The position numbers were made by a program, and so were the translations under genes. The notes beneath the pieces are model-generated. The model was not told the origin of the DNA. It saw only the letters and a program-made list of their open reading frames with translations, and ran no database searches. Positions 1 to 64,000 of a stretch of DNA of 64,000 nucleotides are shown piece by piece. The DNA comes from Bizionia sp. GTDB lineage: Bacteria > Bacteroidota > Bacteroidia > Flavobacteriales > Flavobacteriaceae. Each line of letters opens with the position of its first letter. Position 1 is the stretch's first letter. Location of the stretch: contig JAHDHI010000012.1 of the NCBI GenBank assembly GCA_020631395.1, positions 1 through 64,000 of the forward strand, given 5' to 3'.

Positions 1-53
1 CAAGGACCCTCTGATTAACAGTCAGATGCTCTAACCAACTGAGCTAAGGAGGA
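1..53 (-). tRNA. tRNA-Asn(GTT), 3' part cut by window edge
   Basis: On the minus strand the sequence gives an acceptor 5' strand, a standard D-arm (gctcagttggttagagc) and an anticodon arm whose loop reads ctGTTaa, so Asn. The T-arm and 3' acceptor lie outside the window. This looks like an ordinary chromosomal tRNA, unlike the unusual ones at 48-51 kb. Confidence 0.9.
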
Positions 54-123
54 GTGTTTTTCGCTATTGCGAGTGCAAATATAAAAGCTTTTTTCAATTC
101 TACAATAGAAAAATTAATTTTTT

Positions 124-1467
124 TTATTTGGAGCTCAACCATTCTACGATTGCCTTGTACAAATCATTTCCATTTGCAAACAAGACAAGGCCTATAAGTA
201 TAAAGAAACCAACCATCTGCGCATATTCCATGAACTTGTCTCCTGGTTTTCTACCAGAAATCATTTCATAAAGCAAAAACATGACATGGCCACCATCCAA
301 AGCAGGAATGGGCAATAAATTAAGTACTCCAAGCATTATGGACAAAAAGGCTGTAAGCATCCAAAAGGATTTCCAATCCCATTGTGGAGGAAATAATTTT
401 CCTATGGCAGCAAAACCACCAAGTTGCGAGGCACCTTTCTTTGTGAATATGTATTTGAACTGGGCAAAGTAATCCCTAACCGTCCAATAGCCCATGGAAG
501 TACCTTTGGTAATGCTTTCTCCAAAGGAGTAAGACCTGTGATTCGATTTTCTGTATTCTTTGTCCGTATATTCCAAAATCACACCTATTTTGGATTTTTC
601 ATCTGGTTTTATGAACAAGTCCGTAAGGGAATTGTTTCTACTTACCGTAAATTTCACGATGGAATCCTTACGATTCTTAATGGCGTAGTTGTAATCCGTA
701 TTGTAAGTTACTGGAGTGTCATTTACAGAAACTATCTTGTCACCTTTCTTCAAGCCTGCAACATCGGCAGGATATTTGGGAACAATGGAATCCAATACAA
801 AAGGAGTTCTTGCAACAAAAGCAGGAGCGTCACCATTTTGAAACAATTTCTTTCCGATGCCTTCTGGAATGGCAATGTCCTTTGTTTGACCATTTTGTTG
901 TTGGACAGTGACAGTTTCTATGCTCCTGAACATGATGTTGGAATTGATGTTGTTGGCATCCTTGTATGGTACGCCATCCACGCTAACGATCTTGTCTCCT
1001 TGGCTGAACCCTATTTCCTCCATGGTTTTGGAAACACCAAATCCATATTTAATGTCTTCTTTCGTGGAGTAATTGGTACCCCAAGTAAAGATGACTAGAA
1101 TGTATATTACGAAGGCCAAGATGAAATTGACCGTAACGCCACCAAGCATGATTATTAATCGTTGCCAAGCCGGCTTGGAACGAAACTCCCAAGGTTGTGC
1201 AGGTTTGGCCATTTGCTCGGTATCCATGCTTTCGTCTATCATTCCAGAAATTTTGACATAACCTCCCAATGGTAACCAACCTATGCCATAGACCGTTTCT
1301 CCAATTTTCTTTTTGAACAAAGAAAACTTCACGTCGAAAAACAAATAGAATTTCTCAACTCTCGTCTTGAATAGTTTGGCAGGGATAAAGTGTCCCAATT
1401 CGTGCAATACGACTAGTATGGATAAACTTAGAAGTAATTGTGCTGCTTTTATAAAAAATACCGTCAT
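124..1467 (-). CDS. rseP: RIP metalloprotease RseP (site-2 protease)
   Basis: Inner-membrane zinc metalloprotease of the M50/site-2 family, which cuts transmembrane substrates such as anti-sigma factors. The zinc motif HELGH is at residues 22-26 in the first membrane helix. PDZ-like segments occupy roughly residues 130-300, and the second M50 motif (NLLPIPALDGGH) is near residue 388, followed by C-terminal helices. The length of 447 residues is normal for the family. ATG start. An ECF sigma/anti-sigma pair lies at 15.6-18.2 kb, but nothing in the sequence links them directly. Confidence 0.95.
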   Translation of the reverse strand: MTVFFIKAAQLLLSLSILVVLHELGHFIPAKLFKTRVEKFYLFFDVKFSLFKKKIGETVYGIGWLPLGGYVKISGMIDESMDTEQMAKPAQPWEFRSKPAWQRLIIMLGGVTVNFILAFVIYILVIFTWGTNYSTKEDIKYGFGVSKTMEEIGFSQGDKIVSVDGVPYKDANNINSNIMFRSIETVTVQQQNGQTKDIAIPEGIGKKLFQNGDAPAFVARTPFVLDSIVPKYPADVAGLKKGDKIVSVNDTPVTYNTDYNYAIKNRKDSIVKFTVSRNNSLTDLFIKPDEKSKIGVILEYTDKEYRKSNHRSYSFGESITKGTSMGYWTVRDYFAQFKYIFTKKGASQLGGFAAIGKLFPPQWDWKSFWMLTAFLSIMLGVLNLLPIPALDGGHVMFLLYEMISGRKPGDKFMEYAQMVGFFILIGLVLFANGNDLYKAIVEWLSSK

Positions 1468-1597
1468 TTATTATCTCAATTTTTTTAACGCCCAAAAGTA
1501 AGTATTTAGACTTAGTATAAAAAGCTATTGGCATATTGCTTTCCTATTTAACAGCAAATTATGAGCTAACCAAGCCTATTTTCATTCAATTTCATCG

Positions 1598-1605
1598 TAT
1601 TTTTG
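1598..1605 (+). promoter_or_regulatory. Bacteroidota -7 box for the SCO1 gene
   Basis: TATTTTTG matches the Bacteroidota TAnnTTTG -7 consensus 28 nt before the ATG at 1634, which would give a short leader of about 20 nt. Confidence 0.5.
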
Positions 1606-1633
1606 CATCGTTGTCACTCAAACTTATTGATGA

Positions 1634-2299
1634 ATGTTATCCTTTTTTAAAGATTACAAGAAATTTGCAATCGGATTTGCAATCTTGTCAGCCATTATCA
1701 TCTCAATTTTTTATTCCATTTTGAAGGTGGACAAACCTTTGCCCATATATCAACCCAATAAGGTGGAGGTGGAATTGGTGGATAGCACCATCCAACATGT
1801 AAAGAAGTATCACAAGATAGCAGATTTCAGTCTGACCAATCAAAACGGAAAGACGGTAACGCAAGATGATTACAAGGACAAAATCTATGTGGCCGATTTC
1901 TTCTTCACGACCTGTGGAACGATATGTCCTATCATGACGGACAACATGAGAGACATCCAAAAGGAGATTATGGGAGATGACGATGTGATGCTGCTTTCGC
2001 ACTCGGTAACCCCTAAAATAGACAGTGTGGAACAATTGAAGCGCTATGCAAGGAGAAAAGGGGTGAACGATGCAAAATGGAATTTGGTCACGGGAGATAA
2101 AAAACACATTTACGAGCTGGCAAGAAAGAGCTACCTGGCTGTCAAGACCAATGGAACAGGAGATGAGTATGACATGATTCATACCGAAAACTTCATGCTC
2201 ATAGACAAAAAGAGACAAATAAGGGGCTTTTACGATGGAACGGATAGAGAAGCCATTTCTAAACTGTTGAAAGACATAGAAAAGTTAAAAAGAGAATAG
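1634..2299 (+). CDS. SCO1/SenC family copper chaperone
   Basis: Thioredoxin-fold protein of the SCO1/SenC family, which delivers copper or reduces thiols during cytochrome oxidase assembly. One N-terminal membrane anchor (about residues 11-30) places the domain on the periplasmic side. The copper motif CxxxC is visible as Cys94 and Cys98 (TTCGTICP), and the conserved distal histidine is His183 in MIHTENFML. All three ligand residues are present, so the protein should be functional. 221 residues is the usual length. It stands alone between rseP (divergent) and feoA. Confidence 0.93.
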   Translation: MLSFFKDYKKFAIGFAILSAIIISIFYSILKVDKPLPIYQPNKVEVELVDSTIQHVKKYHKIADFSLTNQNGKTVTQDDYKDKIYVADFFFTTCGTICPIMTDNMRDIQKEIMGDDDVMLLSHSVTPKIDSVEQLKRYARRKGVNDAKWNLVTGDKKHIYELARKSYLAVKTNGTGDEYDMIHTENFMLIDKKRQIRGFYDGTDREAISKLLKDIEKLKRE

Positions 2300-2346
2300 A
2301 AACCGTAGTTTTTTTGCCACAATTTTTTTACCCTGAAATTTTCACT

Positions 2347-2354
2347 TACTTTTG
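2347..2354 (+). promoter_or_regulatory. -7 box of the feoAB operon
   Basis: TACTTTTG fits TAnnTTTG, 27 nt ahead of the TTG start of feoA. No clear Fur box was recognised by eye. Confidence 0.5.
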
Positions 2355-2380
2355 CTTCTTTAAAATCAATCTAAATAAGC

Positions 2381-2617
2381 TTGAAACTCACTTTAGCACA
2401 TCTTAAGCGCGGCGAAAATGCGATAATAGCAGATGTATCATCCATACATATACCATTAAAACTATTGGAAATGGGCTGTTTGCCAGGAAACAGTGTCAAG
2501 TTGGTACAGGTTGCGCCTTTTGCAGATCCCATGTATCTCAACATAAATGGAAGTCATTTGGCAATAAGAAAAGAGACGGCACAACATATATTAATTGAAA
2601 ATGTAACGCATGAGTAA
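2381..2617 (+). CDS. feoA: FeoA family protein
   Basis: Small SH3-like cytoplasmic partner of the ferrous iron transporter FeoB. 78 residues, a typical FeoA length, with the family pattern LKRGENAIIADV...LEMGCLPGNSVKLVQVAPFADPMYLNINGSHLAIRKETA. The start is TTG, because no ATG or GTG precedes the conserved N-terminus. Its end overlaps feoB by 8 nt, so the two are translated as one operon. Confidence 0.93.
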   Translation: MKLTLAHLKRGENAIIADVSSIHIPLKLLEMGCLPGNSVKLVQVAPFADPMYLNINGSHLAIRKETAQHILIENVTHE

Positions 2618-4709
2618 GCAGTTGAATGTCGCTTTGATAGGGAACCCAAATACGGGTAAGACTTCTGTTTTCAATGCATTGACTGGTTTAAATCAGAAAG
2701 TAGGCAACTATCCTGGAATTACAGTCGAAAAAAAAGAAGGTATATGCAAGTTGCCAAGAGGAGTAAAGGCTCATATAATAGACTTACCGGGAACTTACAG
2801 CTTAAACGCATCGTCGCTAGATGAAAATGTGGTTATCGAATTGCTTTTAAATAGGAACGACAAAGATTTTCCTGATGTAGCGGTCGTGGTTAGCGATGTA
2901 GAGAACTTGAAGCGAAATCTATTGTTGTTTACTCAAATCAAGGATTTGGAAATCCCTTGCTTGTTGGTTATAAACATGGCCGACAGGATGAAATACAAAG
3001 GGATCTCTTTGGACATAGATTATTTGGAAACCCAATTGGAAACCAAAATAGCATTGATAAGCACTCGTAAAAATGAGGGGATAGATAATTTGAAGTTGCT
3101 GATTACTAGCTATAAGGAGTTGTCCACAAAACCTTGTTTAAGTGCTTCGGAAATCGACAAGGAATATTTTGGAAGGCTGCAAAAGGCATTTCCAAACCAA
3201 TTGCTATACAAGTTGTGGTTGGTCATCACTCAAGATGTCAACTTCGGAAAGACGGATAGAAAAGAAATGGATGCCATTGCCAGTTTCAAGACAAAGTCCA
3301 TAAATGATTTAAAGCGATTGCAACAAAAAGAAACGATAAAACGCTATCAATTCATAAATGAAACATTAAAGAAAGGACAAACGATAGACGTTTCGCAGGC
3401 AAAGGATTTACGAACCAAGTTCGATAGGGTTTTAACGCACAAGGTATGGGGCTATGCAATCTTCTTTCTTATCTTATTGACGATCTTTCAAGCAATTTAC
3501 GATTGGTCGAGCATACCAATGGAATTTATAGATGGGACGTTTGCCTCATTGAGCGAATGGATGAAAAACGTCTTGCCTCAAGGAGCTTTCACAAACTTGA
3601 TAGCAGAAGGAATCATACCGGGATTGGGAGGAATCGTCATATTCATTCCACAGATAGCCTTTCTGTTTTTGTTCATTGCAGTATTGGAGGAAAGCGGTTA
3701 CATGAGTCGTGTGGTCTTTTTGATGGATCGTATAATGAGGCGATTTGGATTGAGTGGAAAAAGCGTGGTGCCTCTCATTTCCGGAACGGCTTGTGCCATT
3801 CCAGCCATAATGGCGACACGTAACATAGAAAGTTGGAAAGAACGTTTGATTACCATATTGGTGACACCGTTTACAACATGTTCGGCAAGGCTTCCCGTAT
3901 ATTTGATAATTATCTCCTTGGTAATTCCAGAAGGACGTTTCATCGGGTTGAGTTATCAAGCGTTGACCTTGATGCTGTTGTATTTGATCGGGTTTGGGGT
4001 AGCAATAGTTTCAGCATACATCTTGAACAAGGTACTTAGAATTAAGAGCAAGACCTTCTTTGTGGTGGAAATGCCCAACTACAAATTGCCAATGTTCAAA
4101 AATGTGGCATTGACGGTTTTGGAGAAGACAAAGTCCTTCATCTTTGGAGCAGGAAAGATCATTTTGGCAATATCCATCATACTTTGGGTTCTCGCATCCT
4201 ATGGCCCTGGAGAACAGTTCAACAATGCTGAAGCCATCGTAACCAATGAATATGCATCTCAGCATTTGGAGGAAGAGGAATTACAACAAAAGATAGCATC
4301 TCATAAACTGGAGCATTCATTCATCGGTATTACAGGTAGAGCGATAGAACCGGCAATAAGACCATTGGGTTACGATTGGAAGATAGGGATAGCATTGGTG
4401 AGTTCCTTTGCTGCAAGAGAAGTTTTCGTCGGTACTTTGGCAACGATTTACAGTGTGGGGAGCGATGATGAAGCCACCATAAAGAATCGGATGGCTGCAG
4501 AGGTAAATCCCATCTTGGGAGGTCCTCTCTTTAATTTTGCTTCGGGAATTTCGCTGTTGTTGTTCTATGCATTTGCAATGCAGTGCATGAGTACGTTGGC
4601 GATTGTAAAGAAGGAAACCAATAGTTGGAAATGGCCAACCTTGCAGTTGGTGATCATGACGGCATTGGCTTATGTTGCGGCATTGATTGCGTATCAATTT
4701 TTGAAATGA
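2610..4709 (+). CDS. feoB: Ferrous iron transporter FeoB
   Basis: Membrane Fe(II) transporter with an N-terminal G domain. The P-loop is GNPNTGKTS near residues 11-19, G3 is DLPGT near 58-62, and the NMAD motif is near 121-124. The C-terminal half (residues about 275-699) carries two Gate motifs around conserved cysteines (GTACAIPA and TPFTTCSARLPVY) and many membrane helices. 699 residues is normal. The ATG lies inside the end of feoA, and a small FeoB-associated peptide follows 49 nt downstream. Confidence 0.97.
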   Translation: MSKQLNVALIGNPNTGKTSVFNALTGLNQKVGNYPGITVEKKEGICKLPRGVKAHIIDLPGTYSLNASSLDENVVIELLLNRNDKDFPDVAVVVSDVENLKRNLLLFTQIKDLEIPCLLVINMADRMKYKGISLDIDYLETQLETKIALISTRKNEGIDNLKLLITSYKELSTKPCLSASEIDKEYFGRLQKAFPNQLLYKLWLVITQDVNFGKTDRKEMDAIASFKTKSINDLKRLQQKETIKRYQFINETLKKGQTIDVSQAKDLRTKFDRVLTHKVWGYAIFFLILLTIFQAIYDWSSIPMEFIDGTFASLSEWMKNVLPQGAFTNLIAEGIIPGLGGIVIFIPQIAFLFLFIAVLEESGYMSRVVFLMDRIMRRFGLSGKSVVPLISGTACAIPAIMATRNIESWKERLITILVTPFTTCSARLPVYLIIISLVIPEGRFIGLSYQALTLMLLYLIGFGVAIVSAYILNKVLRIKSKTFFVVEMPNYKLPMFKNVALTVLEKTKSFIFGAGKIILAISIILWVLASYGPGEQFNNAEAIVTNEYASQHLEEEELQQKIASHKLEHSFIGITGRAIEPAIRPLGYDWKIGIALVSSFAAREVFVGTLATIYSVGSDDEATIKNRMAAEVNPILGGPLFNFASGISLLLFYAFAMQCMSTLAIVKKETNSWKWPTLQLVIMTALAYVAALIAYQFLK

Positions 4710-4758
4710 TATCTTTACGGGAAGTAAATTCATGATATTTTAAAACGACCAAGGAGAA

Positions 4759-4893
4759 ATGAACACCATTATTCAAGAAATACTAGTTTTTGCAACATTG
4801 GCATTAGCAGTATTGTTTTTGGTCAAGAAGTTTTTTTTGAAGAAACGAAAGCCTAAAAAGGCTTGCGGGACTGATGATTGTGGTTGCCATTGA
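4759..4893 (+). CDS. FeoB-associated Cys-rich membrane peptide (44 aa)
   Basis: A 44-codon ORF after feoB encodes MNTIIQEILVFATLALAVLF, a single N-terminal membrane helix. It is followed by a basic KKRKPKK stretch and a cysteine/histidine tail, ACGTDDCGCH. Position, size and the terminal Cys cluster match the FeoB_associated family of short proteins encoded beside feoB, which probably assist the transporter at the membrane. ATG start with an A/G-rich aaggagaa just before it. Confidence 0.85.
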   Translation: MNTIIQEILVFATLALAVLFLVKKFFLKKRKPKKACGTDDCGCH

Positions 4894-4937
4894 TGTGTCC
4901 ATTTTGAAGAGAAACCTCAATTTTGCAATAAACCAAT

Positions 4938-5165
4938 TTGGCATCAATAATTATTCTCGTCGCTTTTTACTTCGATTTCAAATCAGACAAAGTATCATTT
5001 TTCAATGATTTGAAAGGAGGTTTGCTCGTTTGTGCATTCTTTCTTTCGTATGGATTGGTACTAAGGCATATCTTTGAAATAGGCTTGCTTTACATCGTGT
5101 TTTCAATAGGAGTCGAAATCCTTTTGATGTTCTCCATAAAAGCCCTTATGGACAATAAACGTTAA
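4938..5165 (+). CDS. Small hydrophobic membrane protein, function unknown
   Basis: 75 codons with TTG as the only usable start, since an in-frame stop lies two codons upstream. The protein has two or three hydrophobic segments (IIILVAFYFDF, GLLVCAFFLSYGLVL, IGLLYIVFSIGVEILLMFSI) and a polar tail. Its stop overlaps the convergent gene at 5162 by 4 nt. No family was recognised. The ORF could be spurious, but the hydrophobic periodicity and tight convergent ending favour a gene. Confidence 0.45.
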   Translation: MASIIILVAFYFDFKSDKVSFFNDLKGGLLVCAFFLSYGLVLRHIFEIGLLYIVFSIGVEILLMFSIKALMDNKR

Positions 5166-5584
5166 TGTTTCACGATCAATTGAATGTAATAGTCCTCTTT
5201 TTCCAGTTTTTTGCCATAGACAGGATATGGAGAAAGGTCATGACCAGTTACGTTCAATCCTTCAGAGGCAAAAATATTTGCAAATTGATCTTTAAGCTTT
5301 GAAGAAGAGTCAAAAGTCAATTTCTTTTGCCCTATTTTCTCACCATTCTTAAAAACGTCTACTAAAACTGTAGCTTCCCCAGCCCAAACGCAATTAACAT
5401 TTTTGGGACAACGAGAGTCCGTCACTACTTCCACGAACTTTATGTCAACAGTGTCAAAATGCATTAGTTTGCCAAGTTGTAGCTTGGAAACTATTCTTGG
5501 AGTTTCAGCTTTTACCTTGGTAGAATCTTGAGCAGTACCTAGGGCTGTGAGGAAAAATGTGATGATAAATGCTATGGACTTCAT
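5162..5584 (-). CDS. Secreted protein of unknown function with CPxNVxCVWAGEA motif
   Basis: 140 residues with an N-terminal signal peptide (MKSIAFIITFFLTALGTAQ). The mature part is small and beta-rich, with the motif DSRCPKNVNCVWAGEATV, whose two cysteines could form a disulfide. This motif recurs in short exported Bacteroidota proteins of unknown role. It is divergent from the mntR-type regulator at 5710, with 125 bp between the two starts. Confidence 0.7.
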   Translation of the reverse strand: MKSIAFIITFFLTALGTAQDSTKVKAETPRIVSKLQLGKLMHFDTVDIKFVEVVTDSRCPKNVNCVWAGEATVLVDVFKNGEKIGQKKLTFDSSSKLKDQFANIFASEGLNVTGHDLSPYPVYGKKLEKEDYYIQLIVKH

Positions 5585-5655
5585 TGTAATCGTGTTTTTA
5601 GATCATAAATATAGCGTAAATCGTGCCAAAGTGTAGTAAATATTATTTTTTTAGT

Positions 5656-5686
5656 TATATTTGAAAAATATTTAAGTAAGCTTAAA
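5656..5686 (+). promoter_or_regulatory. Promoter and putative operator of the metal operon
   Basis: A consensus -7 box TATATTTG occupies 5656-5663. Directly downstream, over the expected transcription start, is an inverted repeat TTTAAG (5671-5676), TAAG, CTTAAA (5681-5686). Placement at the start point suits repression by the DtxR/MntR-type protein encoded next; autoregulation is inferred. Confidence 0.5.
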
Positions 5687-5709
5687 AAAATATTTAAACA
5701 AGTAATAAA

Positions 5710-6369
5710 ATGTCTGTAGCCATAGAGAACTTTGTAAAGGCGATTTACAAGAATAACAAACAAGACAACAGTGACACCAAGCCAGGAAACATTGCAAAAA
5801 AGTTAGGGATATCTAGTGCAGCTGCTACCGATATGGCCAAGAAATTGGCTACCAAGGACTTGTTGCACTATGAAAAATACCAAGCTTTGAAGCTCACTGA
5901 AAAAGGAGAGAAGATGGCATTGAATGTTATAAGGAAGCATCGTCTTTGGGAAGCGTTGTTGTATAAGTTATTCGATATGTCCTTACATGAAATTCATCGA
6001 GAAGCAGAATTTTTGGAACACGAAACTTCAGATTTTCTAACCGAAAAGATAAGTGCCTATTTGGGAAACCCCAAGTTCGATCCTCACGGAGACCCGATTC
6101 CAAATTCTAATGGGGAAATTACTACGGAAGATACATCCATTGCATTGTCCAATGCAAAAGAAGGAGAAGCATATGTAATCTCTCGCTTGATGAGCGAAGA
6201 CAAGGAATTCTTTGATTTTTGTGCACAACATGGATTGAAATATGGAAATTCCATTTTGGTTTCCAAACAATTCAACAACAATAAAATGACTCAAATATTA
6301 ATTAACAACAATACGATTCTATTAAACGAAGACTTCACAAAAATTATTTATGTTAACGAAATTCTATAA
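5710..6369 (+). CDS. DtxR/MntR family metal-dependent regulator
   Basis: 219 residues. The N-terminal winged helix (about 1-70) includes KPGNIAKKLGISSAAATDMAKKLATKDLLHYEKYQALKLT. The dimerisation and metal-binding region (about 72-140) carries the family signature RKHRLWEALLYKLFDMSLHEIHREAEFLEHE. A FeoA/SH3-like C-terminal part (about 150-219) resembles that of DtxR and IdeR. It probably senses Mn(II) or Fe(II) and represses the uptake operon it heads. Its last codons overlap the TonB receptor gene by 20 nt. Confidence 0.9.
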   Translation: MSVAIENFVKAIYKNNKQDNSDTKPGNIAKKLGISSAAATDMAKKLATKDLLHYEKYQALKLTEKGEKMALNVIRKHRLWEALLYKLFDMSLHEIHREAEFLEHETSDFLTEKISAYLGNPKFDPHGDPIPNSNGEITTEDTSIALSNAKEGEAYVISRLMSEDKEFFDFCAQHGLKYGNSILVSKQFNNNKMTQILINNNTILLNEDFTKIIYVNEIL

Positions 6370-8608
6370 ACTGCTACTATTAAGCATACTGCTTACAACC
6401 TCAATAAATGCACAAAATATCAAGGGGAGCGTCTCCTCGTTGGAAGGAGAAATCTTACCATATGCCAATGTATACCTAAAAAATACGACCAAAGGGAGTA
6501 CCGTGAACGAAGAGGGAACCTATGTTATAGGAAACATAGAGAATGGCAGTTATATGATGGTCGCTTCATTTACAGGCTACAAGACTGTTGAAAAGGCAAT
6601 CGAAATTTCAAACAATGACGTGACGATGAATTTCATACTCGAGGAAGATGAGGCATTGGATGAAATAACGATAACAGGAACTCTGAAAGCGGTTTCAAGG
6701 CTGGAAAGCGCAGTGCCTGTTGAAATCTATACGCCCACTTTCTTCAAAAGAAACCCAACGCCCAATATTTTCGAGGCCCTTCAAAATGTAAACGGAGTAA
6801 GACCCCAACTTAATTGCAATGTTTGCAATACGGGAGACATTCACATTAACGGACTGGAAGGGCCTTATACCTTGGTGCTCATTGATGGCATGCCAATTGT
6901 AAGTGGTCTGTCTACGGTCTATGGGCTGTCAGGTATCCCTAATTCTCTAATTGAACAGGTGGAGATCGTAAAAGGACCAGCATCCTCTTTATATGGAAGT
7001 GAAGCCGTAGGTGGCTTGATAAACATCATAACCAAGTTACCAGAGAATGCACCTCAGTTTTTTTCGGAAGCTTTTGTGACTGGCTGGGGCGAAGCCAATG
7101 TGGATTTGGGGTTTAAAACAAATGTAGGAAAGATGGCAAACGTCTTGTTTGGGGCAAACTACTACAATTATTCAAATCCAATAGACGACAACAACGATAA
7201 TTTTACAGACGTGACCTTGCAAGACCGTATTTCGGTTTTTCAAAAATGGAGCTTCAAACGTAATGATAATCGTTTGTTTTCCCTAGCTGGACGCTATTTT
7301 TATGAAGATCGTTGGGGAGGTGAATTGCAATGGAATAAAGGCTTTAGAGGAGGAAATGAAGTTTACGGAGAAAGTATTTACACTTCACGTTTCGAAATAT
7401 TGGGAAATTATCAATTGCCGGTCAAGGAGAAGGTCAATTTCCAATTCTCATATTCGGACCATGATCAGAATTCAGTTTATGGAGACATGTCATATCTAGC
7501 ACAACAACGCATAGGCTTTGGGCAATTGGTGTGGGATAAATCATTGGAAAAGCATGATCTTTTATTTGGGGCAGCCCTTCGCTATAATTACTATAATGAC
7601 AATACGCCAGCAACATTGGAGGCAGACGAGGTAACCATACCATCGGTTTTTGTTCAAGATGAAATTGAGATTGCAGAAAAACAGAAGATTTTATTGGGAG
7701 CGAGGTATGATTATGATGACAGACATGGTTCAATTTTCACACCACGTTTTGCATATAGATATAAACCCACGGAAGATGACATCATAAGGTTGAATGCAGG
7801 AACTGGGTTTAGAGTCGTGAATTTGTTTGCGGAAGAGCACGCCGCACTTACGGGAGCTAGGGACGTCATTATAGAAGAAGCCCTGGATCCTGAACGATCC
7901 TATAATGTGACGTTGAATTATTTGAAGAAGCTATATTTGAAGAGTGGGATGCATTTTACTTTCGATGCTTCTGCTTGGTATACTTATTTTACCAATGCGA
8001 TTATTCCAGATTACGATACCAATCCAAATCAGATTATTTATGACAACTTGGATGGGAATTCCAGAACAAAGGGAATTAGCTTCAATGTCGATGCCGTTTT
8101 TGGTAGTGGAATAAAAGGCTCTGTAGGAGCTACGTTTCAAGATGTCTCACAAAAGGAGAATGGAGTGAAAACGCAGCAAATTCTAACAGAGCGATTTACT
8201 GGAGTTTGGTCTTTTAGTTATAAGCATTATAAGACAAATCTAAAATTGGACTATACAGGTAACATATATGGGCCAATGCGATTGCCAACGCTTGGTGAGT
8301 TGGATCCGCGAAGTGACTATTCCCCTACTTGGAGCATTCAAAACATCCAATTGACCTATGATGGAATAGACAACTTTGAAGCTTATTTGGGGGTTAAAAA
8401 CCTATTGGACTGGACCCCTAATAAAGGAAATCCCTTTATTATTGCAAGAGCAGAGGATCCATTTGATGAGAATGTTCAATTTGACAATGAAGGGCAAGTG
8501 GTGGCAACACAGGAAAACCCATATGCATTGACATTCGATCCAGCTTACGTATATGGTCCCAATCAAGGAATACGTTTGTTTTTTGGATTGAGGTATACCT
8601 TGAAGTAG
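6350..8608 (+). CDS. TonB-dependent outer-membrane receptor
   Basis: 752 residues: signal peptide (to about NAQ, residue 22), CarboxypepD_reg-like domain (about 25-110), plug domain (about 120-230, including VLIDGMPIVSG and VEIVKGPASSLYGSEAVGGLINIIT), then a 22-strand-type barrel ending in an aromatic residue pattern (RLFFGLRYTLK). The plug contains a CNVC pair. Lying between a metal regulator and a metal ABC importer, it most likely brings a metal complex across the outer membrane; the ligand cannot be read from sequence. The start overlaps the regulator gene, so the two are probably translationally coupled. Confidence 0.93.
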   Translation: MLTKFYKLLLLSILLTTSINAQNIKGSVSSLEGEILPYANVYLKNTTKGSTVNEEGTYVIGNIENGSYMMVASFTGYKTVEKAIEISNNDVTMNFILEEDEALDEITITGTLKAVSRLESAVPVEIYTPTFFKRNPTPNIFEALQNVNGVRPQLNCNVCNTGDIHINGLEGPYTLVLIDGMPIVSGLSTVYGLSGIPNSLIEQVEIVKGPASSLYGSEAVGGLINIITKLPENAPQFFSEAFVTGWGEANVDLGFKTNVGKMANVLFGANYYNYSNPIDDNNDNFTDVTLQDRISVFQKWSFKRNDNRLFSLAGRYFYEDRWGGELQWNKGFRGGNEVYGESIYTSRFEILGNYQLPVKEKVNFQFSYSDHDQNSVYGDMSYLAQQRIGFGQLVWDKSLEKHDLLFGAALRYNYYNDNTPATLEADEVTIPSVFVQDEIEIAEKQKILLGARYDYDDRHGSIFTPRFAYRYKPTEDDIIRLNAGTGFRVVNLFAEEHAALTGARDVIIEEALDPERSYNVTLNYLKKLYLKSGMHFTFDASAWYTYFTNAIIPDYDTNPNQIIYDNLDGNSRTKGISFNVDAVFGSGIKGSVGATFQDVSQKENGVKTQQILTERFTGVWSFSYKHYKTNLKLDYTGNIYGPMRLPTLGELDPRSDYSPTWSIQNIQLTYDGIDNFEAYLGVKNLLDWTPNKGNPFIIARAEDPFDENVQFDNEGQVVATQENPYALTFDPAYVYGPNQGIRLFFGLRYTLK

Positions 8609-8702
8609 TCCGTTGGACAAAACAAAACATAATGACGATGAACTTTCTTGACCAAGTAGTGAATGTTACAAATGACCGATAAAAAACAATAAATATAACC
8701 AG

Positions 8703-9617
8703 ATGAAAAAAAGTATAGCAATCTTATATATCATTTTACTTACGTTTAGTTGTAAGAATGAACAGAAAAAAGAAAATGGGAAACTAAACGTCGTAACGAC
8801 GACTACGATGATAACCGATTTGGTTGAAAACATAGGTGGAGATAACATAGAACTCAAAGGCTTGATGGGGAGCGGAGTCGATCCACATTTGTACAAAGCG
8901 AGTGAAGGTGATGTCTCTAAACTCGTGAATGCGGATGTCATTTTCTACAACGGATTGCATTTGGAAGGAAAACTGGTTGAAGTCTTTGAAAAGATGGGAA
9001 GCCAAGCAAAGACACAAATAGCCTTGGCAGAAGCTTTGGATAAGAGTACATTGATTGGTTCGGAGTATTTTGCATCAAACTATGATCCGCACGTGTGGTT
9101 CGATATGGATTATTTCAAGGCATTTGCAAAACGAGTAACCGAAGTGTTATCAGAAAAAGATTCCAAAAACGCAGCCAGTTACAAGGAAAATGAAAAGAAA
9201 TATTTGGCAAAGCTAGATGCGCTACAATCAAAATTATCAGTAACGATAGAAACATTGCCAAAGGAAAACCGTATTTTGGTAACTGCTCATGATGCTTTTA
9301 ATTACTTTGGGAAGGCTTTCGATTTCGAAGTTGTGGGTTTACAAGGACTATCCACTGCAACGGAAGCAGGAGTGCAAGATGTTCAAAAATTGGCAGCGTT
9401 CATCATCGAAAAGGACGTAAAGGCCATTTTTGTGGAAAGCTCTGTGCCAAAACGAACGATAGAAGCATTGCAAGCAGCAGTAAAATCCAAAGGACATGAT
9501 GTTGCCATTGGAGGGACTTTGTATTCCGATGCCTTGGGAAATGCAGGAACCATAGAAGGAACTTACATCGGGATGTTCGAATACAATGTGAATACCATTG
9601 TGAATGCACTTAAATAA
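8703..9617 (+). CDS. TroA/ZnuA-like metal-binding lipoprotein of an ABC importer
   Basis: 304 residues. Lipoprotein signal with lipobox ending at Cys17 (ILLTFSC). Cluster A-I metal ligands are visible: His in GVDPHLYKAS, His in YDPHVWFDM, His in VTAHDAFNYFG and Asp in TLYSDALG. A His rather than Glu at the third site resembles TroA/ZnuA more than PsaA/MntC, so Zn or Mn is the likely substrate. It is followed 8 nt later by a thioredoxin-like gene and then the ATPase and permeases. Confidence 0.93.
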   Translation: MKKSIAILYIILLTFSCKNEQKKENGKLNVVTTTTMITDLVENIGGDNIELKGLMGSGVDPHLYKASEGDVSKLVNADVIFYNGLHLEGKLVEVFEKMGSQAKTQIALAEALDKSTLIGSEYFASNYDPHVWFDMDYFKAFAKRVTEVLSEKDSKNAASYKENEKKYLAKLDALQSKLSVTIETLPKENRILVTAHDAFNYFGKAFDFEVVGLQGLSTATEAGVQDVQKLAAFIIEKDVKAIFVESSVPKRTIEALQAAVKSKGHDVAIGGTLYSDALGNAGTIEGTYIGMFEYNVNTIVNALK

Positions 9618-9625
9618 TTAAAGAA

Positions 9626-10300
9626 ATGAAGGTCTTAAAGCAATATTTTTTTTGCCTCATCCCTTATTGCCTAATAATTTTGGCGATCTTTTGGGTAAAG
9701 CAGAATACTAGTAAGTATGATAAGAACATACAATTGAGCGATATTGCTTTAAAAAATCAGTTTGGCGAATTAAAAACAATAGCAGACTATAAAGGAAAAG
9801 TGATATTGATGGATTTCTGGTTTGCCGGTTGTATGCCTTGTGTAAAGGAAATGGAGTACTTTCCAGAATTGTTGAATAAGTATAAAGAGGATTTGGTGAT
9901 AATGAGTGTGACTTTCGATTTAGAATCTACAACTCAAGAATTATTATCCAACAAAAAGGAACCATGGGATTTTTTAATAGCCAATAATCCTAATTGGACC
10001 TTTTACAACAATAAATATGGCGAAGATTATATAAAACGTCTTAATATAACAGCGTATCCGACCTATTTGTTGTTCAATAGGAAAGGGGAATTGATAAGTA
10101 CGCCGTCCAGTGGCATCTATGGAGTGGAAAACGAGTTAAGTGGTTTTTTCGGTTTGGACATAACCTTAAAGAAAAACATCAAAGAAATAATTTCAAGAGC
10201 TTTTAAGTTTCTAGTAGCCTATACCATTATTTTTGGTATTGTATTTATAGTTGTCAACTATTTGAAAGGCAAAATGGGAAAAACCAAACACCATAATTAA
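9626..10300 (+). CDS. TlpA-like thioredoxin-fold protein with two membrane segments
   Basis: 224 residues. N-terminal anchor (about 8-24), then a periplasmic thioredoxin-like domain with active site [16 protein letters not shown] (CxxC at about residues 68-71), and a second hydrophobic segment near 190-210 ([19 protein letters not shown]). Thiol-disulfide oxidoreductases of the TlpA/ResA type keep periplasmic thiols reduced. This one sits inside a metal ABC operon, between binding protein and ATPase, 14 nt before the latter, which is unusual. It may act on cysteine-containing partners such as the CNVC plug of the receptor, but that is a guess. Confidence 0.8.
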
Positions 10301-10314
10301 AAGGCAAGAATGTC

Positions 10315-11052
10315 ATGAGCAAGAACATAGCAGTAAAAGTAGACGATTTGACGGTGGCGTACAATTACAAGCCTGTGCTTTGGGATATCGATTTGGAAAT
10401 TCCTGAAGGTGTGCTTATGGCCATAGTAGGCCCCAATGGAGCAGGGAAGTCGACATTGATAAAATCCATCCTTGGTATTTTGAAACCCATAGCAGGAAGT
10501 GTAAGCATATATGACAAGCCATATGAAAAACAACGTTCCTTGGTAGCCTACGTACCACAGAAGGGAAGTGTGGATTGGGATTTCCCGACTACGGCCTTGG
10601 ATGTGGTCATGATGGGAACCTATGGAAGTCTAGGTTGGATAAGAAGACCGAAGCAGAAAGAAAAGAAAATGGCTTTGGAAGCTCTGGAAAAGGTAGGGAT
10701 GTTGGCTTTCAAAGGAAGGCAAATCAGTCAGCTCTCAGGAGGGCAACAACAACGCATCTTTTTGGCTAGGGCATTGGTGCAAAATGCATCCATCTATTTC
10801 ATGGATGAGCCTTTTCAAGGTGTGGACGCCACCACAGAAATAGCCATCATCAACATATTGAAGGAATTGAGAAAAGCTGGGAAAACGGTAATCGTCGTGC
10901 ATCATGATTTGCAAACCGTACCAGAATACTTCGATTGGGTGACCTTTTTGAATGTGAAGAAGATAGCAACAGGGCCTGTGAAGGATATTTTCAATGATGA
11001 CAATTTGACCAAGACGTATGGCATCAACTACAAGGTTAGTATTCAGGAATAG
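10315..11052 (+). CDS. Metal ABC transporter ATP-binding protein
   Basis: 245 residues with Walker [10 protein letters not shown] (about 41-49), Q-loop [15 protein letters not shown], signature LSGGQQQR (about 141-148) and Walker B IYFMDEP, followed by the H-loop histidine in VVHHDL. The SVDWDFP stretch after the Q-loop is typical of Mn/Zn ATPases (MntB, ZnuC, TroB). It is the energy subunit for the two permeases downstream. Confidence 0.95.
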
Positions 11053-11134
11053 TAGACTGTAATGAAACATTGACGATTAGGGCTAGAGCACAGCAAAATG
11101 ATTATGCAGTGGATAAAAACATAAATATAAACAG

Positions 11135-11494
11135 ATGAAAACAGAAATTTCAATAGATGCAGCAATCAATAGAGGTCATTTGCTTGTGAATCTCCCCGTG
11201 TTTATTGCTATGTTTGGAATACCAAGTTTGTTTCATATGTTGGATGCAGACAAAAAAATGGTTTTGATCGGCCTTGTTTCAGGATTCATCTTGGGATGGT
11301 TGGTTTGGAGTTGTCTTATAACCAAATGGAAGATATGGGCCTATGAAAACGTGGCGAATTTAGATGAGTTGAAAAGGAAGGCAATTGAAGAAAAATTGAT
11401 CTGGAGGGACGGTCATATTTTCACGAAAACCGAAATTAGAAGTAGAACTGATAAGATTAAATTAAGAGCACTAGAAAAAAGGTTTAACGATTAA
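11135..11494 (+). CDS. Small membrane protein, function unknown
   Basis: 119 residues with two hydrophobic helices (about 17-35 and 44-65: VLIGLVSGFILGWLVWSCLI) and a basic cytoplasmic tail. No family was recognised. It lies between the ATPase and the first permease, co-directional, 82 nt after the former, so it is probably an operon member and perhaps an accessory of the transporter. Confidence 0.65.
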   Translation: MKTEISIDAAINRGHLLVNLPVFIAMFGIPSLFHMLDADKKMVLIGLVSGFILGWLVWSCLITKWKIWAYENVANLDELKRKAIEEKLIWRDGHIFTKTEIRSRTDKIKLRALEKRFND

Positions 11495-11503
11495 AGATCA
11501 ACT

Positions 11504-12634
11504 ATTATAGACTTTCAAGAATACATATCACTCGTTTTCTCCGATTACACACTTAGGACCATTACACTGGGGACAGCCATACTTGGAGCTGTTTGTGGAA
11601 TGCTGGGTAGTTTTGCCGTTTTAAGAAAGCAAAGCCTTTTGGGAGATGCGATTTCCCATGCGGCATTGCCAGGGATAGCCATCGCATTTTTAATTACTGG
11701 TGCAAAGGACAGCAATGTATTGTTGTTGGGGGCTTTGGTAAGCGGATTGATAGGAACCTTTTGGATTCGTGGCATTACCACCAAGACGCATTTGAAATCG
11801 GATACGGCATTGGGGCTTATCCTGTCTTTGTTCTTTGGATTTGGGATGTTGTTGCTAACCTTCATACAAAAGCAACCCAATGCCAATCAGGCAGGTTTGG
11901 ACAAATACTTGTTTGGGCAAGCTGCAACCTTGGTGGAAGGCGATGTATGGTTAATGGTCATTGTGACTGGAGCCTGCCTCGTTGTACTTTTGTTGTTTTG
12001 GAAGGAGTTCAAGATATTGCTGTTCGATGCCGACTATACCAAAACATTGGGTTTCAACACCAAATTCATAGACATTCTAATTACCAGTTTCATAGTGTTG
12101 GCAATCGTTTTGGGGTTGCAAACGGTAGGTGTTGTTCTAATGAGTGCCATGTTGTTGGCTCCAGCTGCAGCAGCAAGACAGTGGACGAACAGTTTGGGGA
12201 TCATGGTGTTTCTTGCTGCCATTTTTGGTGCTTTTTCCGGCGTTTTTGGAACTGCGATCAGTGCAACACAAAATAATTTGTCTACAGGCCCAGTGATTGT
12301 TCTGGTGGCTTCGGTATTTGTGCTGTTTTCCTTTGTGTTTTCGCCAAGTAGGGGATTGCTGTTCAAGCAAATTCGCTTTATAAAGAATCGTCGAGACTTG
12401 AAGCTTCACAAAACATTGGCGTTCATGTACAACATAGCGGAGACTCACGATGATGTTTCACACCCACATACCATCAAAATTTTAAATAACTTCCAAGGAT
12501 ATACGCGTGGAACGCTTCAAAAGCTAGTAGATAAAAACTATGTGGTGTTGGATGGGACAATGTGGAGTTTGACGGAAGAAGGATTCAAGACCGCATCCAA
12601 TTTGTATAATCAACAAACCAATGACAATGAGTAA
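11504..12634 (+). CDS. Metal ABC permease 1 (ABC-3 family) with C-terminal winged-helix-like tail; non-canonical start
   Basis: Membrane subunit of the importer, ZnuB/MntC type, with about eight helices and the conserved pattern LRKQSLLGDAISHAALPGIA. The first ATG (11600) cuts off conserved residues (DYTLRTITLGTAILGAVCG) that are encoded in frame back to about 11510. That stretch contains no ATG, GTG or TTG, and the in-frame stop is at 11492-11494, so the start is probably ATT (11504) or ATA (11507). The last 90 residues (from about KNRRDLKLHKTLAFMY) look like a winged helix (TRGTLQKLVDKNYVVLDGTMWSLTEEG). Its end overlaps permease 2 by 14 nt. Confidence 0.85.
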   Translation: MIDFQEYISLVFSDYTLRTITLGTAILGAVCGMLGSFAVLRKQSLLGDAISHAALPGIAIAFLITGAKDSNVLLLGALVSGLIGTFWIRGITTKTHLKSDTALGLILSLFFGFGMLLLTFIQKQPNANQAGLDKYLFGQAATLVEGDVWLMVIVTGACLVVLLLFWKEFKILLFDADYTKTLGFNTKFIDILITSFIVLAIVLGLQTVGVVLMSAMLLAPAAAARQWTNSLGIMVFLAAIFGAFSGVFGTAISATQNNLSTGPVIVLVASVFVLFSFVFSPSRGLLFKQIRFIKNRRDLKLHKTLAFMYNIAETHDDVSHPHTIKILNNFQGYTRGTLQKLVDKNYVVLDGTMWSLTEEGFKTASNLYNQQTNDNE

Positions 12635-13787
12635 TGCTCAAATAGAAATACAACTCATTGCGAGTTTGGTGGCCATAGCCTGCGCCATTCCAGGTACTTT
12701 TTTGATATTGCGAAAAATGGCAATGATAAGTGATGCCATAAGTCACTCGATATTGCCGGGAATTGTCATTGGTTTTTTCATTACTCAAGATCTCAATTCC
12801 CCGCTATTGATACTTCTAGCTGCCTTTACGGGAATCATTACGGTAGTTTTGGTAGAACGTATTCAGAAGACCGGATTGGTAAAGGAAGATACGGCGATTG
12901 GGTTGGTTTTTCCTGCTTTGTTTAGCATTGGGGTAATTTTGATAGCCAAGAACGCGAACGATGTGCACTTGGATGTCGATGCCGTGTTGTTGGGAGAGTT
13001 GGCTTTCGCTCCTTTCGACAGGTTGTTGATTGCTGGGACGGACATTGGTCCGAAGTCGCTATGGGTAATAGGTATTGTTTTGATGGTTACCGTTGGCTTG
13101 TTGATTGCTTTTTTCAAGGAGTTGAAAGTAAGTACTTTCGATGCTGGTCTATCTGCGTCTCTAGGCTTTTCTCCAGTTGTGATTCATTATGGGTTGATGA
13201 CGGTTTCTTCCGTGACCACAGTTGGGGCTTTCGATGCAGTCGGAGCCATTTTGGTTGTCGCCTTGATGATTGCACCAGCTGCGAGCGCGTATTTGTTAAC
13301 GACCGATTTGAAGAAGATGTTGTTGCTGTCCATAGGCTTTGGAGTGTTAAGCGCCATTTCTGGATATTGGTTTGCACATTGGTTGGATGCATCGATTGCC
13401 GGTTCCATCACAACCATGTTGGGGCTTCTGTTTTTAGTGATTTACCTATTTGCCCCAACCAAGGGGTTAATAGCTGTAGTTTATAGGGAAAGGCAACAGC
13501 GAATGGAGGTTTCGCTATTGACGTTCTTGTTGCATTTGAAAAATCACAATGAAGAAGTGGAACGACATGTAAATCATTTGCGAGAGCATATAAATTGGCA
13601 AAAGGTAAGGGCCAAGACCGTATTGGAATTAGCCCTGAAAAACAATATGATAGAGATTGATGAAAATATCGTATCGCTCACCAAAAAAGGAAATGCATTC
13701 ACATCCAAAGCCATAGACTATATCATTACCAACGAAGATTCGCAGATTGAGGACATGAAAGACGATTTCTTTTTGTTTAGAGGTTAG
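12621..13787 (+). CDS. Metal ABC permease 2 (ABC-3 family) with C-terminal winged-helix-like tail
   Basis: 388 residues; ABC-3 permease with signature LRKMAMISDAISHSILPG and about eight helices up to residue 285. The C-terminal 95 residues (HNEEVERHVNHLREHINWQKVRAKTVLELALKNNMIEIDENIVSLTKKG) resemble a winged helix, as in permease 1. Such tails are known on some Bacteroidota and Firmicutes permeases, where a DtxR-like domain is fused. Two permease genes suggest a heterodimeric channel. The stop codon overlaps that of a degenerate minus-strand fragment. Confidence 0.92.
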   Translation: MTMSNAQIEIQLIASLVAIACAIPGTFLILRKMAMISDAISHSILPGIVIGFFITQDLNSPLLILLAAFTGIITVVLVERIQKTGLVKEDTAIGLVFPALFSIGVILIAKNANDVHLDVDAVLLGELAFAPFDRLLIAGTDIGPKSLWVIGIVLMVTVGLLIAFFKELKVSTFDAGLSASLGFSPVVIHYGLMTVSSVTTVGAFDAVGAILVVALMIAPAASAYLLTTDLKKMLLLSIGFGVLSAISGYWFAHWLDASIAGSITTMLGLLFLVIYLFAPTKGLIAVVYRERQQRMEVSLLTFLLHLKNHNEEVERHVNHLREHINWQKVRAKTVLELALKNNMIEIDENIVSLTKKGNAFTSKAIDYIITNEDSQIEDMKDDFFLFRG

Positions 13788-13845
13788 TTGAAATCATCGT
13801 TCAAGGCTTGCAATTCCTTTTTTAGTTCTTCAAGGGAGACTTTTC
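13784..13845 (-). pseudogene. 3' fragment duplicated from the anti-sigma/TonB gene
   Basis: On the minus strand this encodes SLEELKKELQALNDDFN followed by TAA. That is almost identical to the last 17 codons of the gene ending at 15588 (SLEELKKALQALNDDFN). The two DNA blocks (13785-13845 and 15589-15649) share about 31 identical bases and then a few substitutions. Upstream of the block the similarity stops abruptly and the reading frame is lost. It is a remnant of a duplication or of a deleted paralogue. Confidence 0.75.
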
Positions 13846-14259
13846 AAAGTTCGCGCCACCTAATCCCATCAGCTCCTTTTCATTAAATCGTTTCAAGGAA
13901 TCCAAAAAACCAATTTGATACGTATATATTGTTATGGAGTTATTTATACTTTTTTTGATTCTGGTGAAAAAATAGGTGCTTTTTGATCTATTGAAGTGTT
14001 TTTTGCACTTTATGGCTGTGCTACGAAGTAAGAAAAATACAAAGATTGAGTGAAAAAGCATTTTTATAGCGAATTGAAAAAGTTTAAATCACTTCTATGA
14101 AAGGCTTTGTAAACAAGATGATGTTTTAGTAATAAAAAAGAACTAATTTATCTAAGCTATAAATGCATTTAAAACTCTTAATGAACATTCCTCCATATTT
14201 AACTATTCATCGAAATGGTAAATTAAAATCACCTACAAACTAACAAAAATATATTTTTC
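13846..14259. other. 410-bp gene-free stretch
   Basis: AT-rich sequence between the duplicated fragment and the DOMON gene. A minus ORF (to 14061) has no recognisable signature, and its last codons (GANFEKSPLKN) run into the fragment out of frame, so it is probably decayed sequence. No terminator, RNA gene or convincing promoter was recognised. Confidence 0.4.
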
Positions 14260-15039
14260 ATGAAAAAAATTACACTATTATTTGCTTTAACAACAATGTT
14301 CAGTTTTTCTCAAACTTGGACTACTGGAGTTGTGAACTTAAATTCTGATTATACAGTACAATTTGATATTGACGAGGAAACAGATATTGTTACAATGACA
14401 ATGGTTGGCCCAGAAAATAAATGGCTTGGTATTGCTCCTGGTGTTTCAATGGGAATCGGAATGGGAAACCCAAACGACGATGTTGTCACGTATAGTGATA
14501 TGGGAATTGAAGATAGACGAATGAAAGATGACCCCAGTCCAGGAGAACCTGTACTTGATATTAATCAAGATTGGACTTTACAAAGCAATACGACTAATGC
14601 AGGATTAAGAACTGTTGTAGCGATAAGGGCAAGAGATACCGGGGATAGTGAAGATTATACTTTTACTGCTGGATCTGACCCTCTTCCAATATTATGGGCT
14701 TATGGAACTAGTTTGACTTTTGGATATCACAATCATGATAATGGTGGAGAACATGGTGGGACTACTGCTAATGTAACGTTGTCAACACTAAATTTTGATT
14801 TAGAATCTAGCTTTAAATTATCCCCTAATCCAGTATCGGAAAAATTAACTATAAAGTTGCCAAAGGCTACGACTAAAGCGGAACTAGAAATTTACACTAT
14901 TTTAGGTGAAAAAATTTTTTCAAAAGAAATATCTATTGTTAATCCTATAATTAATGTTTCAAATTTTAATTCTGGCATTTATTTAGCAAAAATAAATAGT
15001 AAAGGAATAACAGTACATAAACGATTTGTTAAACGATAA
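14260..15039 (+). CDS. Secreted DOMON-like protein with T9SS sorting domain
   Basis: 259 residues. Signal peptide MKKITLLFALTTMFSFSQ, then a DOMON-like beta-sandwich (about 20-175) with KWLGIAPGVSMGIGMGNPNDDVVTYSD and a terminal histidine-rich GYHNHDNGGEHGG. A type A T9SS C-terminal sorting domain occupies about 185-259 (FKLSPNPVSEKLTIKLPK...SGIYLAKI...KRFVKR). DOMON domains bind haem or sugars in secreted redox proteins. The protein is expected to be exported by the type IX system and anchored at the surface. It has no operon neighbours. Confidence 0.8.
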   Translation: MKKITLLFALTTMFSFSQTWTTGVVNLNSDYTVQFDIDEETDIVTMTMVGPENKWLGIAPGVSMGIGMGNPNDDVVTYSDMGIEDRRMKDDPSPGEPVLDINQDWTLQSNTTNAGLRTVVAIRARDTGDSEDYTFTAGSDPLPILWAYGTSLTFGYHNHDNGGEHGGTTANVTLSTLNFDLESSFKLSPNPVSEKLTIKLPKATTKAELEIYTILGEKIFSKEISIVNPIINVSNFNSGIYLAKINSKGITVHKRFVKR

Positions 15040-15047
15040 TTTTTTTA

Positions 15048-15305
15048 ATCTAAAGAATTCCTCGAGGTTCTACCTCGGGGTTTATAGAGGAAAGTATGAA
15101 AACGGATGGCTTTCATAAAGCTAAAAACGAGTTTTTTCTGCTTGATACCTTGATGGCTCTGCCTCGGGGTAGTTCATTCTAAAGAATTCCTCCGTATCTT
15201 GTTGAAAGATAAAAGGTATCTTGAGAACTTTAGGTTTTATCAATATGAAAATGAAATTTTTATAGTTTGATACCTCGTGTGCTTTGTGTCGAAGTAGTTC
15301 ATCGA
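15048..15305. repeat. Two diverged direct repeat units with REP-like hairpins
   Basis: Unit 1 (about 15048-15178) and unit 2 (about 15179-15305) both begin with taaagaattcctc and end with a gataccty...gggtagttcat-like block, at a spacing of about 130 bp. Unit 1 holds a hairpin, cctcgaggt tct acctcgggg. The second half of each unit is less conserved. They resemble non-coding REP-type or remnant mobile repeats in flavobacterial intergenic DNA. The remaining gene-free DNA to 15587 shows no other recognisable feature. Confidence 0.5.
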
Positions 15306-15587
15306 AAAACCTCTAAATAATCAACCAATATTTGATATCCCATGAACCATTAGGAACGTCTTTGGTATTTTTATTCTCAGTTGGGAGATAGAGGTATTAG
15401 TTATCGAAATTGATATCGAGTTCGGTGACCTTTAGTCGGAATCAAATTATCTGTCTAATCTTAAGTAGTAATTGTATATGCACTAGGAAACAACCACAAA
15501 AAAGGAGTTTGGAAGACTATTTGAAGATTTGTAGTAAAATATGGATTCTAGGTAATTTTATGACTTTAATTTCTAGGTTTATGGATG

Positions 15588-17654
15588 CTAGTTGAAATCA
15601 TCGTTCAAGGCTTGCAATGCCTTTTTCAATTCTTCAAGGGAGACCTCCTTGAAATTCAAGTCCAATTCAGATGTTTTCTTTGTCTCTGTATCTTTTGTTC
15701 CAAGATATATTTTGTTCCCCACTTTTTTTATGGCGACCAATGAGATTGTCTCTCCTTCTGGAACTGTTCCAAAATCGAAGTTGTTTTTATATTTTCTACT
15801 TGGTAGGATGGAACTCATGCTTTTAAAAACCATTTTCAAATTGGCCCCTTCGGCATCTTTTATCTTTAATCGATATCGGACTCTTTTTCCCGTCATTCTT
15901 GCAAAACGATCACAATTGATCCAGCCAAGGTTGGAAACAGCAAAGGAGTAACGTTCTATTTCCGATTGTTTTATGTTTCGTATGGAGTCTGTTTTCATTC
16001 TCGCTTCAAAAGATTCCGTGAATTTATGTTCACCTTTGACTATGATGGGGGCAAAGTTTCTATTGGGACCTTCTCGCTTTATGTTAATGGGCAGATAATA
16101 TGGGACTCTCACAGACTTGCCTCGTTGTATGGCTGGTTGCATTTTTGGTATGAGGTTAACTACCCTTACGGCTTCTTCTGCCAATGCCTTATGTGAAGCT
16201 CTGGCTCTTAAATCAACAATTTCTCCTTCTTTGTCGATTTTAAAGAATACGCTTATTTTAATTTTCCCTGTCAGTTTTAAATCTTCCGCAATGTCAGTAT
16301 CGAATTCTCTTCTTAGGAGCCTATTGATGTTGTCGTTTAGGCATTTTCGTCTATCTCGGTTGTTGGTTACACTTTCACATCCAGGATAGGTAGGAACGTT
16401 TTCCACAACATTGAGAGCGACTTCTATATCTTCTTCAAAGACTACGGATGCAGAATCTTTCGTACTGGTGAAAACAGGTTTTGATTGTTTGGTCAATTTC
16501 CAGTTTATGTTGTCTTGTTGTTGTATCCCAGAGAATAATTGCATCCCTTGTTTGTTTTTATCCGGAAAGGCAATGGTCATTGTTTTGGTGTCTGCTAGCT
16601 TTAACTCTTTTCCATTCTTGCTGGCTTTGATAAACAACATCCCACCGGTTTCCAATATGTTTTCGTCGGATTTCGTGTTTAGGTTGGCCAATAGCATGTC
16701 TGATAATTTGTAGTACTCGATGACTTCCAATTTGATCTTACCGCGAGCAAGTCTGTTGTTATCTTTGTATGCAAAAGACTTTGGTGCAATGGTTATAACT
16801 GTTCCTTCCTTGCAAGTCAGTGAACTTTCTTTTTCTACATTTATGGTAAGTACTTGAGGCTCTTTTTTTATGGATTTGTATAAAGCAACAAGTTCTGGGC
16901 TCAACGCTTCTGGTGATTCCAGTAGGGTTGTATCTTCTACTGAATTGATTTGTTCGGGAATTTCGGTGTCTGCAATACTTTCTTGAGTGTCGACTATTTT
17001 TCCATTTTGTATCTTGTTATCTAGAGTTGCAGCAGCGTCATCTATTTTTGATTCCAACATTTCACGAGAATACTTCTTATGGAAAACAATGGTGTCGTTT
17101 TTAGGTGTTACATTTTTAATTTCTGGAAAATCAGATTTTATGTCATCTATGTTGGAGTAATTTAAATAGGAAATCAGTTCAATGTCTTCTAAGATTATGA
17201 TGCCTCCATACTTTTTAGTTTCTTTTTCATTTACAACGGTGGAATCTCTTTTGTAAACTAGAACATATTTTTTTACCGAATCTGTTTGTATCTTGTTTTC
17301 AATTGCATTGTAATCAGTGTTTGTCGTTGTGGCATCTATTTCGGGTTTTATGATTCCAGTCGTGTTTGCCTTGAGAAAGAGATTGTAAATCAAAATGGAA
17401 ACTAAAACGACACCTAAAGTCATGCCTAGATGCTTTATCCATTTGGCTTTGATGTGCCTTTTGCGAGCAGCAAGTATGTCCTCTTTCAAATGTACGCGTT
17501 TCATACCTTCCAAGAAGGTCAAATGTTCTTGATAGAGCGCATTGAATGCTTCATCTGTCTTTAATTTTCTTTCAAAAAGCAATCTTTCGTCTTTGGTAAG
17601 CGTATTGTCAATGTATCCATTGATTGAGTCTATGTCTTCTATATGTATTTTCAT
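15588..17654 (-). CDS. Anti-sigma-like membrane protein with internal TonB C-terminal domain
   Basis: 688 residues. The N-terminal cytoplasmic part (about 1-72: IEDIDSINGYIDNTLTKDERLLFERKL) resembles anti-sigma N-termini, and a membrane helix follows at about 75-92. A periplasmic region (about 290-410) carries EGTVITIAPKSFAY. At about 425-530 is a TonB C-terminal-like domain: YPGCESVTNNRDRRKCL, VFFKIDKEGEIVDLRARASHKALAEEAVRVVNLIPKMQPAIQRGKSVRVPYYLPINI. A further domain ends the protein. Its start overlaps the stop of the sigma factor gene by 4 nt, making a sigma/anti-sigma operon. The role of the TonB domain is unknown; it may sense a TonB-dependent receptor. Confidence 0.8.
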   Translation of the reverse strand: MKIHIEDIDSINGYIDNTLTKDERLLFERKLKTDEAFNALYQEHLTFLEGMKRVHLKEDILAARKRHIKAKWIKHLGMTLGVVLVSILIYNLFLKANTTGIIKPEIDATTTNTDYNAIENKIQTDSVKKYVLVYKRDSTVVNEKETKKYGGIIILEDIELISYLNYSNIDDIKSDFPEIKNVTPKNDTIVFHKKYSREMLESKIDDAAATLDNKIQNGKIVDTQESIADTEIPEQINSVEDTTLLESPEALSPELVALYKSIKKEPQVLTINVEKESSLTCKEGTVITIAPKSFAYKDNNRLARGKIKLEVIEYYKLSDMLLANLNTKSDENILETGGMLFIKASKNGKELKLADTKTMTIAFPDKNKQGMQLFSGIQQQDNINWKLTKQSKPVFTSTKDSASVVFEEDIEVALNVVENVPTYPGCESVTNNRDRRKCLNDNINRLLRREFDTDIAEDLKLTGKIKISVFFKIDKEGEIVDLRARASHKALAEEAVRVVNLIPKMQPAIQRGKSVRVPYYLPINIKREGPNRNFAPIIVKGEHKFTESFEARMKTDSIRNIKQSEIERYSFAVSNLGWINCDRFARMTGKRVRYRLKIKDAEGANLKMVFKSMSSILPSRKYKNNFDFGTVPEGETISLVAIKKVGNKIYLGTKDTETKKTSELDLNFKEVSLEELKKALQALNDDFN

Positions 17655-18208
17655 GAGATTTCGAATTGAGATTGGACAGTTTTAGATTGAGTGTCGTAGA
17701 TGCCTTTTGCCTTTTTTAGGCATTTGTACTTTTGGTTTTTTGCAATTTTCTCTGATTTGAATTGCATGCCCTCGGCAATGTCCTTGAAAGACATTTTCTT
17801 GAGATAAAACCATTGTAGCAATTGTTGGCAACGTTCTCCTAATTCGCGAAATGCTTGTTCTGCAAGCTGGTACTTCTTTTCTTCTAGAACACTATGGAAG
17901 ATGGATACTTCATCCGTCTTCAAATCATGCAGTTCTTGTTTTGAGAATTGTCTTTGTTGGTCTTTCCATATGAAGCGGGAGACGGAATGGAGATAGGTGT
18001 AAAAGGAAGCCGTCAATGTGAAATCCGATTTCTCGAGATTGCGATGCAATACGATCAAAGCTTCCTGAAATACATCACTAGCATCGGCTTTTGTGCCGCC
18101 TTTGGATACAATGACTTTTTCTATTCTTGGATAGAGTTTGTATAATTCCCGAAACGCCTTGTCTCGATGACCATTCTTGAAAAGTGCTATTGTTCTTTGA
18201 TCGCTCAT
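17651..18208 (-). CDS. ECF-type RNA polymerase sigma factor
   Basis: 185 residues with sigma region 2 (about 20-85: AFRELYKLYPRIEKVIVSKGGTKADASDVFQEALIVLHRNL) and region 4 (about 115-165: LGERCQQLLQWFYLKKMSFKDIAEGMQFKSEKIAKNQKYKCLKKAK). It encodes no other domain. It is translationally coupled (4-nt overlap) to the membrane anti-sigma-like gene, so its activity is probably held at the membrane until a periplasmic signal arrives. Confidence 0.93.
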   Translation of the reverse strand: MSDQRTIALFKNGHRDKAFRELYKLYPRIEKVIVSKGGTKADASDVFQEALIVLHRNLEKSDFTLTASFYTYLHSVSRFIWKDQQRQFSKQELHDLKTDEVSIFHSVLEEKKYQLAEQAFRELGERCQQLLQWFYLKKMSFKDIAEGMQFKSEKIAKNQKYKCLKKAKGIYDTQSKTVQSQFEIS

Positions 18209-18313
18209 TAGAGTATTTTACCTATTAATGGTCATTTTGTAAAAAGGTCTCCCAAATAATTCGAAATTAATTTAAAACTAAGGTAGGGAAATAGAATCTA
18301 AACTAACTTTCTT

Positions 18314-18321
18314 TATATTTG
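18314..18321 (+). promoter_or_regulatory. -7 box abutting the lpxH start codon
   Basis: TATATTTG is a perfect TAnnTTTG box only 3 nt before the ATG at 18325. Transcription would start at or next to the ATG, giving a leaderless or nearly leaderless mRNA. An upstream in-frame TTG (18319) lies inside the box and cannot be the start. Confidence 0.55.
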
Positions 18322-18324
18322 CAG

Positions 18325-19083
18325 ATGCAAATTCCAGAAGGGAAAAAAATATATTTCGCGTCAGACAATCACTTGGGAGCTCCTACAAAAGAACAATCCT
18401 TTCCGAGGGAGAAGAAGTTCGTGGCATGGTTGGATGAAGTGAAGCAAGATGCCGCTGCCATTTTCTTGTTGGGAGATTTGTTTGATTTTTGGATGGAATA
18501 CAAGACAGTAGTTCCAAAAGGATTTACGCGAACATTGGGAAAACTGGCAGAGATCAGTGATTCTGGAATTCCCATCCACTATTTCGTGGGTAATCATGAT
18601 CTTTGGATGAATGGTTATTTCGAAGAAGAATTGAACATTCCCGTATATCATGAACCAAAAGAATTCACTTTCAACGACAAAACCTTTTTTATAGGGCATG
18701 GAGATGGTTTGGGGCCTGGGGACAAAGGTTACAAGCGTATGAAAAAGCTCTTTACCAATCCAGTGGCACAATGGTTCTTTAGATGGTTGCATCCAGATTG
18801 GGGCGTTAGATTGGCACAACACCTATCGGTTAAGAACAAACTGATTTCTGGGGATGACGACGTAACCTTCTTGGGAGAGGAAAATGAATGGCTTGTGCAA
18901 TACTGCAAAAAGAAGCTGGAAACGAAACATAGAGATTTCTTCGTGTTTGGTCATAGGCATTTGCCGTTGGACATCCAACTGAATGAAAATTCAAAATATG
19001 TGAATTTGGGAGATTGGATTGGGTATTACACCTATGGTGTTTTCGATGGAGAAGTTATAGAGCTCAAAGAATACAAGAATTGA
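18325..19083 (+). CDS. lpxH: UDP-2,3-diacylglucosamine diphosphatase (LpxH-type)
   Basis: Calcineurin-like phosphoesterase that hydrolyses UDP-2,3-diacylglucosamine to lipid X in lipid A synthesis, at the inner face of the inner membrane. Metal motifs: SDNHLG (residues 13-18), LLGDLFDFW, GNHDLWM, GHGDGLGPGD and GHRHLP. The D-H-D-N-H-H set is complete. 252 residues is normal for the flavobacterial enzyme. The ATG at 18325 is preferred over the TTG two codons upstream because that TTG lies within the -7 box. Confidence 0.92.
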   Translation: MQIPEGKKIYFASDNHLGAPTKEQSFPREKKFVAWLDEVKQDAAAIFLLGDLFDFWMEYKTVVPKGFTRTLGKLAEISDSGIPIHYFVGNHDLWMNGYFEEELNIPVYHEPKEFTFNDKTFFIGHGDGLGPGDKGYKRMKKLFTNPVAQWFFRWLHPDWGVRLAQHLSVKNKLISGDDDVTFLGEENEWLVQYCKKKLETKHRDFFVFGHRHLPLDIQLNENSKYVNLGDWIGYYTYGVFDGEVIELKEYKN

Positions 19084-19163
19084 TCAAAAAACAACTATTT
19101 TTCGCCAGAATCAAAAAAGCTTAAATCAATTCGATAAAAGATAGTTGACTTCTCAAAAAAAAA

Positions 19164-19823
19164 CTATTCCAATAATTTATCTAAAGTAATGATGTCTATC
19201 TTCCCATCCGGGAAGAGTTGGTTTCTTTCTTCAAAACCCTTCAAAGCTTCGGATGTTATGCTCTTATAGATGCCATCGACAGGAATGTCGAATCCTTTCT
19301 TAACCAAGAGTTTTTGCATTTCGTAAACAAAAGCACTTTTTTCTTGATAGATTAAATTGGCCTTGGGAAGACTTTTCACCATCATTTTCTTGAACTTTTC
19401 AGACCTTATGTGATTGGCGTGATCTTTTAACGAAAACCCTTTGCTCTCCATGCTTTCAATGTCTGCATTGCTTAGTCCTTGGGATTTTAGTTCTTTGGAT
19501 TGTATTAATTTTGCTTCGTAAAATTTGACTTTTGCTAGTTTTTTAGAGTATTCACTTACGGTATGTCGTGTCTGTGCATCGTCATCTTCAGGGTGTTTCA
19601 CATCTATTTCATTGGCACTCCATTGCATTAGTACAAAGCCGTTCAATGTAGATATGGCTTCATTGTAATCGTAAACCACGGATTGATCGTGATAATTCAA
19701 ATCAATGTTCTCGTTGGCCAAATAGTTTGCGTTTTTGGGATGAAATCGTTTGTAATCTTTATACTCGTTGTACGCAAAGATCAAAATGATTATGGTAAGA
19801 ATGAATATGAGGATTTTTTTCAT
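19164..19823 (-). CDS. Membrane-anchored protein with C-terminal peptidoglycan-binding-like domain
   Basis: 219 residues. One N-terminal anchor (MKKILIFILTIIILIFAY), a charged helical middle region (about 40-150), and a C-terminal segment (about 165-218: VYEMQKLLVKKGFDIPVDGIYKSITSEALKGFEERN) that follows the PG_binding_1 pattern. It is probably periplasmic and may touch cell wall. No catalytic motif was seen. Confidence 0.65.
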   Translation of the reverse strand: MKKILIFILTIIILIFAYNEYKDYKRFHPKNANYLANENIDLNYHDQSVVYDYNEAISTLNGFVLMQWSANEIDVKHPEDDDAQTRHTVSEYSKKLAKVKFYEAKLIQSKELKSQGLSNADIESMESKGFSLKDHANHIRSEKFKKMMVKSLPKANLIYQEKSAFVYEMQKLLVKKGFDIPVDGIYKSITSEALKGFEERNQLFPDGKIDIITLDKLLE

Positions 19824-19976
19824 TGGTATCTTGGATTAGGAAAACAAAATGTAAGATAAATATTTTGAATGTAACTAAAGGTTTTCAATTTAAAGAAATT
19901 TAAAATTTTAATAACTAGGTGGTTGTGCTCGGAAAAGTTCAAACAATCAATCAATTGCCATATGGCAATTTCTCTG

Positions 19977-21242
19977 CTATTTTTTTTTATGTTCTTCGAT
20001 GTCTTTTCGTAGGTCCAACTTTCTGAAGGATGGAGAAACCATGCCCATGGTAATAACGGTAATTAATGTCATTGTGCCACCAAATACAACAGCGGTAACT
20101 GTTCCCATGAGTTTTGCTGTCAAACCACTCTCAAAAGCTCCGAGTTCGTTAGAAGACCCTACGAACATTGAGTTTACCGATGCTACACGACCACGCATGT
20201 TGTCTGGTGTCTTCAATTGAAGGATGGTTTGCCTAATAACCATGGAAACTCCATCGGTTACGCCACTAAAAAACAAGGCGACTACTGAAACCCAAAATAT
20301 GGAGGACAACCCGAACACGATAATGGAAATTCCGAACCCAAAGATGGCAGCTAAAAGCTTTATTCCTGCATTTTTGCTAATGGGAATGTAAGCCGTAACT
20401 AACATTGTCAAGAAAGCACCCACCGCTGGAGCTGCTCTTAAAACTCCAAAGCCTTCACTTCCAACCTTTAAAATGTCTTGAGCAAAAACGGGTAACAAAA
20501 TAATAGCTCCTCCAAAAAGAACGGCAACCATATCCAATGTCAAAGCGCCTAAAATGGCTTTGGTCTTGAACACGAACTTGGCTCCCTCTACTAAACTCTG
20601 TATAATGGGTTCACCTATCTTTGGGTTGAGAATTGGTTTTTTTGGTATTTGAAGAATGACTAGCAATGAGAAAACAACCAATCCAAAAACAAAGCAAAGT
20701 GTCCAATGCACACCAAACCAATGTATTGAAAAACCAGCAAAGGCAGGCCCTAAAACAGATGCCATTTGCCAAGTGGAACTACTCCAAGTTGCTGCATTAG
20801 GATAGGTTTTTTTGGGAACGATCAAAGCTATCAAGGAAAAAATGGTTGGTCCAAAGAATGAGCGTAGAAAACCTCCAAAGAACACCAATGCATAGATGCC
20901 ATATAAAACTTTTTGTTTGGACCAGCCCTTTACTACTTCTGGCCAGGTCAATAGAAAAAGACCCAAACTAATTACGGAGAACGCGGCAATGCACATTGCC
21001 AATAAGTTTCTCTTTTCCCTTTGATCCACGATGTGTCCAGCAAATGGCGCCATTATAAAAGCTGGTATGAACTCTATGATGCCGATTACACCTAATGACC
21101 ACGGGTCTTTGGTGATGCTGTAAACTTGCCATTCGATGACGATGAACTGCATGGTCCAAGCAAATACCAATGCAAAGCGCATCAATATGAAAATGTTGAA
21201 TTCTCTGAATCTTAACGCTTCGTACGGATCGTTTTTTTGCAT
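19977..21242 (-). CDS. Major facilitator superfamily transporter
   Basis: 421 residues with about 12 membrane helices in two halves. The loop motif GHIVDQREKRN after helix 2 is the MFS signature, and the sequence fits the EntS/MFS_3 branch, some of whose members export siderophores. The substrate cannot be read. Monocistronic, co-directional with neighbours but separated from them. Confidence 0.9.
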   Translation of the reverse strand: MQKNDPYEALRFREFNIFILMRFALVFAWTMQFIVIEWQVYSITKDPWSLGVIGIIEFIPAFIMAPFAGHIVDQREKRNLLAMCIAAFSVISLGLFLLTWPEVVKGWSKQKVLYGIYALVFFGGFLRSFFGPTIFSLIALIVPKKTYPNAATWSSSTWQMASVLGPAFAGFSIHWFGVHWTLCFVFGLVVFSLLVILQIPKKPILNPKIGEPIIQSLVEGAKFVFKTKAILGALTLDMVAVLFGGAIILLPVFAQDILKVGSEGFGVLRAAPAVGAFLTMLVTAYIPISKNAGIKLLAAIFGFGISIIVFGLSSIFWVSVVALFFSGVTDGVSMVIRQTILQLKTPDNMRGRVASVNSMFVGSSNELGAFESGLTAKLMGTVTAVVFGGTMTLITVITMGMVSPSFRKLDLRKDIEEHKKK

Positions 21243-21295
21243 GGAGGATTATTGAAAGAACCAGTTTGAGATGGTCGTTGATGGTTCGTGCAAAT

Positions 21296-21649
21296 TTAAA
21301 GATTACAAAGGTTATTCAGGTAGTTATCCAGATCTAATTGAAAAAGTGTTCCTTTGATGAGGTCTTCTACTTCCATCAACTCCTTTTCATTTACAGCTAA
21401 GTCTACTTTTGTGCTAGGTGTCTTCAATAGAATGGATTTGGTGTTGCAATCTCTTTCACAACAACTACAACCTTTGGAGTTTCGAGCATCAAATACGTTT
21501 TCATGAAACTGCCTTATTTCTTTGGCTGTTAGATAGAACCCCATATCTCTAAATACAAGTTGAATCTTGTCTCGTTTGGTCGCATTGCTTTTCCATTGAA
21601 AGGCTATTCCAAAGTCATTGTGATATATCTTATAGATCTCTTTTTCCAT
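21296..21649 (-). CDS. Small Cys-rich protein of unknown function
   Basis: 117 residues, no signal peptide. A central cluster CSCCERDC could bind zinc or another metal. No family name was recognised. It is encoded between the MFS gene and recJ, on the same strand as both. Confidence 0.6.
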   Translation of the reverse strand: MEKEIYKIYHNDFGIAFQWKSNATKRDKIQLVFRDMGFYLTAKEIRQFHENVFDARNSKGCSCCERDCNTKSILLKTPSTKVDLAVNEKELMEVEDLIKGTLFQLDLDNYLNNLCNL

Positions 21650-21717
21650 ATTTAGACTATTTTCAGTATCAAATATAATATTATTTATAATGAATCTAAA
21701 TAATAAAAAAGAATAAT

Positions 21718-23409
21718 TTATCCTTTAATGTCTTTAAGTTTCAATTGCAAGCTGACATTGCCTTGCCAATGGTTCTCATCTATGGAATAGGCTGCTTTGA
21801 ACTCTTTTTTGTTTTCAATGAGATTTAGCTTCTCTCCTAAACCAAAACCGATGCAAACCAATTTGGGATTCCCATTTTGAGTCACTGTGATGCGCAAGTG
21901 GCTTTCGTCCTCACCGACACATTTGCCATACCCGGTGTCTTTCAGGTTGTCACTCATGAAAACGGGAGTCATGTTTCCTGGGCCGAAGGGGGCGAACTGA
22001 CTTAGTATGCGATAGAATTTGGGGGTGATGTCATCCAAGTCTATCTGTGTGTCTATGGTTATTTCTGGTGTCAACAAACTCTTGTCTATCGAGGCTTTTA
22101 CGACCTCTTCGAATTTTCGTTTGAAGGGTTCGTAGTTTTCCTCTTTCAAAGTCAATCCAGCAGCATACTTGTGACCACCGAATTGTTCGATGTGCTCGGA
22201 ACAGGCTTCCAAGGCATTGTATACGTCGAAACCTTTTACGGATCTGGCGGAAGCTGCCAATCTATCTCCGCTTTTTGTGAAGACCAAGGTTGGGCGATAA
22301 TAGTTTTCAATCAGTCTAGAAGCCACAATGCCAATAACACCTTTATGCCAAGTTTCGTTGTAAACAACAGTAGTAAAGCGTTTCTGTTCTTTGTGCTCTT
22401 CAATGTATGCAAGAGCTTCTTTGGTGATTCTTTTGTCTGCATCTTTTCTGTCTGTGTTAAAAGCTTCAATTTCCTCTGCATATTTCGTTGCAGTCGTAAG
22501 ATTGGTTTGGGTAAGGAGATCTACGGCGTATTGCCCATGCTTCATTCTGCCTGCTGCATTTATTCTAGGAGCAATTGTGAATACGACGTCTGTTATGGTA
22601 AGCGTGTCTTTTTTTATTTGGTTGATAATGGACTTGAATCCGGCTCTTGGCTTGGTGTTGATAATATGCAACCCATGGTAGGCCAAGATTCTATTTTCAC
22701 CTATTATGGGAACTATGTCAGCTCCTATGGCCGTTGCGACGAGGTCTAGGTATTCTGTGAGATCCTCGATGGTCTTGCCTTTTTTAGATGCCAATGCTTG
22801 GATTAATTTGAAACCGACTCCACAACCACAAAGTTCGTCGAATGGGTAGTTGCAATCGTCTTGTTTGGGATCCAAGACAGCAATGGCATCTGGTATCTTT
22901 GGCCCTGGTCTATGGTGATCACAGATTATGAAATCGACATTTTTTTCTTTTGCATGGGCTATCTTGTCAATGGCCTTTATGCCACAGTCCAATGCGATTA
23001 TCAAAGTCACGTCGTTGTCGGCAGCGTAATCTATCCCTTTGTAGGAGATGCCATAACCCTCGTCATAGCGATCGGGAATGTAGGTTGCTACATTCGAGTA
23101 TGTGCTCAATAGATAGGAAGACATCAAAGATACCGCCGTGGTGCCGTCTACATCATAATCACCATACACCATGATGTTTTCACCGTTGGCGATTGCTGTT
23201 TCTATTCTTGATACGGCCTTGTCCATGTCCTTCATCAGAAAGGGATCGTGCAAATCATCTAGGCTAGGTCTAAAGAAATATTTGGCTTGTTCATAGGATT
23301 CTATGCCACGTTGCACCAAAAGTGAAGCTATGGACAGCTCTACTTGCAAAGCTTTAGAAAGATCTCTTACAGTATCTTGATTGGGTTTGGGCTTTAATGT
23401 CCAACGCAT
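21718..23409 (-). CDS. recJ: Single-stranded-DNA exonuclease RecJ
   Basis: 563 residues; 5'-3' ssDNA exonuclease of recombination and repair. DHH-family motifs: YGDYDVDGTTA (about 81-91), ALDCG (about 138-142), CDHHRPG (about 160-166), then DHHA1 with GGHKYAAGLTL (about 405-415) and a C-terminal OB-like domain. All metal-binding aspartates and histidines are present. The stop is adjacent to the GNAT gene start, so they form an operon. Confidence 0.96.
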   Translation of the reverse strand: MRWTLKPKPNQDTVRDLSKALQVELSIASLLVQRGIESYEQAKYFFRPSLDDLHDPFLMKDMDKAVSRIETAIANGENIMVYGDYDVDGTTAVSLMSSYLLSTYSNVATYIPDRYDEGYGISYKGIDYAADNDVTLIIALDCGIKAIDKIAHAKEKNVDFIICDHHRPGPKIPDAIAVLDPKQDDCNYPFDELCGCGVGFKLIQALASKKGKTIEDLTEYLDLVATAIGADIVPIIGENRILAYHGLHIINTKPRAGFKSIINQIKKDTLTITDVVFTIAPRINAAGRMKHGQYAVDLLTQTNLTTATKYAEEIEAFNTDRKDADKRITKEALAYIEEHKEQKRFTTVVYNETWHKGVIGIVASRLIENYYRPTLVFTKSGDRLAASARSVKGFDVYNALEACSEHIEQFGGHKYAAGLTLKEENYEPFKRKFEEVVKASIDKSLLTPEITIDTQIDLDDITPKFYRILSQFAPFGPGNMTPVFMSDNLKDTGYGKCVGEDESHLRITVTQNGNPKLVCIGFGLGEKLNLIENKKEFKAAYSIDENHWQGNVSLQLKLKDIKG

Positions 23410-24009
23410 CTATCTTATCAATTTTAAACGTAATTCTTCTTTTTTATGTGTTATCCACTCTTCTTTCAAGATGCTCAACAAGACGACATCGCTTCTTCCT
23501 CTTCCAGAAGGACTTGGCAAAGCTTGTCTAAATCGGCCTTCTTCTGTACAGCCTACACTCTTCATCGCAGCGATGCTTCTTTTGTTTTCGACATAGGATC
23601 CCATGCCAATGCGTTCCATCTCCATGGTACCAAAGGCAAAGTCGAATAGCAAATATTTGCAATGCTTGTTCAAGCCTGTGCCTTGAAATTGTTTCCCGTA
23701 CCAAGTATATCCCAATCGGGTGTTCTTCAAGGTTGGGTCTATGTCACAAAAACGCGTACAGCCGGCAATTTGATTCGTCCTCTTGTCCACGACCAGAAAA
23801 GGGTATTCCTTTTTGTCCTTTCTGGCTTTAATGGCAGATTTTATATACTCCATCAAATTTAACGAACCATTGCCCTTTATATGTGAATAGTCCCAGATGT
23901 TGGGCTCGTTGGAGATGTCCAACAAGCTTTTGAAATGGTTCTCATGCAAAGGTTTTAGTTGCACAACGGCATCCTCGATAATATAATCTGAAGCAAAGCT
24001 GAAAGACAT
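23410..24009 (-). CDS. GNAT family N-acetyltransferase (RimJ/RimL-like)
   Basis: 199 residues with the GNAT acetyl-CoA region TRLGYTWYGKQFQGTGLNKHCKYLLFDFAFGTMEMERIGMGSYVENKRSIAAMKSVGCTEEGRFRQ (about 94-160), typical of the RimJ/RimL branch that acetylates N-terminal amines or small molecules. It directly precedes recJ and follows osmC by 3 nt. Confidence 0.88.
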   Translation of the reverse strand: MSFSFASDYIIEDAVVQLKPLHENHFKSLLDISNEPNIWDYSHIKGNGSLNLMEYIKSAIKARKDKKEYPFLVVDKRTNQIAGCTRFCDIDPTLKNTRLGYTWYGKQFQGTGLNKHCKYLLFDFAFGTMEMERIGMGSYVENKRSIAAMKSVGCTEEGRFRQALPSPSGRGRSDVVLLSILKEEWITHKKEELRLKLIR

Positions 24010-24012
24010 GTC

Positions 24013-24435
24013 CTAATTGTTGTGAAAATGTGAATTTGTCTTTACCTCCGCAAATTTTCTAAACATTTCCATGACACCACAATACTTGTCCACGGACAAA
24101 TTAACGGCTTTGGTAATCTTTCCTTCATCCAAGTTGCTTCCATAGAAATGATAGTCCACGGTCACGGTATGGTAATATTTTGGGTGCTCATCGGTCAATT
24201 GTCCTTCTACATCCATTTTGAAATCATCTATTTCCACTTTCATCTTCTCCAATATGGAAACGACGTCCAAGCCAGAACACCCAGCCAATGACGACAACAT
24301 CATGGCTTTTGGTCGCAAACCTTTGTTCGTTCCTCCATTTTCTTCCGACGTATCCATCGATACATTGTGTCCACTTGGGTTATCCGATTCGAAAAGCATG
24401 TCGCCTTTCCATTGTGTTGTTATTTTATGAGACAT
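24013..24435 (-). CDS. OsmC family protein
   Basis: 140 residues from the ATG at 24435 (MSHKITTQWKGDMLF). OsmC fold with the redox region GLRPKAMMLSSLAGCSGLDVVSIL, holding one clear peroxidatic-type cysteine (Cys in AGCSG), and a C-terminal KYCGVMEMFRK with the second. Members reduce organic hydroperoxides. The longer upstream frame to 24468 lacks family similarity, so the inner ATG is chosen. Divergent from the carboxymuconolactone-type gene, with 59 bp between starts. Confidence 0.88.
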   Translation of the reverse strand: MSHKITTQWKGDMLFESDNPSGHNVSMDTSEENGGTNKGLRPKAMMLSSLAGCSGLDVVSILEKMKVEIDDFKMDVEGQLTDEHPKYYHTVTVDYHFYGSNLDEGKITKAVNLSVDKYCGVMEMFRKFAEVKTNSHFHNN

Positions 24436-24494
24436 TATTGAAATTTTTATCGTTATTTGTAATACCAAAAATACTACTAATAAAATTAAATTTC

Positions 24495-25085
24495 ATGCCA
24501 TTAATTACTCCTTTGACACCAGAACACGATTTAGAGACAAAAAAACTTGCTGAGTTTTTTAACGAAACACTTGGTTTTTGTCCTAATTCCGTGCTAACAA
24601 TGCAACGAAGACCAGCAATAAGCAAAGCCTTCATAAATTTGAACAAGGCTGTGATGACGAATGAAGGTCGAGTGACTTCTGCACTGAAAAGGATGATAGC
24701 TTGGGTAAGTAGCAATGCAACTGGATGTCGTTATTGTCAAGCACATGCCATTCGTGCAGCAGAACGTTACGGAGCAGAGCAGGAGCAGTTGGACAACATT
24801 TGGGAATATAGGACGCATCCCGCGTTCAATGAAGGAGAACGTGCAGCGTTGGATTTTTCCTTGGCGGCCTCACAAGTGCCCAATGCCGTGGACGAAGACA
24901 TAAAAAGAAGATTGCATGAACATTGGGATGAAGGAGAAATTGTCGAAATGCTAGGTGTTATCTCCTTGTTCGGTTACTTGAACCGTTGGAATGATTCCAT
25001 GGGAACCACACTTGAAGGAGATGCGATTGAAAGTGGCAACCAATATTTGGGAAAACACGGTTTTGAAGTAGGAAAGCACGTGTAG
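24495..25085 (+). CDS. Carboxymuconolactone decarboxylase/AhpD-like protein
   Basis: 196 residues from the ATG at 24495 (MPLITPLTPEHD). The AhpD-type motif with CxxC and histidine is visible: SSNATGCRYCQAHAIRAAERYG (about 74-95). Such proteins act as thiol peroxidases or reductants. Pairing with divergent osmC suggests a role in peroxide or thiol stress. The longer upstream reading frame overlaps the osmC promoter and is rejected. Confidence 0.88.
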   Translation: MPLITPLTPEHDLETKKLAEFFNETLGFCPNSVLTMQRRPAISKAFINLNKAVMTNEGRVTSALKRMIAWVSSNATGCRYCQAHAIRAAERYGAEQEQLDNIWEYRTHPAFNEGERAALDFSLAASQVPNAVDEDIKRRLHEHWDEGEIVEMLGVISLFGYLNRWNDSMGTTLEGDAIESGNQYLGKHGFEVGKHV

Positions 25086-25166
25086 TTGCGTCTAGTTCTA
25101 TTTTCAATAGATGAGCCACTTCAACAACGTTGGCCAATTGTTGGACTGAATAGATATAAATAATTG

Positions 25167-25200
25167 AACCATCAAAAATAACCTTTTGATGGTTTTCTTT
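25167..25200 (+). terminator. Rho-independent terminator after the AhpD-like gene
   Basis: Arms aaccatcaaaa (25167-25177) and ttttgatggtt (25184-25194) pair perfectly around a 6-nt loop, followed by a T-rich tail. Confidence 0.75.
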
Positions 25201-25347
25201 TTCAAAGGATTTTCCTACTTGTTTTTGGTACCCTATTTTAATATCGATATTTCAATTAGGTTTGTTTTTCAACAAGTAAAATAAATACGTTTTTCACGGA
25301 CTTTGACTTCGTGTTTGTAATTTGATTTGCTAAAAAACGTTTGATTT

Positions 25348-25545
25348 ATGGAGGTTCACATTAAAATACCATCGTTGTTGTTTTTTGTGATTAATCTATG
25401 CCATGCTATGGAATTGGGGAAAGTCATTAGATTAGTTGTGATTAAAAAACTATATCCAAAAACTACCATAAAAGATATTGAGAATTATGAGAAAAACACA
25501 AAAACTAAATACTTTATTCCAAGAAAAGATGAAAACGAAACTTAG
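25348..25545 (+). CDS. Short hypothetical ORF
   Basis: 65 codons from ATG: one hydrophobic segment (IPSLLFFVINLCHAM), then a lysine-rich tail (KKLYPKTTIKDIENYEKNTKTKYF). The stop overlaps the convergent peptidase gene by 4 nt. No family was recognised; it may be a gene remnant. The DNA between the upstream terminator and this ORF shows nothing else. Confidence 0.3.
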   Translation: MEVHIKIPSLLFFVINLCHAMELGKVIRLVVIKKLYPKTTIKDIENYEKNTKTKYFIPRKDENET

Positions 25546-27281
25546 TCGTGCATCTCCATTATAACTTTTACAACTTTTGCATTTATGTTGTTTTGAGCAT
25601 TTTCAATGATTGGCTCAATCGATGAATGATCCGAAACCATGTCCTTGGTCGTTTCGACTGCTTTTACATACCAATCTTCCCAGGCCTTTATTATGGAAAC
25701 TTGAGTTTTCATGTCATCTCCTTTATTCAAAGCAATTTTGCTATGTTTCAATTCCTCGTCCAATCTTTCCGTAGCTGCCTTTTCTATTTGCAAGACTATT
25801 TGCTTTGCCAAGTTTTCATCGGCATTCAAAAGACGATATGCCGAAACGAGCGATGCCACGCCTACGTTTTTGAGTGTTTGTTTGGAAACTTTGTCCAGAC
25901 GATCGTTGTCCGTATGATAGAATTGATCCGTAAAATGCCAAAACAACACACTTGGGATGTCTTCCGTTAGAAAGGGAACATGATCGCTTCCTCCTTCAAA
26001 GGGATTGGTGTTTACGATCCAATTCGCTCTTTTGCCTTGAGCTTTGAATTCATCAATTAAAAAATCGTTTAAATAGTGGGGTTTCATTTGGCTCAACTTC
26101 ATTTTTTGACCTCCCCATTCGGTATGCTTGTCATTGCCTCTGGTCCAAATGGCACTTGGGTCGGGCATTTTCTCAATTAAGAAAGAACCTCCGGTAATTG
26201 CGGTATTTTCCCCCACCATGTCCAAACTAATGCCCCATTTTATGTTTTTTGCACGTTCTTTGTCTTCTTGGACATATCTTTTGGTGGAAACGATTTCATC
26301 TCCCCAAAGAAAGGTTAGCGTTCGTTTTGGTTTAAAGATGTTCTGTTTGATTAATCTGGCGGTAACTGCAGCCATTTCCAAGGCTACGCCAACACCAGTT
26401 GCATTGTCGTTGGCTCCTGGCTCTTGTACGTGGGCACTAAATACCAAGCGTTCTTTTGGAGAAGTACTTCCTTTTATTTCTGCAACGATGGTCAACTCCT
26501 CCGATTCGTAAATTTTTGTCTCTACCATGACATTTAACTTTACGGTGCCTTTGCTCAAATTGGATTTCAAACGTTCCTTCGCCGCGTAGGACATGGCGAT
26601 TGCCCATCCTTTTATGTCTTGATTCAAAGGGATGGATCTAAATTGAATGGATGTCGTATTCTTTTCGGGCTGTAGGTATTTCGGATTGCTATAAGATAGG
26701 ATGCCAACGGCACCTCCTTTTACCACTGCCGTTTGAAAGACTCTTGCAGGGCTGGATTCCACAAAGACTATTTTTCCTTTTACATCCACGTTTTTTAATT
26801 GCTTGACGTCCTCGATGTAAACGACTTCGGCATCTATTCCCTCTTTTGGAGTGCTATGGGAATTGATGGCGATCATGTTTCTATTGGTAGCGTGCTGCAA
26901 TAGAGGGATCTCTTCTCCTGTTATGGTAACTCTAGCATCGATGGATTCCCAAGTGGGGTGTTTGAGTGCTCTTTTCTCTATTCGGTATGTAAGGATGTCG
27001 TTTGGAGTGGCCTTTTCCTCAAGGACATATCCTGCCTTTTCCAGTTGTTCTGCTATGTTATGCATGCTTTTGTCAAAACCCGTATTGCCAACGATGCGCC
27101 AATATTTTTCCATGAAGGCAGTGGTTTCATAAGCTAAATCCCCAGTGAAATTATCATTGATCGAATTCCAGTGATTTTGAGTTGTTTGCTCCTCGTTTTG
27201 AAAGGTGGCTGCTACTTTTTTTGATTTACAGGAAACGACTATGATGATAATGACAAGTATGCCCAAGTATTTTTTTAACAT
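25542..27281 (-). CDS. M28 family metallopeptidase lipoprotein with PA domain
   Basis: 579 residues. Lipoprotein signal with lipobox cysteine (IIIVVSCKSKK). PA-like insert (about 150-230: GIDAEVVYIEDVKQLKNVDVKGKIVFVES). The M28 catalytic part (about 265-480) shows VFSAHVQEPGANDNATGVGVALEMAA with zinc ligands His and Asp, then WGDEIVSTKRY, and a late histidine in VLFWHFTDQFYHTDND. It is probably an outer-membrane or periplasmic aminopeptidase. The usual second Glu of EE is changed (GDEI), so the exact substrate class is open. Confidence 0.88.
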   Translation of the reverse strand: MLKKYLGILVIIIIVVSCKSKKVAATFQNEEQTTQNHWNSINDNFTGDLAYETTAFMEKYWRIVGNTGFDKSMHNIAEQLEKAGYVLEEKATPNDILTYRIEKRALKHPTWESIDARVTITGEEIPLLQHATNRNMIAINSHSTPKEGIDAEVVYIEDVKQLKNVDVKGKIVFVESSPARVFQTAVVKGGAVGILSYSNPKYLQPEKNTTSIQFRSIPLNQDIKGWAIAMSYAAKERLKSNLSKGTVKLNVMVETKIYESEELTIVAEIKGSTSPKERLVFSAHVQEPGANDNATGVGVALEMAAVTARLIKQNIFKPKRTLTFLWGDEIVSTKRYVQEDKERAKNIKWGISLDMVGENTAITGGSFLIEKMPDPSAIWTRGNDKHTEWGGQKMKLSQMKPHYLNDFLIDEFKAQGKRANWIVNTNPFEGGSDHVPFLTEDIPSVLFWHFTDQFYHTDNDRLDKVSKQTLKNVGVASLVSAYRLLNADENLAKQIVLQIEKAATERLDEELKHSKIALNKGDDMKTQVSIIKAWEDWYVKAVETTKDMVSDHSSIEPIIENAQNNINAKVVKVIMEMHD

Positions 27282-27286
27282 GACGA

Positions 27287-27976
27287 TTATTTTTTGATGG
27301 ATGTACTATTTTTTCCTCCCACTACAATTACGATTTCACCCTTTGGAGGTTTGCTCGTATAGTGTTCCAAAACTTCCTTTGCCGTACCACGAATGGTTTC
27401 TTCATATAGTTTGGTTAACTCTCTGGATACGGAAACAGACCTTTCTTCTCCAAAATACTCACAAAAATGGCCTAGTGTCCTTATTAGTTTATGTGGTGAT
27501 TCGTAAAAGATGATGGTTCTGGTTTCTTCGGCTAGCAACAACAATCTCGTTTGCCTTCCCTTCTTAACGGGCAAAAAACCTTCAAAGACGAATTTGTCGT
27601 TTGGCAAACCACTATTTACCAAAGCAGGGACGAATGCCGTTGCACCTGGTAGACAGTCCACTTCGATGTCGTTTTCCACACAAGCTCTGGCAAGCAAGAA
27701 TCCCGGATCTGAAATTGCCGGTGTGCCAGCATCGCTTATCAATGCAATGGTTTCTCCATTTTTAATGCGTTGTACCACATTGGATACGGTCTTATGTTCG
27801 TTATGCATGTGGTGGCTTTGCATTTGTGTGGAGATTTCAAAATGCTTTAGCAATTTGCCAGAGGTCCTTGTGTCTTCAGCCAAGATGCAATCCACTGTTT
27901 TCAAAATGGCTATTGCTCTAAAGGTCATATCTTCCAAGTTTCCTATTGGCGTGGGAACAATATAGAGTTTACTCAT
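27287..27976 (-). CDS. rsmI: 16S rRNA (cytidine(1402)-2'-O)-methyltransferase
   Basis: 229 residues of the SAM-dependent tetrapyrrole methylase fold. Signatures: VPTPIGNLEDMTFRAI (about 6-21), ILAEDTRTSGKLLKHF, ALISDAGTPAISDPGFLL, CLPGATAFVPALVNSGLPNDKFVFEGFLP. RsmI methylates C1402 of 16S rRNA in the decoding centre. The length is typical. It ends 5 nt from the M28 peptidase gene. Confidence 0.95.
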   Translation of the reverse strand: MSKLYIVPTPIGNLEDMTFRAIAILKTVDCILAEDTRTSGKLLKHFEISTQMQSHHMHNEHKTVSNVVQRIKNGETIALISDAGTPAISDPGFLLARACVENDIEVDCLPGATAFVPALVNSGLPNDKFVFEGFLPVKKGRQTRLLLLAEETRTIIFYESPHKLIRTLGHFCEYFGEERSVSVSRELTKLYEETIRGTAKEVLEHYTSKPPKGEIVIVVGGKNSTSIKK

Positions 27977-28087
27977 TGATTTAGATGTTATGAGTTCAAA
28001 TTTACAACCTTTTTAAGTGTATTTGGCGCAACCTTTTCCATTAATTCAAAATCATGGATGGAAAGAACCAACGAACATGAGGTGCAA

Positions 28088-28447
28088 TCAATCTTTGGCT
28101 CTTACCAGTTTTCCTAGGAAATAAGAGATTAAAATGATGGGAATAGCCGTGACAGACAACCCCATGTCATGCCCAGCTTGCTGATGTGCAGCAGTAGCCA
28201 AAATGACATCGAAGAACATTCCCGCATATGCCCATTCCGTGAGCCAATTGCTTTTACGCCATAAAATCATCATAACTCCCAATACTTTTAAAATGGCGAG
28301 AGGAATTACGATGTAAGTTGGGTAATTCAACATCTCAAAATAGTCTTTTACCATTTCTACGTTGGAAAAGTACATGTTGGCGGAATACAACATTATGAGG
28401 CAAAGAGCAATCGTGGCAAGCCAATAGATGACCTTTTGAATTCTCAT
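28088..28447 (-). CDS. DoxX family membrane protein
   Basis: 119 residues with four predicted helices (VIYWLATIALCLIMLYSANMYF, YIVIPLAILKVLGVMMIL, EWAYAGMFFDVILATAAH, VTAIPIILISYFLG), the DoxX-like topology. Function in flavobacteria is not known. It is 2 nt from the preceding co-directional gene. Confidence 0.8.
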   Translation of the reverse strand: MRIQKVIYWLATIALCLIMLYSANMYFSNVEMVKDYFEMLNYPTYIVIPLAILKVLGVMMILWRKSNWLTEWAYAGMFFDVILATAAHQQAGHDMGLSVTAIPIILISYFLGKLVRAKD

Positions 28448-28449
28448 GC

Positions 28450-29175
28450 CTAATTGAATTTGGCTTCTAGGATTTCCATGAATCGCGTTTCGTAATCTTC
28501 CTTCCCTTCCCAGTTGTTGTAATCTGGCTTTATGATGTGCTTGATTAATTGGGATGCTTCATTGTATGAGCTGGAAGTGTTCAATTGGGACAATACACGG
28601 TCGTAGTCTTCGCTTTTTCCTTCAAATAGATGTTTGATGAAAGCCAACTTGTCATTCAATCCAATGGACAATCCGGATTTCAATTTGTCATTGAGTGATT
28701 TTTTTTCGTCTTCGACTTTAATGTCCGATAGCTTTTCAAAGACTGGAATGTCTTTGAAATCGGCGGTGATGTCCTCAAAATCATTTTTATGCTTTGGCTT
28801 TGTAGCATTGAACAACTCATCGACTTCTTGTGTTTCTTCGGGCATTTGGGCAACAATGTCCTTGATTTTCTCCATTACGGGTTCTGTGAGTTCTTCATTT
28901 TCATTGTCATCCAAGTTCACGTATGTCTTGTTTTCGACTTCTATGTTGTCACTCACCTTGTTGTTGAAAGCTGCATCCAACATTCCAAAGAACGAGGAAT
29001 CGTCACCTATCGTAGGTAGGTCGTCTTCAAAATTTTCCTGGGCAAATTTCAAGACGGTCAACTTCTCATATAGGGCAGCAACTTCAGTATGCATTTTATT
29101 GATATCCTCTTTTCCTCTTAATTTTAGAATCCTATGGGCAATGCTCATCAATTCCGATTCTAACTTCTTCTTCAT
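28450..29175 (-). CDS. Acidic, soluble hypothetical protein
   Basis: 241 residues without signal or membrane segments. A helical N-terminus (about 1-50) and a low-complexity acidic middle (about 80-160) lead to a structured C-terminus (about 165-241: LNDKLAFIKHLFEGKSEDYDRVLSQLNTSSSYNEASQLIKHIIKPDYNNWEGKEDYETRFMEILEAKF). That pattern occurs in flavobacterial proteins of unknown function. Divergent from tdk. Confidence 0.75.
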   Translation of the reverse strand: MKKKLESELMSIAHRILKLRGKEDINKMHTEVAALYEKLTVLKFAQENFEDDLPTIGDDSSFFGMLDAAFNNKVSDNIEVENKTYVNLDDNENEELTEPVMEKIKDIVAQMPEETQEVDELFNATKPKHKNDFEDITADFKDIPVFEKLSDIKVEDEKKSLNDKLKSGLSIGLNDKLAFIKHLFEGKSEDYDRVLSQLNTSSSYNEASQLIKHIIKPDYNNWEGKEDYETRFMEILEAKFN

Positions 29176-29291
29176 AAACTAAAATTTTATAATTTTTAAA
29201 TTTAATGCAATTTAGCCTTTTGATTTTTAATAAATTTGACCCACCTTTATAGACAATAAAGGAGATTTCATTATAGTGCTAAAATTACAAA

Positions 29292-29939
29292 ATGTTTCTT
29301 GAAAATACAGTAAATCAAAAAGAACAATTTGGTTGGATTGAAGTTATTTGCGGTTCAATGTTCTCTGGTAAAACGGAAGAGTTGATTCGTAGGCTCAAAC
29401 GAGCGCAATTCGCAAAACAAAAAGTGGAGATATTCAAACCTACCATAGATGTCCGTTATGATGATGAAATGGTGGTCTCTCACGATGCAAACGAGATTCG
29501 TTCCACTCCAGTTCCAGCAGCAGCAAACATACCAATATTGGCAGATGGTTGTGACGTCGTAGGCATAGATGAAGCTCAATTTTTCGATGATGAGATCGTA
29601 CGTGTTTGCAATGATTTGGCAAACAAGGGCGTCCGTGTCATCGTAGCTGGATTGGATATGGATTTCAAAGGGAATCCCTTTGGTCCAATGCCCTATTTGA
29701 TGGCTACAGCCGAATATGTCACCAAGGTGCATGCGGTTTGTACGCGAACAGGCAATTTGGCACAGTTCAGCTATAGAAAGACGAAAAGCGAAGACCTCGT
29801 CCTGTTGGGAGAAACTGAAGAGTACGAACCCCTGAGCCGTGCAGCATATTACAAGGCAACGATGCGGGAGAAGATAAGAAAGATGAAAGTGAATGATGCA
29901 GAAGAAATAAGACCAAAACCCAAAGAACCCAATGCTTAA
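29292..29939 (+). CDS. tdk: Thymidine kinase
   Basis: 215 residues, type II thymidine kinase. P-loop [11 protein letters not shown] (about 21-31), DEAQFF (about 93-98) with the catalytic Glu, lasso region with [31 protein letters not shown], and the C-terminal zinc/thymidine segment. A second zinc CxxC pair is not obvious: one side is C-T-R-T and the usual later pair is absent. It overlaps alr by 8 nt. Confidence 0.95.
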
Positions 29940-31038
29940 AGCGCAAGAAACAGTTTTAGAGATAGATTTAAAAGCGCTTAAACACAATCTCGAGTTCATT
30001 AAATCCAAACTTGAAGAGAACACCAAATGTTTAGCTGTCGTCAAGGCATTTGCCTATGGTAGCGATGCCGTCGAGGTAGCCAAATGCTTGGAAACATTGA
30101 ATGTCGATTATTTTGCAGTGGCCTATGTGAATGAAGGAGTCGCGCTTCGGGATGCGGGAATTACACGCCCAATTTTGGTTTTGCATCCACAAGTTTTCAA
30201 TATTGGGGCTTTGATGGATCGAAATCTGGAACCCAGTTTGTATTCCCATCGTATCTTGGACATTTTCATCGATGAAGCAAAAAAACGCAATCAAAAAAAA
30301 TATCCAATACACATCAAGTTCAATACAGGGTTAAATAGATTGGGATTCAAGGAAAAAGACATTGACTCAATTGTTTCCAAACTCGAAGACAATGCTTCTG
30401 TCAAGGTAAAATCCATTTTCTCTCACTTGGCCGCCAGCGAAGACAATACCGAAAGGGATTTTACAAATGGCCAAATTGTGTCCTTCAAAGCAATTTCCAA
30501 ACAAATGATAGATGGCTTGGGGTACAGACCAATGCTACACCAATGCAATACGTCGGGCATCATGAACTACCCTGAAGCTCATTTCGACATGGTAAGGAGT
30601 GGAATAGGGCTGTATGGCTTTGGGAACAATCCGGAAATTAACAGGAACTTAAAACCAATAGCCACCTTAAAAACGGTGATTTCTCAAATACACACTTTGA
30701 ACATAGGTGATAGTTTGGGATACAATAGAGCATTTGTAGCGGATGGGATTACAAGAACTGCAACATTGCCAATAGGACATGCAGATGGGATTGGTAGGCA
30801 GTATGGAAATGAAAAGGGGTTTGTAACCATAAATGGTCAAAAGGCTAGCATCCTAGGTAATGTTTGCATGGATATGATTATGGTGGATGTTACAAATATT
30901 GCCTGTATGGAAGGTGATGAGGTAGTGATTTTTGGCCAAAAAAATACAGCCGAGCATTTAGCTGAAAATGTAGATTCCATTTCTTATGAGTTGCTAACAG
31001 CGGTATCTCGGCGTGTAAAACGAACATTTAATCGATAA
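29932..31038 (+). CDS. alr: Alanine racemase
   Basis: 368 residues. PLP lysine in [18 protein letters not shown] (Lys39 region), catalytic tyrosine in [10 protein letters not shown], and the [24 protein letters not shown] segment. Makes D-alanine for peptidoglycan in the cytosol. Start ATG inside the end of tdk; the two form an operon. Confidence 0.96.
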
Positions 31039-31132
31039 TTTGTTGCTTATTTTTCTTTCCAATCTAAAATTGTGTCCAAATTTTGAGTAAATTAGGAGTT
31101 ATTATTAACTAACTATAAAATAATTTAAGATT

Positions 31133-31540
31133 ATGTTTAAAGAATTTAAAGATTTCATTATGACGGGAAATGTCATAGATTTGGCTGTAGCTGTATTGTT
31201 GGCTGGAGCAATGGGACTTGTGGTAAATGGCTTTGTCGCCGACATCATGATGCCAATTGTAGGACATTTTGCTGGAGGGTTGGATTTTGCCGATATGAAA
31301 ATGGTCTTGGATGAAGCAGTAATTGCTGCTGACGGAACTGTTACAAAAGGCGAAAATGCAATTATGTACGGTAAATGGGTTAACGCCATCATTAACTTAA
31401 TAATAGTAGGATTTGTTCTATTTATGATCGTCAAGGCATATAACAAAACAAAAAAGCCAGCAGTAGTGGAAGAAGCTGCGCCAGCTGGACCATCGGACAA
31501 TGATCTTTTAAAAGAAATTAGAGATGCTTTAAAGAAGTAG
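31133..31540 (+). CDS. mscL: Large-conductance mechanosensitive channel
   Basis: 135 residues with the MscL N-terminus FKEFKDFIMTGNVIDLAVAVLLAGAMGLVVNGFVADIMMPIVGHFAGG, a second helix (IINLIIVGFVLFMIVKAYN) and a helical C-terminal bundle (DNDLLKEIRDALKK). Acts as an osmotic safety valve in the inner membrane. Followed by a strong terminator. Confidence 0.96.
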   Translation: MFKEFKDFIMTGNVIDLAVAVLLAGAMGLVVNGFVADIMMPIVGHFAGGLDFADMKMVLDEAVIAADGTVTKGENAIMYGKWVNAIINLIIVGFVLFMIVKAYNKTKKPAVVEEAAPAGPSDNDLLKEIRDALKK

Positions 31541-31563
31541 TCTTTAAATTCAAAATAAAAAAC

Positions 31564-31601
31564 AAAAACCGATTCCGAATCTATGGAATCGGTTTTTTTT
31601 T
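31564..31601 (+). terminator. Terminator of mscL
   Basis: Arms aaaaaccgattcc and ggaatcggttttt form a 13-bp stem, followed by a T run. Confidence 0.85.
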
Positions 31602-31659
31602 GGCATAAACTTTATGAAAAAAACAATGTCTTTTTTAATTTAAATAGATATAAATACTA

Positions 31660-31667
31660 TAATTTTG
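31660..31667 (+). promoter_or_regulatory. -7 box of asd
   Basis: TAATTTTG fits TAnnTTTG, 33 nt before the asd ATG. Confidence 0.5.
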
Positions 31668-31699
31668 CCCTAGTTACAATAACAAAAGAATAATTTAAA

Positions 31700-32689
31700 A
31701 TGAAAGTAGCAGTAGTTGGCGTCACAGGTATGGTTGGAGAAGTGATGCGTACGGTTCTAGAAGAACGTAATTTTCCAATAACAGAATTCATTCCAGTTGC
31801 TTCCCCGCGATCGGTAGGAAAAAAGGTAGCGTTTAAAAACAAAGACTATACTGTGGTAAGTATGGAAGATGCCATAGCAATGCGTCCTGACATCGCTTTG
31901 TTTTCGGCAGGAGGGAACACCTCTTTAGAGTGGGCTCCAAAATTTGCTGAAGCAGGGACCACGGTAATTGACAATTCTTCAGCTTGGAGAATGGATCATG
32001 ACAAGAAGTTGGTTGTGCCAGAAATCAATGCAAAGGAACTTACCAAAGACGATAAGATCATTGCGAATCCGAATTGCTCGACCATTCAAATGGTAATGGC
32101 ATTGGCTCCACTGCATAAAAAATACAAGACAAAACGCATTGTCGTCTCTACTTATCAATCCATTTCCGGTACGGGAGTGAAAGCAATGCAACAGTTGGAG
32201 AATGAATTGGCCGGAGTAAAGGGTGAAATGGCCTATCCTTATCCAATTCATAAGAATGCAATTCCTCACTGTGATGTGTTCGAAGAGAATGGCTATACCA
32301 AAGAGGAGATGAAATTGGTTCGTGAAACACAAAAGATTCTGGACGACAAAACGATAGCTGTTACTGCTACAGCGGTTCGCATTCCTACATCAGGCGGACA
32401 TAGTGAAGCTGTAAACGTGGAGTTTGAATATGATTTCGATTTAAATGAAGTACGTCAATTGCTAAGTCAAACAGAAGGAGTGATCGTACAAGACAACATA
32501 GACGTAAATACTTACCCGATGCCCATATACGCAAATGGAAAAGACGATGTATTCGTGGGACGCATTCGTAGAGATGGATCTCAACCCAATACATTGAATA
32601 TGTGGGTCGTGAGCGATAATTTGCGAAAAGGAGCAGCGACAAACACGGTGCAAATCGCAGAATACTTGGTGGAAAATAACTTAGTGTAG
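31700..32689 (+). CDS. asd: Aspartate-semialdehyde dehydrogenase
   Basis: 329 residues. NADP-binding VVGVTGMVGEVMRTVLEERNFP (4-25), catalytic cysteine in NPNCSTIQMVMALAPL (about 128-143) and a conserved histidine in RIPTSGGHSEAVN. Converts aspartyl phosphate to the semialdehyde for lysine/DAP, threonine and methionine synthesis. Monocistronic, with its own promoter and terminator. Confidence 0.96.
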   Translation: MKVAVVGVTGMVGEVMRTVLEERNFPITEFIPVASPRSVGKKVAFKNKDYTVVSMEDAIAMRPDIALFSAGGNTSLEWAPKFAEAGTTVIDNSSAWRMDHDKKLVVPEINAKELTKDDKIIANPNCSTIQMVMALAPLHKKYKTKRIVVSTYQSISGTGVKAMQQLENELAGVKGEMAYPYPIHKNAIPHCDVFEENGYTKEEMKLVRETQKILDDKTIAVTATAVRIPTSGGHSEAVNVEFEYDFDLNEVRQLLSQTEGVIVQDNIDVNTYPMPIYANGKDDVFVGRIRRDGSQPNTLNMWVVSDNLRKGAATNTVQIAEYLVENNLV

Positions 32690-32713
32690 AGGAATAGACA
32701 AACACCTCTCTTG

Positions 32714-32754
32714 AAAAAAGCTCTTATATCGTGGATATAAGAGCTTTTTTTATT
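32714..32754 (+). terminator. Terminator of asd
   Basis: Perfect 16-bp stem (arms 32714-32729 and 32735-32750) around a 5-nt loop, followed by T-rich DNA. Confidence 0.85.
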
Positions 32755-32786
32755 TTACTTTTATGGTAACCAAAAACAATGATACA

Positions 32787-34958
32787 ATGAAAAAAATAGC
32801 ACTTTGCTTATTAACACTTTCAATTATTATGTCTTGTAAAGAAGAGCAAAACCAAAACCAAAAAAAAGAAATAGCAGTCACTTATCCGGAAACCAAGAAG
32901 GTGGATACCATTACCAATTACTTTGGAACGGAAGTGAAGGATCCTTACAGATGGTTGGAAGATGATAGAAGTAAGGAAACCGAAGCTTGGGTAAGCAAGC
33001 AGAATGAAGCTACTTTCGGCTATTTGGACAACATACCATATCGCAACGAATTGAAGGAACGTTTATCCAAGTTGTGGAACTATGAAAAAATAGGAGCGCC
33101 GTTCAAAGAAGGTGAATATACCTATTTCTATAAGAATGATGGCTTGCAAAATCAATATGTGATCTATAGATATAAAATAGGAGAGGATTCTAGCACGGCA
33201 ACTGTGTTTCTGGATCCTAACACGTTCAATGAAGAAGGAACCATTTCCTTGGGAGGGGCTAGCTTTTCAAAAGACGGAAAGACTTTGGCGTATTCCATAT
33301 CGGAAGGAGGAAGTGATTGGCGTAAGGTTTTAATCATGAATACGGAAACCAAGGAGATTGTTGAAGATACATTGGTCGACATCAAGTTCAGTGGGATGTC
33401 TTGGTACAAGAATGAAGGATTTTACTATTCCAGCTACGACAAACCAAAAGGGAGTGAGCTATCAGCAAAAACGGACCAACACAAAGTGTATTACCACAAA
33501 TTGGGAACCTCTCAAAAAGAAGATGCTTTAATCTATGGTGGTACACCAGAGGAAAAACATAGGTACATCTATGGACAAGTAACGGAAGATGATCGTTATT
33601 TGTTGATCTCGCCCCGAGTATCGACTTCAGGGAACAAGTTGTACATAAAGGATCTGACGATTGACGATTCACCATTGGTGGAAATAGTGGGGCATACGGA
33701 TAGCGACACATACGTCATTGAAAATAGTGGAAGCAAACTGTATTTGGTAACCAATTTGAATGCGCCGAATCAAAAAATAGTAACGGTAGATGCTTCCAAT
33801 CCAACACCGGAACACTGGGTAGATTTCATTCCTGAAACAGAAAACGTATTGAGTCCATCCACAGGAGGTGGATATTTCTTCGCGGAATACATGGTAGATG
33901 CCGTTTCAAAAGTACTTCAGTACGACTACGATGGGAAGTTGATTCGAGAGGTGAAATTACCAGGAGTGGGAAGTGCAGGTGGATTTGGTGCCAAGAAGGA
34001 AGACAAGGAATTGTACTATTCGTTTACAAACTATGTGACACCGGGAAGTATCTATAAGTATGACATAGCAGAAGGAACATCAGAACTGTTTCGTACGCCG
34101 AAGATAGACTTCAATTCAGAGAATTATGAGAGCAAGCAGGTTTTTTACAATTCCAAGGATGGAACGAAAGTACCAATGATCATTACCTACAAAAAGGGGT
34201 TGGAACTCAATGGGAAGAATCCGACGATTCTTTATGGTTATGGAGGCTTCAATGTGAGTTTAACGCCTGTATTCAGCATAGCAAATGCCGTTTGGATGGA
34301 GCAAGGAGGTGTCTATGCCGTTCCAAACCTCCGTGGAGGAGGGGAATACGGGAAAAAATGGCATGATGCCGGGACGCAGTTGAAGAAGCAAAATGTTTTC
34401 GATGATTTCATCGCAGCTGCGGAATATTTGATAGACAACAAATATACCTCTTCCGACTATTTGGCGATTCGAGGAGGATCCAATGGGGGATTGTTGGTTG
34501 GAGCGACAATGACACAGCGTCCGGAATTGATGAAGGTGGCATTGCCAGCCGTTGGTGTTTTGGACATGTTGCGTTACCATACCTTTACAGCTGGTGCTGG
34601 TTGGGCCTATGACTATGGTACGGCAGATGACAACAAGGAGATGTTCGAGTATTTAAAGGGATATTCGCCAGTGCATAACGTAAAACCCGGAGTAAAATAT
34701 CCAGCGACAATGGTAACGACAGGAGATCATGACGATCGCGTGGTGCCAGCACATAGTTTTAAGTTTGCAGCCGAATTGCAGGACAAGCAAACAGGAAAGA
34801 ATCCAACGCTTATTCGTATCGAGACGGATGCAGGTCATGGAGCTGGAACACCAGTTACAAAAACCATAGAGCAATATGCGGACATTTATGGCTTTACCCT
34901 ATTCAATATGGGGTTTGATGTATTGCCAAGCAAGATGAAAGATGAATTCAAAGATTAA
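32787..34958 (+). CDS. Prolyl oligopeptidase family serine peptidase (lipoprotein)
   Basis: 723 residues from the ATG at 32787, which begins a lipoprotein signal ([17 protein letters not shown]). The upstream ATG at 32763 would add eight polar residues before the signal and is rejected. Beta-propeller about 80-420; catalytic alpha/beta-hydrolase about 440-700 with Ser in [12 protein letters not shown], Asp in [10 protein letters not shown] and His in DAGHGAGTP. Cleaves proline-containing peptides in the periplasm. Confidence 0.94.
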
Positions 34959-35009
34959 CTTCAGTGTTTTCAAAAAGCACTAATTCGGTTATTAAGGTAA
35001 AGAAACAAT

Positions 35010-35045
35010 AGAAAAAGCCTCATGGTAAAATTTGCCATGAGGCTA
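35010..35045 (-). terminator. Terminator of the outer-membrane barrel gene
   Basis: Arms agcctcatgg and ccatgaggct; read on the minus strand the stem is followed by a T run (35012-35016 complement). It may also stop the upstream plus-strand gene. Confidence 0.7.
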
Positions 35046-35063
35046 AGTGGTGTTGAAAAGATC

Positions 35064-35555
35064 TTACAAATTAAAAGTAGCGCCAAGACTGACGGTAAAC
35101 TGATTGTGTATTTTTTCTGCGGGTGTTAAATTATTAGTGTCGTATTTAGCCAAAGGGGTGTTAAATTCAGTATAGACCCCAAAGCCATCTGTAAAGAAAT
35201 AGCGCATTCCTAAGTGTCCACCAAAATTTTTAAGACCAAAGTTTAAACCTGGATAGATATCAAAATTTTCATCAATGTTTACCACATTCCCCAAGTTTGC
35301 ATTAAAACGTGCTTTAATGTCAAAGCGATCTATGAAATCTGCATTTAGAATTTCATCAATATTTAAAGCATAGGTGGTAGAAAAGCCTAATGAAATATTT
35401 TCGCCAAGACCAAAATCATAACTAGCATTAATCCCCGTTGCATTGTTTTGTATGTTAGCACCTATTTGAAACTTACTATCTTCTTTGCCTTTAAAAGCTT
35501 GGGCGTTAATATATGATACGCTAAATAATGTTACCAGTAAAATTAAATTCTTCAT
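35064..35555 (-). CDS. Small outer-membrane beta-barrel-like protein (DUF6646-like)
   Basis: 163 residues. Signal peptide MKNLILLVTLFSVSYINAQ, then alternating amphipathic strands (KFQIGANIQNNATGINASYDFGLGENISLGFSTTYAL...) ending NQFTVSLGATFNL with a terminal hydrophobic residue, as in 8-stranded barrels. Resembles flavobacterial barrel proteins classed as DUF6646; no known role. Confidence 0.7.
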   Translation of the reverse strand: MKNLILLVTLFSVSYINAQAFKGKEDSKFQIGANIQNNATGINASYDFGLGENISLGFSTTYALNIDEILNADFIDRFDIKARFNANLGNVVNIDENFDIYPGLNFGLKNFGGHLGMRYFFTDGFGVYTEFNTPLAKYDTNNLTPAEKIHNQFTVSLGATFNL

Positions 35556-35755
35556 AATTTGAGTTTAAAATAAAAGAGGACAAAGGTATTATAAGTTTTT
35601 GTATTAAAATAATGAGGAATTTCATATGAATAGCCCTTTGGGTTTTTATTAAACAAAATTCACAATGAGAAGTTTTACGTGTCTCCATAAGTGAAACAAA
35701 AAAAGTAAAGTATGTTATTTGGAATTTATTAAAGTTTATGCGAGTTTTTTTATGC

Positions 35756-35763
35756 TATTTTTG
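35756..35763 (+). promoter_or_regulatory. -7 box of the ABC ATPase gene
   Basis: TATTTTTG, 17 nt ahead of the ATG at 35780, so the leader would be very short. Confidence 0.5.
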
Positions 35764-35779
35764 CAATTCAAACGATTAA

Positions 35780-36691
35780 ATGCTTCAAGTAAAAAACATA
35801 GTTTTTAGCTACGACAAAACAAAGGTTTTAAAAGACCTTTCCTTTGAAGTCGATGCTGGGGAATACCTTGCCGTCATTGGAGAAAGTGGTTCCGGAAAAA
35901 GTACATTGTTAAAAGTGCTTAGAGGCGAATACGATTTAAATGGAGGTCGGATCCTATGGAAAGGGGGAGATATTCTAGGGCCTGAATTCAATCTGGTCGT
36001 TGGTTACGATTTCATGAAATACGTTGCTCAGGAATTTGAGTTGGAACCCTATGTTTCGGTTAAAGAAAACATAGGGCAGCATTTATCCAACTTTTATCCA
36101 GAAGAGAAACAAAGGCGTGTTGCCGAACTATTGGAAGTGGTGGAGTTGTCCGCATTTGCCAAGACCAAGGTGAAACTGCTGAGTGGTGGACAGAAGCAAC
36201 GTGTGGCCCTAGCTAGAGCCATAGCAAAACAACCAGAAATAATCTTGTTGGACGAGCCTTTTAGTCACATCGACAACTTCAAGAAACAATCTCTAAGAAG
36301 AAACCTGTTCAGTTACTTGAAAGAAAAGAATATTGCTTGCATCGTAGCTACTCACGACAAGGAAGATGTGTTGGGTTATGCAGACAAGATGATGGTTTTG
36401 GATCAAAATGAAATAGTTGCCTTGGATTCACCTAAACAGTTGTACGAAGAACCCAAACTTCCTTTGGTCGCTTCCTTTTTTGGAGAGTTCAACATCATTG
36501 ACAATGAGATCGTGTATGCAAATCGGCTGAAGATGGCTGATAGTTCAAATTTAAAGGTTATCGCAAAGCAATCTTATTTTAAAGGGAAGTGTTATTTAAT
36601 TGAAGGTAATGTCGGAGACAGCAGTATTTTCTTTGAACACCATTCAGAAATTAAAAAAGGTGAAACAGTATTTCTGAGGCAAATTGATTAG
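35780..36691 (+). CDS. ABC transporter ATP-binding protein (PotA/FbpC-like)
   Basis: 303 residues. Walker A GESGSGKST (about 34-42), signature LSGGQKQR (about 135-142), Walker B IILLDEPFSHID, H-loop CIVATHDKED. The C-terminal 85 residues resemble a TOBE-type extension (SSNLKVIAKQSYFKGKCYLIEGNVGDSSIFFEHHSEIKKGETVFLRQ). The order is that of PotA/FbpC/ModC ATPases, but no permease or binding protein is adjacent, so the substrate is unknown. Confidence 0.88.
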   Translation: MLQVKNIVFSYDKTKVLKDLSFEVDAGEYLAVIGESGSGKSTLLKVLRGEYDLNGGRILWKGGDILGPEFNLVVGYDFMKYVAQEFELEPYVSVKENIGQHLSNFYPEEKQRRVAELLEVVELSAFAKTKVKLLSGGQKQRVALARAIAKQPEIILLDEPFSHIDNFKKQSLRRNLFSYLKEKNIACIVATHDKEDVLGYADKMMVLDQNEIVALDSPKQLYEEPKLPLVASFFGEFNIIDNEIVYANRLKMADSSNLKVIAKQSYFKGKCYLIEGNVGDSSIFFEHHSEIKKGETVFLRQID

Positions 36692-36752
36692 TGATTGGTC
36701 GACTATCATTATTTAGGAACGTATGTTGAGATTCTTTCTATGTTAATTTACA

Positions 36753-36760
36753 TATCTTTG
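36753..36760 (+). promoter_or_regulatory. -7 box ahead of the S24/S26-like gene
   Basis: TATCTTTG fits TAnnTTTG. The leader of about 80 nt contains the 20-bp hairpin at 36787-36838. Confidence 0.5.
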
Positions 36761-36786
36761 CCCTAGTTCATTGGGATTCTTTTGAG

Positions 36787-36838
36787 AAATTTTGAAGGAT
36801 ATGCAAATCACCATTGACTTGCATATCCTTCAAAATTT
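36787..36838 (+). promoter_or_regulatory. Perfect 20-bp hairpin in the 5' leader
   Basis: Arms at 36787-36806 and 36819-36838 are exact inverted repeats (core aaggatatgcaa / ttgcatatcctt) around a 12-nt loop. The structure ends 6 nt before the ATG of the next gene. It could block ribosome access, mark an RNA processing site or terminate the upstream gene; the weak T tail argues against a simple terminator. Confidence 0.7.
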
Positions 36839-36844
36839 AATATT

Positions 36845-37141
36845 ATGAATTGGAAAATTCAAAAACTACAAAATGGCGAGACCATTGTTTCAAAAGAACC
36901 GGGTAATTCCATGTTGCCATTGTTAAGATCAAAACAACCTGTAAGACTCAAACCCATTCAATGGGAGGATTGCGAAACGGGAGACATTGTTTACTGCAAG
37001 GTTAGAGGTAATTGTTTTACACACCTTGTGAAAGGCAAAAACAACAAGCGGGGATTGTTAATTGGGAACAATCATGGTAGAATTAATGGATGGACAAAAA
37101 ATGTTTATGGAAAGGTAATAGAGATATTGCCAATGTCATAG
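36845..37141 (+). CDS. S24/S26 peptidase-like small protein
   Basis: 98 residues, no membrane anchor. GNSMLPLLRSKQPVRLKP resembles the Ser-Met region of S24/S26 (LexA/signal-peptidase) folds. It is followed by GDIVYCKVRGNCFTHLVKG and GLLIGNNHGRINGWT, the beta-rich core of that fold. A catalytic lysine is not clearly placed (perhaps in HLVKGK). It is too short for a repressor with a DNA-binding domain. It is the first gene of the RNA-repair island, preceded by a strong leader hairpin. Its function is unknown. Confidence 0.65.
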   Translation: MNWKIQKLQNGETIVSKEPGNSMLPLLRSKQPVRLKPIQWEDCETGDIVYCKVRGNCFTHLVKGKNNKRGLLIGNNHGRINGWTKNVYGKVIEILPMS

Positions 37142-37231
37142 ACATTGTTAGAAATAAACAATCAAAACACATATAACTTCATTATTCGACTTCAGTTCAG
37201 GAGAAGTGTCTCGAAATCATATTCAATGAAT

Positions 37232-38953
37232 TTATAGTAATTCCTTCTCAGCATACTCCAATCCATTCGGGAGCTCAATGGACGAGAATTCCAAATGCAA
37301 CACACGCCTTCTTTTCTGTGCTTTGGATTTGGAAGAAGCATGCAACAACAAAGGTTTCAATACCTGCACGCCTCCAGAGTTTACCTCACAGGAAAATGGG
37401 ATGGAATGCTCGGATATCAGTTTTATCTCATCGTCATTCAATCTCTTTTTATGAGAACCACCAATAACTTTCAAAGCGCCATTGTTTTCTGTGGTGTCAT
37501 CCAAATGAATGCGAATGGAAAACGAATTCTTGGAGATGTCTTCAGGTGGGCGCACACCAATGATTCCATCTTTGGTGGTCCAAGACTTGTAACCGTCCGT
37601 GTCAATTCTGCTTAGGACATTGATGGGGACATCCTGATGCCATGTCACGTACCAATTGTCTTTGGGTTGCTTGTCGAAATAGATGGCCTTGGTCAAAAAG
37701 GCGGTATTATCCATTGATCGAACCAGTTTTTTTAGATTCCTGTTGAAAAGAATGGGTTTCAGCTCAGGCATTTTTTTCAAGACGGCACGCATGCCAAAGG
37801 TTTTTTCATCATTCTGCTTTATATAGGCATCCAATTTGGATTTCAACTTCCTCACCTCACGTTTCGTGTACAAATAATTCAAGATGGTAAAACCTTTGAA
37901 TTCTATCTGCTTTTTTACGGCTTTCAAACCCTTTTCCGTGATTTCCGTTTCATAGGTGTCTATGGCATGATACAAGCGCTCTTTTATATTGCGTCTTAAA
38001 CGTTCTGGAGCAATGACTTTGATGTTTTCTCCAAGGCCAAGAATTTCTTTTTCCAATTCGAAATTGTGTTGTACGTCCAAAGCAAAGGTGACGCCGTAAT
38101 TGTCTCTGTCAATGACATGTTGCGAATAGTGAAAAGGTTTGGTCTCAACATAAGGTGCGTGTTTGTGGACGACATATAGAATAACTTGCTCTGTCTTTAA
38201 TTGCGGACTTACGGAAACACCTATGACATCCTTGTAATAGTTTTCGGAATCGAATGTAGCATCGAAAACATAGGGTTTGGTACTTTTTTCAATGCTGATT
38301 ATACGATCCAAGGCCAGGTTTAAAATGCCTTCAGCGTTTGTTTTCTTACCAATTATGAACCATCTGTTTCTGAATTCTTTCAGCAGATAAGGGTAAAAGG
38401 TAAATGTACTTTCGGATCTGGCTTTAAAAGAACGATATGTCAATTCTATGGCTTGTTTTTTTAGAATGTATTGGTATAACTCATCTAAGAAATCCAACCC
38501 TTTCAGGTTTTCGTTCTTTTCAAAATCTATGAGTGATTTTTCGTGGGTTTTCTGTGTGTATACATGGTCTTCCAACTTCTGTACCATACTACCCAATTCC
38601 TTGAAATGGGAAAACCCTTGAAACTGCTTTAAAAAGGAAACAGCTTCGGATAGTTTGGTTAAATCCTGATTGGAAATGGGGCTGTTCGTTATACTGTAAT
38701 CTTCCTCTTCGTATTTGTAGAATTTCCTATTGTAAACAACAATGGGAGCATTGTAGCCTAGTTTGTCGCTACGCATCATCTGTATGTCCAATTGTACCGT
38801 ACGTTTACTAACGTCTATGTCCTTGCCTTCGTACTCATAAAGTGCATCGGAACAAGCTTCGATAAGGTTGTCCAATGTCCATTCACGATACTTGTTTTGC
38901 AAACATTTATCGATGGTTTTATAGCGGATCAATGCGTTTTTGTTTACTGCCAT
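37232..38953 (-). CDS. WYL-domain regulator fused to a PhyH-type dioxygenase domain
   Basis: 573 residues. Residues about 1-75 form an HTH-like N-terminus (DNLIEACSDALYEYEGKDIDVSKRTVQLDIQMMRSD). About 150-335 is a WYL sensor with its C-terminal extension (AIELTYRSFKARSESTFTFYPYLLKEFRNRWFIIGKK, LNLALDRIISIE). About 345-573 reads as a phytanoyl-CoA dioxygenase-like Fe(II)/2OG domain: iron ligands His439 and Asp441 (TWHQDVPINV), distal His538 (LLLHASSKS) and the 2OG-type arginines after it (QKRRRVLHLEF). WYL domains bind nucleic acid or nucleotide ligands and control defence and RNA-repair loci. It follows the CAP gene by 3 nt on the same strand; that operon carries the island operator, so autoregulation is likely. 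Confidence 0.82.
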   Translation of the reverse strand: MAVNKNALIRYKTIDKCLQNKYREWTLDNLIEACSDALYEYEGKDIDVSKRTVQLDIQMMRSDKLGYNAPIVVYNRKFYKYEEEDYSITNSPISNQDLTKLSEAVSFLKQFQGFSHFKELGSMVQKLEDHVYTQKTHEKSLIDFEKNENLKGLDFLDELYQYILKKQAIELTYRSFKARSESTFTFYPYLLKEFRNRWFIIGKKTNAEGILNLALDRIISIEKSTKPYVFDATFDSENYYKDVIGVSVSPQLKTEQVILYVVHKHAPYVETKPFHYSQHVIDRDNYGVTFALDVQHNFELEKEILGLGENIKVIAPERLRRNIKERLYHAIDTYETEITEKGLKAVKKQIEFKGFTILNYLYTKREVRKLKSKLDAYIKQNDEKTFGMRAVLKKMPELKPILFNRNLKKLVRSMDNTAFLTKAIYFDKQPKDNWYVTWHQDVPINVLSRIDTDGYKSWTTKDGIIGVRPPEDISKNSFSIRIHLDDTTENNGALKVIGGSHKKRLNDDEIKLISEHSIPFSCEVNSGGVQVLKPLLLHASSKSKAQKRRRVLHLEFSSIELPNGLEYAEKELL

Positions 38954-38956
38954 TTC

Positions 38957-41254
38957 TTAATTTTTACAAGTTTTACAGTACAAATTTTTTACACTTTCAT
39001 TTCGTAGATTCTGAAAATCGCGATCAATCCATTCACACCACCTTTGTTTATTGAACTTCAAAGCTTTTTTATGTATTCCTATAAGGGATGACATATCTTC
39101 GTTATTTGCCACATAGGTTTTAGCCAGTATAAAACTTGCATCTTCATTTAATGTTTTATTTTTGAATCTACGTCCTAAAAGTTCTGTTGTTAAATGATAA
39201 CTACTCCAACGATTGAAAAATAAGCTTAATGCGATGTCGTCTTCTATCGTTAAGGCTTTTTTTCTAAAATAATCAGTTATGAAATCAAATGACTCCTCTA
39301 TTTTTTTGTTGTAATTAATTTGGCCATAATAATCGATACTTGTCATATGGAAGTTTAGGAAAATAGGATTCACTTGATCCTTGGATTTGTAATTGTTGAA
39401 TAGGGGTTCGACTTTTTTAGGATGTAAAACTTTCGAAAAATCATCCAAGCTACTATCCCAATGGCGCAATAATTTTCTGCTTGTCATATTGTATAGGTTT
39501 AACAGGTTTTTTTGTGCTGATTTAGAGAGTGTTTCAGGTTTTGATAGCCAGTTTCGAACAAAATAAACGACATTGTCAAGATCGTAATAGTCAATGTTCT
39601 TTAACAATAATGCTGCTACATTTTGTACTAACTCTTCTTTGTCAAATAGATAATCGACAATGAATTCTTCGTATAAAAAAAGGTTGCTATTGTCATTTTT
39701 ATACATTTTGGCAAGCGCTTTATTGGCTAAGTCATAGTTGCTTGTTAACAATGCGTCTACCAAATTGTAATTTAAGTGAAGTGTCGAAGACTCTAGCCAA
39801 TCACCATATTGATAAAAAATGGCTTTCGACTGGCGTTGCTGTTCTAAGAAACGTTTCCAATTCCCATTTCGCTCTTTTTTTATATGATTTCTAATCTCAG
39901 TCTTATCATTGCTTAATATTTCATCTAAGCCTGTGATTTCGAGTTGGTAATAGCATAGGTCCCAATTTTCTTTGGCATAGACGTGAATTGGTAAATTTTC
40001 ATTATTTACATTTTGTCTAACAAACTTTTCAATATAAATTGCTCGTGCTTTGTGTAGTTTGTCGTTGTACTCTTCATTGCCATCTACCGAAGTGTAGCTT
40101 TTTATGTCTACCGAGTGTAGTTTTTCAACTTGAAAAGGAATTGTTGGAATGGAAGTTGGGTTTGTCTTATCCGCATCGAAATTGAATTCAACCATGTTAA
40201 CTCCCATTACACCTTCGGTTTTAAGTTGAATTTCAGGCTCAAAGACAATCGGATCTACAAATTTTAAATCATACTTTCTTGATGGAATATAAGATGGAGC
40301 AGCATAACCACATTTCTTCCCTTCTTTTATAAGAATAATGTTTGGACTTACTGATTTTCCTTTCAAGTGCTCTGGTACCTTTCCCAAAGAAGCAATTAAT
40401 CTTTTTTTATTTTTAGATAAGTTTTTTGAAAACAATTGATTGTGGAAAACAGGTTTTAACATCACGCCTTCATAAATTGGTGAAATATCCAAGGTGTTAT
40501 CTTTGAAACACGACAATTGATCTCTCTCAACTAAATCAATAGCTAGGCCATCACTAGGTTTGTCAATAGTTTCTTTAATTGTCTTCAGACTATGGTGCTT
40601 AATAAAAATCTCATCGTCCTCAATGGTAATGCTATTTCCCATATTGACTATTACATTAGATTTGTTTCCAACTAACTCTACACAAGATTTGTCAGCTTCT
40701 TTAATTGAAAAAGCATTGCCTGAAAGTTGTTTAGGAACAACATAACCTTTCTTCCCAAAAATATGTGTGGCAAAGATACGTTTGGATTTAGGACTGTATT
40801 CAAATCCAAAACCACTATAGGTAAAGTCGTCGAATATCATATTGGCATAGTGTCCAGGAGAATTCTTCCAAGATCTAAACATCTCTAATGCCAATTTGTT
40901 TATTGCTGAACCACTTAAAGGAAGTCGTACAGGTTTGGAGTATAAAATATTTTCTCCAACAATGTCAAAGGTTTTATTGTAATTAGCAACTCTATCTTTG
41001 GGCTTGGGAAAATTTGTTCCTGTTTGTGTATGATTTAATTTTCCTTTTTTAGCTGTGTATATGGAATGTAATTTGGCAGCTTTGGCTAAGTCTTCATTGT
41101 TTTTAAGAGGCACTTTATCTAAATTGGCTCTTAATTCGTTAACTTTCTTCGTCAATAATTTTGAAAGCTTGTCTGTATCCGAATTGTTTAATTGTGCGTT
41201 GGAAAAATAAAATTGAAATATTAAGATAAAGAAGTAAAAAAGGTTGTTCTTCAT
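38957..41254 (-). CDS. Large secreted CAP-domain protein with OmpA-like segment
   Basis: 765 residues. Signal peptide (to about SNA, residue 20), then a CAP/SCP domain (about 25-170) with KAAKLHSIYTAKKGKLNHTQTG, VGENILYS and MFRSWKNSPGHYANMI, the conserved His/Glu cavity residues. A middle segment (about 370-430: DIKSYTSVDGNEEYNDKLHKARAIYIEKFV) resembles OmpA-type peptidoglycan-binding domains. The remainder is helical and unassigned. An exported protein in one operon with a cytoplasmic WYL regulator is odd. The operator 48 bp upstream of its start marks it as part of the island regulon. Confidence 0.75.
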   Translation of the reverse strand: MKNNLFYFFILIFQFYFSNAQLNNSDTDKLSKLLTKKVNELRANLDKVPLKNNEDLAKAAKLHSIYTAKKGKLNHTQTGTNFPKPKDRVANYNKTFDIVGENILYSKPVRLPLSGSAINKLALEMFRSWKNSPGHYANMIFDDFTYSGFGFEYSPKSKRIFATHIFGKKGYVVPKQLSGNAFSIKEADKSCVELVGNKSNVIVNMGNSITIEDDEIFIKHHSLKTIKETIDKPSDGLAIDLVERDQLSCFKDNTLDISPIYEGVMLKPVFHNQLFSKNLSKNKKRLIASLGKVPEHLKGKSVSPNIILIKEGKKCGYAAPSYIPSRKYDLKFVDPIVFEPEIQLKTEGVMGVNMVEFNFDADKTNPTSIPTIPFQVEKLHSVDIKSYTSVDGNEEYNDKLHKARAIYIEKFVRQNVNNENLPIHVYAKENWDLCYYQLEITGLDEILSNDKTEIRNHIKKERNGNWKRFLEQQRQSKAIFYQYGDWLESSTLHLNYNLVDALLTSNYDLANKALAKMYKNDNSNLFLYEEFIVDYLFDKEELVQNVAALLLKNIDYYDLDNVVYFVRNWLSKPETLSKSAQKNLLNLYNMTSRKLLRHWDSSLDDFSKVLHPKKVEPLFNNYKSKDQVNPIFLNFHMTSIDYYGQINYNKKIEESFDFITDYFRKKALTIEDDIALSLFFNRWSSYHLTTELLGRRFKNKTLNEDASFILAKTYVANNEDMSSLIGIHKKALKFNKQRWCEWIDRDFQNLRNESVKNLYCKTCKN

Positions 41255-41301
41255 AAATGATCTTGTCTGAATTTATATTGGGGATAAAAGTATGAAAACA
41301 C

Positions 41302-41320
41302 TACGCAATTATTTTGCGTA
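41302..41320 (-). promoter_or_regulatory. Island operator copy 1 (perfect palindrome)
   Basis: TACGCAA-TTATT-TTGCGTA. Read on the minus strand, its 3' edge is exactly 9 nt from the -7-like octamer TACTTTTA (complement of 41285-41292) of the CAP-WYL operon. That is the same register as copies at 50402 and 53022. Confidence 0.75.
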
Positions 41321-41455
41321 AATAATTAATTTATAAAAAAAAGAAGTGATTTGAAGTTTTTCTTGCTTTTTTCAAAAAAATATAATACTTCGTATTATGC
41401 CATCGAATTTTCAGGAACTGAAAAAATAAATTTTGATAATTTAAAAATAAATTTC

Positions 41456-41643
41456 AATATTTGCAATGCAATAAAGCAACAAAACAAAATTAACTAAAAC
41501 GAAGCATATGTATTTATTCATATCAAAACAAAATAGTCCAAAAGGGGTTCTGCCTTTTGTCGTGCTTCGAGCGTATAGTTAATACCACTTTCATAGATAA
41601 ATGAAAAATCCGAAGCAATTTAAAAACTGTTTCGGATTTTTTG
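41456..41643 (+). ncRNA. Small transcript unit 1 (promoter-like box to terminator) with a 24-codon ORF
   Basis: The octamer AATATTTG (41456-41463) starts the unit. A 14-bp stem (41604-41617 / 41628-41641, core aatccgaa/ttcggatt) with a T run ends it. Inside, an ATG at 41508 opens 24 codons (MYLFISKQNSPKGVLPFVVL...) ending at 41582. The unit could be a small RNA, a leader peptide or a very small protein gene. It lies upstream of the rtcB1 operon. Confidence 0.45.
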
Positions 41644-41799
41644 TTTTCAGTAATTGGCAAGCCTGCTAATAAAAATCCAAAAACAGTAACAACACAACCA
41701 GAATGGTACTTTGTTCGTAGTCGACGCGTTACAAAATGCAATTCACAAAACAAATTTGAAAATGAAACACGCACATACAATCTAAACACCGATTCCTAA
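41641..41799 (+). CDS. Possible 52-codon ORF ahead of the rtcB1 operon
   Basis: TTG start inside the terminator tail; product basic and polar (GKPANKNPKTVTTQPEWYFV...RRVTK). The composition is protein-like, but the start is poor and no family is recognised. It may be the tail of a decayed gene. Confidence 0.25.
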   Translation: MFSVIGKPANKNPKTVTTQPEWYFVRSRRVTKCNSQNKFENETRTYNLNTDS

Positions 41800-41856
41800 T
41801 TGGGAGTAATTATTGGAATCATTGAAAAAAAGACAAAACAATTATGAAAATGTCTA

Positions 41857-42546
41857 ATGAAACCAGTAAACATAAAAGAACAAAGGAAAAAAGAAGTCCG
41901 GCGTTTATTGAAAAGGCAAAGAGAAATTTGGAAATTACAACGAGATCTAGGGTTCATAAAATTAGAAAAGCCAATACGGCACGGTTGGTTTAAAGAAATC
42001 GTAATCACACATCGTATTGAAATCTTTAAAAATAAAGATCTAATTTTCGAAGTCTACAACAAGTTTGAAAATGCAATTTGGGCTAGAACCAAAGAAAAAG
42101 CCGCTTATAAATGGCAACACCAAACATCTCAACACCTTATTTACAAAGATATCCCAACGTTAAGCAAAAAGCAATACAACAAGTTGAGTGAAGGCGCAAA
42201 GCGCTTATGTATTCCATTCCAGTTTTATTCGGAAAAGCATAAGATAAGAACGCGATTTTACATAAACATTCCAAAAGGGGCATACAAAATAAAGTTTACA
42301 AGAGCTTACATAACTCATAGAAAACGAATAGACCCCTTGTTGGAAAGCGAAAGTGATTTAATAGCGCAACAGTTAGAGAAACCACAATACTATGAAATAG
42401 AGAAATCTTATTATAGTTACAAGGATAACTGGGGTTTAACTATAGGGAAACAAGAGAAATTAAAAATCAAAAGACATCTAAAAGAGCTTAAGAAACATGC
42501 TCTGGAAGATATCGTAAACGATACCATATCATGGGAAAGAAATTAA
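41857..42546 (+). CDS. Basic protein of unknown function coupled to rtcB1
   Basis: 229 residues, very rich in Lys/Arg/Tyr, no signal or membrane segment, so probably nucleic-acid binding. A helical basic N-terminus (EQRKKEVRRLLKRQREIWKLQRDLGF) is followed by a mixed alpha/beta part with repeated Tyr/His/Lys (ARTKEKAAYKWQHQTSQHLIYKD, FTRAYITHRKR). No family was recognised, and no EndA-type splicing endonuclease signature could be confirmed. Its end overlaps rtcB1 by 16 nt, so it is translated with the ligase. It is a candidate nuclease or RNA-binding partner of RtcB. Confidence 0.7.
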   Translation: MKPVNIKEQRKKEVRRLLKRQREIWKLQRDLGFIKLEKPIRHGWFKEIVITHRIEIFKNKDLIFEVYNKFENAIWARTKEKAAYKWQHQTSQHLIYKDIPTLSKKQYNKLSEGAKRLCIPFQFYSEKHKIRTRFYINIPKGAYKIKFTRAYITHRKRIDPLLESESDLIAQQLEKPQYYEIEKSYYSYKDNWGLTIGKQEKLKIKRHLKELKKHALEDIVNDTISWERN

Positions 42547-43922
42547 GCGGAAAAGACTTGATCAAATTGGGCTTTCCGAAAAACAATAGCATCAATGTGA
42601 CTTTGGGTCAAATCAATCGCTACCAGAAAAGAGTAAAAAAAGAAAAAATATTAATAGAAGCAAAAAAAGTATTGTTAAACCCGGAAAACTACAAAGGAGA
42701 TGGCGTGTGGGGGAAAATAGCAGAAAGCCTGTTAGACCCAGTAGATGTTACGAAACAAAAATTAAATACACATCGCGCACCATTTCAAATCTATGGTGAA
42801 AATGAGATTGACGATCAAGCAAAATACCAGTTGTATGATGCTTTGAAGCTGCCAATTTCTGTTGCAGGGGCATTGATGCCTGATGCTCACGTAGGTTATG
42901 GCTTGCCGATTGGAGGTGTATTGGCAACTAAAGATGCAGTCATCCCCTACGGTGTGGGAGTAGACATAGGCTGTAGGATGTGTTTGACGATTTATCCTGT
43001 TAAAGCGTCCTATTTAAAAGGGAAAAAGCATCAATTGGAAAACATCTTGTCGGAACACACCAAATTCGGAATGTATGAAACGCACAAGGTAAAACATGAT
43101 GATCCTGTTTTCGAACGTGAAGAATTCAAAACGATTCCATTGGTAAAGCGATTGAAGGATAAAGCGTACAAGCAATTGGGAACCTCCGGAGGAGGTAATC
43201 ACTTTGTTGAATTTGGAACTGTAAGTATCCTGGATGTCAACAACGAATGGGATTTGCCAATAGGAGAATACCTAGGGGTTTTGTCACATAGTGGTTCACG
43301 AGGTTTGGGTGCCAACATAGCCAAGCATTATACATATTTGGCAACAAAGCAATGTCCATTGCCAAAGCATGTCCAGCATTTGGCTTGGTTGGATTTAAAT
43401 ACACATGACGGACAAGAATACTGGTTGGCAATGAATTTGGCAGGGGATTATGCGAAAGCTTGTCATGATGACATTCATAAACGAATAGGCAAATTATTGG
43501 GAGAAAGACCAATTGCCAAAATTGAAAATCATCACAATTTCGCTTGGAAGCAAGAAGTGAATGGTCAAGAATGCATAGTGCATAGAAAAGGAGCAACGCC
43601 AGCCAAAAAAGGAGAGTTGGGCATTATTCCAGGATCTATGACAGCACCAGGGTTCATAGTTAGAGGGTTAGGTAATACAGAAAGTCTACAATCGGCATCT
43701 CACGGTGCAGGACGTTTATTGTCTAGACGACAATGTAAAATGACATTAACGCAAAGTGCAATAAAAAAAGAGTTGCAAAAACATGAAGTCTCTTTGATAG
43801 GAGGTGGAATCGATGAAGCACCAATGGCATACAAGAACATTGAGAAAGTCATGCAAAACCAATTGGAATTGGTTGAAGTCGTAGGCAAGTTTACGCCAAA
43901 GATAGTGAGAATGGCCAGGTAG
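42531..43922 (+). CDS. rtcB: RNA ligase RtcB (copy 1)
   Basis: 463 residues. GTP- and Mn(II)-dependent ligase that joins 2',3'-cyclic phosphate or 3'-phosphate RNA ends to 5'-OH ends. Motifs: PDAHVGYGLPIGGV (about 122-135), GVGVDIGCRMC with the metal cysteine (about 141-151), GTSGGGNHFVEFG (about 218-230), LSHSGSRGLG (about 250-259), the HHNFAWKQ region, and SHGAGRLLSRRQ with the guanylylated histidine (about 388-399). All ligand residues are present. Start ATG 42531 lies inside the preceding gene. Archaeal and animal RtcB ligates tRNA exons; bacterial copies serve RNA repair. Confidence 0.96.
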   Translation: MGKKLSGKDLIKLGFPKNNSINVTLGQINRYQKRVKKEKILIEAKKVLLNPENYKGDGVWGKIAESLLDPVDVTKQKLNTHRAPFQIYGENEIDDQAKYQLYDALKLPISVAGALMPDAHVGYGLPIGGVLATKDAVIPYGVGVDIGCRMCLTIYPVKASYLKGKKHQLENILSEHTKFGMYETHKVKHDDPVFEREEFKTIPLVKRLKDKAYKQLGTSGGGNHFVEFGTVSILDVNNEWDLPIGEYLGVLSHSGSRGLGANIAKHYTYLATKQCPLPKHVQHLAWLDLNTHDGQEYWLAMNLAGDYAKACHDDIHKRIGKLLGERPIAKIENHHNFAWKQEVNGQECIVHRKGATPAKKGELGIIPGSMTAPGFIVRGLGNTESLQSASHGAGRLLSRRQCKMTLTQSAIKKELQKHEVSLIGGGIDEAPMAYKNIEKVMQNQLELVEVVGKFTPKIVRMAR

Positions 43923-43947
43923 ATTTTTGCTAAAAAAAAAGAATATT

Positions 43948-44502
43948 ATGGGAGCAAATCATAACATAAAAAGATACGGAGAACAATGGCCAAACTATAG
44001 AATAGAACAAGGTTTGGACATATTGAACAAACTAAAGACATGGGTTGTCGTTTCTGGCGGTTGGGCATGGCATTTCATGTCGCCGACAGATCATACGGAA
44101 TACAAGCACGCTCATGATCATAAGGACATAGACATTTTTGTACATCCAAAAGATGTGGCAGAAGTGATGGTAATACTAGCCGATGAAGGCTTTGAAAAAG
44201 TATGGACACGATATGACCATATGCCAAGCAACGAGAATTTCAGACGTTACGAGAAGATCGATTGGCTGGAAACAGGGAAACAAGTAAGGGTGACCATTGA
44301 TTTTTTTGAATCTGCCACAGTTGAAACAATAGAAGTAGACGATTGGAAACTGGTAGAACCAAAAACATTGTTGAGCTATTACTCCAACATCCATTCCAGC
44401 GATAAATGTTGGGCAGTGAAAGCGGCCTTGCAATTGGTGGAAAAGGGAGAAAGTCCTGTGGGTAATGTGTTGCTTTCTAAAAATCCTTTGGAAAAAGTAT
44501 AG
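43948..44502 (+). CDS. Nucleotidyltransferase-fold protein (possible)
   Basis: 184 residues from the ATG at 43948; an upstream TTG at 43927 is rejected. VVSGGWAWHFM followed by HAHDHKDIDIFVHP gives the G-G-W and D-x-D arrangement of the pol-beta nucleotidyltransferase fold (aminoglycoside adenylyltransferase/MNT class). The VTIDFFE strand may supply the third acidic residue. The substrate is unknown. It lies 25 nt after rtcB1 in the same direction, so a role in RNA-end or tRNA chemistry is plausible but inferred. Confidence 0.6.
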   Translation: MGANHNIKRYGEQWPNYRIEQGLDILNKLKTWVVVSGGWAWHFMSPTDHTEYKHAHDHKDIDIFVHPKDVAEVMVILADEGFEKVWTRYDHMPSNENFRRYEKIDWLETGKQVRVTIDFFESATVETIEVDDWKLVEPKTLLSYYSNIHSSDKCWAVKAALQLVEKGESPVGNVLLSKNPLEKV

Positions 44503-44540
44503 AAACGATAAATAATATAAAAGGTGTTCCTCTTTTTTAG

Positions 44541-44590
44541 AACGGATGGTATCACTCTTTAGGTAACTCTTAGAGCATCCGTTTTAATAT
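44541..44590 (+). terminator. Stem-loop between operon segments
   Basis: Arms aacggatg (44541-44548) and catccgtt (44576-44583), long loop, then ttttaat. It is probably a weak terminator or attenuator just before the Ntn-hydrolase gene. Confidence 0.5.
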
Positions 44591-44591
44591 A

Positions 44592-45566
44592 ATGATTACA
44601 CTTTCAAGTAAGAGAAATATTGAAATGAAACGAATAAAAATAAATTTGGACTTAACACCTTCAGAACGATGGAAAGGTCTAGGGCAATATACAGAAGAGA
44701 TAAATGGTCTTTTTAAATATTATTTGGAAGATTTAAGTGGAGCAGGTGTTTTCGAGGAATATATAGAACTTTATAAAACAAATTTTATATCGAAAACCTA
44801 TAGAGACGAAATTAAATCTATCCAGGAGTTTTGCAATTTTACTGAAAACCAAATACTAATAACAAACTTGTATTACGATGCTTTGAAATTTGTATTTGGA
44901 TGCACAGCATTTTGTGTTACGAGTCAAAAAGAAAAGTTACATGCTAGAAATTTAGATTGGTGGACTGAAAATAACATTTTAGGGAAGTACACTAAGATAT
45001 TCGATTTCGAACAAAATGGGAAAAAGAAATATTCTCTTGTAGGCTGGCCAGGATTCGTTGGCGCGCTTTCTGGAGTCAAACCAGGAGTGTTTTCCATTAC
45101 ATTGAATGCTGTTTTGAGTAACGAGTCGCCACAATTTGCAATTCCCATTACATTCTTAATTAGAGATGTCTTGGAAAAAGCAAAGACGTTTATTGAAGCT
45201 GTCAAAATACTATCGGAAACAACAATTGCATCCGATTGCCTATTGATGGTCGTAGGTGTCAATGAAGGTGAAAATATAGTAATAGAAAGAACACCAACGT
45301 TATTTTCAATTCGTAAACCTTTAGATGATAGTTTAATTGTAACCAATGAGTATTTGTCGTTAACAGAGAATAAATTAACACAAGACACTTTGCAATTAAC
45401 AGCATTTGGAAGGCATGTTAGAGTGAAGGAGTTATTGGATGAAAATAAACCAAAGGTTATAGAAGACTATTTTGATGTATTGTCGGATAGTAAAGTGAAA
45501 ATGGATATCACAGTACAACAAATGGTGCTAAATCCTAAGAATGGAGATATCCATTTAAAAATTTGA
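44592..45566 (+). CDS. Ntn-hydrolase of the C45/NAAA (acid ceramidase-like) type
   Basis: 324 residues (313 if the ATG at 44625 is used). The pattern FGCTAFCVTSQKEKLHARNLDWW is that of N-terminal-nucleophile amidases, where the Cys in GCTAFC becomes nucleophile and ARNLDW follows. Later AGWPGF-like, ITLNAV and VTNEY strands fit the fold. These enzymes hydrolyse linear amide bonds. No signal peptide, so cytoplasmic. Its presence in an RtcB/PrfH operon is unexplained; it directly precedes prfH with a stop-to-start gap of 8 nt. Confidence 0.75.
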   Translation: MITLSSKRNIEMKRIKINLDLTPSERWKGLGQYTEEINGLFKYYLEDLSGAGVFEEYIELYKTNFISKTYRDEIKSIQEFCNFTENQILITNLYYDALKFVFGCTAFCVTSQKEKLHARNLDWWTENNILGKYTKIFDFEQNGKKKYSLVGWPGFVGALSGVKPGVFSITLNAVLSNESPQFAIPITFLIRDVLEKAKTFIEAVKILSETTIASDCLLMVVGVNEGENIVIERTPTLFSIRKPLDDSLIVTNEYLSLTENKLTQDTLQLTAFGRHVRVKELLDENKPKVIEDYFDVLSDSKVKMDITVQQMVLNPKNGDIHLKI

Positions 45567-45574
45567 GAACAAAA

Positions 45575-46270
45575 ATGAAAACTAGAATAATACAAATAAC
45601 CTCTGGTCGTGGTCCAGCTGAATGTTGCTGGGTCGTGGCTCAGGTTCTAAAGCAATTTTTAGAAGCTGTTAAACACAATGGCATTGATTATAGAATATTG
45701 CAAAGGGAAAAAGGAATGGAGAATTTGACATTGCAGTCAGTTACCGTTCAGTTAAAAGGAAAAGACCTAGGCTTATTTTTAAACCAATGGATAGGTACAA
45801 TACAATGGGTAGGAGCTTCTACCTTCAGGCCAAATCACAAACGTAAAAATTGGTTTGTGGGACTATATGAGATAGAACAAACGGAGCAATTTCAAATCCA
45901 TGAAAAAGATGTTGTTTATCAAGCGACACGCAGTTCTGGGCCAGGAGGACAACATGTAAACAAAGTGAGTTCAGCTATTAGGGCTATTCATAGACCTACC
46001 AAGATGCAAGTGTTGGTCATGGATAGCCGCTCACAACATCAAAACAAGAAGATAGCAAAAATACGCTTGCAGGAAAAAGTGGCAGAATTGCATTTGAAGG
46101 CATTGAAATCGCGTATGAAAAACCAATGGGGAAACCACTTGAAATTAGAAAGAGGAAATCCTATACAAGTTTTCAAGGGCTCGGATTTCAAAAAGAATGT
46201 GATTGTAAAAAACTATAAGAAGCAACGTAGCACATTGAAAAATGATTTGCGAAATGAATTAAACAACTAA
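45575..46270 (+). CDS. prfH: Peptide chain release factor H (PrfH)
   Basis: 231 residues from the ATG at 45575; the TTG overlapping the previous stop is less likely. The N-terminus RIIQITSGRGPAECCWVVAQVL is the PrfH hallmark. The catalytic GGQ is at residues 124-126 (SSGPGGQHVNKVSSAIRAIH), followed by the basic SRSQHQNKKIA segment. PrfH is a release-factor paralogue whose genes occur with rtcB; it is reported to free peptides from ribosomes damaged in the decoding centre so that RNA can be re-ligated. It lacks the stop-codon-reading domain layout of RF1/RF2. Confidence 0.93.
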   Translation: MKTRIIQITSGRGPAECCWVVAQVLKQFLEAVKHNGIDYRILQREKGMENLTLQSVTVQLKGKDLGLFLNQWIGTIQWVGASTFRPNHKRKNWFVGLYEIEQTEQFQIHEKDVVYQATRSSGPGGQHVNKVSSAIRAIHRPTKMQVLVMDSRSQHQNKKIAKIRLQEKVAELHLKALKSRMKNQWGNHLKLERGNPIQVFKGSDFKKNVIVKNYKKQRSTLKNDLRNELNN

Positions 46271-46275
46271 AAACA

Positions 46276-46809
46276 ATGGAAGCTAATTTATTGAATAATT
46301 ATGTACTTAAAGCTATTGATGCTTATCCATATGAGTTAGAAGAAGCTGTGGAGAACTTAAACTACGCTTTGTCTTATGAGTCTGACAACGCCTATGCCTT
46401 ATACCTCATGGGTAGAATTCAAGCAGAGCAATTGGGTGACTATGAACAAGCTAAAACATACTATGCAGAAGCATTGGCCAATAAAATGGATTTTCAAAGA
46501 GTATACTCAAAATATATTCAAGTGTTGTTATGGAACGAAGATCTTGACGAGGCCCAAAAACTAATCGATTTTGCATTGACGGTAAAAGGAATTGGTAAAG
46601 GAGACATTTGGGAAAGACAAGGTCATCTCCTTGAAATTAAGCAAGAGCATAAAAAAGCAATCAAGGCTTTTAAAAAAGCCAAGACATTTGGATTCAACGA
46701 TTCATTCATTAGTTATATGAATGGAGAGATAAGTCGAGTAAAAACCAAATTGAAATCAAACAAAAAGAAAAAGGCCAGCAAGAAAAAGAATGGTAAAAAC
46801 AAAAAGTAA
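46276..46809 (+). CDS. TPR-like repeat protein
   Basis: 177 residues. Helical repeats with TPR spacing (AVENLNYALSYESDNAYALYLMGRIQAEQLGDYEQAKTYYAEALA; GDIWERQGHLLEIKQEHKKAIKAFKKAKTFGF), then a poly-lysine tail (KKKKASKKKNGKNKK) likely to bind RNA. Follows prfH by 5 nt. Probably a scaffold or ribosome/RNA-binding accessory of the repair operon. Confidence 0.8.
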   Translation: MEANLLNNYVLKAIDAYPYELEEAVENLNYALSYESDNAYALYLMGRIQAEQLGDYEQAKTYYAEALANKMDFQRVYSKYIQVLLWNEDLDEAQKLIDFALTVKGIGKGDIWERQGHLLEIKQEHKKAIKAFKKAKTFGFNDSFISYMNGEISRVKTKLKSNKKKKASKKKNGKNKK

Positions 46810-46811
46810 AC

Positions 46812-46842
46812 ATCCACAAGATTTCAAGGTCTTGTGGATTTT
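46812..46842 (+). terminator. Hairpin after the TPR gene
   Basis: Perfect 10-bp arms atccacaaga and tcttgtggat around 8 nt, then ttttaaa. A possible GTG start at 46834 lies within this stem, which favours the ATG at 46855 for the next gene. Confidence 0.65.
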
Positions 46843-46854
46843 AAAAACAAGACA

Positions 46855-47412
46855 ATGAAATTGACAAGAAACACATATTTCACTTCAGACCATCATTTTG
46901 GTCATGAGAATATTATAAAATTCACCAATAGACCATTTGGTAGTGTAGAAGAAATGGATCATGAACTAATAAAACGATGGAATGACAAAATCAATAAAAA
47001 TGATAAAGTCTATCACCTAGGTGATTTCGGTTTATGCAAGGGCGAGCGTATGAAAACTATTTTGGATCAATTGAATGGCAAGATATTTTTAATAAAAGGG
47101 AACCATGAAGGCGCAGCAATGGCCAATCCAAATCGATTTGAATGGATCAAGGACTACTACGAATTGAATGTCGCCGATGCAGAAGCGCCAAATGGAAAAC
47201 AAAAGATAATGCTATTTCATTATGCCATGAGAGTCTGGCGATCAAGTTTCAGGGGGACTTGGCATTTGTACGGTCACTCCCACGGTAGTTTAAAAGATGA
47301 TGAAACGATGAATGCCTTCGATGTAGGTGTCGATTGTCACGATTTTTATCCGCTAAGCTACGAAGAGATAAAAGCGATTATGAAGTTGAAAAAATGGGAG
47401 CCACCATTTTAA
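46855..47412 (+). CDS. Calcineurin-like metallophosphoesterase
   Basis: 185 residues from ATG. Motifs: TSDHHFGHENII (D-x-H, with extra H), VYHLGDFG, LIKGNHE, MLFHYAMRVW and LYGHSHGSL. The metal set is complete. Homologues are single-domain phosphoesterases sometimes found with DNA or RNA ligases. In this island a 2',3'-cyclic phosphate or 5'-end healing role is possible but not shown by sequence. Confidence 0.88.
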   Translation: MKLTRNTYFTSDHHFGHENIIKFTNRPFGSVEEMDHELIKRWNDKINKNDKVYHLGDFGLCKGERMKTILDQLNGKIFLIKGNHEGAAMANPNRFEWIKDYYELNVADAEAPNGKQKIMLFHYAMRVWRSSFRGTWHLYGHSHGSLKDDETMNAFDVGVDCHDFYPLSYEEIKAIMKLKKWEPPF

Positions 47413-47425
47413 AAAATATTGTAAC

Positions 47426-47462
47426 TACGTAAAAAGGTTGCGTCTTGCTACAATTATATTTG
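47426..47462 (+). promoter_or_regulatory. Island operator copy 2 and promoter
   Basis: Degenerate palindrome TACGTAA-AAAGG-TTGCGTC (47426-47444), then 10 nt, then a consensus -7 box TATATTTG (47455-47462). It drives small transcript unit 2 immediately upstream of the tRNA array. Confidence 0.65.
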
Positions 47463-47469
47463 TAGTGTA

Positions 47470-47668
47470 AATAAAATAAAATGATAAAACAACAAATACA
47501 TAAACAACCAATGTCGCGCTTTAGTGAATGCGATTATAGATGGGCAGTTATTTTACTGAATCCCCAACAAGGACGTTTTGTGTCTATTTTTAAAGAGTGA
47601 TTATGATTTGAATACACTTATAATAGAATGTAAAGCGTCCAACCTGAAAGTTGGGCGCTTTTTTTTTA
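47470..47668 (+). ncRNA. Small transcript unit 2 with a 39-codon ORF and terminator
   Basis: From the operator-linked promoter to a strong terminator (arms 47632-47643 and 47650-47661, one G-T pair, then eight or more T). An ATG at 47481 opens 39 codons ending at 47600 (MIKQQIHKQPMSRFSECDYR...). The unit could be a regulatory RNA or encode a micropeptide. The terminator means the tRNA array needs read-through or another promoter. Confidence 0.5.
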
Positions 47669-47872
47669 ATTTTTTTTGAAATGAATTTGAAGCATTGAAA
47701 GAGTAAAATAGAAAGATAAAAACAGCAAAACAATTGGGAGACAGACTATTGTATGAAATGTTGATTATCCGTTGAAAAACGGACAGGGATTCTATTGTTT
47801 AAATTTATCGCAACTAATTGATAATCAGATAATTAAATTGAAATTTTTCTTGTGTAATTCAAAAAAGGGTTT

Positions 47873-48090
47873 CATATTTGCACCATCAAAAATATTTAAA
47901 AGCAATAATGAGAAATTATTTAGAACATATAACTAAACAGAATCTTTGGTCACGTTCGCCGAGACCAGTCGGAGCACTCAGTTGTGATGGAAGGTTTATA
48001 AAATATACTAGGAAGGTTGTGTATACATGAGTTGATGTATACATAGATTTAAAGAAAGCACCTTCCATAAAAATGAGGTGCTTTTTTTAT
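47873..48090 (+). ncRNA. Small transcript unit 3 with a 40-codon ORF and terminator
   Basis: A near-consensus box CATATTTG (47873-47880), an ATG at 47908 opening 40 codons to 48030 (MRNYLEHITKQNLWSRSPRP...), an 8-bp hairpin gtatacat/atgtatac, and a terminator with arms aaagcacct (48055-48063) and aggtgcttt (48076-48084) plus a T run. The layout is the same as units 1 and 2. The DNA between units 2 and 3 (47669-47872) shows no other feature. Confidence 0.45.
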
Positions 48091-48114
48091 GGTGTTCATT
48101 GAAATAGAAAAAAT

Positions 48115-48187
48115 TGACGTATAGCTTAGTTGGTAGAGCAAGGTGCTTTTAACGCCGAGGTCGTGAGTTCGAATCTCACTGCGTCAA
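48115..48187 (+). tRNA. tRNA-Lys(TTT), first gene of the array
   Basis: Acceptor tgacgta/tgcgtca, D-arm gctt..gagc, loop ctTTTaa, T-arm gtgag-ttcgaat-ctcac. Class I. CCA is not encoded: the discriminator A is followed by CAA. Confidence 0.9.
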
Positions 48188-48234
48188 CAAAAAAATGGAA
48201 GGGCAAGCCAATAGGAGGTGGCCACAGTCTTGAA

Positions 48235-48288
48235 ATGAGTTTTCGAATTCAGCGAAACCTATTTGTAAAATAGATTTCATTGAGCTAA
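48235..48288 (+). other. Candidate tRNA intron a (anticodon loop, 37/38)
   Basis: 54 nt bounded by exon GAA, intron ATG...GCTAA and exon A; the exact cut is ambiguous by up to 3 nt because AAA occurs at both ends. Contains the conserved hairpin ctattt-gta-aaatag and the shared 3' part ttcattgagctaa. No open frame longer than 12 codons. Confidence 0.75.
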
Positions 48289-48323
48289 AACTGTTCGGAG
48301 ATAATGACTCGTGTGGGTTCGAA

Positions 48324-48376
48324 ATGCAAAGCATTCACGAATTCATATTTAAAGAAATAGAGGATAGACGAGCTAA
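48324..48376 (+). other. Candidate tRNA intron d (T-loop, 59/60)
   Basis: 53 nt inside the T-loop ttcgaa|t. Starts atgcaaagcattc like intron c and ends gacgagctaa. Shares the (c)tattt/aaata(g) hairpin with the other introns. Confidence 0.75.
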
Positions 48377-48397
48377 TCCCACTCCTTCCACAAAAAA

Positions 48398-48470
48398 CTG
48401 AGAGGATAACGATGGATGGTTTACTCGCTTTGGAAGCGAGAGGTTGCAGGTTCGAATCCTGTCTCTCAGA
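48398..48470 (+). tRNA. tRNA-Pro(TGG)
   Basis: Acceptor ctgagag/ctctcag, anticodon arm ctcgc-ttTGGaa-gcgag, T-arm gcagg/cctgt. The D-arm is short and weak (aac/gtt). A second, diverged copy lies at 50576. CCA not encoded. Confidence 0.88.
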
Positions 48471-48507
48471 CTAAACAATCAAATCAAGTGTACTTGGTTC
48501 AATTAAT

Positions 48508-48594
48508 GGAGAGTAGGCAAATATTGGTTCGTTGCACTTGTCTGCTAAACAAGACCGCGATATCGCGGTGAAGGTTCGATTCCTTTGCTCTCCG
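48508..48594 (+). tRNA. tRNA-Ser(GCT)
   Basis: Acceptor ggagagt/gctctcc, anticodon arm cttgt-ctGCTaa-acaag, long variable hairpin ccgcg/cgcgg, T-loop ttcgatt. Class II, uninterrupted. CCA not encoded. Confidence 0.9.
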
Positions 48595-48602
48595 CAAAAA
48601 TA

Positions 48603-48655
48603 TGGAGTTATGGTTTACCAAGCCAAAACAGTGGATTTAATTAGATGAATTCCAC
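48603..48655 (+). other. tRNA-like mini-element
   Basis: About 53 nt closed by a 7-bp acceptor-like stem tggagtt/aattcca, with an internal hairpin tggt-ttaccaa-gcca but no canonical D- or T-arm. It sits between two tRNA genes with normal spacing. It may be a collapsed tRNA (missing from the set are Ala, Gly, Thr and Trp) or a processing element. Confidence 0.35.
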
Positions 48656-48660
48656 ATCAA

Positions 48661-48732
48661 GATATTGTAGCTCAATGGTAGAGCAGTCGGTTGTTAACCG
48701 TCAGGTTATAGGTTCGAATCCTATCGATATCG
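48661..48732 (+). tRNA. tRNA-Asn(GTT)
   Basis: Acceptor gatattg/cgatatc, D-arm gctc..gagc, anticodon arm gtcgg-ttGTTaa-ccgtc, T-arm atagg/cctat. CCA not encoded. Confidence 0.9.
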
Positions 48733-48738
48733 CTAAAT

Positions 48739-48811
48739 GACAAGGTGGCTGAATGGTTAAGGCATCGGTCTGCAACACCGGTTTTTATGAGTTCGACTCT
48801 CATCCTTGTCT
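48739..48811 (+). tRNA. tRNA-Cys(GCA)
   Basis: Acceptor gacaagg/ccttgtc, anticodon arm tcggt-ctGCAac-accgg, T-arm atgag/ctcat, discriminator T. CCA not encoded. Confidence 0.88.
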
Positions 48812-48818
48812 CAAAATT

Positions 48819-48949
48819 GGAAGTATTGAGCAATTGGTTGGCTCGCCAGACTGAAATGTAAATTCAACGATACCTATTTAGTAAATAGAATTCATTGAGT
48901 TAAAATCTGGTCTCTTCGGAGCATGTAGGTTCGAGCCCTACTACTTCCA
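48819..48949 (+). tRNA. Class II tRNA with Tyr-type body, anticodon loop interrupted
   Basis: The body closely matches the uninterrupted tRNA-Tyr at 50661: acceptor ggaagta/tacttcc, a 14-nt variable arm, T-arm gtagg/cctac. The anticodon loop is ctgaa[48 nt]aa between stems ccaga/tctgg. Removal leaving a normal 7-nt loop gives ctGAAaa (a Phe anticodon). Keeping GTA would need an 8-nt loop. Identity is therefore unresolved (Tyr body, GAA reading). CCA not encoded. Confidence 0.75.
48856..48903 (+). other. Candidate tRNA intron b (anticodon loop)
   Basis: 48 nt, exon GAA, intron ATG...GTTAA, exon AA. Contains ctattt-agt-aaatag and ttcattgagttaa, nearly the same 3' half as intron a. The boundary may slide by one or more A. 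Confidence 0.75.
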
Positions 48950-48955
48950 CAATAA

Positions 48956-49080
48956 GCATCTATGGTGTAAAGGATAGCACAAGAGATTTCTAATCTCTAC
49001 GTCCAAGTTCGAAATGCAAAGCATTCATGAGTACCTATTTATTAAAATAGACGCTATGCGAACTAATCTTGGTAGATGTA
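48956..49080 (+). tRNA. tRNA-Arg(TCT) interrupted in the T-loop
   Basis: Acceptor gcatcta/tagatgt, anticodon arm agaga-ttTCTaa-tctct, T-arm ccaag/cttgg with loop ttcgaa|t split by 53 nt (49014-49066). Without the insert every arm is standard. CCA not encoded. Confidence 0.85.
49014..49066 (+). other. Candidate tRNA intron c (T-loop, 59/60)
   Basis: 53 nt starting atgcaaagcattc and ending gcgaactaa, the same length and position as intron d, with about 70 percent identity to it. Contains ctattt-atta-aaatag. Confidence 0.75.
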
Positions 49081-49087
49081 CAAAATT

Positions 49088-49159
49088 GGTTCATTGGGGT
49101 AATGGTTATCCTTCCCGACTGTCTCTCGGGAGATACGAGTTCGATTCTCGTATGAACCG
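49088..49159 (+). tRNA. tRNA-Asp(GTC)
   Basis: Acceptor ggttcat/atgaacc, anticodon arm cccga-ctGTCtc-tcggg, T-arm acgag/ctcgt. Uninterrupted; CCA not encoded. Confidence 0.9.
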
Positions 49160-49165
49160 CATAAA

Positions 49166-49232
49166 ACTCTATTGTCATGGAGGTTGGTGCATCCGATTTT
49201 CTATTGGAAGAGGTCGATCCCCTCATAGAGTG
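49166..49232 (+). tRNA. Degenerate tRNA, possibly tRNA-Glu(TTC)
   Basis: Acceptor actctat/atagagt and anticodon stem tccga/ttgga with loop ttTTCta, which suggests Glu. The T-arm is reduced (gagg-tcgatcc-cctc, one stem pair and the first T lost), and the whole gene is only about 67 nt. It may be non-functional or unusual. Confidence 0.5.
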
Positions 49233-49237
49233 CAAAT

Positions 49238-49310
49238 TGAGGTATAGCTCAGTGGTAAGAGCATCACGCTTACATCGTGAAAGTCATAGGTTCGACTCCT
49301 ATTGCCTCAA
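49238..49310 (+). tRNA. tRNA-Val(TAC)
   Basis: Acceptor tgaggta/tgcctca, D-arm gctc..gagc, anticodon arm tcacg-ctTACat-cgtga, T-arm atagg/cctat. CCA not encoded. Confidence 0.9.
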
Positions 49311-49315
49311 CAAAT

Positions 49316-49386
49316 TGAGATGTAGCTTAAGGGAGAGCATCGCTCTCATAAGAAGAAAGGTTCAGGTTCGATTCCTGACATCTCAA
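49316..49386 (+). tRNA. tRNA with CAT anticodon (Met type)
   Basis: Acceptor tgagatg/catctca, D-arm gctt..gagc, loop ctCATaa, T-arm tcagg/cctga. The anticodon stem tcgct/gaaga has two mismatches. Met is assumed; Ile by lysidine modification cannot be excluded. CCA not encoded. Confidence 0.75.
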
Positions 49387-49391
49387 CAAAT

Positions 49392-49465
49392 GCAGGAATG
49401 GCGGAATTGGCATACGCTCTTGTCTTAGAAACAAGGTTTTGAGAGTTCGAATCTCTCTTCCTGTA
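49392..49465 (+). tRNA. tRNA-Leu(TAG) with short variable loop
   Basis: Acceptor gcaggaa/ttcctgt, Leu-like D-arm (tggcggaattggcatacgc), anticodon arm cttgt-ctTAGaa-acaag, T-arm gagag/ctctc. The variable region is only 5 nt (gtttt), whereas bacterial tRNA-Leu normally has a long arm. CCA not encoded. Confidence 0.8.
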
Positions 49466-49470
49466 CTAAT

Positions 49471-49544
49471 GTCCTACTGGCCAAATTGGAAAAGGCATCA
49501 GTTTTAAGCGCTGTGATTTCTCGGTTCGAGTCCGAGGTGGGATA
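49471..49544 (+). tRNA. tRNA-Leu(TAA) with short variable loop
   Basis: Acceptor gtcctac/gtgggat, anticodon arm cagt-ttTAAgc-gctg (one mismatch at the base), variable region gattt (5 nt), T-arm ctcgg/ccgag. Short variable loop as in the preceding Leu gene. CCA not encoded. Confidence 0.7.
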
Positions 49545-49548
49545 CAAA

Positions 49549-49619
49549 TAGCCTGTGGTGTAATGGCAGCATTCAAGACTTTGACTCTTGAGGTATAGGT
49601 TCGAGTCCTATTGGGTTAA
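49549..49619 (+). tRNA. tRNA-Gln(TTG)
   Basis: Acceptor tagcctg/tgggtta (several G-T pairs), anticodon arm caaga-ctTTGac-tcttg, T-arm atagg/cctat. CCA not encoded. Confidence 0.85.
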
Positions 49620-49624
49620 CATAC

Positions 49625-49697
49625 TCTGACATAGCTTAAGTGGTAAAGTGCAAACCTGATACGTTTGTGGATAAAGGTTCAAATCCTTTTGTCAGAA
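49625..49697 (+). tRNA. tRNA-Ile(GAT)
   Basis: Acceptor tctgaca/tgtcaga, anticodon arm caaac-ctGATac-gtttg, T-arm aaagg/ccttt. CCA not encoded. Confidence 0.88.
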
Positions 49698-49706
49698 CTA
49701 TAATAC

Positions 49707-49779
49707 GGTGGCTTTAGTTTATGTGGTAAAACACCTCACTGTGAATGAGGAAAACAGAGTTCGAATCTCGAGGTCACCC
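49707..49779 (+). tRNA. tRNA-His(GTG)
   Basis: Acceptor ggtggct/ggtcacc with discriminator C as expected for His, anticodon arm cctca-ctGTGaa-tgagg. The T-stem has two mismatched pairs at its base (cagag/ctcga). CCA not encoded. Confidence 0.82.
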
Positions 49780-49784
49780 AAAAA

Positions 49785-49857
49785 GGAACAATAGCAAAGT
49801 TGGTCTATGCGCCCCGCTGAAGACGGAGAGATACTGGTTCAATCCCAGTTTGTTCCA
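49785..49857 (+). tRNA. tRNA-Phe(GAA), last gene of the main array
   Basis: Acceptor ggaacaa/ttgttcc, anticodon arm ccccg-ctGAAga-cggag (one mismatch), T-arm actgg/ccagt with loop ttcaatc. CCA not encoded. YkuK follows 32 nt downstream. Confidence 0.85.
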
Positions 49858-49889
49858 CAATAGAAGTATTTAAATAAAAATGAGTATCA

Positions 49890-50375
49890 ATGAAAAATGA
49901 ACAACAAAAATGGAGAAACTTCAGTGGTGAATTCTTTGACCAATCCATTGCCGCCATTATAGAAAGTGCCATCATAAGAGAGCAAAAGGCTGGACATCGT
50001 TTAAAGGTCTGTGTTGGATCAGATTCCCAAGCCTACAAATCTCACGTGGAATATGCGACAGTTGTTGTTGTGCTTCGTGAAGGAAAAGGAGGGTTCATGT
50101 TTATGAGAAATCATAAAGGTACAAGGCAAATAGGAATTAAAGAGCGTATGCTAAAAGAGGTGACCATGTCAGTAGAGGAAGCTTATGCAATCTGCGACAT
50201 TCTGGACAAATATAATGTTGCCTTGGAGGTGCATGCCGATATCAATACGGATCCCAAGTTTGAATCCAACATAGCACTTAGGGATGCCATGGGGTATATA
50301 TTGGGAATGGGGTTTGTCTTTAAAGCAAAACCTTACGCTTTTGCAAGTTCATCTTGTGCAGATAAGGTCGTTTAA
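49890..50375 (+). CDS. RNase H-like protein of the YkuK (DUF458) family
   Basis: 161 residues. RNase H/RuvC-like strands with acidic residues: VCVGSDSQAYKSHVEYATVVVVL (Asp), KERMLKEVTMSVEEAYAICDIL (Glu) and VHADINTDPKFESN (Asp). The fold suggests a nuclease; Bacillus YkuK has no firm role. It directly follows the tRNA array and probably shares its transcript, so a role in tRNA processing or turnover is plausible. Confidence 0.82.
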   Translation: MKNEQQKWRNFSGEFFDQSIAAIIESAIIREQKAGHRLKVCVGSDSQAYKSHVEYATVVVVLREGKGGFMFMRNHKGTRQIGIKERMLKEVTMSVEEAYAICDILDKYNVALEVHADINTDPKFESNIALRDAMGYILGMGFVFKAKPYAFASSSCADKVV

Positions 50376-50401
50376 ACCATTTTTTTAAAAATAGTTAAAT
50401 C

Positions 50402-50437
50402 TACGCAGAAAGACTGCGCAATGGTAAGGAATATTTG
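50402..50437 (+). promoter_or_regulatory. Island operator copy 3 and promoter of the second tRNA cluster
   Basis: TACGCAG-AAAGA-CTGCGCA (50402-50420, one arm mismatch), exactly 9 nt, then AATATTTG (50430-50437). Same register as copies 1 and 4. Confidence 0.7.
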
Positions 50438-50483
50438 CAAAGTAATTAATAATAAGTCTTTTGGAATCAGACTTTAAAGTAGT

Positions 50484-50513
50484 GCTCTGCCAGATATAGG
50501 AAGCTGGTAGAGC
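50484..50513 (+). ncRNA. Strong hairpin in the leader of the second tRNA cluster
   Basis: Arms gctctgccag (50484-50493) and ctggtagagc (50504-50513) pair over 10 bp (one G-T) around 10 nt, about 45 nt after the promoter. No T run follows, so it is a structured leader or small RNA rather than a terminator. Confidence 0.45.
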
Positions 50514-50575
50514 TTAATAAAGAGACAAAATGAAAAATAGAAAGAATTAAAAAGGCAATAATTAAATTAGAAAAA

Positions 50576-50648
50576 CTGGGAAGGTAACGATTGGGTGTTT
50601 ACCCGCTTTGGATGCGAGAGGTTACAGGTTCGAGTCCTGCTTCTCAGA
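50576..50648 (+). tRNA. tRNA-Pro(TGG), second copy
   Basis: Acceptor ctgggaa/ttctcag, anticodon arm cccgc-ttTGGat-gcgag with mismatches, T-arm acagg/cctgc with one mismatch. Clearly a diverged relative of the tRNA at 48398. CCA not encoded. Confidence 0.8.
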
Positions 50649-50660
50649 CGAAAAAGAAAT

Positions 50661-50743
50661 GGAAGTATTGAGCAATTGGTTGGCTCGTCAGACTGTAAAT
50701 CTGGTCTTTAATTAGCTTGTAGGTTCGAGTCCTACTACTTCCA
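50661..50743 (+). tRNA. tRNA-Tyr(GTA), uninterrupted
   Basis: Acceptor ggaagta/tacttcc, anticodon arm tcaga-ctGTAaa-tctgg, 14-nt variable arm, T-arm gtagg/cctac. It is the intron-free relative of the gene at 48819 and serves as the reference for placing intron b. Confidence 0.9.
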
Positions 50744-50863
50744 CATCAGGCGAGTCTTGTTAGGTGTTTCGGTATGGCACCATTGTATGAATCCTTGCCA
50801 ATTGGTATGAGGTTTTCATATTCAACCCGACTTGAAGGTTTTGATTGTTGACCAAAAAACAAT
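50744..50863 (+). other. Structured but unassigned segment of the second tRNA cluster
   Basis: Contains a 7-bp stem gtatgaa/ttcatat closing a D-arm-like hairpin (cctt..aattggtat..gagg) with no T-arm. A further hairpin, gattgtt/aacaatc, lies before the permuted gene. It looks like a mini-tRNA element similar to 48603, or spacer RNA. Confidence 0.3.
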
Positions 50864-50937
50864 CACCATCTATGTACACAGGTTCGAATCCTGTATTCTC
50901 TTAGGAGAATTAGCTAAGTCAGGTATAGCAATAGAGT
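50864..50937 (+). tRNA. Candidate circularly permuted tRNA 1
   Basis: Order on the strand: anticodon stem 3' strand tctat (50869-50873), variable gtac, T-arm acagg-ttcgaat-cctgt (50878-50894), 3' acceptor attctct (50895-50901), two nt, 5' acceptor ggagaat (50904-50910), D-arm gcta..tagc (50913-50929), anticodon stem 5' strand ataga (50931-50935). All four arms close (acceptor 7 bp, anticodon 5 bp) only if the halves are rejoined in the anticodon loop. A 7-nt loop gtCACca is possible, so Val is a tentative reading. Confidence 0.6.
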
Positions 50938-51020
50938 CAATCGTAGGTTCGAATTCTACCAAGATCAAATGGTCTTGTGGTCGAGCGGTCGAAGACAATG
51001 GACTGAAAATCCATCATTGG
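50938..51020 (+). tRNA. Candidate circularly permuted tRNA 2
   Basis: T-arm gtagg-ttcgaat-tctac (50943-50959), 3' acceptor caagatc (50960-50966) with discriminator A, 3-nt spacer, 5' acceptor ggtcttg (50971-50977), D-arm gtc..gac, complete anticodon arm atgga-ctGAAaa-tccat (50998-51014). The break would lie in the variable arm, where attg (51016-51019) can pair with caat (50938-50941). The anticodon reads GAA; the D-arm looks Ser/Leu-like. Confidence 0.55.
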
Positions 51021-51413
51021 TAAAGAAGGTCACTTTTAAAAATAGACCACCAAGTGAGCCGCACTTTAAACGGAAAAAACAAAGAGAAAGTAAGCTGGTA
51101 AATACGATTTGTTGTATGAGCAGTCTAGAAAACACCTTGAGATACAGTTGGATTGTAAGCTGTTTTGTGTTTCCTTTTTAGGGGTTCATTTATTAGAAAA
51201 GAGATGCTGTTTTTGTATGTCAATACTAATGAATCATCAATAGAAACGATTTGTAAAACACTTTTAAATCACTAGTGTTTCCGTAGTTGGAAAGATGGTT
51301 TTCTTTCGCTTTGTTTTAATTGAGAATAGTCATTCCTGTTACAAAGGGGTCTATTATAGATGTTTAACCGTTCTGATGTAAAAAAGGAAAGTCAGAATTA
51401 AAAATTAGGAATC
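51021..51413. other. Gene-free spacer before the slipin gene
   Basis: Holds a terminator-like structure at about 51128-51180 (gaaaacac/gtgtttc outer arms, acag/ctgt inner, then ccttttta) and an inverted repeat aacact/agtgtt at about 51260-51285. No tRNA, ORF or consensus promoter was recognised beyond these. Confidence 0.4.
51128..51180 (+). terminator. Terminator of the second tRNA cluster
   Basis: Two-part stem (outer 7 bp with a one-base bulge, inner 4 bp) followed by ccttttta. Confidence 0.55.
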
Positions 51414-52514
51414 ATGAAATTAGTAAGAATTCATGCAGGTATTGTTGGGTTGGTGTTTAAAAATGGTGATTACGTCCGCGTAATAACTCAGGGAAAACAT
51501 TGGTTGAGGTTTAACGAAAGCGTAATGACGCATAGTTTAGCCTCTGCTTTCAATGCGCCAAAAGCATTGGAAATCTTGCTGGAAGATGAAGCTTTGGCAA
51601 ATATGTTGACGGTTGTGAATATTCAAGATAACGAGATTGTTTTGGTATATGTCAACAATAACTTCAAGCAGGTGCTAACAGCTGGGCGTTATACCTACTG
51701 GAATGGTTTGGTCGACTACAAGTTCATCACGGTGGATTTTAGCGACATCAATATTCCAGAAACCATTGATAAAGCTTTGTATAACAATGCCACATTGCGT
51801 CAATATATTCGTGTGTTTGAAGTAGCTGCTTACGAAAAAGCCATCATGATCGTCAACGACAAGTATGTTGAAACTTTGGAACATGGTACATACCATTTCT
51901 GGAGAAACGATAAAACCATCAAAATTGCCAAAGCAGATTTACGTCAATTACAATTGGAAATCGCTGGCCAAGAATTGTTGACCAAAGACAAGGCAACAGT
52001 ACGTATAAATTTTTATGCGCAATACAAAGTTGCAAGTATTGAAACAGCGTTAATGCATAATAAAGATTACGAAAAGCAATTGTACATCACATTGCAATTG
52101 GCGTTAAGAGCTTTCGTTGGAGCTTACACATTGGACGAATTGTTGGAGCAAAAGGAAACTATTGCCAGTGCAGTTTTGCAAGATGTAAAAACGCAAGCAA
52201 ATAAATTAGGTGTTCATGTATTGCATGCAGGTGTTAGGGATGTAATCTTACCAGGTGATATGAAAGACATTATGAACCAAGTATTGATTGCACATAAAAA
52301 AGCACAAGCCAACGTGGTAACAAGACGAGAAGAAACAGCTTCTACAAGAAGTTTGTTGAATATCGCGAAATTAATGGAAGACAACGATATGTTGTTCAAG
52401 TTGAAGGAAATGGAATATGTTGAGAAAATTGCCGATAAAATTGGTGAAATTACAGTTGCTGGAAACGGTAACGTGATTGAACAATTAAAGGATATTTTCT
52501 CTGTGAACAAGTAA
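51414..52514 (+). CDS. Slipin / SPFH (band 7) protein
   Basis: 366 residues. Short N-terminal segment, then an SPFH domain (about 100-300): QYIRVFEVAAYEKAIMIVNDKYVETLEHGTYHFW, the conserved VRINFYAQYKV strand and RDVILPGDMKDIMNQVLIAHKKAQANVVTRREETASTRSLLNIAKLMEDN, the slipin-type helix. It lacks a clear membrane helix. Slipin genes recur with rtcB and other RNA-repair genes in bacteria; the mechanistic reason is unknown. Confidence 0.88.
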   Translation: MKLVRIHAGIVGLVFKNGDYVRVITQGKHWLRFNESVMTHSLASAFNAPKALEILLEDEALANMLTVVNIQDNEIVLVYVNNNFKQVLTAGRYTYWNGLVDYKFITVDFSDINIPETIDKALYNNATLRQYIRVFEVAAYEKAIMIVNDKYVETLEHGTYHFWRNDKTIKIAKADLRQLQLEIAGQELLTKDKATVRINFYAQYKVASIETALMHNKDYEKQLYITLQLALRAFVGAYTLDELLEQKETIASAVLQDVKTQANKLGVHVLHAGVRDVILPGDMKDIMNQVLIAHKKAQANVVTRREETASTRSLLNIAKLMEDNDMLFKLKEMEYVEKIADKIGEITVAGNGNVIEQLKDIFSVNK

Positions 52515-52569
52515 AAGATAAACCTGTAAGTAGTATTAGATGTTTACAGGTTTTATAAAACCAATCAGG

Positions 52570-53013
52570 ATGTTTTATATTGAATATAATGTTATAGAAA
52601 GTGGCTGGGCTATAGTAAGAATTGGAAACAACGAAACAAGCATAAAGATGTCAGTCTCTTATTTAAATGTTTCTTTGAAAGAGCTAGCTAAATCTGCCAT
52701 AGATTTAAAAAAAAGCACCTTTGAAGAAATTGTGTTTATGGATGAACCAGGTGAGCATATTTTATTGCTCAATCGAAAGAATGATACAAGAATTGAATAC
52801 GAATTAAGATGGTATTCTGAATATGATAGCTGGAGTTCAATAAATGAAGATAATTTCACTTTGGAGCTTAAAGGAGAAATGACAATGGTTAAATATGAAA
52901 ATCAAGTTCGAAATATTTTAATGGGTATTCTAAGTGAAATGAATCTCGAAGAGTACAAAGAAAGATGGATTAATCATCAGTTTCCCATTGATGAATATAA
53001 TTTTTTGAAATAG
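52570..53013 (+). CDS. Hypothetical protein between slipin and rtcB2
   Basis: 147 residues from the ATG at 52570 (MFYIEYNVIESGWAIVRIGN); an ATG ten codons upstream (52540) is possible. No signal or membrane segments. Beta-rich N-terminal part with DEPGEHILLLNRK, helical C-terminus (MLNLEEYKERWINH-like). No family recognised. It ends 8 nt before operator copy 4. Confidence 0.65.
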   Translation: MFYIEYNVIESGWAIVRIGNNETSIKMSVSYLNVSLKELAKSAIDLKKSTFEEIVFMDEPGEHILLLNRKNDTRIEYELRWYSEYDSWSSINEDNFTLELKGEMTMVKYENQVRNILMGILSEMNLEEYKERWINHQFPIDEYNFLK

Positions 53014-53019
53014 AAATAA

Positions 53020-54483
<1,464 letters not shown>

Positions 54484-54484
54484 A

Positions 54485-54997
54485 ATGAATGAAATAGCTA
54501 AGCTTTTAACAAGTGCAATAGATTGGTTTTTTAAAATATTGGGATTGATGTTATTAATCCCAATATTACTAGTCATAGCTGTTCCAATTATAGTTGTTTT
54601 ATCTATAGTGTCTTTGATAGGTAGTATAAAAGAAAAAAAAAGGCTTAAAAAGTTAATTGAATCGAATAATGGCAAATTATATTTCATTTATGCAGATTAC
54701 AATAATTATGATTTCTCAAATTATTTTAAAGATAACTTTAAGCATATTAATTGCATTAAAGTAGAAAGTAAATGGTATACCAATGATTTAATTGGGTATT
54801 TAACGAAAGATTGTGTTAGTGAAAGTTTTCCAAGATTGGTTAGAATTGAAGGAGATTCATTAGTTTCAAAAGTGCATTATCGTTCTTTTAAAAGTCTTTA
54901 TAAGAAAAAAAATGACATCGAAAGTTTTTTCTCGTTATTAGAAAAATCAATTAAGAATTTAGAAAATGGAACATCAATTACTAGAAGCAACCAGTAA
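54485..54997 (+). CDS. Membrane-anchored hypothetical protein
   Basis: 170 residues from the ATG at 54485, 1 nt after the rtcB2 stop; an upstream start at 54401 would lie inside rtcB2. One long N-terminal hydrophobic region (ILGLMLLIPILLVIAVPIIVVLSIVSLIG), then a soluble lysine-rich domain (YADYNNYDFSNYFKDNFKHINCIKVESKWY). No family recognised. Co-transcribed with rtcB2. Confidence 0.7.
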   Translation: MNEIAKLLTSAIDWFFKILGLMLLIPILLVIAVPIIVVLSIVSLIGSIKEKKRLKKLIESNNGKLYFIYADYNNYDFSNYFKDNFKHINCIKVESKWYTNDLIGYLTKDCVSESFPRLVRIEGDSLVSKVHYRSFKSLYKKKNDIESFFSLLEKSIKNLENGTSITRSNQ

Positions 54998-55652
54998 ATT
55001 ATATAGTGTTTTCAAACCTTATGTCGTTCACGGAGATTTAAGAGGGAGATCTTGTGATTGCTGTGTGACAGATGAAGAAATAAGACTATTGCTGTCAAAA
55101 CCATTGAAGGAATTGACAGAAGGTGATTTAAGACATTTTATGTCATCGGCAATTTCAACATTTGGAAATGTAGAAGATTACAAGCATTTTCTACCAAGAA
55201 TATTAGAATTGATGCAAGAGGCAGAAACAGGAGTCTTAGAAGACTTCCTCGATTTTGAGAAATTGAATTACGGAGAATGGGAGATATGGGGTGAAAAAGA
55301 AATAAATGCCATCGATGATTACTTTTTTGAGTTGTGGGAGACCAAAATTAATGATGAAGCTTCAACATTTTGTCAAATAGATAGTATTCTAAAGATTATA
55401 TATAAATATTCAGGATTAGAAAAGGCTTTGGTTATTTGGGAAAATTCAAATTCTGAGAAAGGAATGTTATATATGGTAGATTTAGTTCTAAGTGGTTTCT
55501 ATTATAGCGATAAAGATGAGTTTGTCAATACTTTAATGATTTGGTTTTCATCAAAAGATATCGTGTCAAAAATTGAAAATCAGTTTTTTAAAACGGAAGA
55601 TGAAGATTTGGCATGGAGAATTGCCATAGCGCATAACTTACTAGAAAAATAA
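54966..55652 (+). CDS. Hypothetical protein with CDCC motif
   Basis: 228 residues; overlaps the previous gene by 32 nt. N-terminal DLRGRSCDCCVTDEEIRLLLSKPLKELTEGDLRHFMSSAISTFGNVEDYKHFLPRILELM, with a possible metal-binding C-x-C-C, then a mostly helical acidic part. This N-terminal pattern recurs in bacterial proteins of unknown function. No catalytic motif seen. Confidence 0.7.
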   Translation: MEHQLLEATSKLYSVFKPYVVHGDLRGRSCDCCVTDEEIRLLLSKPLKELTEGDLRHFMSSAISTFGNVEDYKHFLPRILELMQEAETGVLEDFLDFEKLNYGEWEIWGEKEINAIDDYFFELWETKINDEASTFCQIDSILKIIYKYSGLEKALVIWENSNSEKGMLYMVDLVLSGFYYSDKDEFVNTLMIWFSSKDIVSKIENQFFKTEDEDLAWRIAIAHNLLEK

Positions 55653-55663
55653 AAATCAATACA

Positions 55664-55889
55664 AATGAAATCTTATAAGAATAAGAAATTCTATAATTTC
55701 AAAGCGGCTCATAAAAGAAAGAAGAGAGTTTGAAGCTCTCGAACATGGTGGAAAGTTGGAAATTCGGAATAATTGAAGTTTAAAAGACAGGATTATAGAA
55801 CAAAGTGCAAAGTAATTCTTCGAAAGGAAATTGACAATGAAGACATCAATTTCCCTTTATACAAGAGAACACTATGGTGGGATTCATAA
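55664..55889 (+). other. Remnant or micro-ORFs before the CCA enzyme gene
   Basis: Two short frames: 22 codons from the ATG at 55664 (MKSYKNKKFYNFKAAHKRKK...) and 38 codons from a TTG at 55773 to 55889 with protein-like ending (KEIDNEDINFPLYKRTLWWD). They are in different frames and could be parts of one frameshifted small basic protein. No independent support. Confidence 0.25.
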
Positions 55890-55900
55890 TTAAAACACAG

Positions 55901-57271
55901 ATGAGACAGCAAAAAATCATAAAAACAGAAATCTTTAAAGAAAAAGCATTTCAAACCTTGCTCGGTACTATAGAGAAACAAGGAGGAGTTGCAATGTTAA
56001 TAGGAGGTGCTGTAATAGATAGCATTCAAGGGTTGCCAATAAAGGATGTTGACATTGAAGTCTATGGCTTGTCTTATGCAGAATTGGTGGTTTTAATTGA
56101 GAGATTAGGACTGCCATGTAACCTAGTAGGGAAATCGTTTGGAGTCATTAAAACAACAATAGATCGTATTGAAATAGATGTTTCCATACCAAGAAAGGAA
56201 AATAAGGTAGGCATAGGGCATAAAGGCTTCCAAATTACATTAGATGGACAAATGACGCCAGCCGAAGCAGGCAAGAGAAGAGATTTGACCATTAACAGCA
56301 TGTATCAAAACTTGCATGATGGAGAAATAGTGGATCCGTTCAATGGTTTGGAAGATTTAAAGAAGGGAATCATAAGGGCTACAGCTAAAGAAACTTTTAT
56401 TGAAGACCCATTGAGAGTTTTACGTATCATGCAATTATTGCCTAGAAAGGGAAAGGAAGTTGCTAAGGAAACAATGGGTCTATGCCAATCCATGGTGAAT
56501 ACATTCTCAGAATTACCGAAAGAGCGTGTTTTTGTGGAATGGGAAAAACTATTGCTCAAAGCAGACAAGCCATCTATGGGATTGGAGTTTTTAAAAGATT
56601 CAGGATGGTTAATTCATTTTCCAGAGCTAAATGATTTGATAGGCTGCCCTCAAAACCCAGTTTGGCATCCAGAAGGAGATGTTTGGATTCATACCAAGAT
56701 GGTTTTGGACAACGCAGCTAAATTAAGGGATTTGATTCCTGAAGATTGGAAATTGGCTTATATGTTTGGAGCATTGTTGCACGATGTTGGGAAGCCTTCA
56801 ACGACAACACCAGATTTAAAATCATATGGGCATGATGAAGCCGGAATAGAAATTTCTGAAGTGTTTTTAAGACGAATAACCAATGATAGGGATCTAATTA
56901 ACAAAGTCACCACAATTGTAGAATTGCATATGAGGCCAGGGCAGTTATTTCGTTCAGAAGCAAAAGAACCTGCTTGGAAACGATTGCACAATAAATGTCG
57001 ACTGGATATTCTAGGATGGCAAAGTAAAGCAGATTCAGCAGGAAGGACTGGAAGAGATGTTATTTTGGATGTTCATGAAACTTCTGAGAAATGTTTTGAA
57101 TTATTTGAAAAATTTGGTAAAACGAAGATAGAACCCTTAGTTTTAGGGAGGGATTTAATGGGATTGGGCATAAGTCCTTCTAAAGAGTTTAAATGGATTT
57201 TAGATAGTTGTTACGAAAAACAACTGGATGGTTTAACCAAAGAAGAAATTATAGCAAGCATTGAGGCTTGA
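55901..57271 (+). CDS. CCA-adding tRNA nucleotidyltransferase with HD domain
   Basis: 456 residues from the ATG at 55901; the ATG nine codons earlier is less likely. Class II head domain: MLIGGAVIDSIQGLPIKDVDIEVYG (G-G and D-x-D at about 30-50), RRDLTINSMYQNLHDGEIVDPFNGLEDLKKGIIRAT, EDPLRVLRIMQLLPR. HD domain: GALLHDVGKPSTT and VELHMRPGQ. It adds or repairs the 3' CCA of tRNAs. Encoded in an island whose tRNA genes lack CCA, it is likely dedicated to them. Confidence 0.92.
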   Translation: MRQQKIIKTEIFKEKAFQTLLGTIEKQGGVAMLIGGAVIDSIQGLPIKDVDIEVYGLSYAELVVLIERLGLPCNLVGKSFGVIKTTIDRIEIDVSIPRKENKVGIGHKGFQITLDGQMTPAEAGKRRDLTINSMYQNLHDGEIVDPFNGLEDLKKGIIRATAKETFIEDPLRVLRIMQLLPRKGKEVAKETMGLCQSMVNTFSELPKERVFVEWEKLLLKADKPSMGLEFLKDSGWLIHFPELNDLIGCPQNPVWHPEGDVWIHTKMVLDNAAKLRDLIPEDWKLAYMFGALLHDVGKPSTTTPDLKSYGHDEAGIEISEVFLRRITNDRDLINKVTTIVELHMRPGQLFRSEAKEPAWKRLHNKCRLDILGWQSKADSAGRTGRDVILDVHETSEKCFELFEKFGKTKIEPLVLGRDLMGLGISPSKEFKWILDSCYEKQLDGLTKEEIIASIEA

Positions 57272-57286
57272 GTAAAAAAGAAAGAA

Positions 57287-58033
57287 ATGAAAACTAAAAT
57301 ACTCGAAAAACTTTCAGAAATAGAGAAAGAAAAAAATATAGAAATATTGTTTGCTTGCGAGTCGGGAAGCAGAGCCTGGGGATTTGCTTCCCCAGACTCG
57401 GATTACGATATCCGTTTCATCTACAAACATACCAAAGATTGGTATCTGAACCTTTGGAATAAAAAAGATACCATTGAGTTTATGACGGAAGATGATTTGG
57501 ATGGATCTGGTTGGGATTTGAGAAAAGCCATGAAACTAATGGCAAAATCCAATGCCTCCTTATTGAGTTGGTTGCACTCTCCGATAGTATATAGAGCAGA
57601 TGAAGTTTTTCTGAAGGAAATACAGATGCTGTCCATAGAAAGTTTTAACCCAGTGGCAGGGTTTTATCATTATCATAGTATGAGCAAGAGTTTTTTGGAT
57701 AAGGTGACAAAGGAACATGTAAACCTAAAAAGCTTTTTCTACGCTATGAGAACAGCATTGTCAGCTAGTTGGATCGTTAAACACAAGACCATTCCTCCCG
57801 TTTTGTTTTCAGACGTATTGGATCTCATAGATGACAATACGAGAAAGGAGATAGAAAGTTTGGTTGAGGTTAAATCGCGATACAATGAAGATTTTTTGAT
57901 CAAGCAAAACGAAAGATTATTCACATTTTTGAAGTATACCATTCTGGATAACGACGAAAAAGGAAAACTCCTATTAAACAAGAAAGGAGATGCGGAAGCC
58001 TATAATGCTTTTTTTATAAAGACATTGAAATGA
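57287..58033 (+). CDS. Predicted nucleotidyltransferase (YcgL/COG3541-like) 1
   Basis: 248 residues. CESGSRAWGFASPDSDYDIRFIYKH gives the GSRAxGF...SDxD signature of the pol-beta-type COG3541 nucleotidyltransferases, with a third acidic residue probably in TIEFMTEDDL. Helical C-terminal part. The substrate is unknown. It is 15 nt after the CCA enzyme and overlaps the next nucleotidyltransferase gene by 4 nt. Confidence 0.85.
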   Translation: MKTKILEKLSEIEKEKNIEILFACESGSRAWGFASPDSDYDIRFIYKHTKDWYLNLWNKKDTIEFMTEDDLDGSGWDLRKAMKLMAKSNASLLSWLHSPIVYRADEVFLKEIQMLSIESFNPVAGFYHYHSMSKSFLDKVTKEHVNLKSFFYAMRTALSASWIVKHKTIPPVLFSDVLDLIDDNTRKEIESLVEVKSRYNEDFLIKQNERLFTFLKYTILDNDEKGKLLLNKKGDAEAYNAFFIKTLK

Positions 58034-59091
58034 CAATAGAAGAACTTAAAGAATCTGAAAGCATCATTTTCGAATGTATTAGTGGTAGTAGAGCCTATGG
58101 TTTGGACACTGCTACCTCCGATACAGATGTTAGAGGTGTATTTATATTGCCAAAAGAGCAATTTTATAGTCTGGATTATATAGGGCAAATCAATAATGAA
58201 ACCAATGACATCGCATATTATGAATTGCGAAAATTCATGGAATTGCTGGCAAAGAACAATCCTAACATCATGGAATTGTTGAATGTACCAGAGGAATGTG
58301 TTTTGTATAAACATCCTATATATGACACTATAAGAAAAGGTTTGTTTTTATCTAAACTCTGTAAGAACAGTTTTGCCAACTATGCTTTTACACAAATTAA
58401 GAAGGCGAGAGGATTAAATAAGAAAATTGTAAATCCAATAGAAAAAGAACGTAAAGCAGTAGAAGATTTCTGTTACGTACGTATCGAAAAGCAATCCATT
58501 GCATTAAATGATTTTTTAAATGGAAAACAAATAGAAAGCAAAAGTTGCGGATTGGTCAAAATACCACATATGAAAGATTGTTATAATCTATTTCATAGTA
58601 AAACCATTATGTATAATGGAATTTCCAGAAACAATGCAAATGAAGTCTGTCTAAGTTCCGTACCAAAAGCAGAGCAGCCAATAGCAATGTTGTATTTCAA
58701 CGTAGATGGTTATTCATCTTACTGTAAGAAGTATAAGGAATATTGGAATTGGGTGGGAAAAAGAAATGAGGAACGTTACAAAAGCAATGTTTCGCATAGT
58801 AAGAACTACGATGCCAAGAACATGATGCATACATTTAGATTGTTGCATATGGCAAGAGAAATTGGATCGAAAGGAGAAATCAATGTGAGAAGAAATGATC
58901 GTGAATTCTTACTTTCCATTAAAAATGCAGAATTTGAATATGACGATTTGGTAAGCAAGGCAGAAGGGATGAGGGAGGAATTGAATTTCATATATTCAAA
59001 TTCCAATTTACAGGAAAAACCGGATTTGAAGACATTGAATGACTTGCTTTGTAAAATAAGAACGGATTTTTATTCTAGAAATAATAGATAG
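58030..59091 (+). CDS. Predicted nucleotidyltransferase (YcgL/COG3541-like) 2
   Basis: 353 residues. FECISGSRAYGLDTATSDTDVRGVFI carries the same signature as the preceding gene but in a longer protein, and NDIAYYELRKFMELLAKNNPNIMELL follows as in this family. Two paralogous nucleotidyltransferases in tandem suggest two end-modifying steps or a heterodimer. Confidence 0.85.
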   Translation: MTIEELKESESIIFECISGSRAYGLDTATSDTDVRGVFILPKEQFYSLDYIGQINNETNDIAYYELRKFMELLAKNNPNIMELLNVPEECVLYKHPIYDTIRKGLFLSKLCKNSFANYAFTQIKKARGLNKKIVNPIEKERKAVEDFCYVRIEKQSIALNDFLNGKQIESKSCGLVKIPHMKDCYNLFHSKTIMYNGISRNNANEVCLSSVPKAEQPIAMLYFNVDGYSSYCKKYKEYWNWVGKRNEERYKSNVSHSKNYDAKNMMHTFRLLHMAREIGSKGEINVRRNDREFLLSIKNAEFEYDDLVSKAEGMREELNFIYSNSNLQEKPDLKTLNDLLCKIRTDFYSRNNR

Positions 59092-59787
59092 TTGAAAACT
59101 AAACTTCTAATACAGGTAATCTTGGATGCGGAGTCTAGTTTTTCCCCATCTTGGTTGGAAAGACATCACGCTTTCCTGCACAAGGAACATATAGGGAAGT
59201 TAGCAAGGCGACTTGTCCATTATTATGATGAAGGAGTACCGAATGATTTGGAGTTGCCCCATTTTGATGAAGAAGTAACACCATTATTAAAAGATTCTTT
59301 CTCATTGTTTGAAAATGCTTTGGTAGAAATAGAAATGCAGAATTATGTATCCAATGCCAGAACACAAAAAGCAATGGCCAAGGTTTTGGAAACAGTCGAT
59401 TTCAAGCACATCCTGTTATTGATGGGACAAAGGGTGACTTCAGCGACCATACAAGGCATAGAGGGATTACCAGTGTTGAAACAAACTTTGTTGGAGAATA
59501 GTTTCAAACCCTACAACAAGCATGTGAGCATTGCAGTGAGAGCTTGGGAAAAACACGTAGATAGATCTGAAGACAATTACTGGGGGAAAATACAAGGATC
59601 ACCAATGGAGAAAGAAGAAAAGGCAAGAGAACTAATCAACAAAATGATAGATGGACATACTTGGTGGAATGTGTTTTACCATTATAAACACGAATTGGTA
59701 TATGAGATAAGGGTAGCAAGTGGTCATGGTATGCGTTGGGCCAAGAAGGACAATAAGTTAATAGGTTTTTTAGAACCCTTTTTATAA
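59092..59787 (+). CDS. Hypothetical protein following the nucleotidyltransferases
   Basis: 231 residues, TTG start immediately after the previous stop. Mostly helical, no membrane segments. Conserved-looking aromatic and charged C-terminus (MIDGHTWWNVFYHYKHELVYEIRVASGHGMRWAKKDN). No family recognised. Tight spacing places it in the same operon. Confidence 0.7.
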   Translation: MKTKLLIQVILDAESSFSPSWLERHHAFLHKEHIGKLARRLVHYYDEGVPNDLELPHFDEEVTPLLKDSFSLFENALVEIEMQNYVSNARTQKAMAKVLETVDFKHILLLMGQRVTSATIQGIEGLPVLKQTLLENSFKPYNKHVSIAVRAWEKHVDRSEDNYWGKIQGSPMEKEEKARELINKMIDGHTWWNVFYHYKHELVYEIRVASGHGMRWAKKDNKLIGFLEPFL

Positions 59788-59796
59788 TATTTGAAA

Positions 59797-60513
59797 ATGA
59801 GTACTCTAAAAAATAGAGGTAAAGAAGGAAGAGATGATATTCTTTTCGGAACACCAAAAGTACAAGAGAGGCTTAAAGAAGCAGTAACAGATATGCAATA
59901 CCTGTTGTCAAGAGGTTATGCCCAAAAGTCATCATTGCAACTGGTAGGTAACAAGCATAGATTAAACACTAGACAACAGCAAGCAGTTCAAGGAATGAGT
60001 GCTTCCACGGAACAAGTAGAACAAAGAAGGTCTACGTGTATTTCCATGAATGAATTAAAGGGTAAGGAAGTGATTGTCGATGGCTTCAATCTCATCATAA
60101 TTTTGGAAAGTACTTTGTCCAAAGGATATGTATTTAAAGGGCTAGACGATTGTTATCGTGATTTATCCAGTGTTTACGGAACCTATAAACGCGTACAACA
60201 AACAGAAGAAGCGCTATTGTTGGTGGGATCCATTCTAAAAGAAGCCGAGGTTGAAAATGTTTTATGGGTATTTGACAAGCCTGTATCCAATAGTGGACGA
60301 TTAAAAAACATATTGGGCGAACTGGCAACGAAAGAGAACTACAATTGGGACGTTATCTTGGAAAACAATCCAGACAAGTATCTTGCAGAAAGCGAAGCAG
60401 TGGTCATTACTTCCGATGCTTGGATTTTGGATCGTGCAAATGCTTGGTGCAATTTGGTACAGTATGTTATTGAGAATCTTATTGAAGATGCTAATATTAT
60501 AGAATCTTATTGA
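59797..60513 (+). CDS. DUF434 protein with PIN-like C-terminal part
   Basis: 238 residues from the ATG at 59797. The N-terminal part (about 1-85: VQERLKEAVTDMQYLLSRGYAQKSSLQLVGNKHRLNTRQQQAV) matches the DUF434 pattern. The C-terminal part (about 90-235) starts VIVDGFNLIIILES and has VLWVFDKPVSNSGR and VVITSDAWILDRA, acidic spacing like PIN nucleases. Such a nuclease next to RNA ligases and tRNAs is a candidate for RNA cleavage or splicing. Activity is inferred from fold only. Confidence 0.72.
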   Translation: MSTLKNRGKEGRDDILFGTPKVQERLKEAVTDMQYLLSRGYAQKSSLQLVGNKHRLNTRQQQAVQGMSASTEQVEQRRSTCISMNELKGKEVIVDGFNLIIILESTLSKGYVFKGLDDCYRDLSSVYGTYKRVQQTEEALLLVGSILKEAEVENVLWVFDKPVSNSGRLKNILGELATKENYNWDVILENNPDKYLAESEAVVITSDAWILDRANAWCNLVQYVIENLIEDANIIESY

Positions 60514-60575
60514 TCTTTGCAATAAGAGATTCTTTAAATTATTCCAGAATAGTTTAAAGAAAACATAAAATACAT

Positions 60576-61075
60576 ATGAAAATAATTATTGAATATTTAA
60601 CCAAAAGGAGTGAAATTAGAAAGCAAATTGAATTTACTCCAGATTTATTTTTTGATGAGGATGAAGATGGTTTTTCGATAGATTCAATCCCTAAATATAT
60701 TTTTCCATATGAGTATCTTGAAATTGAAAAGGAAGAATTGATATTAGTTTCTCTTTTAATCGAAGACGGTCTCAGTTATGTGAAAAGAGATATGTTTTTT
60801 GGAATGAAGGTAAAAATGAAACAGATTATTATATTTCTTCTGATGAAAAGAAAGAGATTTTCGAATGGATGATAACATCAAAACAGTATACAGTTAGAAA
60901 TGATGATGAGGTATTAGAAACCATAAAGATGCTAAAAGACACAAAGGGAATATGGATTGTTGACGGGCACTGGTATACAAATTTGAATGACTCAGATTCT
61001 GAGGATTTACATATAAATGTTTTTAAGGATAAAACAGGAAGAATAAATGGTTTTAGAAAATGGGGTGTTCGATAG
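60576..61075 (+). pseudogene. Frameshifted hypothetical gene
   Basis: Frame 1 (from ATG 60576) encodes an acidic N-terminus (EFTPDLFFDEDEDGFSIDSI...YVKRDMFF). The protein-like sequence then continues in another frame (NEGKNETDYYISSDEKKEIF...WIVDGHWYTNLN) to 61075. The switch coincides with a run of six T at 60795-60800; one more T would restore a single frame of about 166 codons. It could be a true mutation, a sequencing error or programmed slippage. Family unknown; it is the last gene of the island. Confidence 0.65.
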
Positions 61076-61122
61076 AATAGTGTAGCGTTTAACGTTACTG
61101 TTCTTATAACTACTGGTGAAAA

Positions 61123-61581
61123 TTATATTACTTTTTTAATTACAAACTCCTGATCTCTAAATCTCACAACATCTCCAACAGTCTTGGATACCAACAATCG
61201 TCCAATGGGAGTATTGGCGGAAATGGCATAGAACGAGTCCTTTTCATGTGTTATGAGACCTACACTTATGGCGATATAGTAATTGGATTTAGATGTGTAG
61301 ACAATGCTTCCCAAACCAACGATGGTTCCGGTTTTGGAAACATTCACCTTGGATAGCAATTCTCCGGTCTTTTGAATTTCAGCCAATTGGTTTCCTGCTT
61401 TTTCACGTTCCAATTGCAGCATGGCACGACCAGTTTCATGTTTGTCACCAGCACTGCTTTTGGTTTCGGATAGCAAGGATTCCTGTATTTCGGACATTGT
61501 ATTTTGAACTGTTCGCAAGCGATCATCCAAAAATGCCAAGCATTGCTTGTATAGGTTTCCTTTTATCGAGGTGGTTTCCAT
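61123..61581 (-). CDS. GreA/GreB-family transcription elongation factor-like protein
   Basis: 152 residues from the ATG overlapping the mtgA stop. N-terminal coiled-coil (about 15-75: CLAFLDDRLRTVQNTMSEIQESLLSETKSSAGDKHETGRAMLQLEREKAGNQLAEIQ) and C-terminal FKBP-like part (VGLGSIVYT...ANTPIGRLLVSKTVGDVVRF). Gre factors rescue backtracked RNA polymerase. The tip acidic residues are not the standard pair, so it may be a Gre-like variant. Confidence 0.8.
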   Translation of the reverse strand: METTSIKGNLYKQCLAFLDDRLRTVQNTMSEIQESLLSETKSSAGDKHETGRAMLQLEREKAGNQLAEIQKTGELLSKVNVSKTGTIVGLGSIVYTSKSNYYIAISVGLITHEKDSFYAISANTPIGRLLVSKTVGDVVRFRDQEFVIKKVI

Positions 61582-62249
61582 TATTCTGTTTTGAAGGTTA
61601 ATGTTCCAAAATACTCCATTTGTTTCATAATCCACTGTTTTCTGCCTTGGATGTATGGTGTGACTGGATTGGCTTTGTATCTTCTTGGCCTAGGCAAGAT
61701 GGAAGCAATTGCAGAAGCTTCGTATTTTGAAAGTTTGGAGGCGGGTTTTTTAAACCAATGTTGCGCAGCAGCTTCTGCTCCAAAAATGCCGTTCCCCATC
61801 TCTATGCTGTTGAGGTAGACTTCCAGAATGCGTTCTTTGGGCCAAGTCAATTCAATCAAAAAAGTAAAATACGTTTCCAGCCCCTTTCTAAGCCAACTAC
61901 GTTCAGGCCATAAAAACACGTTTTTGGCCGTTTGTTGGCTTATGGTACTGGCTCCCTTAATGCGTTTTCCTTTTTTATTGTATTCATATGCTTTTTCAAT
62001 GGCTTTTATATCGAACCCGTTGTGAATCAGGAAATTCTGGTCTTCACTACATATGACGGCAAGCTGCAACTGTTTGGAAATGGATTCTATGGGAACCCAA
62101 TGGTGTTTTTGTTTTACATTTTTGTTGCTCTGCAACATCATCAATGGCGTCACTGGGATGGGGATCCATTTAAAGAGCAATACTATGGCGAATGAAAAAA
62201 CGATGCACCAAAAGAAGAACTTTACAAAAAAGCGAAATATTTTTTTCAT
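61581..62249 (-). CDS. mtgA: Monofunctional peptidoglycan transglycosylase
   Basis: 222 residues from the ATG at 62249. One N-terminal membrane anchor, then the GT51 fold with AVICSEDQNFLIHNGFD (catalytic Glu in SEDQNF), KGASTISQQTAKNVFLWPERSWLRKGLE, ERILEVYLNSIEMGNGIFGAEAAAQHWF and ILPRPRRY. Polymerises glycan strands from lipid II. Overlaps the FAD gene by 4 nt and the Gre gene by 1 nt. Confidence 0.94.
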   Translation of the reverse strand: MKKIFRFFVKFFFWCIVFSFAIVLLFKWIPIPVTPLMMLQSNKNVKQKHHWVPIESISKQLQLAVICSEDQNFLIHNGFDIKAIEKAYEYNKKGKRIKGASTISQQTAKNVFLWPERSWLRKGLETYFTFLIELTWPKERILEVYLNSIEMGNGIFGAEAAAQHWFKKPASKLSKYEASAIASILPRPRRYKANPVTPYIQGRKQWIMKQMEYFGTLTFKTE

Positions 62250-63361
62250 TGTGTCAACTCCGCTAATTCTTTGCCAACCAAACTCCCTATGGCAACTCCC
62301 ATACCTCCCAAGCGTACACCACAAAATACATTGTTTGAGATTTGTTTAACTATGGCCTTCTTTTTATTGCCAACCCCCATTATTCCGCTCCAGCGATGTT
62401 CTATCTCAAAAGGCGTATTGGGTAAGATCGTCTGCTTTAAAAGAGATTCCAATTTGTTTTGAATAAGTGATGTTTGTGCCAATTCAGTGGTTTCTTCCCC
62501 TTCGAAATCCAAATTCCTACCGCCACCAAACAATATCCTGTCATCGATGTTTCTAAAATAATAATAGCCTTCATCCAAATGGAATGTACCTTTTATGTGC
62601 AAGTTCTTGATGGGTTTGGTAATGAGTACTTGGGCTCTAGCTGGACTCACAGTCTCGCCCAATAGTTGCGAGGCGAAGCCATTGGTTGCAATTAACAGTT
62701 TGGAGGTGGACATCTCGAAAGCATTTGTCTTTAGTTTGACCGAATCGTTACCTTCGGAAAAACTTTCAACAGTAATGTTGTTTAAAATTTTAATGCCTTT
62801 AGAGCTCACCTTTAAAAGTAAGGATTCCATCATTTTTCCAGTGTCTATCTGTCCTTCGAATCTATTGAAGCCACATAGGTTTTCAATGTTCTCGAAATTG
62901 AACAAATTCTCTTTCAAATTGAAAACGACATCATTGAAAATGGGTTTTAACAATCTATTGATGACATCTTTTTGAGAAATGCAATGTTGGTAAAAAGCTT
63001 CATTGTTTTTTGAAAACAACTCGTAGCCACCCAATTCCTTGTAATTGATCGTCTCATCACCCAAGGAATGTCTCAATAGCTTCAATCCCTCGACTCGCTT
63101 TTTAACGAGCTCTAATACTTCAGTCTCACTATGGTTGTTCAGGTCGTCAATAATCTCGCTCAAACTCCCAAAACAGGCAAACCCAGCATTTTTTGTACTA
63201 GCGCCTTGTGGTAAGGTGCCTTTTTCCAAAATTAGAATTTTAGCCTTGGGGAAACGTGTTTTTAGCTGCAAAGCACAATTTAGGCCTACAATTCCACTAC
63301 CAACTACAGTGTAATCAATGTTGGTTAACCAGCTTTTTATTTCCCAATAGGATAAATTCAT
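62246..63361 (-). CDS. FAD-dependent oxidoreductase (DAO family)
   Basis: 371 residues from the ATG at 63361 (MNLSYWEIKSW). Rossmann motif VVGSGIVGLNCALQL (about 20-34), FAD contact LEKGTLPQGASTKNAGFACFGS, late GVRLGGMGVAIGS. Substrate unknown; related to glycine/D-amino-acid oxidase-like enzymes. The longer upstream start adds 12 polar residues and is less likely. Confidence 0.88.
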   Translation of the reverse strand: MNLSYWEIKSWLTNIDYTVVGSGIVGLNCALQLKTRFPKAKILILEKGTLPQGASTKNAGFACFGSLSEIIDDLNNHSETEVLELVKKRVEGLKLLRHSLGDETINYKELGGYELFSKNNEAFYQHCISQKDVINRLLKPIFNDVVFNLKENLFNFENIENLCGFNRFEGQIDTGKMMESLLLKVSSKGIKILNNITVESFSEGNDSVKLKTNAFEMSTSKLLIATNGFASQLLGETVSPARAQVLITKPIKNLHIKGTFHLDEGYYYFRNIDDRILFGGGRNLDFEGEETTELAQTSLIQNKLESLLKQTILPNTPFEIEHRWSGIMGVGNKKKAIVKQISNNVFCGVRLGGMGVAIGSLVGKELAELTQ

Positions 63362-63460
63362 AGGACTATGACTATGGTTTGTGTTATATAAATGCAAAAT
63401 AGTGAAAAAAGTGATTTGCTGTGCTTACCTTTTGTTTTTTCAAAAAAAGTAAGGACATAA

Positions 63461-63492
63461 AAAAACTCCGGAAGTATTTCCGGAGTTTTTAA
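63461..63492 (-). terminator. Terminator after the T9SS gene
   Basis: 13-bp perfect arms aaaaactccggaa and ttccggagttttt around 4 nt; A/T flanks allow function on both strands. Confidence 0.8.
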
Positions 63493-63515
63493 TGCTATGC
63501 TAAGATATATTGTTT

Positions 63516-64000
63516 CTATTCAACGATAATCTTTTTTGTTACAGTTTTAGAACCGTCATTTACATTAAGCAAATACATTCCAGACTGTACATTTCCTAAA
63601 TTGATGGTTTGGTTAAAGTCTCCAGTTGCATTGTATGCATTGCTCAATACGGAACGCCCTCTAATATCGAAAACGTTAAGAGTTACTTTTCCAGCTGCTC
63701 CATTAAATTTAACCGCAAACGTTCCATTGTTTGGGTTAGGAGAGATAGAGAAACTGTTTTCAAAACTGAAGTCATTTGCAGACAACAATGCTTGTTGAAC
63801 TCCAAAGTAGAACGTTCCATCTATACCAGTTGTAAAAGAGGCCGATAGTTTAAGATGAGTTCCAAACGATGTAATCGTTATGGCAGTAGTTTCATCGGTA
63901 GTTCCTTCTTTCTTGACGAACAAGTCAGATCTGTTGTTCCCTGTAACTGTTTCCCAACCTGCTATTTCAGCTTCTGTAAAATAGAAACTAACAGAGGCAT
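63516..64000 (-). CDS. T9SS type A sorting domain protein, N-terminal part beyond window
   Basis: The open frame continues to the window end; the visible 161 residues are the C-terminus. A domain with FYFTEAEIAGWETVTGNN and GTDGTFYF-like strands precedes a type A sorting domain (NSFSISPNPNNGTFAVKFNGAAGKVTLNVFDIRGRSVL...SGMYLLNVNDGSKTVTKKIIV). It is exported by the type IX secretion system; the role of the rest is unseen. Confidence 0.88.
   Translation of the reverse strand, partial: ASVSFYFTEAEIAGWETVTGNNRSDLFVKKEGTTDETTAITITSFGTHLKLSASFTTGIDGTFYFGVQQALLSANDFSFENSFSISPNPNNGTFAVKFNGAAGKVTLNVFDIRGRSVLSNAYNATGDFNQTINLGNVQSGMYLLNVNDGSKTVTKKIIVE

Follow-up and report, generated by a model that had tools for sequence, protein, structure and literature searches.

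The question raised by this locus, within a 64,000-nucleotide stretch of Bizionia sp. DNA (the window), is what is sensed by a membrane protein that appears to join an anti-sigma factor to a TonB C-terminal domain. The interval 15588–18208, which the sequence-only reading had listed under one such protein, covers two genes, encoding an ECF sigma factor and its membrane partner. The sigma factor, P0002 (185 aa; 17651..18208, minus strand), scored 56 bits against TIGR02937 in a profile search (cut-off 42.9) and 29.2 bits against Sigma70_r2 in Pfam (cut-off 24), and its sigma region 4 gave a weak match of 14.1 bits, below the Pfam cut-off of 25.7. Its stop codon and the start codon of the partner gene share a 4-bp ATGA overlap (17651..17654, minus strand), a gap of −4 compared with +5 to +21 at 27 of the 29 other loci listed. 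The two genes can be regarded with high confidence as an ECF sigma/membrane anti-sigma pair.

The partner, P0001, is a single-pass protein of 688 aa (15588..17654), encoded, like all of its parts described below, on the minus strand. Residues 1–73 (17436..17654) form a cytoplasmic helical segment that is putatively sigma-binding, judging from the model helices and conservation among orthologues; the N-terminal helices of the AlphaFold model lie at residues 2–15, 21–33 and 35–95. The transmembrane segment at residues ~72–94 (17373..17441) was assigned from hydropathy (residues 72–90), Lys/Arg bias and a continuous model helix. The single membrane helix of the sequence-only reading was found throughout, as one hydrophobic segment with a Lys/Arg excess on its N-terminal side, i.e. 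N-in, in 48 of 48 full-length proteins. The same reading had called the N-terminus anti-sigma-like, and this stands on genomic context, topology and weak profile matches, without a match to a curated family: zf-HC2 was weakly matched in 1 of the 44 aligned proteins, and the NCBIfam “antisigma” profile in 2 (best E = 0.028).

The periplasmic part begins with a variable small α/β domain (residues ~126–217; 17004..17279) in the AlphaFold model, with pLDDT of 75–85 in blocks 131–210, which is absent from the L037 protein. It is followed by a β domain referred to as ETGGM (residues 262–390; 16485..16871), a TonB_C domain with a VPxYPGC leader (residues 408–530, Pfam core 456–524; 16065..16433) and, at the C-terminus, a GW-NCDRF domain (residues 562–688; 15591..15971) modelled as an Ig-like β-sandwich, whose matches among the structures listed in VIA were generic Ig-like sandwiches only. 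Disordered stretches in the model are short. A search of the whole protein against PDB sequences returned nothing at E ≤ 1.

The sole Pfam match of P0001 at E ≤ 1 was TonB_C (PF03544; residues 456–524; E = 3e-7; score 31.2 bits, cut-off 24.6), and a genome-level search placed the match at 16083–16289, in agreement with the protein scan. TonB_C was likewise matched at E ≤ 0.01 in 40 of the 44 aligned full-length proteins, the window protein included. Model confidence was high here (pLDDT 88–94 for blocks 411–530), and the nine best VIA structure matches were all C-terminal domains of TonB, TolA or FusB, a TonB homologue (Z 5.7–7.8), headed by TonB in the FoxA complex (Z 7.8, 88 aa, rmsd 2.7); the tenth was an unrelated long-helix protein (Z 5.5). 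The Foldseek E-value of the top structure match was only 0.026, and the TonB_C profile searched against PDB sequences gave spurious first matches and weak TonB matches. Z-scores below 8 are indecisive alone, yet the modelled fold agrees with the profile. The segment was modelled as TonB_C, the outcome on which the sequence-only reading had staked its assignment, and a chance match was rejected because the profile score, the predicted structure and the recurrence in 40 of the 44 aligned sequences all agree. The YP motif is a feature of Escherichia coli TonB; in the window domain FDTD stands in its place. Because most aligned rows of TonB1, the flavobacterial Pro-rich TonB, also lack YP (it is present in L031, L032 and L035), the motif is not diagnostic in this clade. 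The window TonB_C domain is genuine; what had to be amended in the description as a TonB C-terminal domain was its position, which is internal, with ~158 residues following.

For the ETGGM domain, the six best VIA matches were all GAIN or FIIND domains, covering 99–122 of 132 residues at Z 4.0–5.8, in a comparison where a best Z of 7–8 is usual even without a clear match; the next match had a Z of 2.6. The likeness to GAIN/FIIND is thus weak. Foldseek gave no significant match in its fold search with this domain, and no GAIN, FIIND or ZU5 Pfam family was found among the 25 of 29 matches listed. Weak FecR matches were obtained for 8 of the 54 ETGGM segments, the best with E = 0.0059. No known cleavage motif was recognised by eye in the domain.

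The distribution of the pair was followed through its sigma factor, which was found at E ≤ 1e-30 in 31 of 397 Flavobacteriaceae genomes. At 30 of these 31 loci the gene after the sigma gene encodes a product that shares the N-terminal part of the partner; at the remaining one a GW remnant is fused to the sigma factor. TonB_C is encoded at 24 of the 31 loci, at 23 of them in one open frame, and is missing at seven: three have a shorter sensor, two a C-terminus without a match to any sensor profile, and two are broken. A search for the same architecture, suggested by the sequence-only reading, showed that it recurs: in a second collection, the sigma factor and the full architecture occurred together at 46 of 57 loci. 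Farther afield, the distant loci L187 and L188, which have a related sigma factor, encode ETGGM and GW with no TonB_C match. In a Pfam scan of eight distant ETGGM proteins, TonB_C exceeded the cut-off in L180 only, fell below it in L011 (12.7 bits) and L095 (13.2 bits), and was not matched in L181, L184, L186, L187 or L188.

The window TonB_C resembles the Pro-rich TonB1 of its own genome, at 61% over 121 aa in one alignment and 59% in another. Between the anti-sigma TonB_C and TonB1 groups, the modal residue agrees in 93 of 125 alignment columns; where TonB1 is at least 90% conserved (73 columns), it agrees in 60. Shared columns include most of the last strand, VxVPYxLPIxF, a type of consensus also seen in some other TonB_C proteins. 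It is with this strand that the TonB box pairs in FoxA–TonB (PMC6699858). The window counterpart of the pairing strand is LPINIK (residues ~521–526; 16077..16094), assigned from matching C-terminal ends rather than by residue alignment. The own TonB1 was the best or tied-best match of the anti-sigma TonB_C in 7 of 21 genomes; since relatedness was uncontrolled, gene conversion between TonB1 and the anti-sigma TonB_C is no more than suggested. In a TonB_C tree of 99 rows and few columns the anti-sigma copies were not united, requiring seven changes, at least three of them forced by starred branches, and a single origin of the anti-sigma TonB_C is neither supported nor excluded by so short an alignment.

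In a comparison of two genomes, dN/dS was 0.050/0.242 for TonB_C and 0.046/0.223 for the cytoplasmic part, and 0.70/0.475 for the linker at residues 391–407; ratios across the cytoplasmic, ETGGM, TonB_C and GW parts were 0.10–0.21. TonB_C is under purifying selection.

Upstream of the sigma gene lies a conserved 28-bp element, GGAGACCTTTTTACAAAATGACCATTAA (18225..18252, minus strand), a probable autoregulatory promoter that lies at this operon in every one of the 31 sigma-bearing genomes. It has a single perfect match in its own genome, where allowing up to two mismatches gave three sites, the perfect one included, against ten for a reversed control pattern. With a looser pattern and up to one mismatch, 55 matches were obtained in the 31 genomes, 31 at the operon and 24 elsewhere, the latter against 42 for the reversed control, while a pattern with a relaxed gap matched nowhere but at the operon, giving one match apiece in 24 of the 27 genomes searched. 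Among the sites looked at, one clear second site emerged, G163:C123, which precedes an 87-aa open reading frame with a secretion-like start; a second site in G352 lies within a coding frame and that in G360 is unconvincing. No receptor gene was found behind any copy among the sites looked at, and these patterns revealed no wider regulon in the own genome or in the sets of 31 and 27 genomes. Because all 31 genomes have the element ahead of the operon, and copies elsewhere do not exceed the reversed control, the switch is probably autoregulatory, acting from the predicted promoter.

No consistent linkage to a TonB-dependent receptor was seen when ~6-kb flanks of the 57 loci were searched for the receptor type of the window, which was present at five. 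No dedicated receptor gene was found next to the pair in the window. The receptor of the window itself (6350–8608) sits ~7 kb away in a metal-uptake locus comprising FeoB, an MntR-like protein, a binding protein and an ABC transporter. Among the neighbours tested, a TerB-DnaJ-like gene was the commonest (46 of 57 loci), followed by a metal ABC permease (27 of 57). The own genome holds 35 plug matches, 33 of them over cut-off, and four FecR matches, which, unlike the pair, all have a plug match 0.8–1.1 kb away; one of those plugs scores slightly below cut-off.

Several known systems resemble parts of this one. RsgI/SigI systems have anti-sigma factors with an extracytoplasmic, SEA-like domain that may cut itself; they belong to Gram-positive bacteria, with another sigma family and other sensor domains. 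No cleavage site was identified in the window partner. TonB1 is a close relative of the TonB_C part over its full length, including its leader (VPxFPGC), but has a Pro-rich linker, a terminal TonB_C and neither ETGGM nor GW. A BlaR1-like protein (L192, 4251–5846) is also membrane sensor-like and ends in a flavobacterial TonB_C; it differs in its HExxH peptidase architecture, and no ECF sigma gene was noticed by eye in the 9 kb inspected. In FecI/FecR-type signalling, represented by FoxI/FoxR/FoxA, the periplasmic sensor of a membrane anti-sigma factor touches a TonB-dependent receptor (PMC11637429), and the window pair shares with it an ECF sigma factor and a membrane anti-sigma factor with a periplasmic sensor. 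In systems of that type the receptor signalling domain meets an STN-like domain of the anti-sigma factor, whereas the window anti-sigma bears the TonB-side domain. Unlike FecR systems, the pair has no adjacent receptor gene; the FecR family (PF04773) was unmatched in the window protein, beside the weak matches in some ETGGM segments noted above. The Dma system of Bacteroidota (PMC13088901) likewise has an ECF/anti-sigma pair, its anti-sigma factor binding sigma through the N-terminus and crossing the membrane with a single helix ahead of an extended periplasmic portion, but Dma ends in a β-barrel after a long disordered tether, where the window protein has an Ig-like end and short disordered stretches. 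No published anti-sigma factor with a TonB domain was recognised in titles and abstract beginnings (the first 10–20 matches where there were more), which suggests that, among the matches listed, this architecture is undescribed.

The computations establish gene order, topology, fold, conservation, purifying selection and one clear promoter-like site per genome, from which sigma binding, TonB-box binding, the release mechanism and autoregulation are inferred. In the mechanism we propose, the helices at the N-terminus of the partner would hold the sigma factor in the cytoplasm; one helix spans the inner membrane, and the periplasmic half would be a sensor of ETGGM, TonB_C and GW. TonB_C, as a relative of the receptor-binding domain of the Pro-rich TonB, would serve as a docking arm and take up a β-strand, for which the TonB box of one or more outer-membrane receptors is the likeliest candidate. 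Docking or release would then alter the sensor so that the partner is cut or reshaped and the sigma factor, once freed, starts transcription of the operon that encodes it at the 28-bp element. The sequence-only reading had envisaged a fused sensor of receptor occupancy. Its receptor-contacting core is reasonable because the architecture recurs, the domain is TonB1-like and it is under purifying selection, and it may read receptor occupancy, though no receptor is consistently linked, no wider regulon was recognised and TonB_C also occurs in other proteins. The fusion is not a simple one, as TonB_C is joined to an anti-sigma-like part but shares the periplasm with two other modules. It is plausible that this switch of marine flavobacteria responds to nutrient import through contact between TonB_C and the TonB boxes of outer-membrane receptors. 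The chance that the ligand is a TonB box we put slightly short of even.

Likeness to TonB1 is no proof of receptor binding, since TonB_C also occurs outside anti-sigma factors. In the same genome it is found in an HExxH (M56-like) peptidase, a secreted 181-aa protein and an outer-membrane-barrel-like protein, and the ETGGM–TonB_C–GW series recurs without the anti-sigma part in the lipoprotein-like L229 and L230, where the TonB profile reaches only 16 bits. These occurrences, together with the missing receptor linkage, favour TonB_C as a general strand-accepting periplasmic domain with a non-receptor ligand and the pair as an envelope-stress switch, a serious contender that we judge somewhat less probable than not; what it binds might then be a lipoprotein, a partner protein or one that is misfolded, or a different portion of the sensor itself. 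Retention of the TonB1 consensus at 60 of 73 strong columns speaks against this, as it may exceed the needs of the fold. Taken as the sum of the TonB-box reading and this rival, a strand-accepting docking module for a ligand of any kind is very likely.

Two further explanations fare much worse. The partner has TonB_C over cut-off and one N-terminal membrane helix, as would an energy-transducing TonB whose gene happened to neighbour that of a sigma factor, but it continues ~158 residues past TonB_C, has other domains before it, and has a ~73-residue cytoplasmic segment and no Pro-rich linker. The same sigma factor accompanies it at 46 of 57 named loci, and a Pro-rich TonB and an exbB-exbD-tonB-like cassette (named by eye) are separately encoded in the genome. 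This explanation was rejected on architecture and is very improbable. Frameshifts, deletions and split frames in L083/L182, L093, L094/L136, L159 and L160, and the patchy occurrence in 31 of 397 genomes, would suit a decaying relic without present function; with dN/dS well below one in four parts of the protein, 46 of 57 named loci intact and the element conserved, such decay is more improbable still. As an elaboration of docking to TonB boxes, a force- or engagement-gated anti-sigma factor can be imagined, in which the TonB arm, related to the gripping domain of the import motor, competes with TonB for exposed TonB boxes on many receptors, and the pull, transmitted to a GAIN/ZU5-like domain closer to the membrane, permits cutting. 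We consider this unlikely; if true, the cell would gauge how much it imports in total and not any single nutrient.

Bacteroidota have tens of TonB-dependent receptors, yet just four FecR-type sensors were found in this genome. If the docking of TonB_C to TonB boxes holds true, an anti-sigma factor that bears the TonB side of the contact would represent a different way of sensing import, perhaps across receptors.

The interval 15588–18208 of the sequence-only reading was found to hold two genes, both on the minus strand. The gene at 17651–18208 (−) encodes an ECF sigma factor of 185 residues with TIGR02937 and Sigma70_r2 matches above their cut-offs and a region 4 whose Pfam score is under the cut-off. 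Its partner, the putative membrane anti-sigma gene at 15588–17654 (−), overlaps it by ATGA and encodes 688 residues, including the TonB_C domain that had been read from the sequence. TonB_C is the sole Pfam match of the partner at E ≤ 1 (residues 456–524; 31.2 bits, curated cut-off 24.6). When the whole genome was searched in six frames, TonB_C came up at five places, four of them above the cut-off, and the place in the partner ranked third by score.

For domain anatomy of the partner, a five-orthologue alignment, profiles, and an AlphaFold model (44 sequences) were used. These gave a cytoplasmic helical part (residues 1–73), a membrane helix (about 72–94), a variable small domain (about 126–217), a periplasmic domain here called ETGGM (262–390), TonB_C with a VPxYPGC leader (408–530), and a further domain, GW-NCDRF (GW; 562–688). 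Placement of the domains relative to each other is unreliable in the model because of its mean pLDDT of 76.7 and pTM of 0.39. A single hydrophobic segment, richer in K/R on the N side, was present in all 48 full-length proteins, in agreement with the one membrane helix proposed earlier. By this topology and the domain order, TonB_C would be periplasmic; it is internal, with GW after it, and not C-terminal.

The pLDDT across the TonB_C part was 88–94. The best nine VIA rows were all TonB, TolA, or FusB C-terminal domains, headed by 6i97_D (TonB, FoxA complex), which matched model residues 418–529 with a Z of 7.8 over 88 residues, an rmsd of 2.7, and 16% identity; row 10 was an unrelated structure at Z 5.5. 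Foldseek also put 6i97_D at the top, but at an E of only 0.026. The structure prediction proposed as a check thus models the segment as TonB_C, contrary to the outcome that would have refuted the first reading. ETGGM modelled alone (54 sequences) reached a pLDDT of 85.9, and each of its six best VIA rows was either a GAIN domain from an adhesion receptor or the FIIND of NLRP1 (99–122 residues; Z 4.0–5.8), with scores then falling to Z 2.6. Because Z values of this size often arise by chance, as the tool's note warns, Foldseek gave no significant match for ETGGM, and no GAIN, FIIND, or ZU5 family was among the best 25 of 29 Pfam families, the GAIN/FIIND-like fold of the model is a lead only. 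The modelled GW domain looks Ig-like.

A profile search (E ≤ 1e-30) found the sigma factor once each in 31 of 397 Flavobacteriaceae genomes, and loci were compared in these 31, the window and L007 standing for two. The gene after sigma shares the partner's N-terminal part at 30 loci. The architecture recurs, with TonB_C in one open frame at 23 loci and in a shifted frame at one further (L083). At L070, L073, and L081 the partner's sensor consists solely of a degenerate ETGGM–GW unit, the partners at L087 and L092 have a C-terminus without match to any sensor profile, and both sensor units stand in tandem at L036, L074, and L079. At L095 the sigma factor is just 42% identical, and TonB_C lies at the very end (60 bits by custom profile; 13.2 bits in Pfam, below cut-off). 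L093 and L094 are broken; in L093 (genome G360, 5020–5715), an internal deletion puts sigma residues 1–143 in frame with the partner's GW remnant.

When genome contigs were scanned with an alignment of ETGGM, 57 loci came up, including Bizionia, Lacinutrix, Olleya, Psychroserpens, Winogradskyella, Mangrovimonas, and Hanstruepera. At 46 of these, sigma and a single frame with all four parts were found, the other 11 being partial, broken, cut by a contig end, or built differently. The partner gene of L132 (uncultured Bizionia) is identical to that of G001, a genome of the window's genus. In a distant case, Draconibacterium L180, sigma reaches only 25 bits and the partner's TonB_C 57.7 bits. At L187 and L188 a related sigma is accompanied by ETGGM and GW, with no TonB_C match in the Pfam/profile scan, and two lipoprotein-like proteins (L229 and L230; TonB profile 16 bits each) have the ETGGM–TonB_C–GW order without the anti-sigma part. 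ETGGM was found at E ≤ 1e-10 in 19 of 395 genomes drawn from the phylum.

The window gene was compared with that of G001, one pair by a simple counting method. The cytoplasmic part had a dN/dS of 0.046/0.223, ETGGM 0.057/0.334, TonB_C 0.050/0.242, GW 0.032/0.307, the variable domain 0.094/0.243, and the linker 391–407 0.70/0.475. TonB1, a Pro-rich TonB of the same genomes that was sought in 27 of the 31 sigma-bearing genomes, closely resembles the whole of the TonB_C part (61% over 121 residues in the window genome). When 22 anti-sigma domains are set beside 26 from TonB1, both groups have the same most frequent residue at 93 of 125 columns and, where TonB1 is at least 90% conserved, at 60 of 73; the last strand, VxVPYxLPIxF, is common to both. 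In a tree of 99 domains, one weakly supported half holds 44 of 50 anti-sigma copies and 14 of 26 TonB1 rows; the anti-sigma copies do not form one clade there, the columns being too few to decide. In FoxA–TonB, TonB residues 332–337 are described as pairing with the TonB box (PMC6699858), and matching ends in the VIA alignment suggest partner residues about 521–526 as their counterpart.

Further proteins have TonB_C or TonB-like parts. In the window genome, a 702-residue protein of contig C120 (L189, 1771–3879 (−)) begins like a secreted protein with a signal peptide; its N-terminal domain is TonB_C-like (52 bits, custom profile) and precedes a long region that is barrel-like by eye. The gene adjoins TonB1 and TonB2, and this trio order is repeated in several relatives. 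Contig C14 (L192, 4251–5846 (−)) has an HExxH membrane peptidase, M56/BlaR1-like by eye, ending in a flavobacterial TonB_C, and contig C7 (L191, 1628–6336 (−)) two tandem cassettes named by eye as exbB-exbD-tonB-like, with identical-looking ExbB, nearly identical ExbD, and different TonB-like ends. Open frames of about 730–1010 residues with three or four successive TonB_C matches occur in G008:C36, G086:C1, G264:C1, and G352:C1.

The conserved 28-bp element at 18225–18252 (−), GGAGACCTTTT-N6-TGACCATTAA or a near copy, stands upstream of the sigma gene. By a looser pattern (at most one mismatch) it was present at the sigma operon in all 31 genomes, with 24 matches elsewhere against 42 for a reversed control. 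The strict form was found at 42 of 53 sigma genes of the named loci; of the remaining 11, ten have a near copy by eye and L180 has none. When the spacing of the two halves was allowed to vary from 7 to 14 bases, exactly one match, always at the sigma operon, was found in 24 of 27 genomes (G147, G227, G360, and G377 left out) and none in the other three. Position and exclusivity point to a probable autoregulatory promoter. In G318 (L092, 4201–6544) the element precedes a lipoprotein-like gene of 209 residues, followed by sigma and a partner with a different C-terminus. The sole clear second copy (G163, L129, 8624–8956) lies before an 87-residue ORF with a secretion-like start.

The reading with the most support is a sigma/anti-sigma pair in which the putative periplasmic sensor of the partner would dock through its TonB-like arm, TonB boxes being the likeliest ligand. 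Its main rival, that the same arm binds something else, gains weight from the occurrence of TonB_C in other proteins and from the lack of a linked receptor. The window has a TonB-dependent receptor at 6350–8608, inside a metal-uptake locus (2610–13787 (+)) with a binding lipoprotein, a thioredoxin-like protein, an ABC ATPase, and two permeases; gene names there other than the receptor, including FeoB and an MntR/DtxR-like regulator, are presumptive, from motifs. With this receptor alone as query, a test that unrelated receptor types could escape, receptors of its type were found in the flanks of 5 of the 57 loci, with no consistent linkage. In this genome there are 35 plug matches, of which 33 are above cut-off, and each of the four FecR matches lies 0.8–1.1 kb from a plug match; thus, the classical layout exists in this genome, and the sigma–partner pair is without it. 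Conservation of the TonB1 consensus, in contrast, favors TonB boxes, and weighed against the missing receptor linkage and the TonB_C copies elsewhere it leaves the two readings close in likelihood.

No anti-sigma factor with a TonB domain was recognized in the titles and abstract openings of the literature searched. We class the partner with the membrane anti-sigma factors, as a variant of that kind. FecR systems have an adjacent receptor, whereas this pair has none, and Dma proteins, a Bacteroidota membrane anti-sigma family, end in a beta barrel that the partner lacks; the partner may nevertheless work similarly to a FecR system or a Dma protein.
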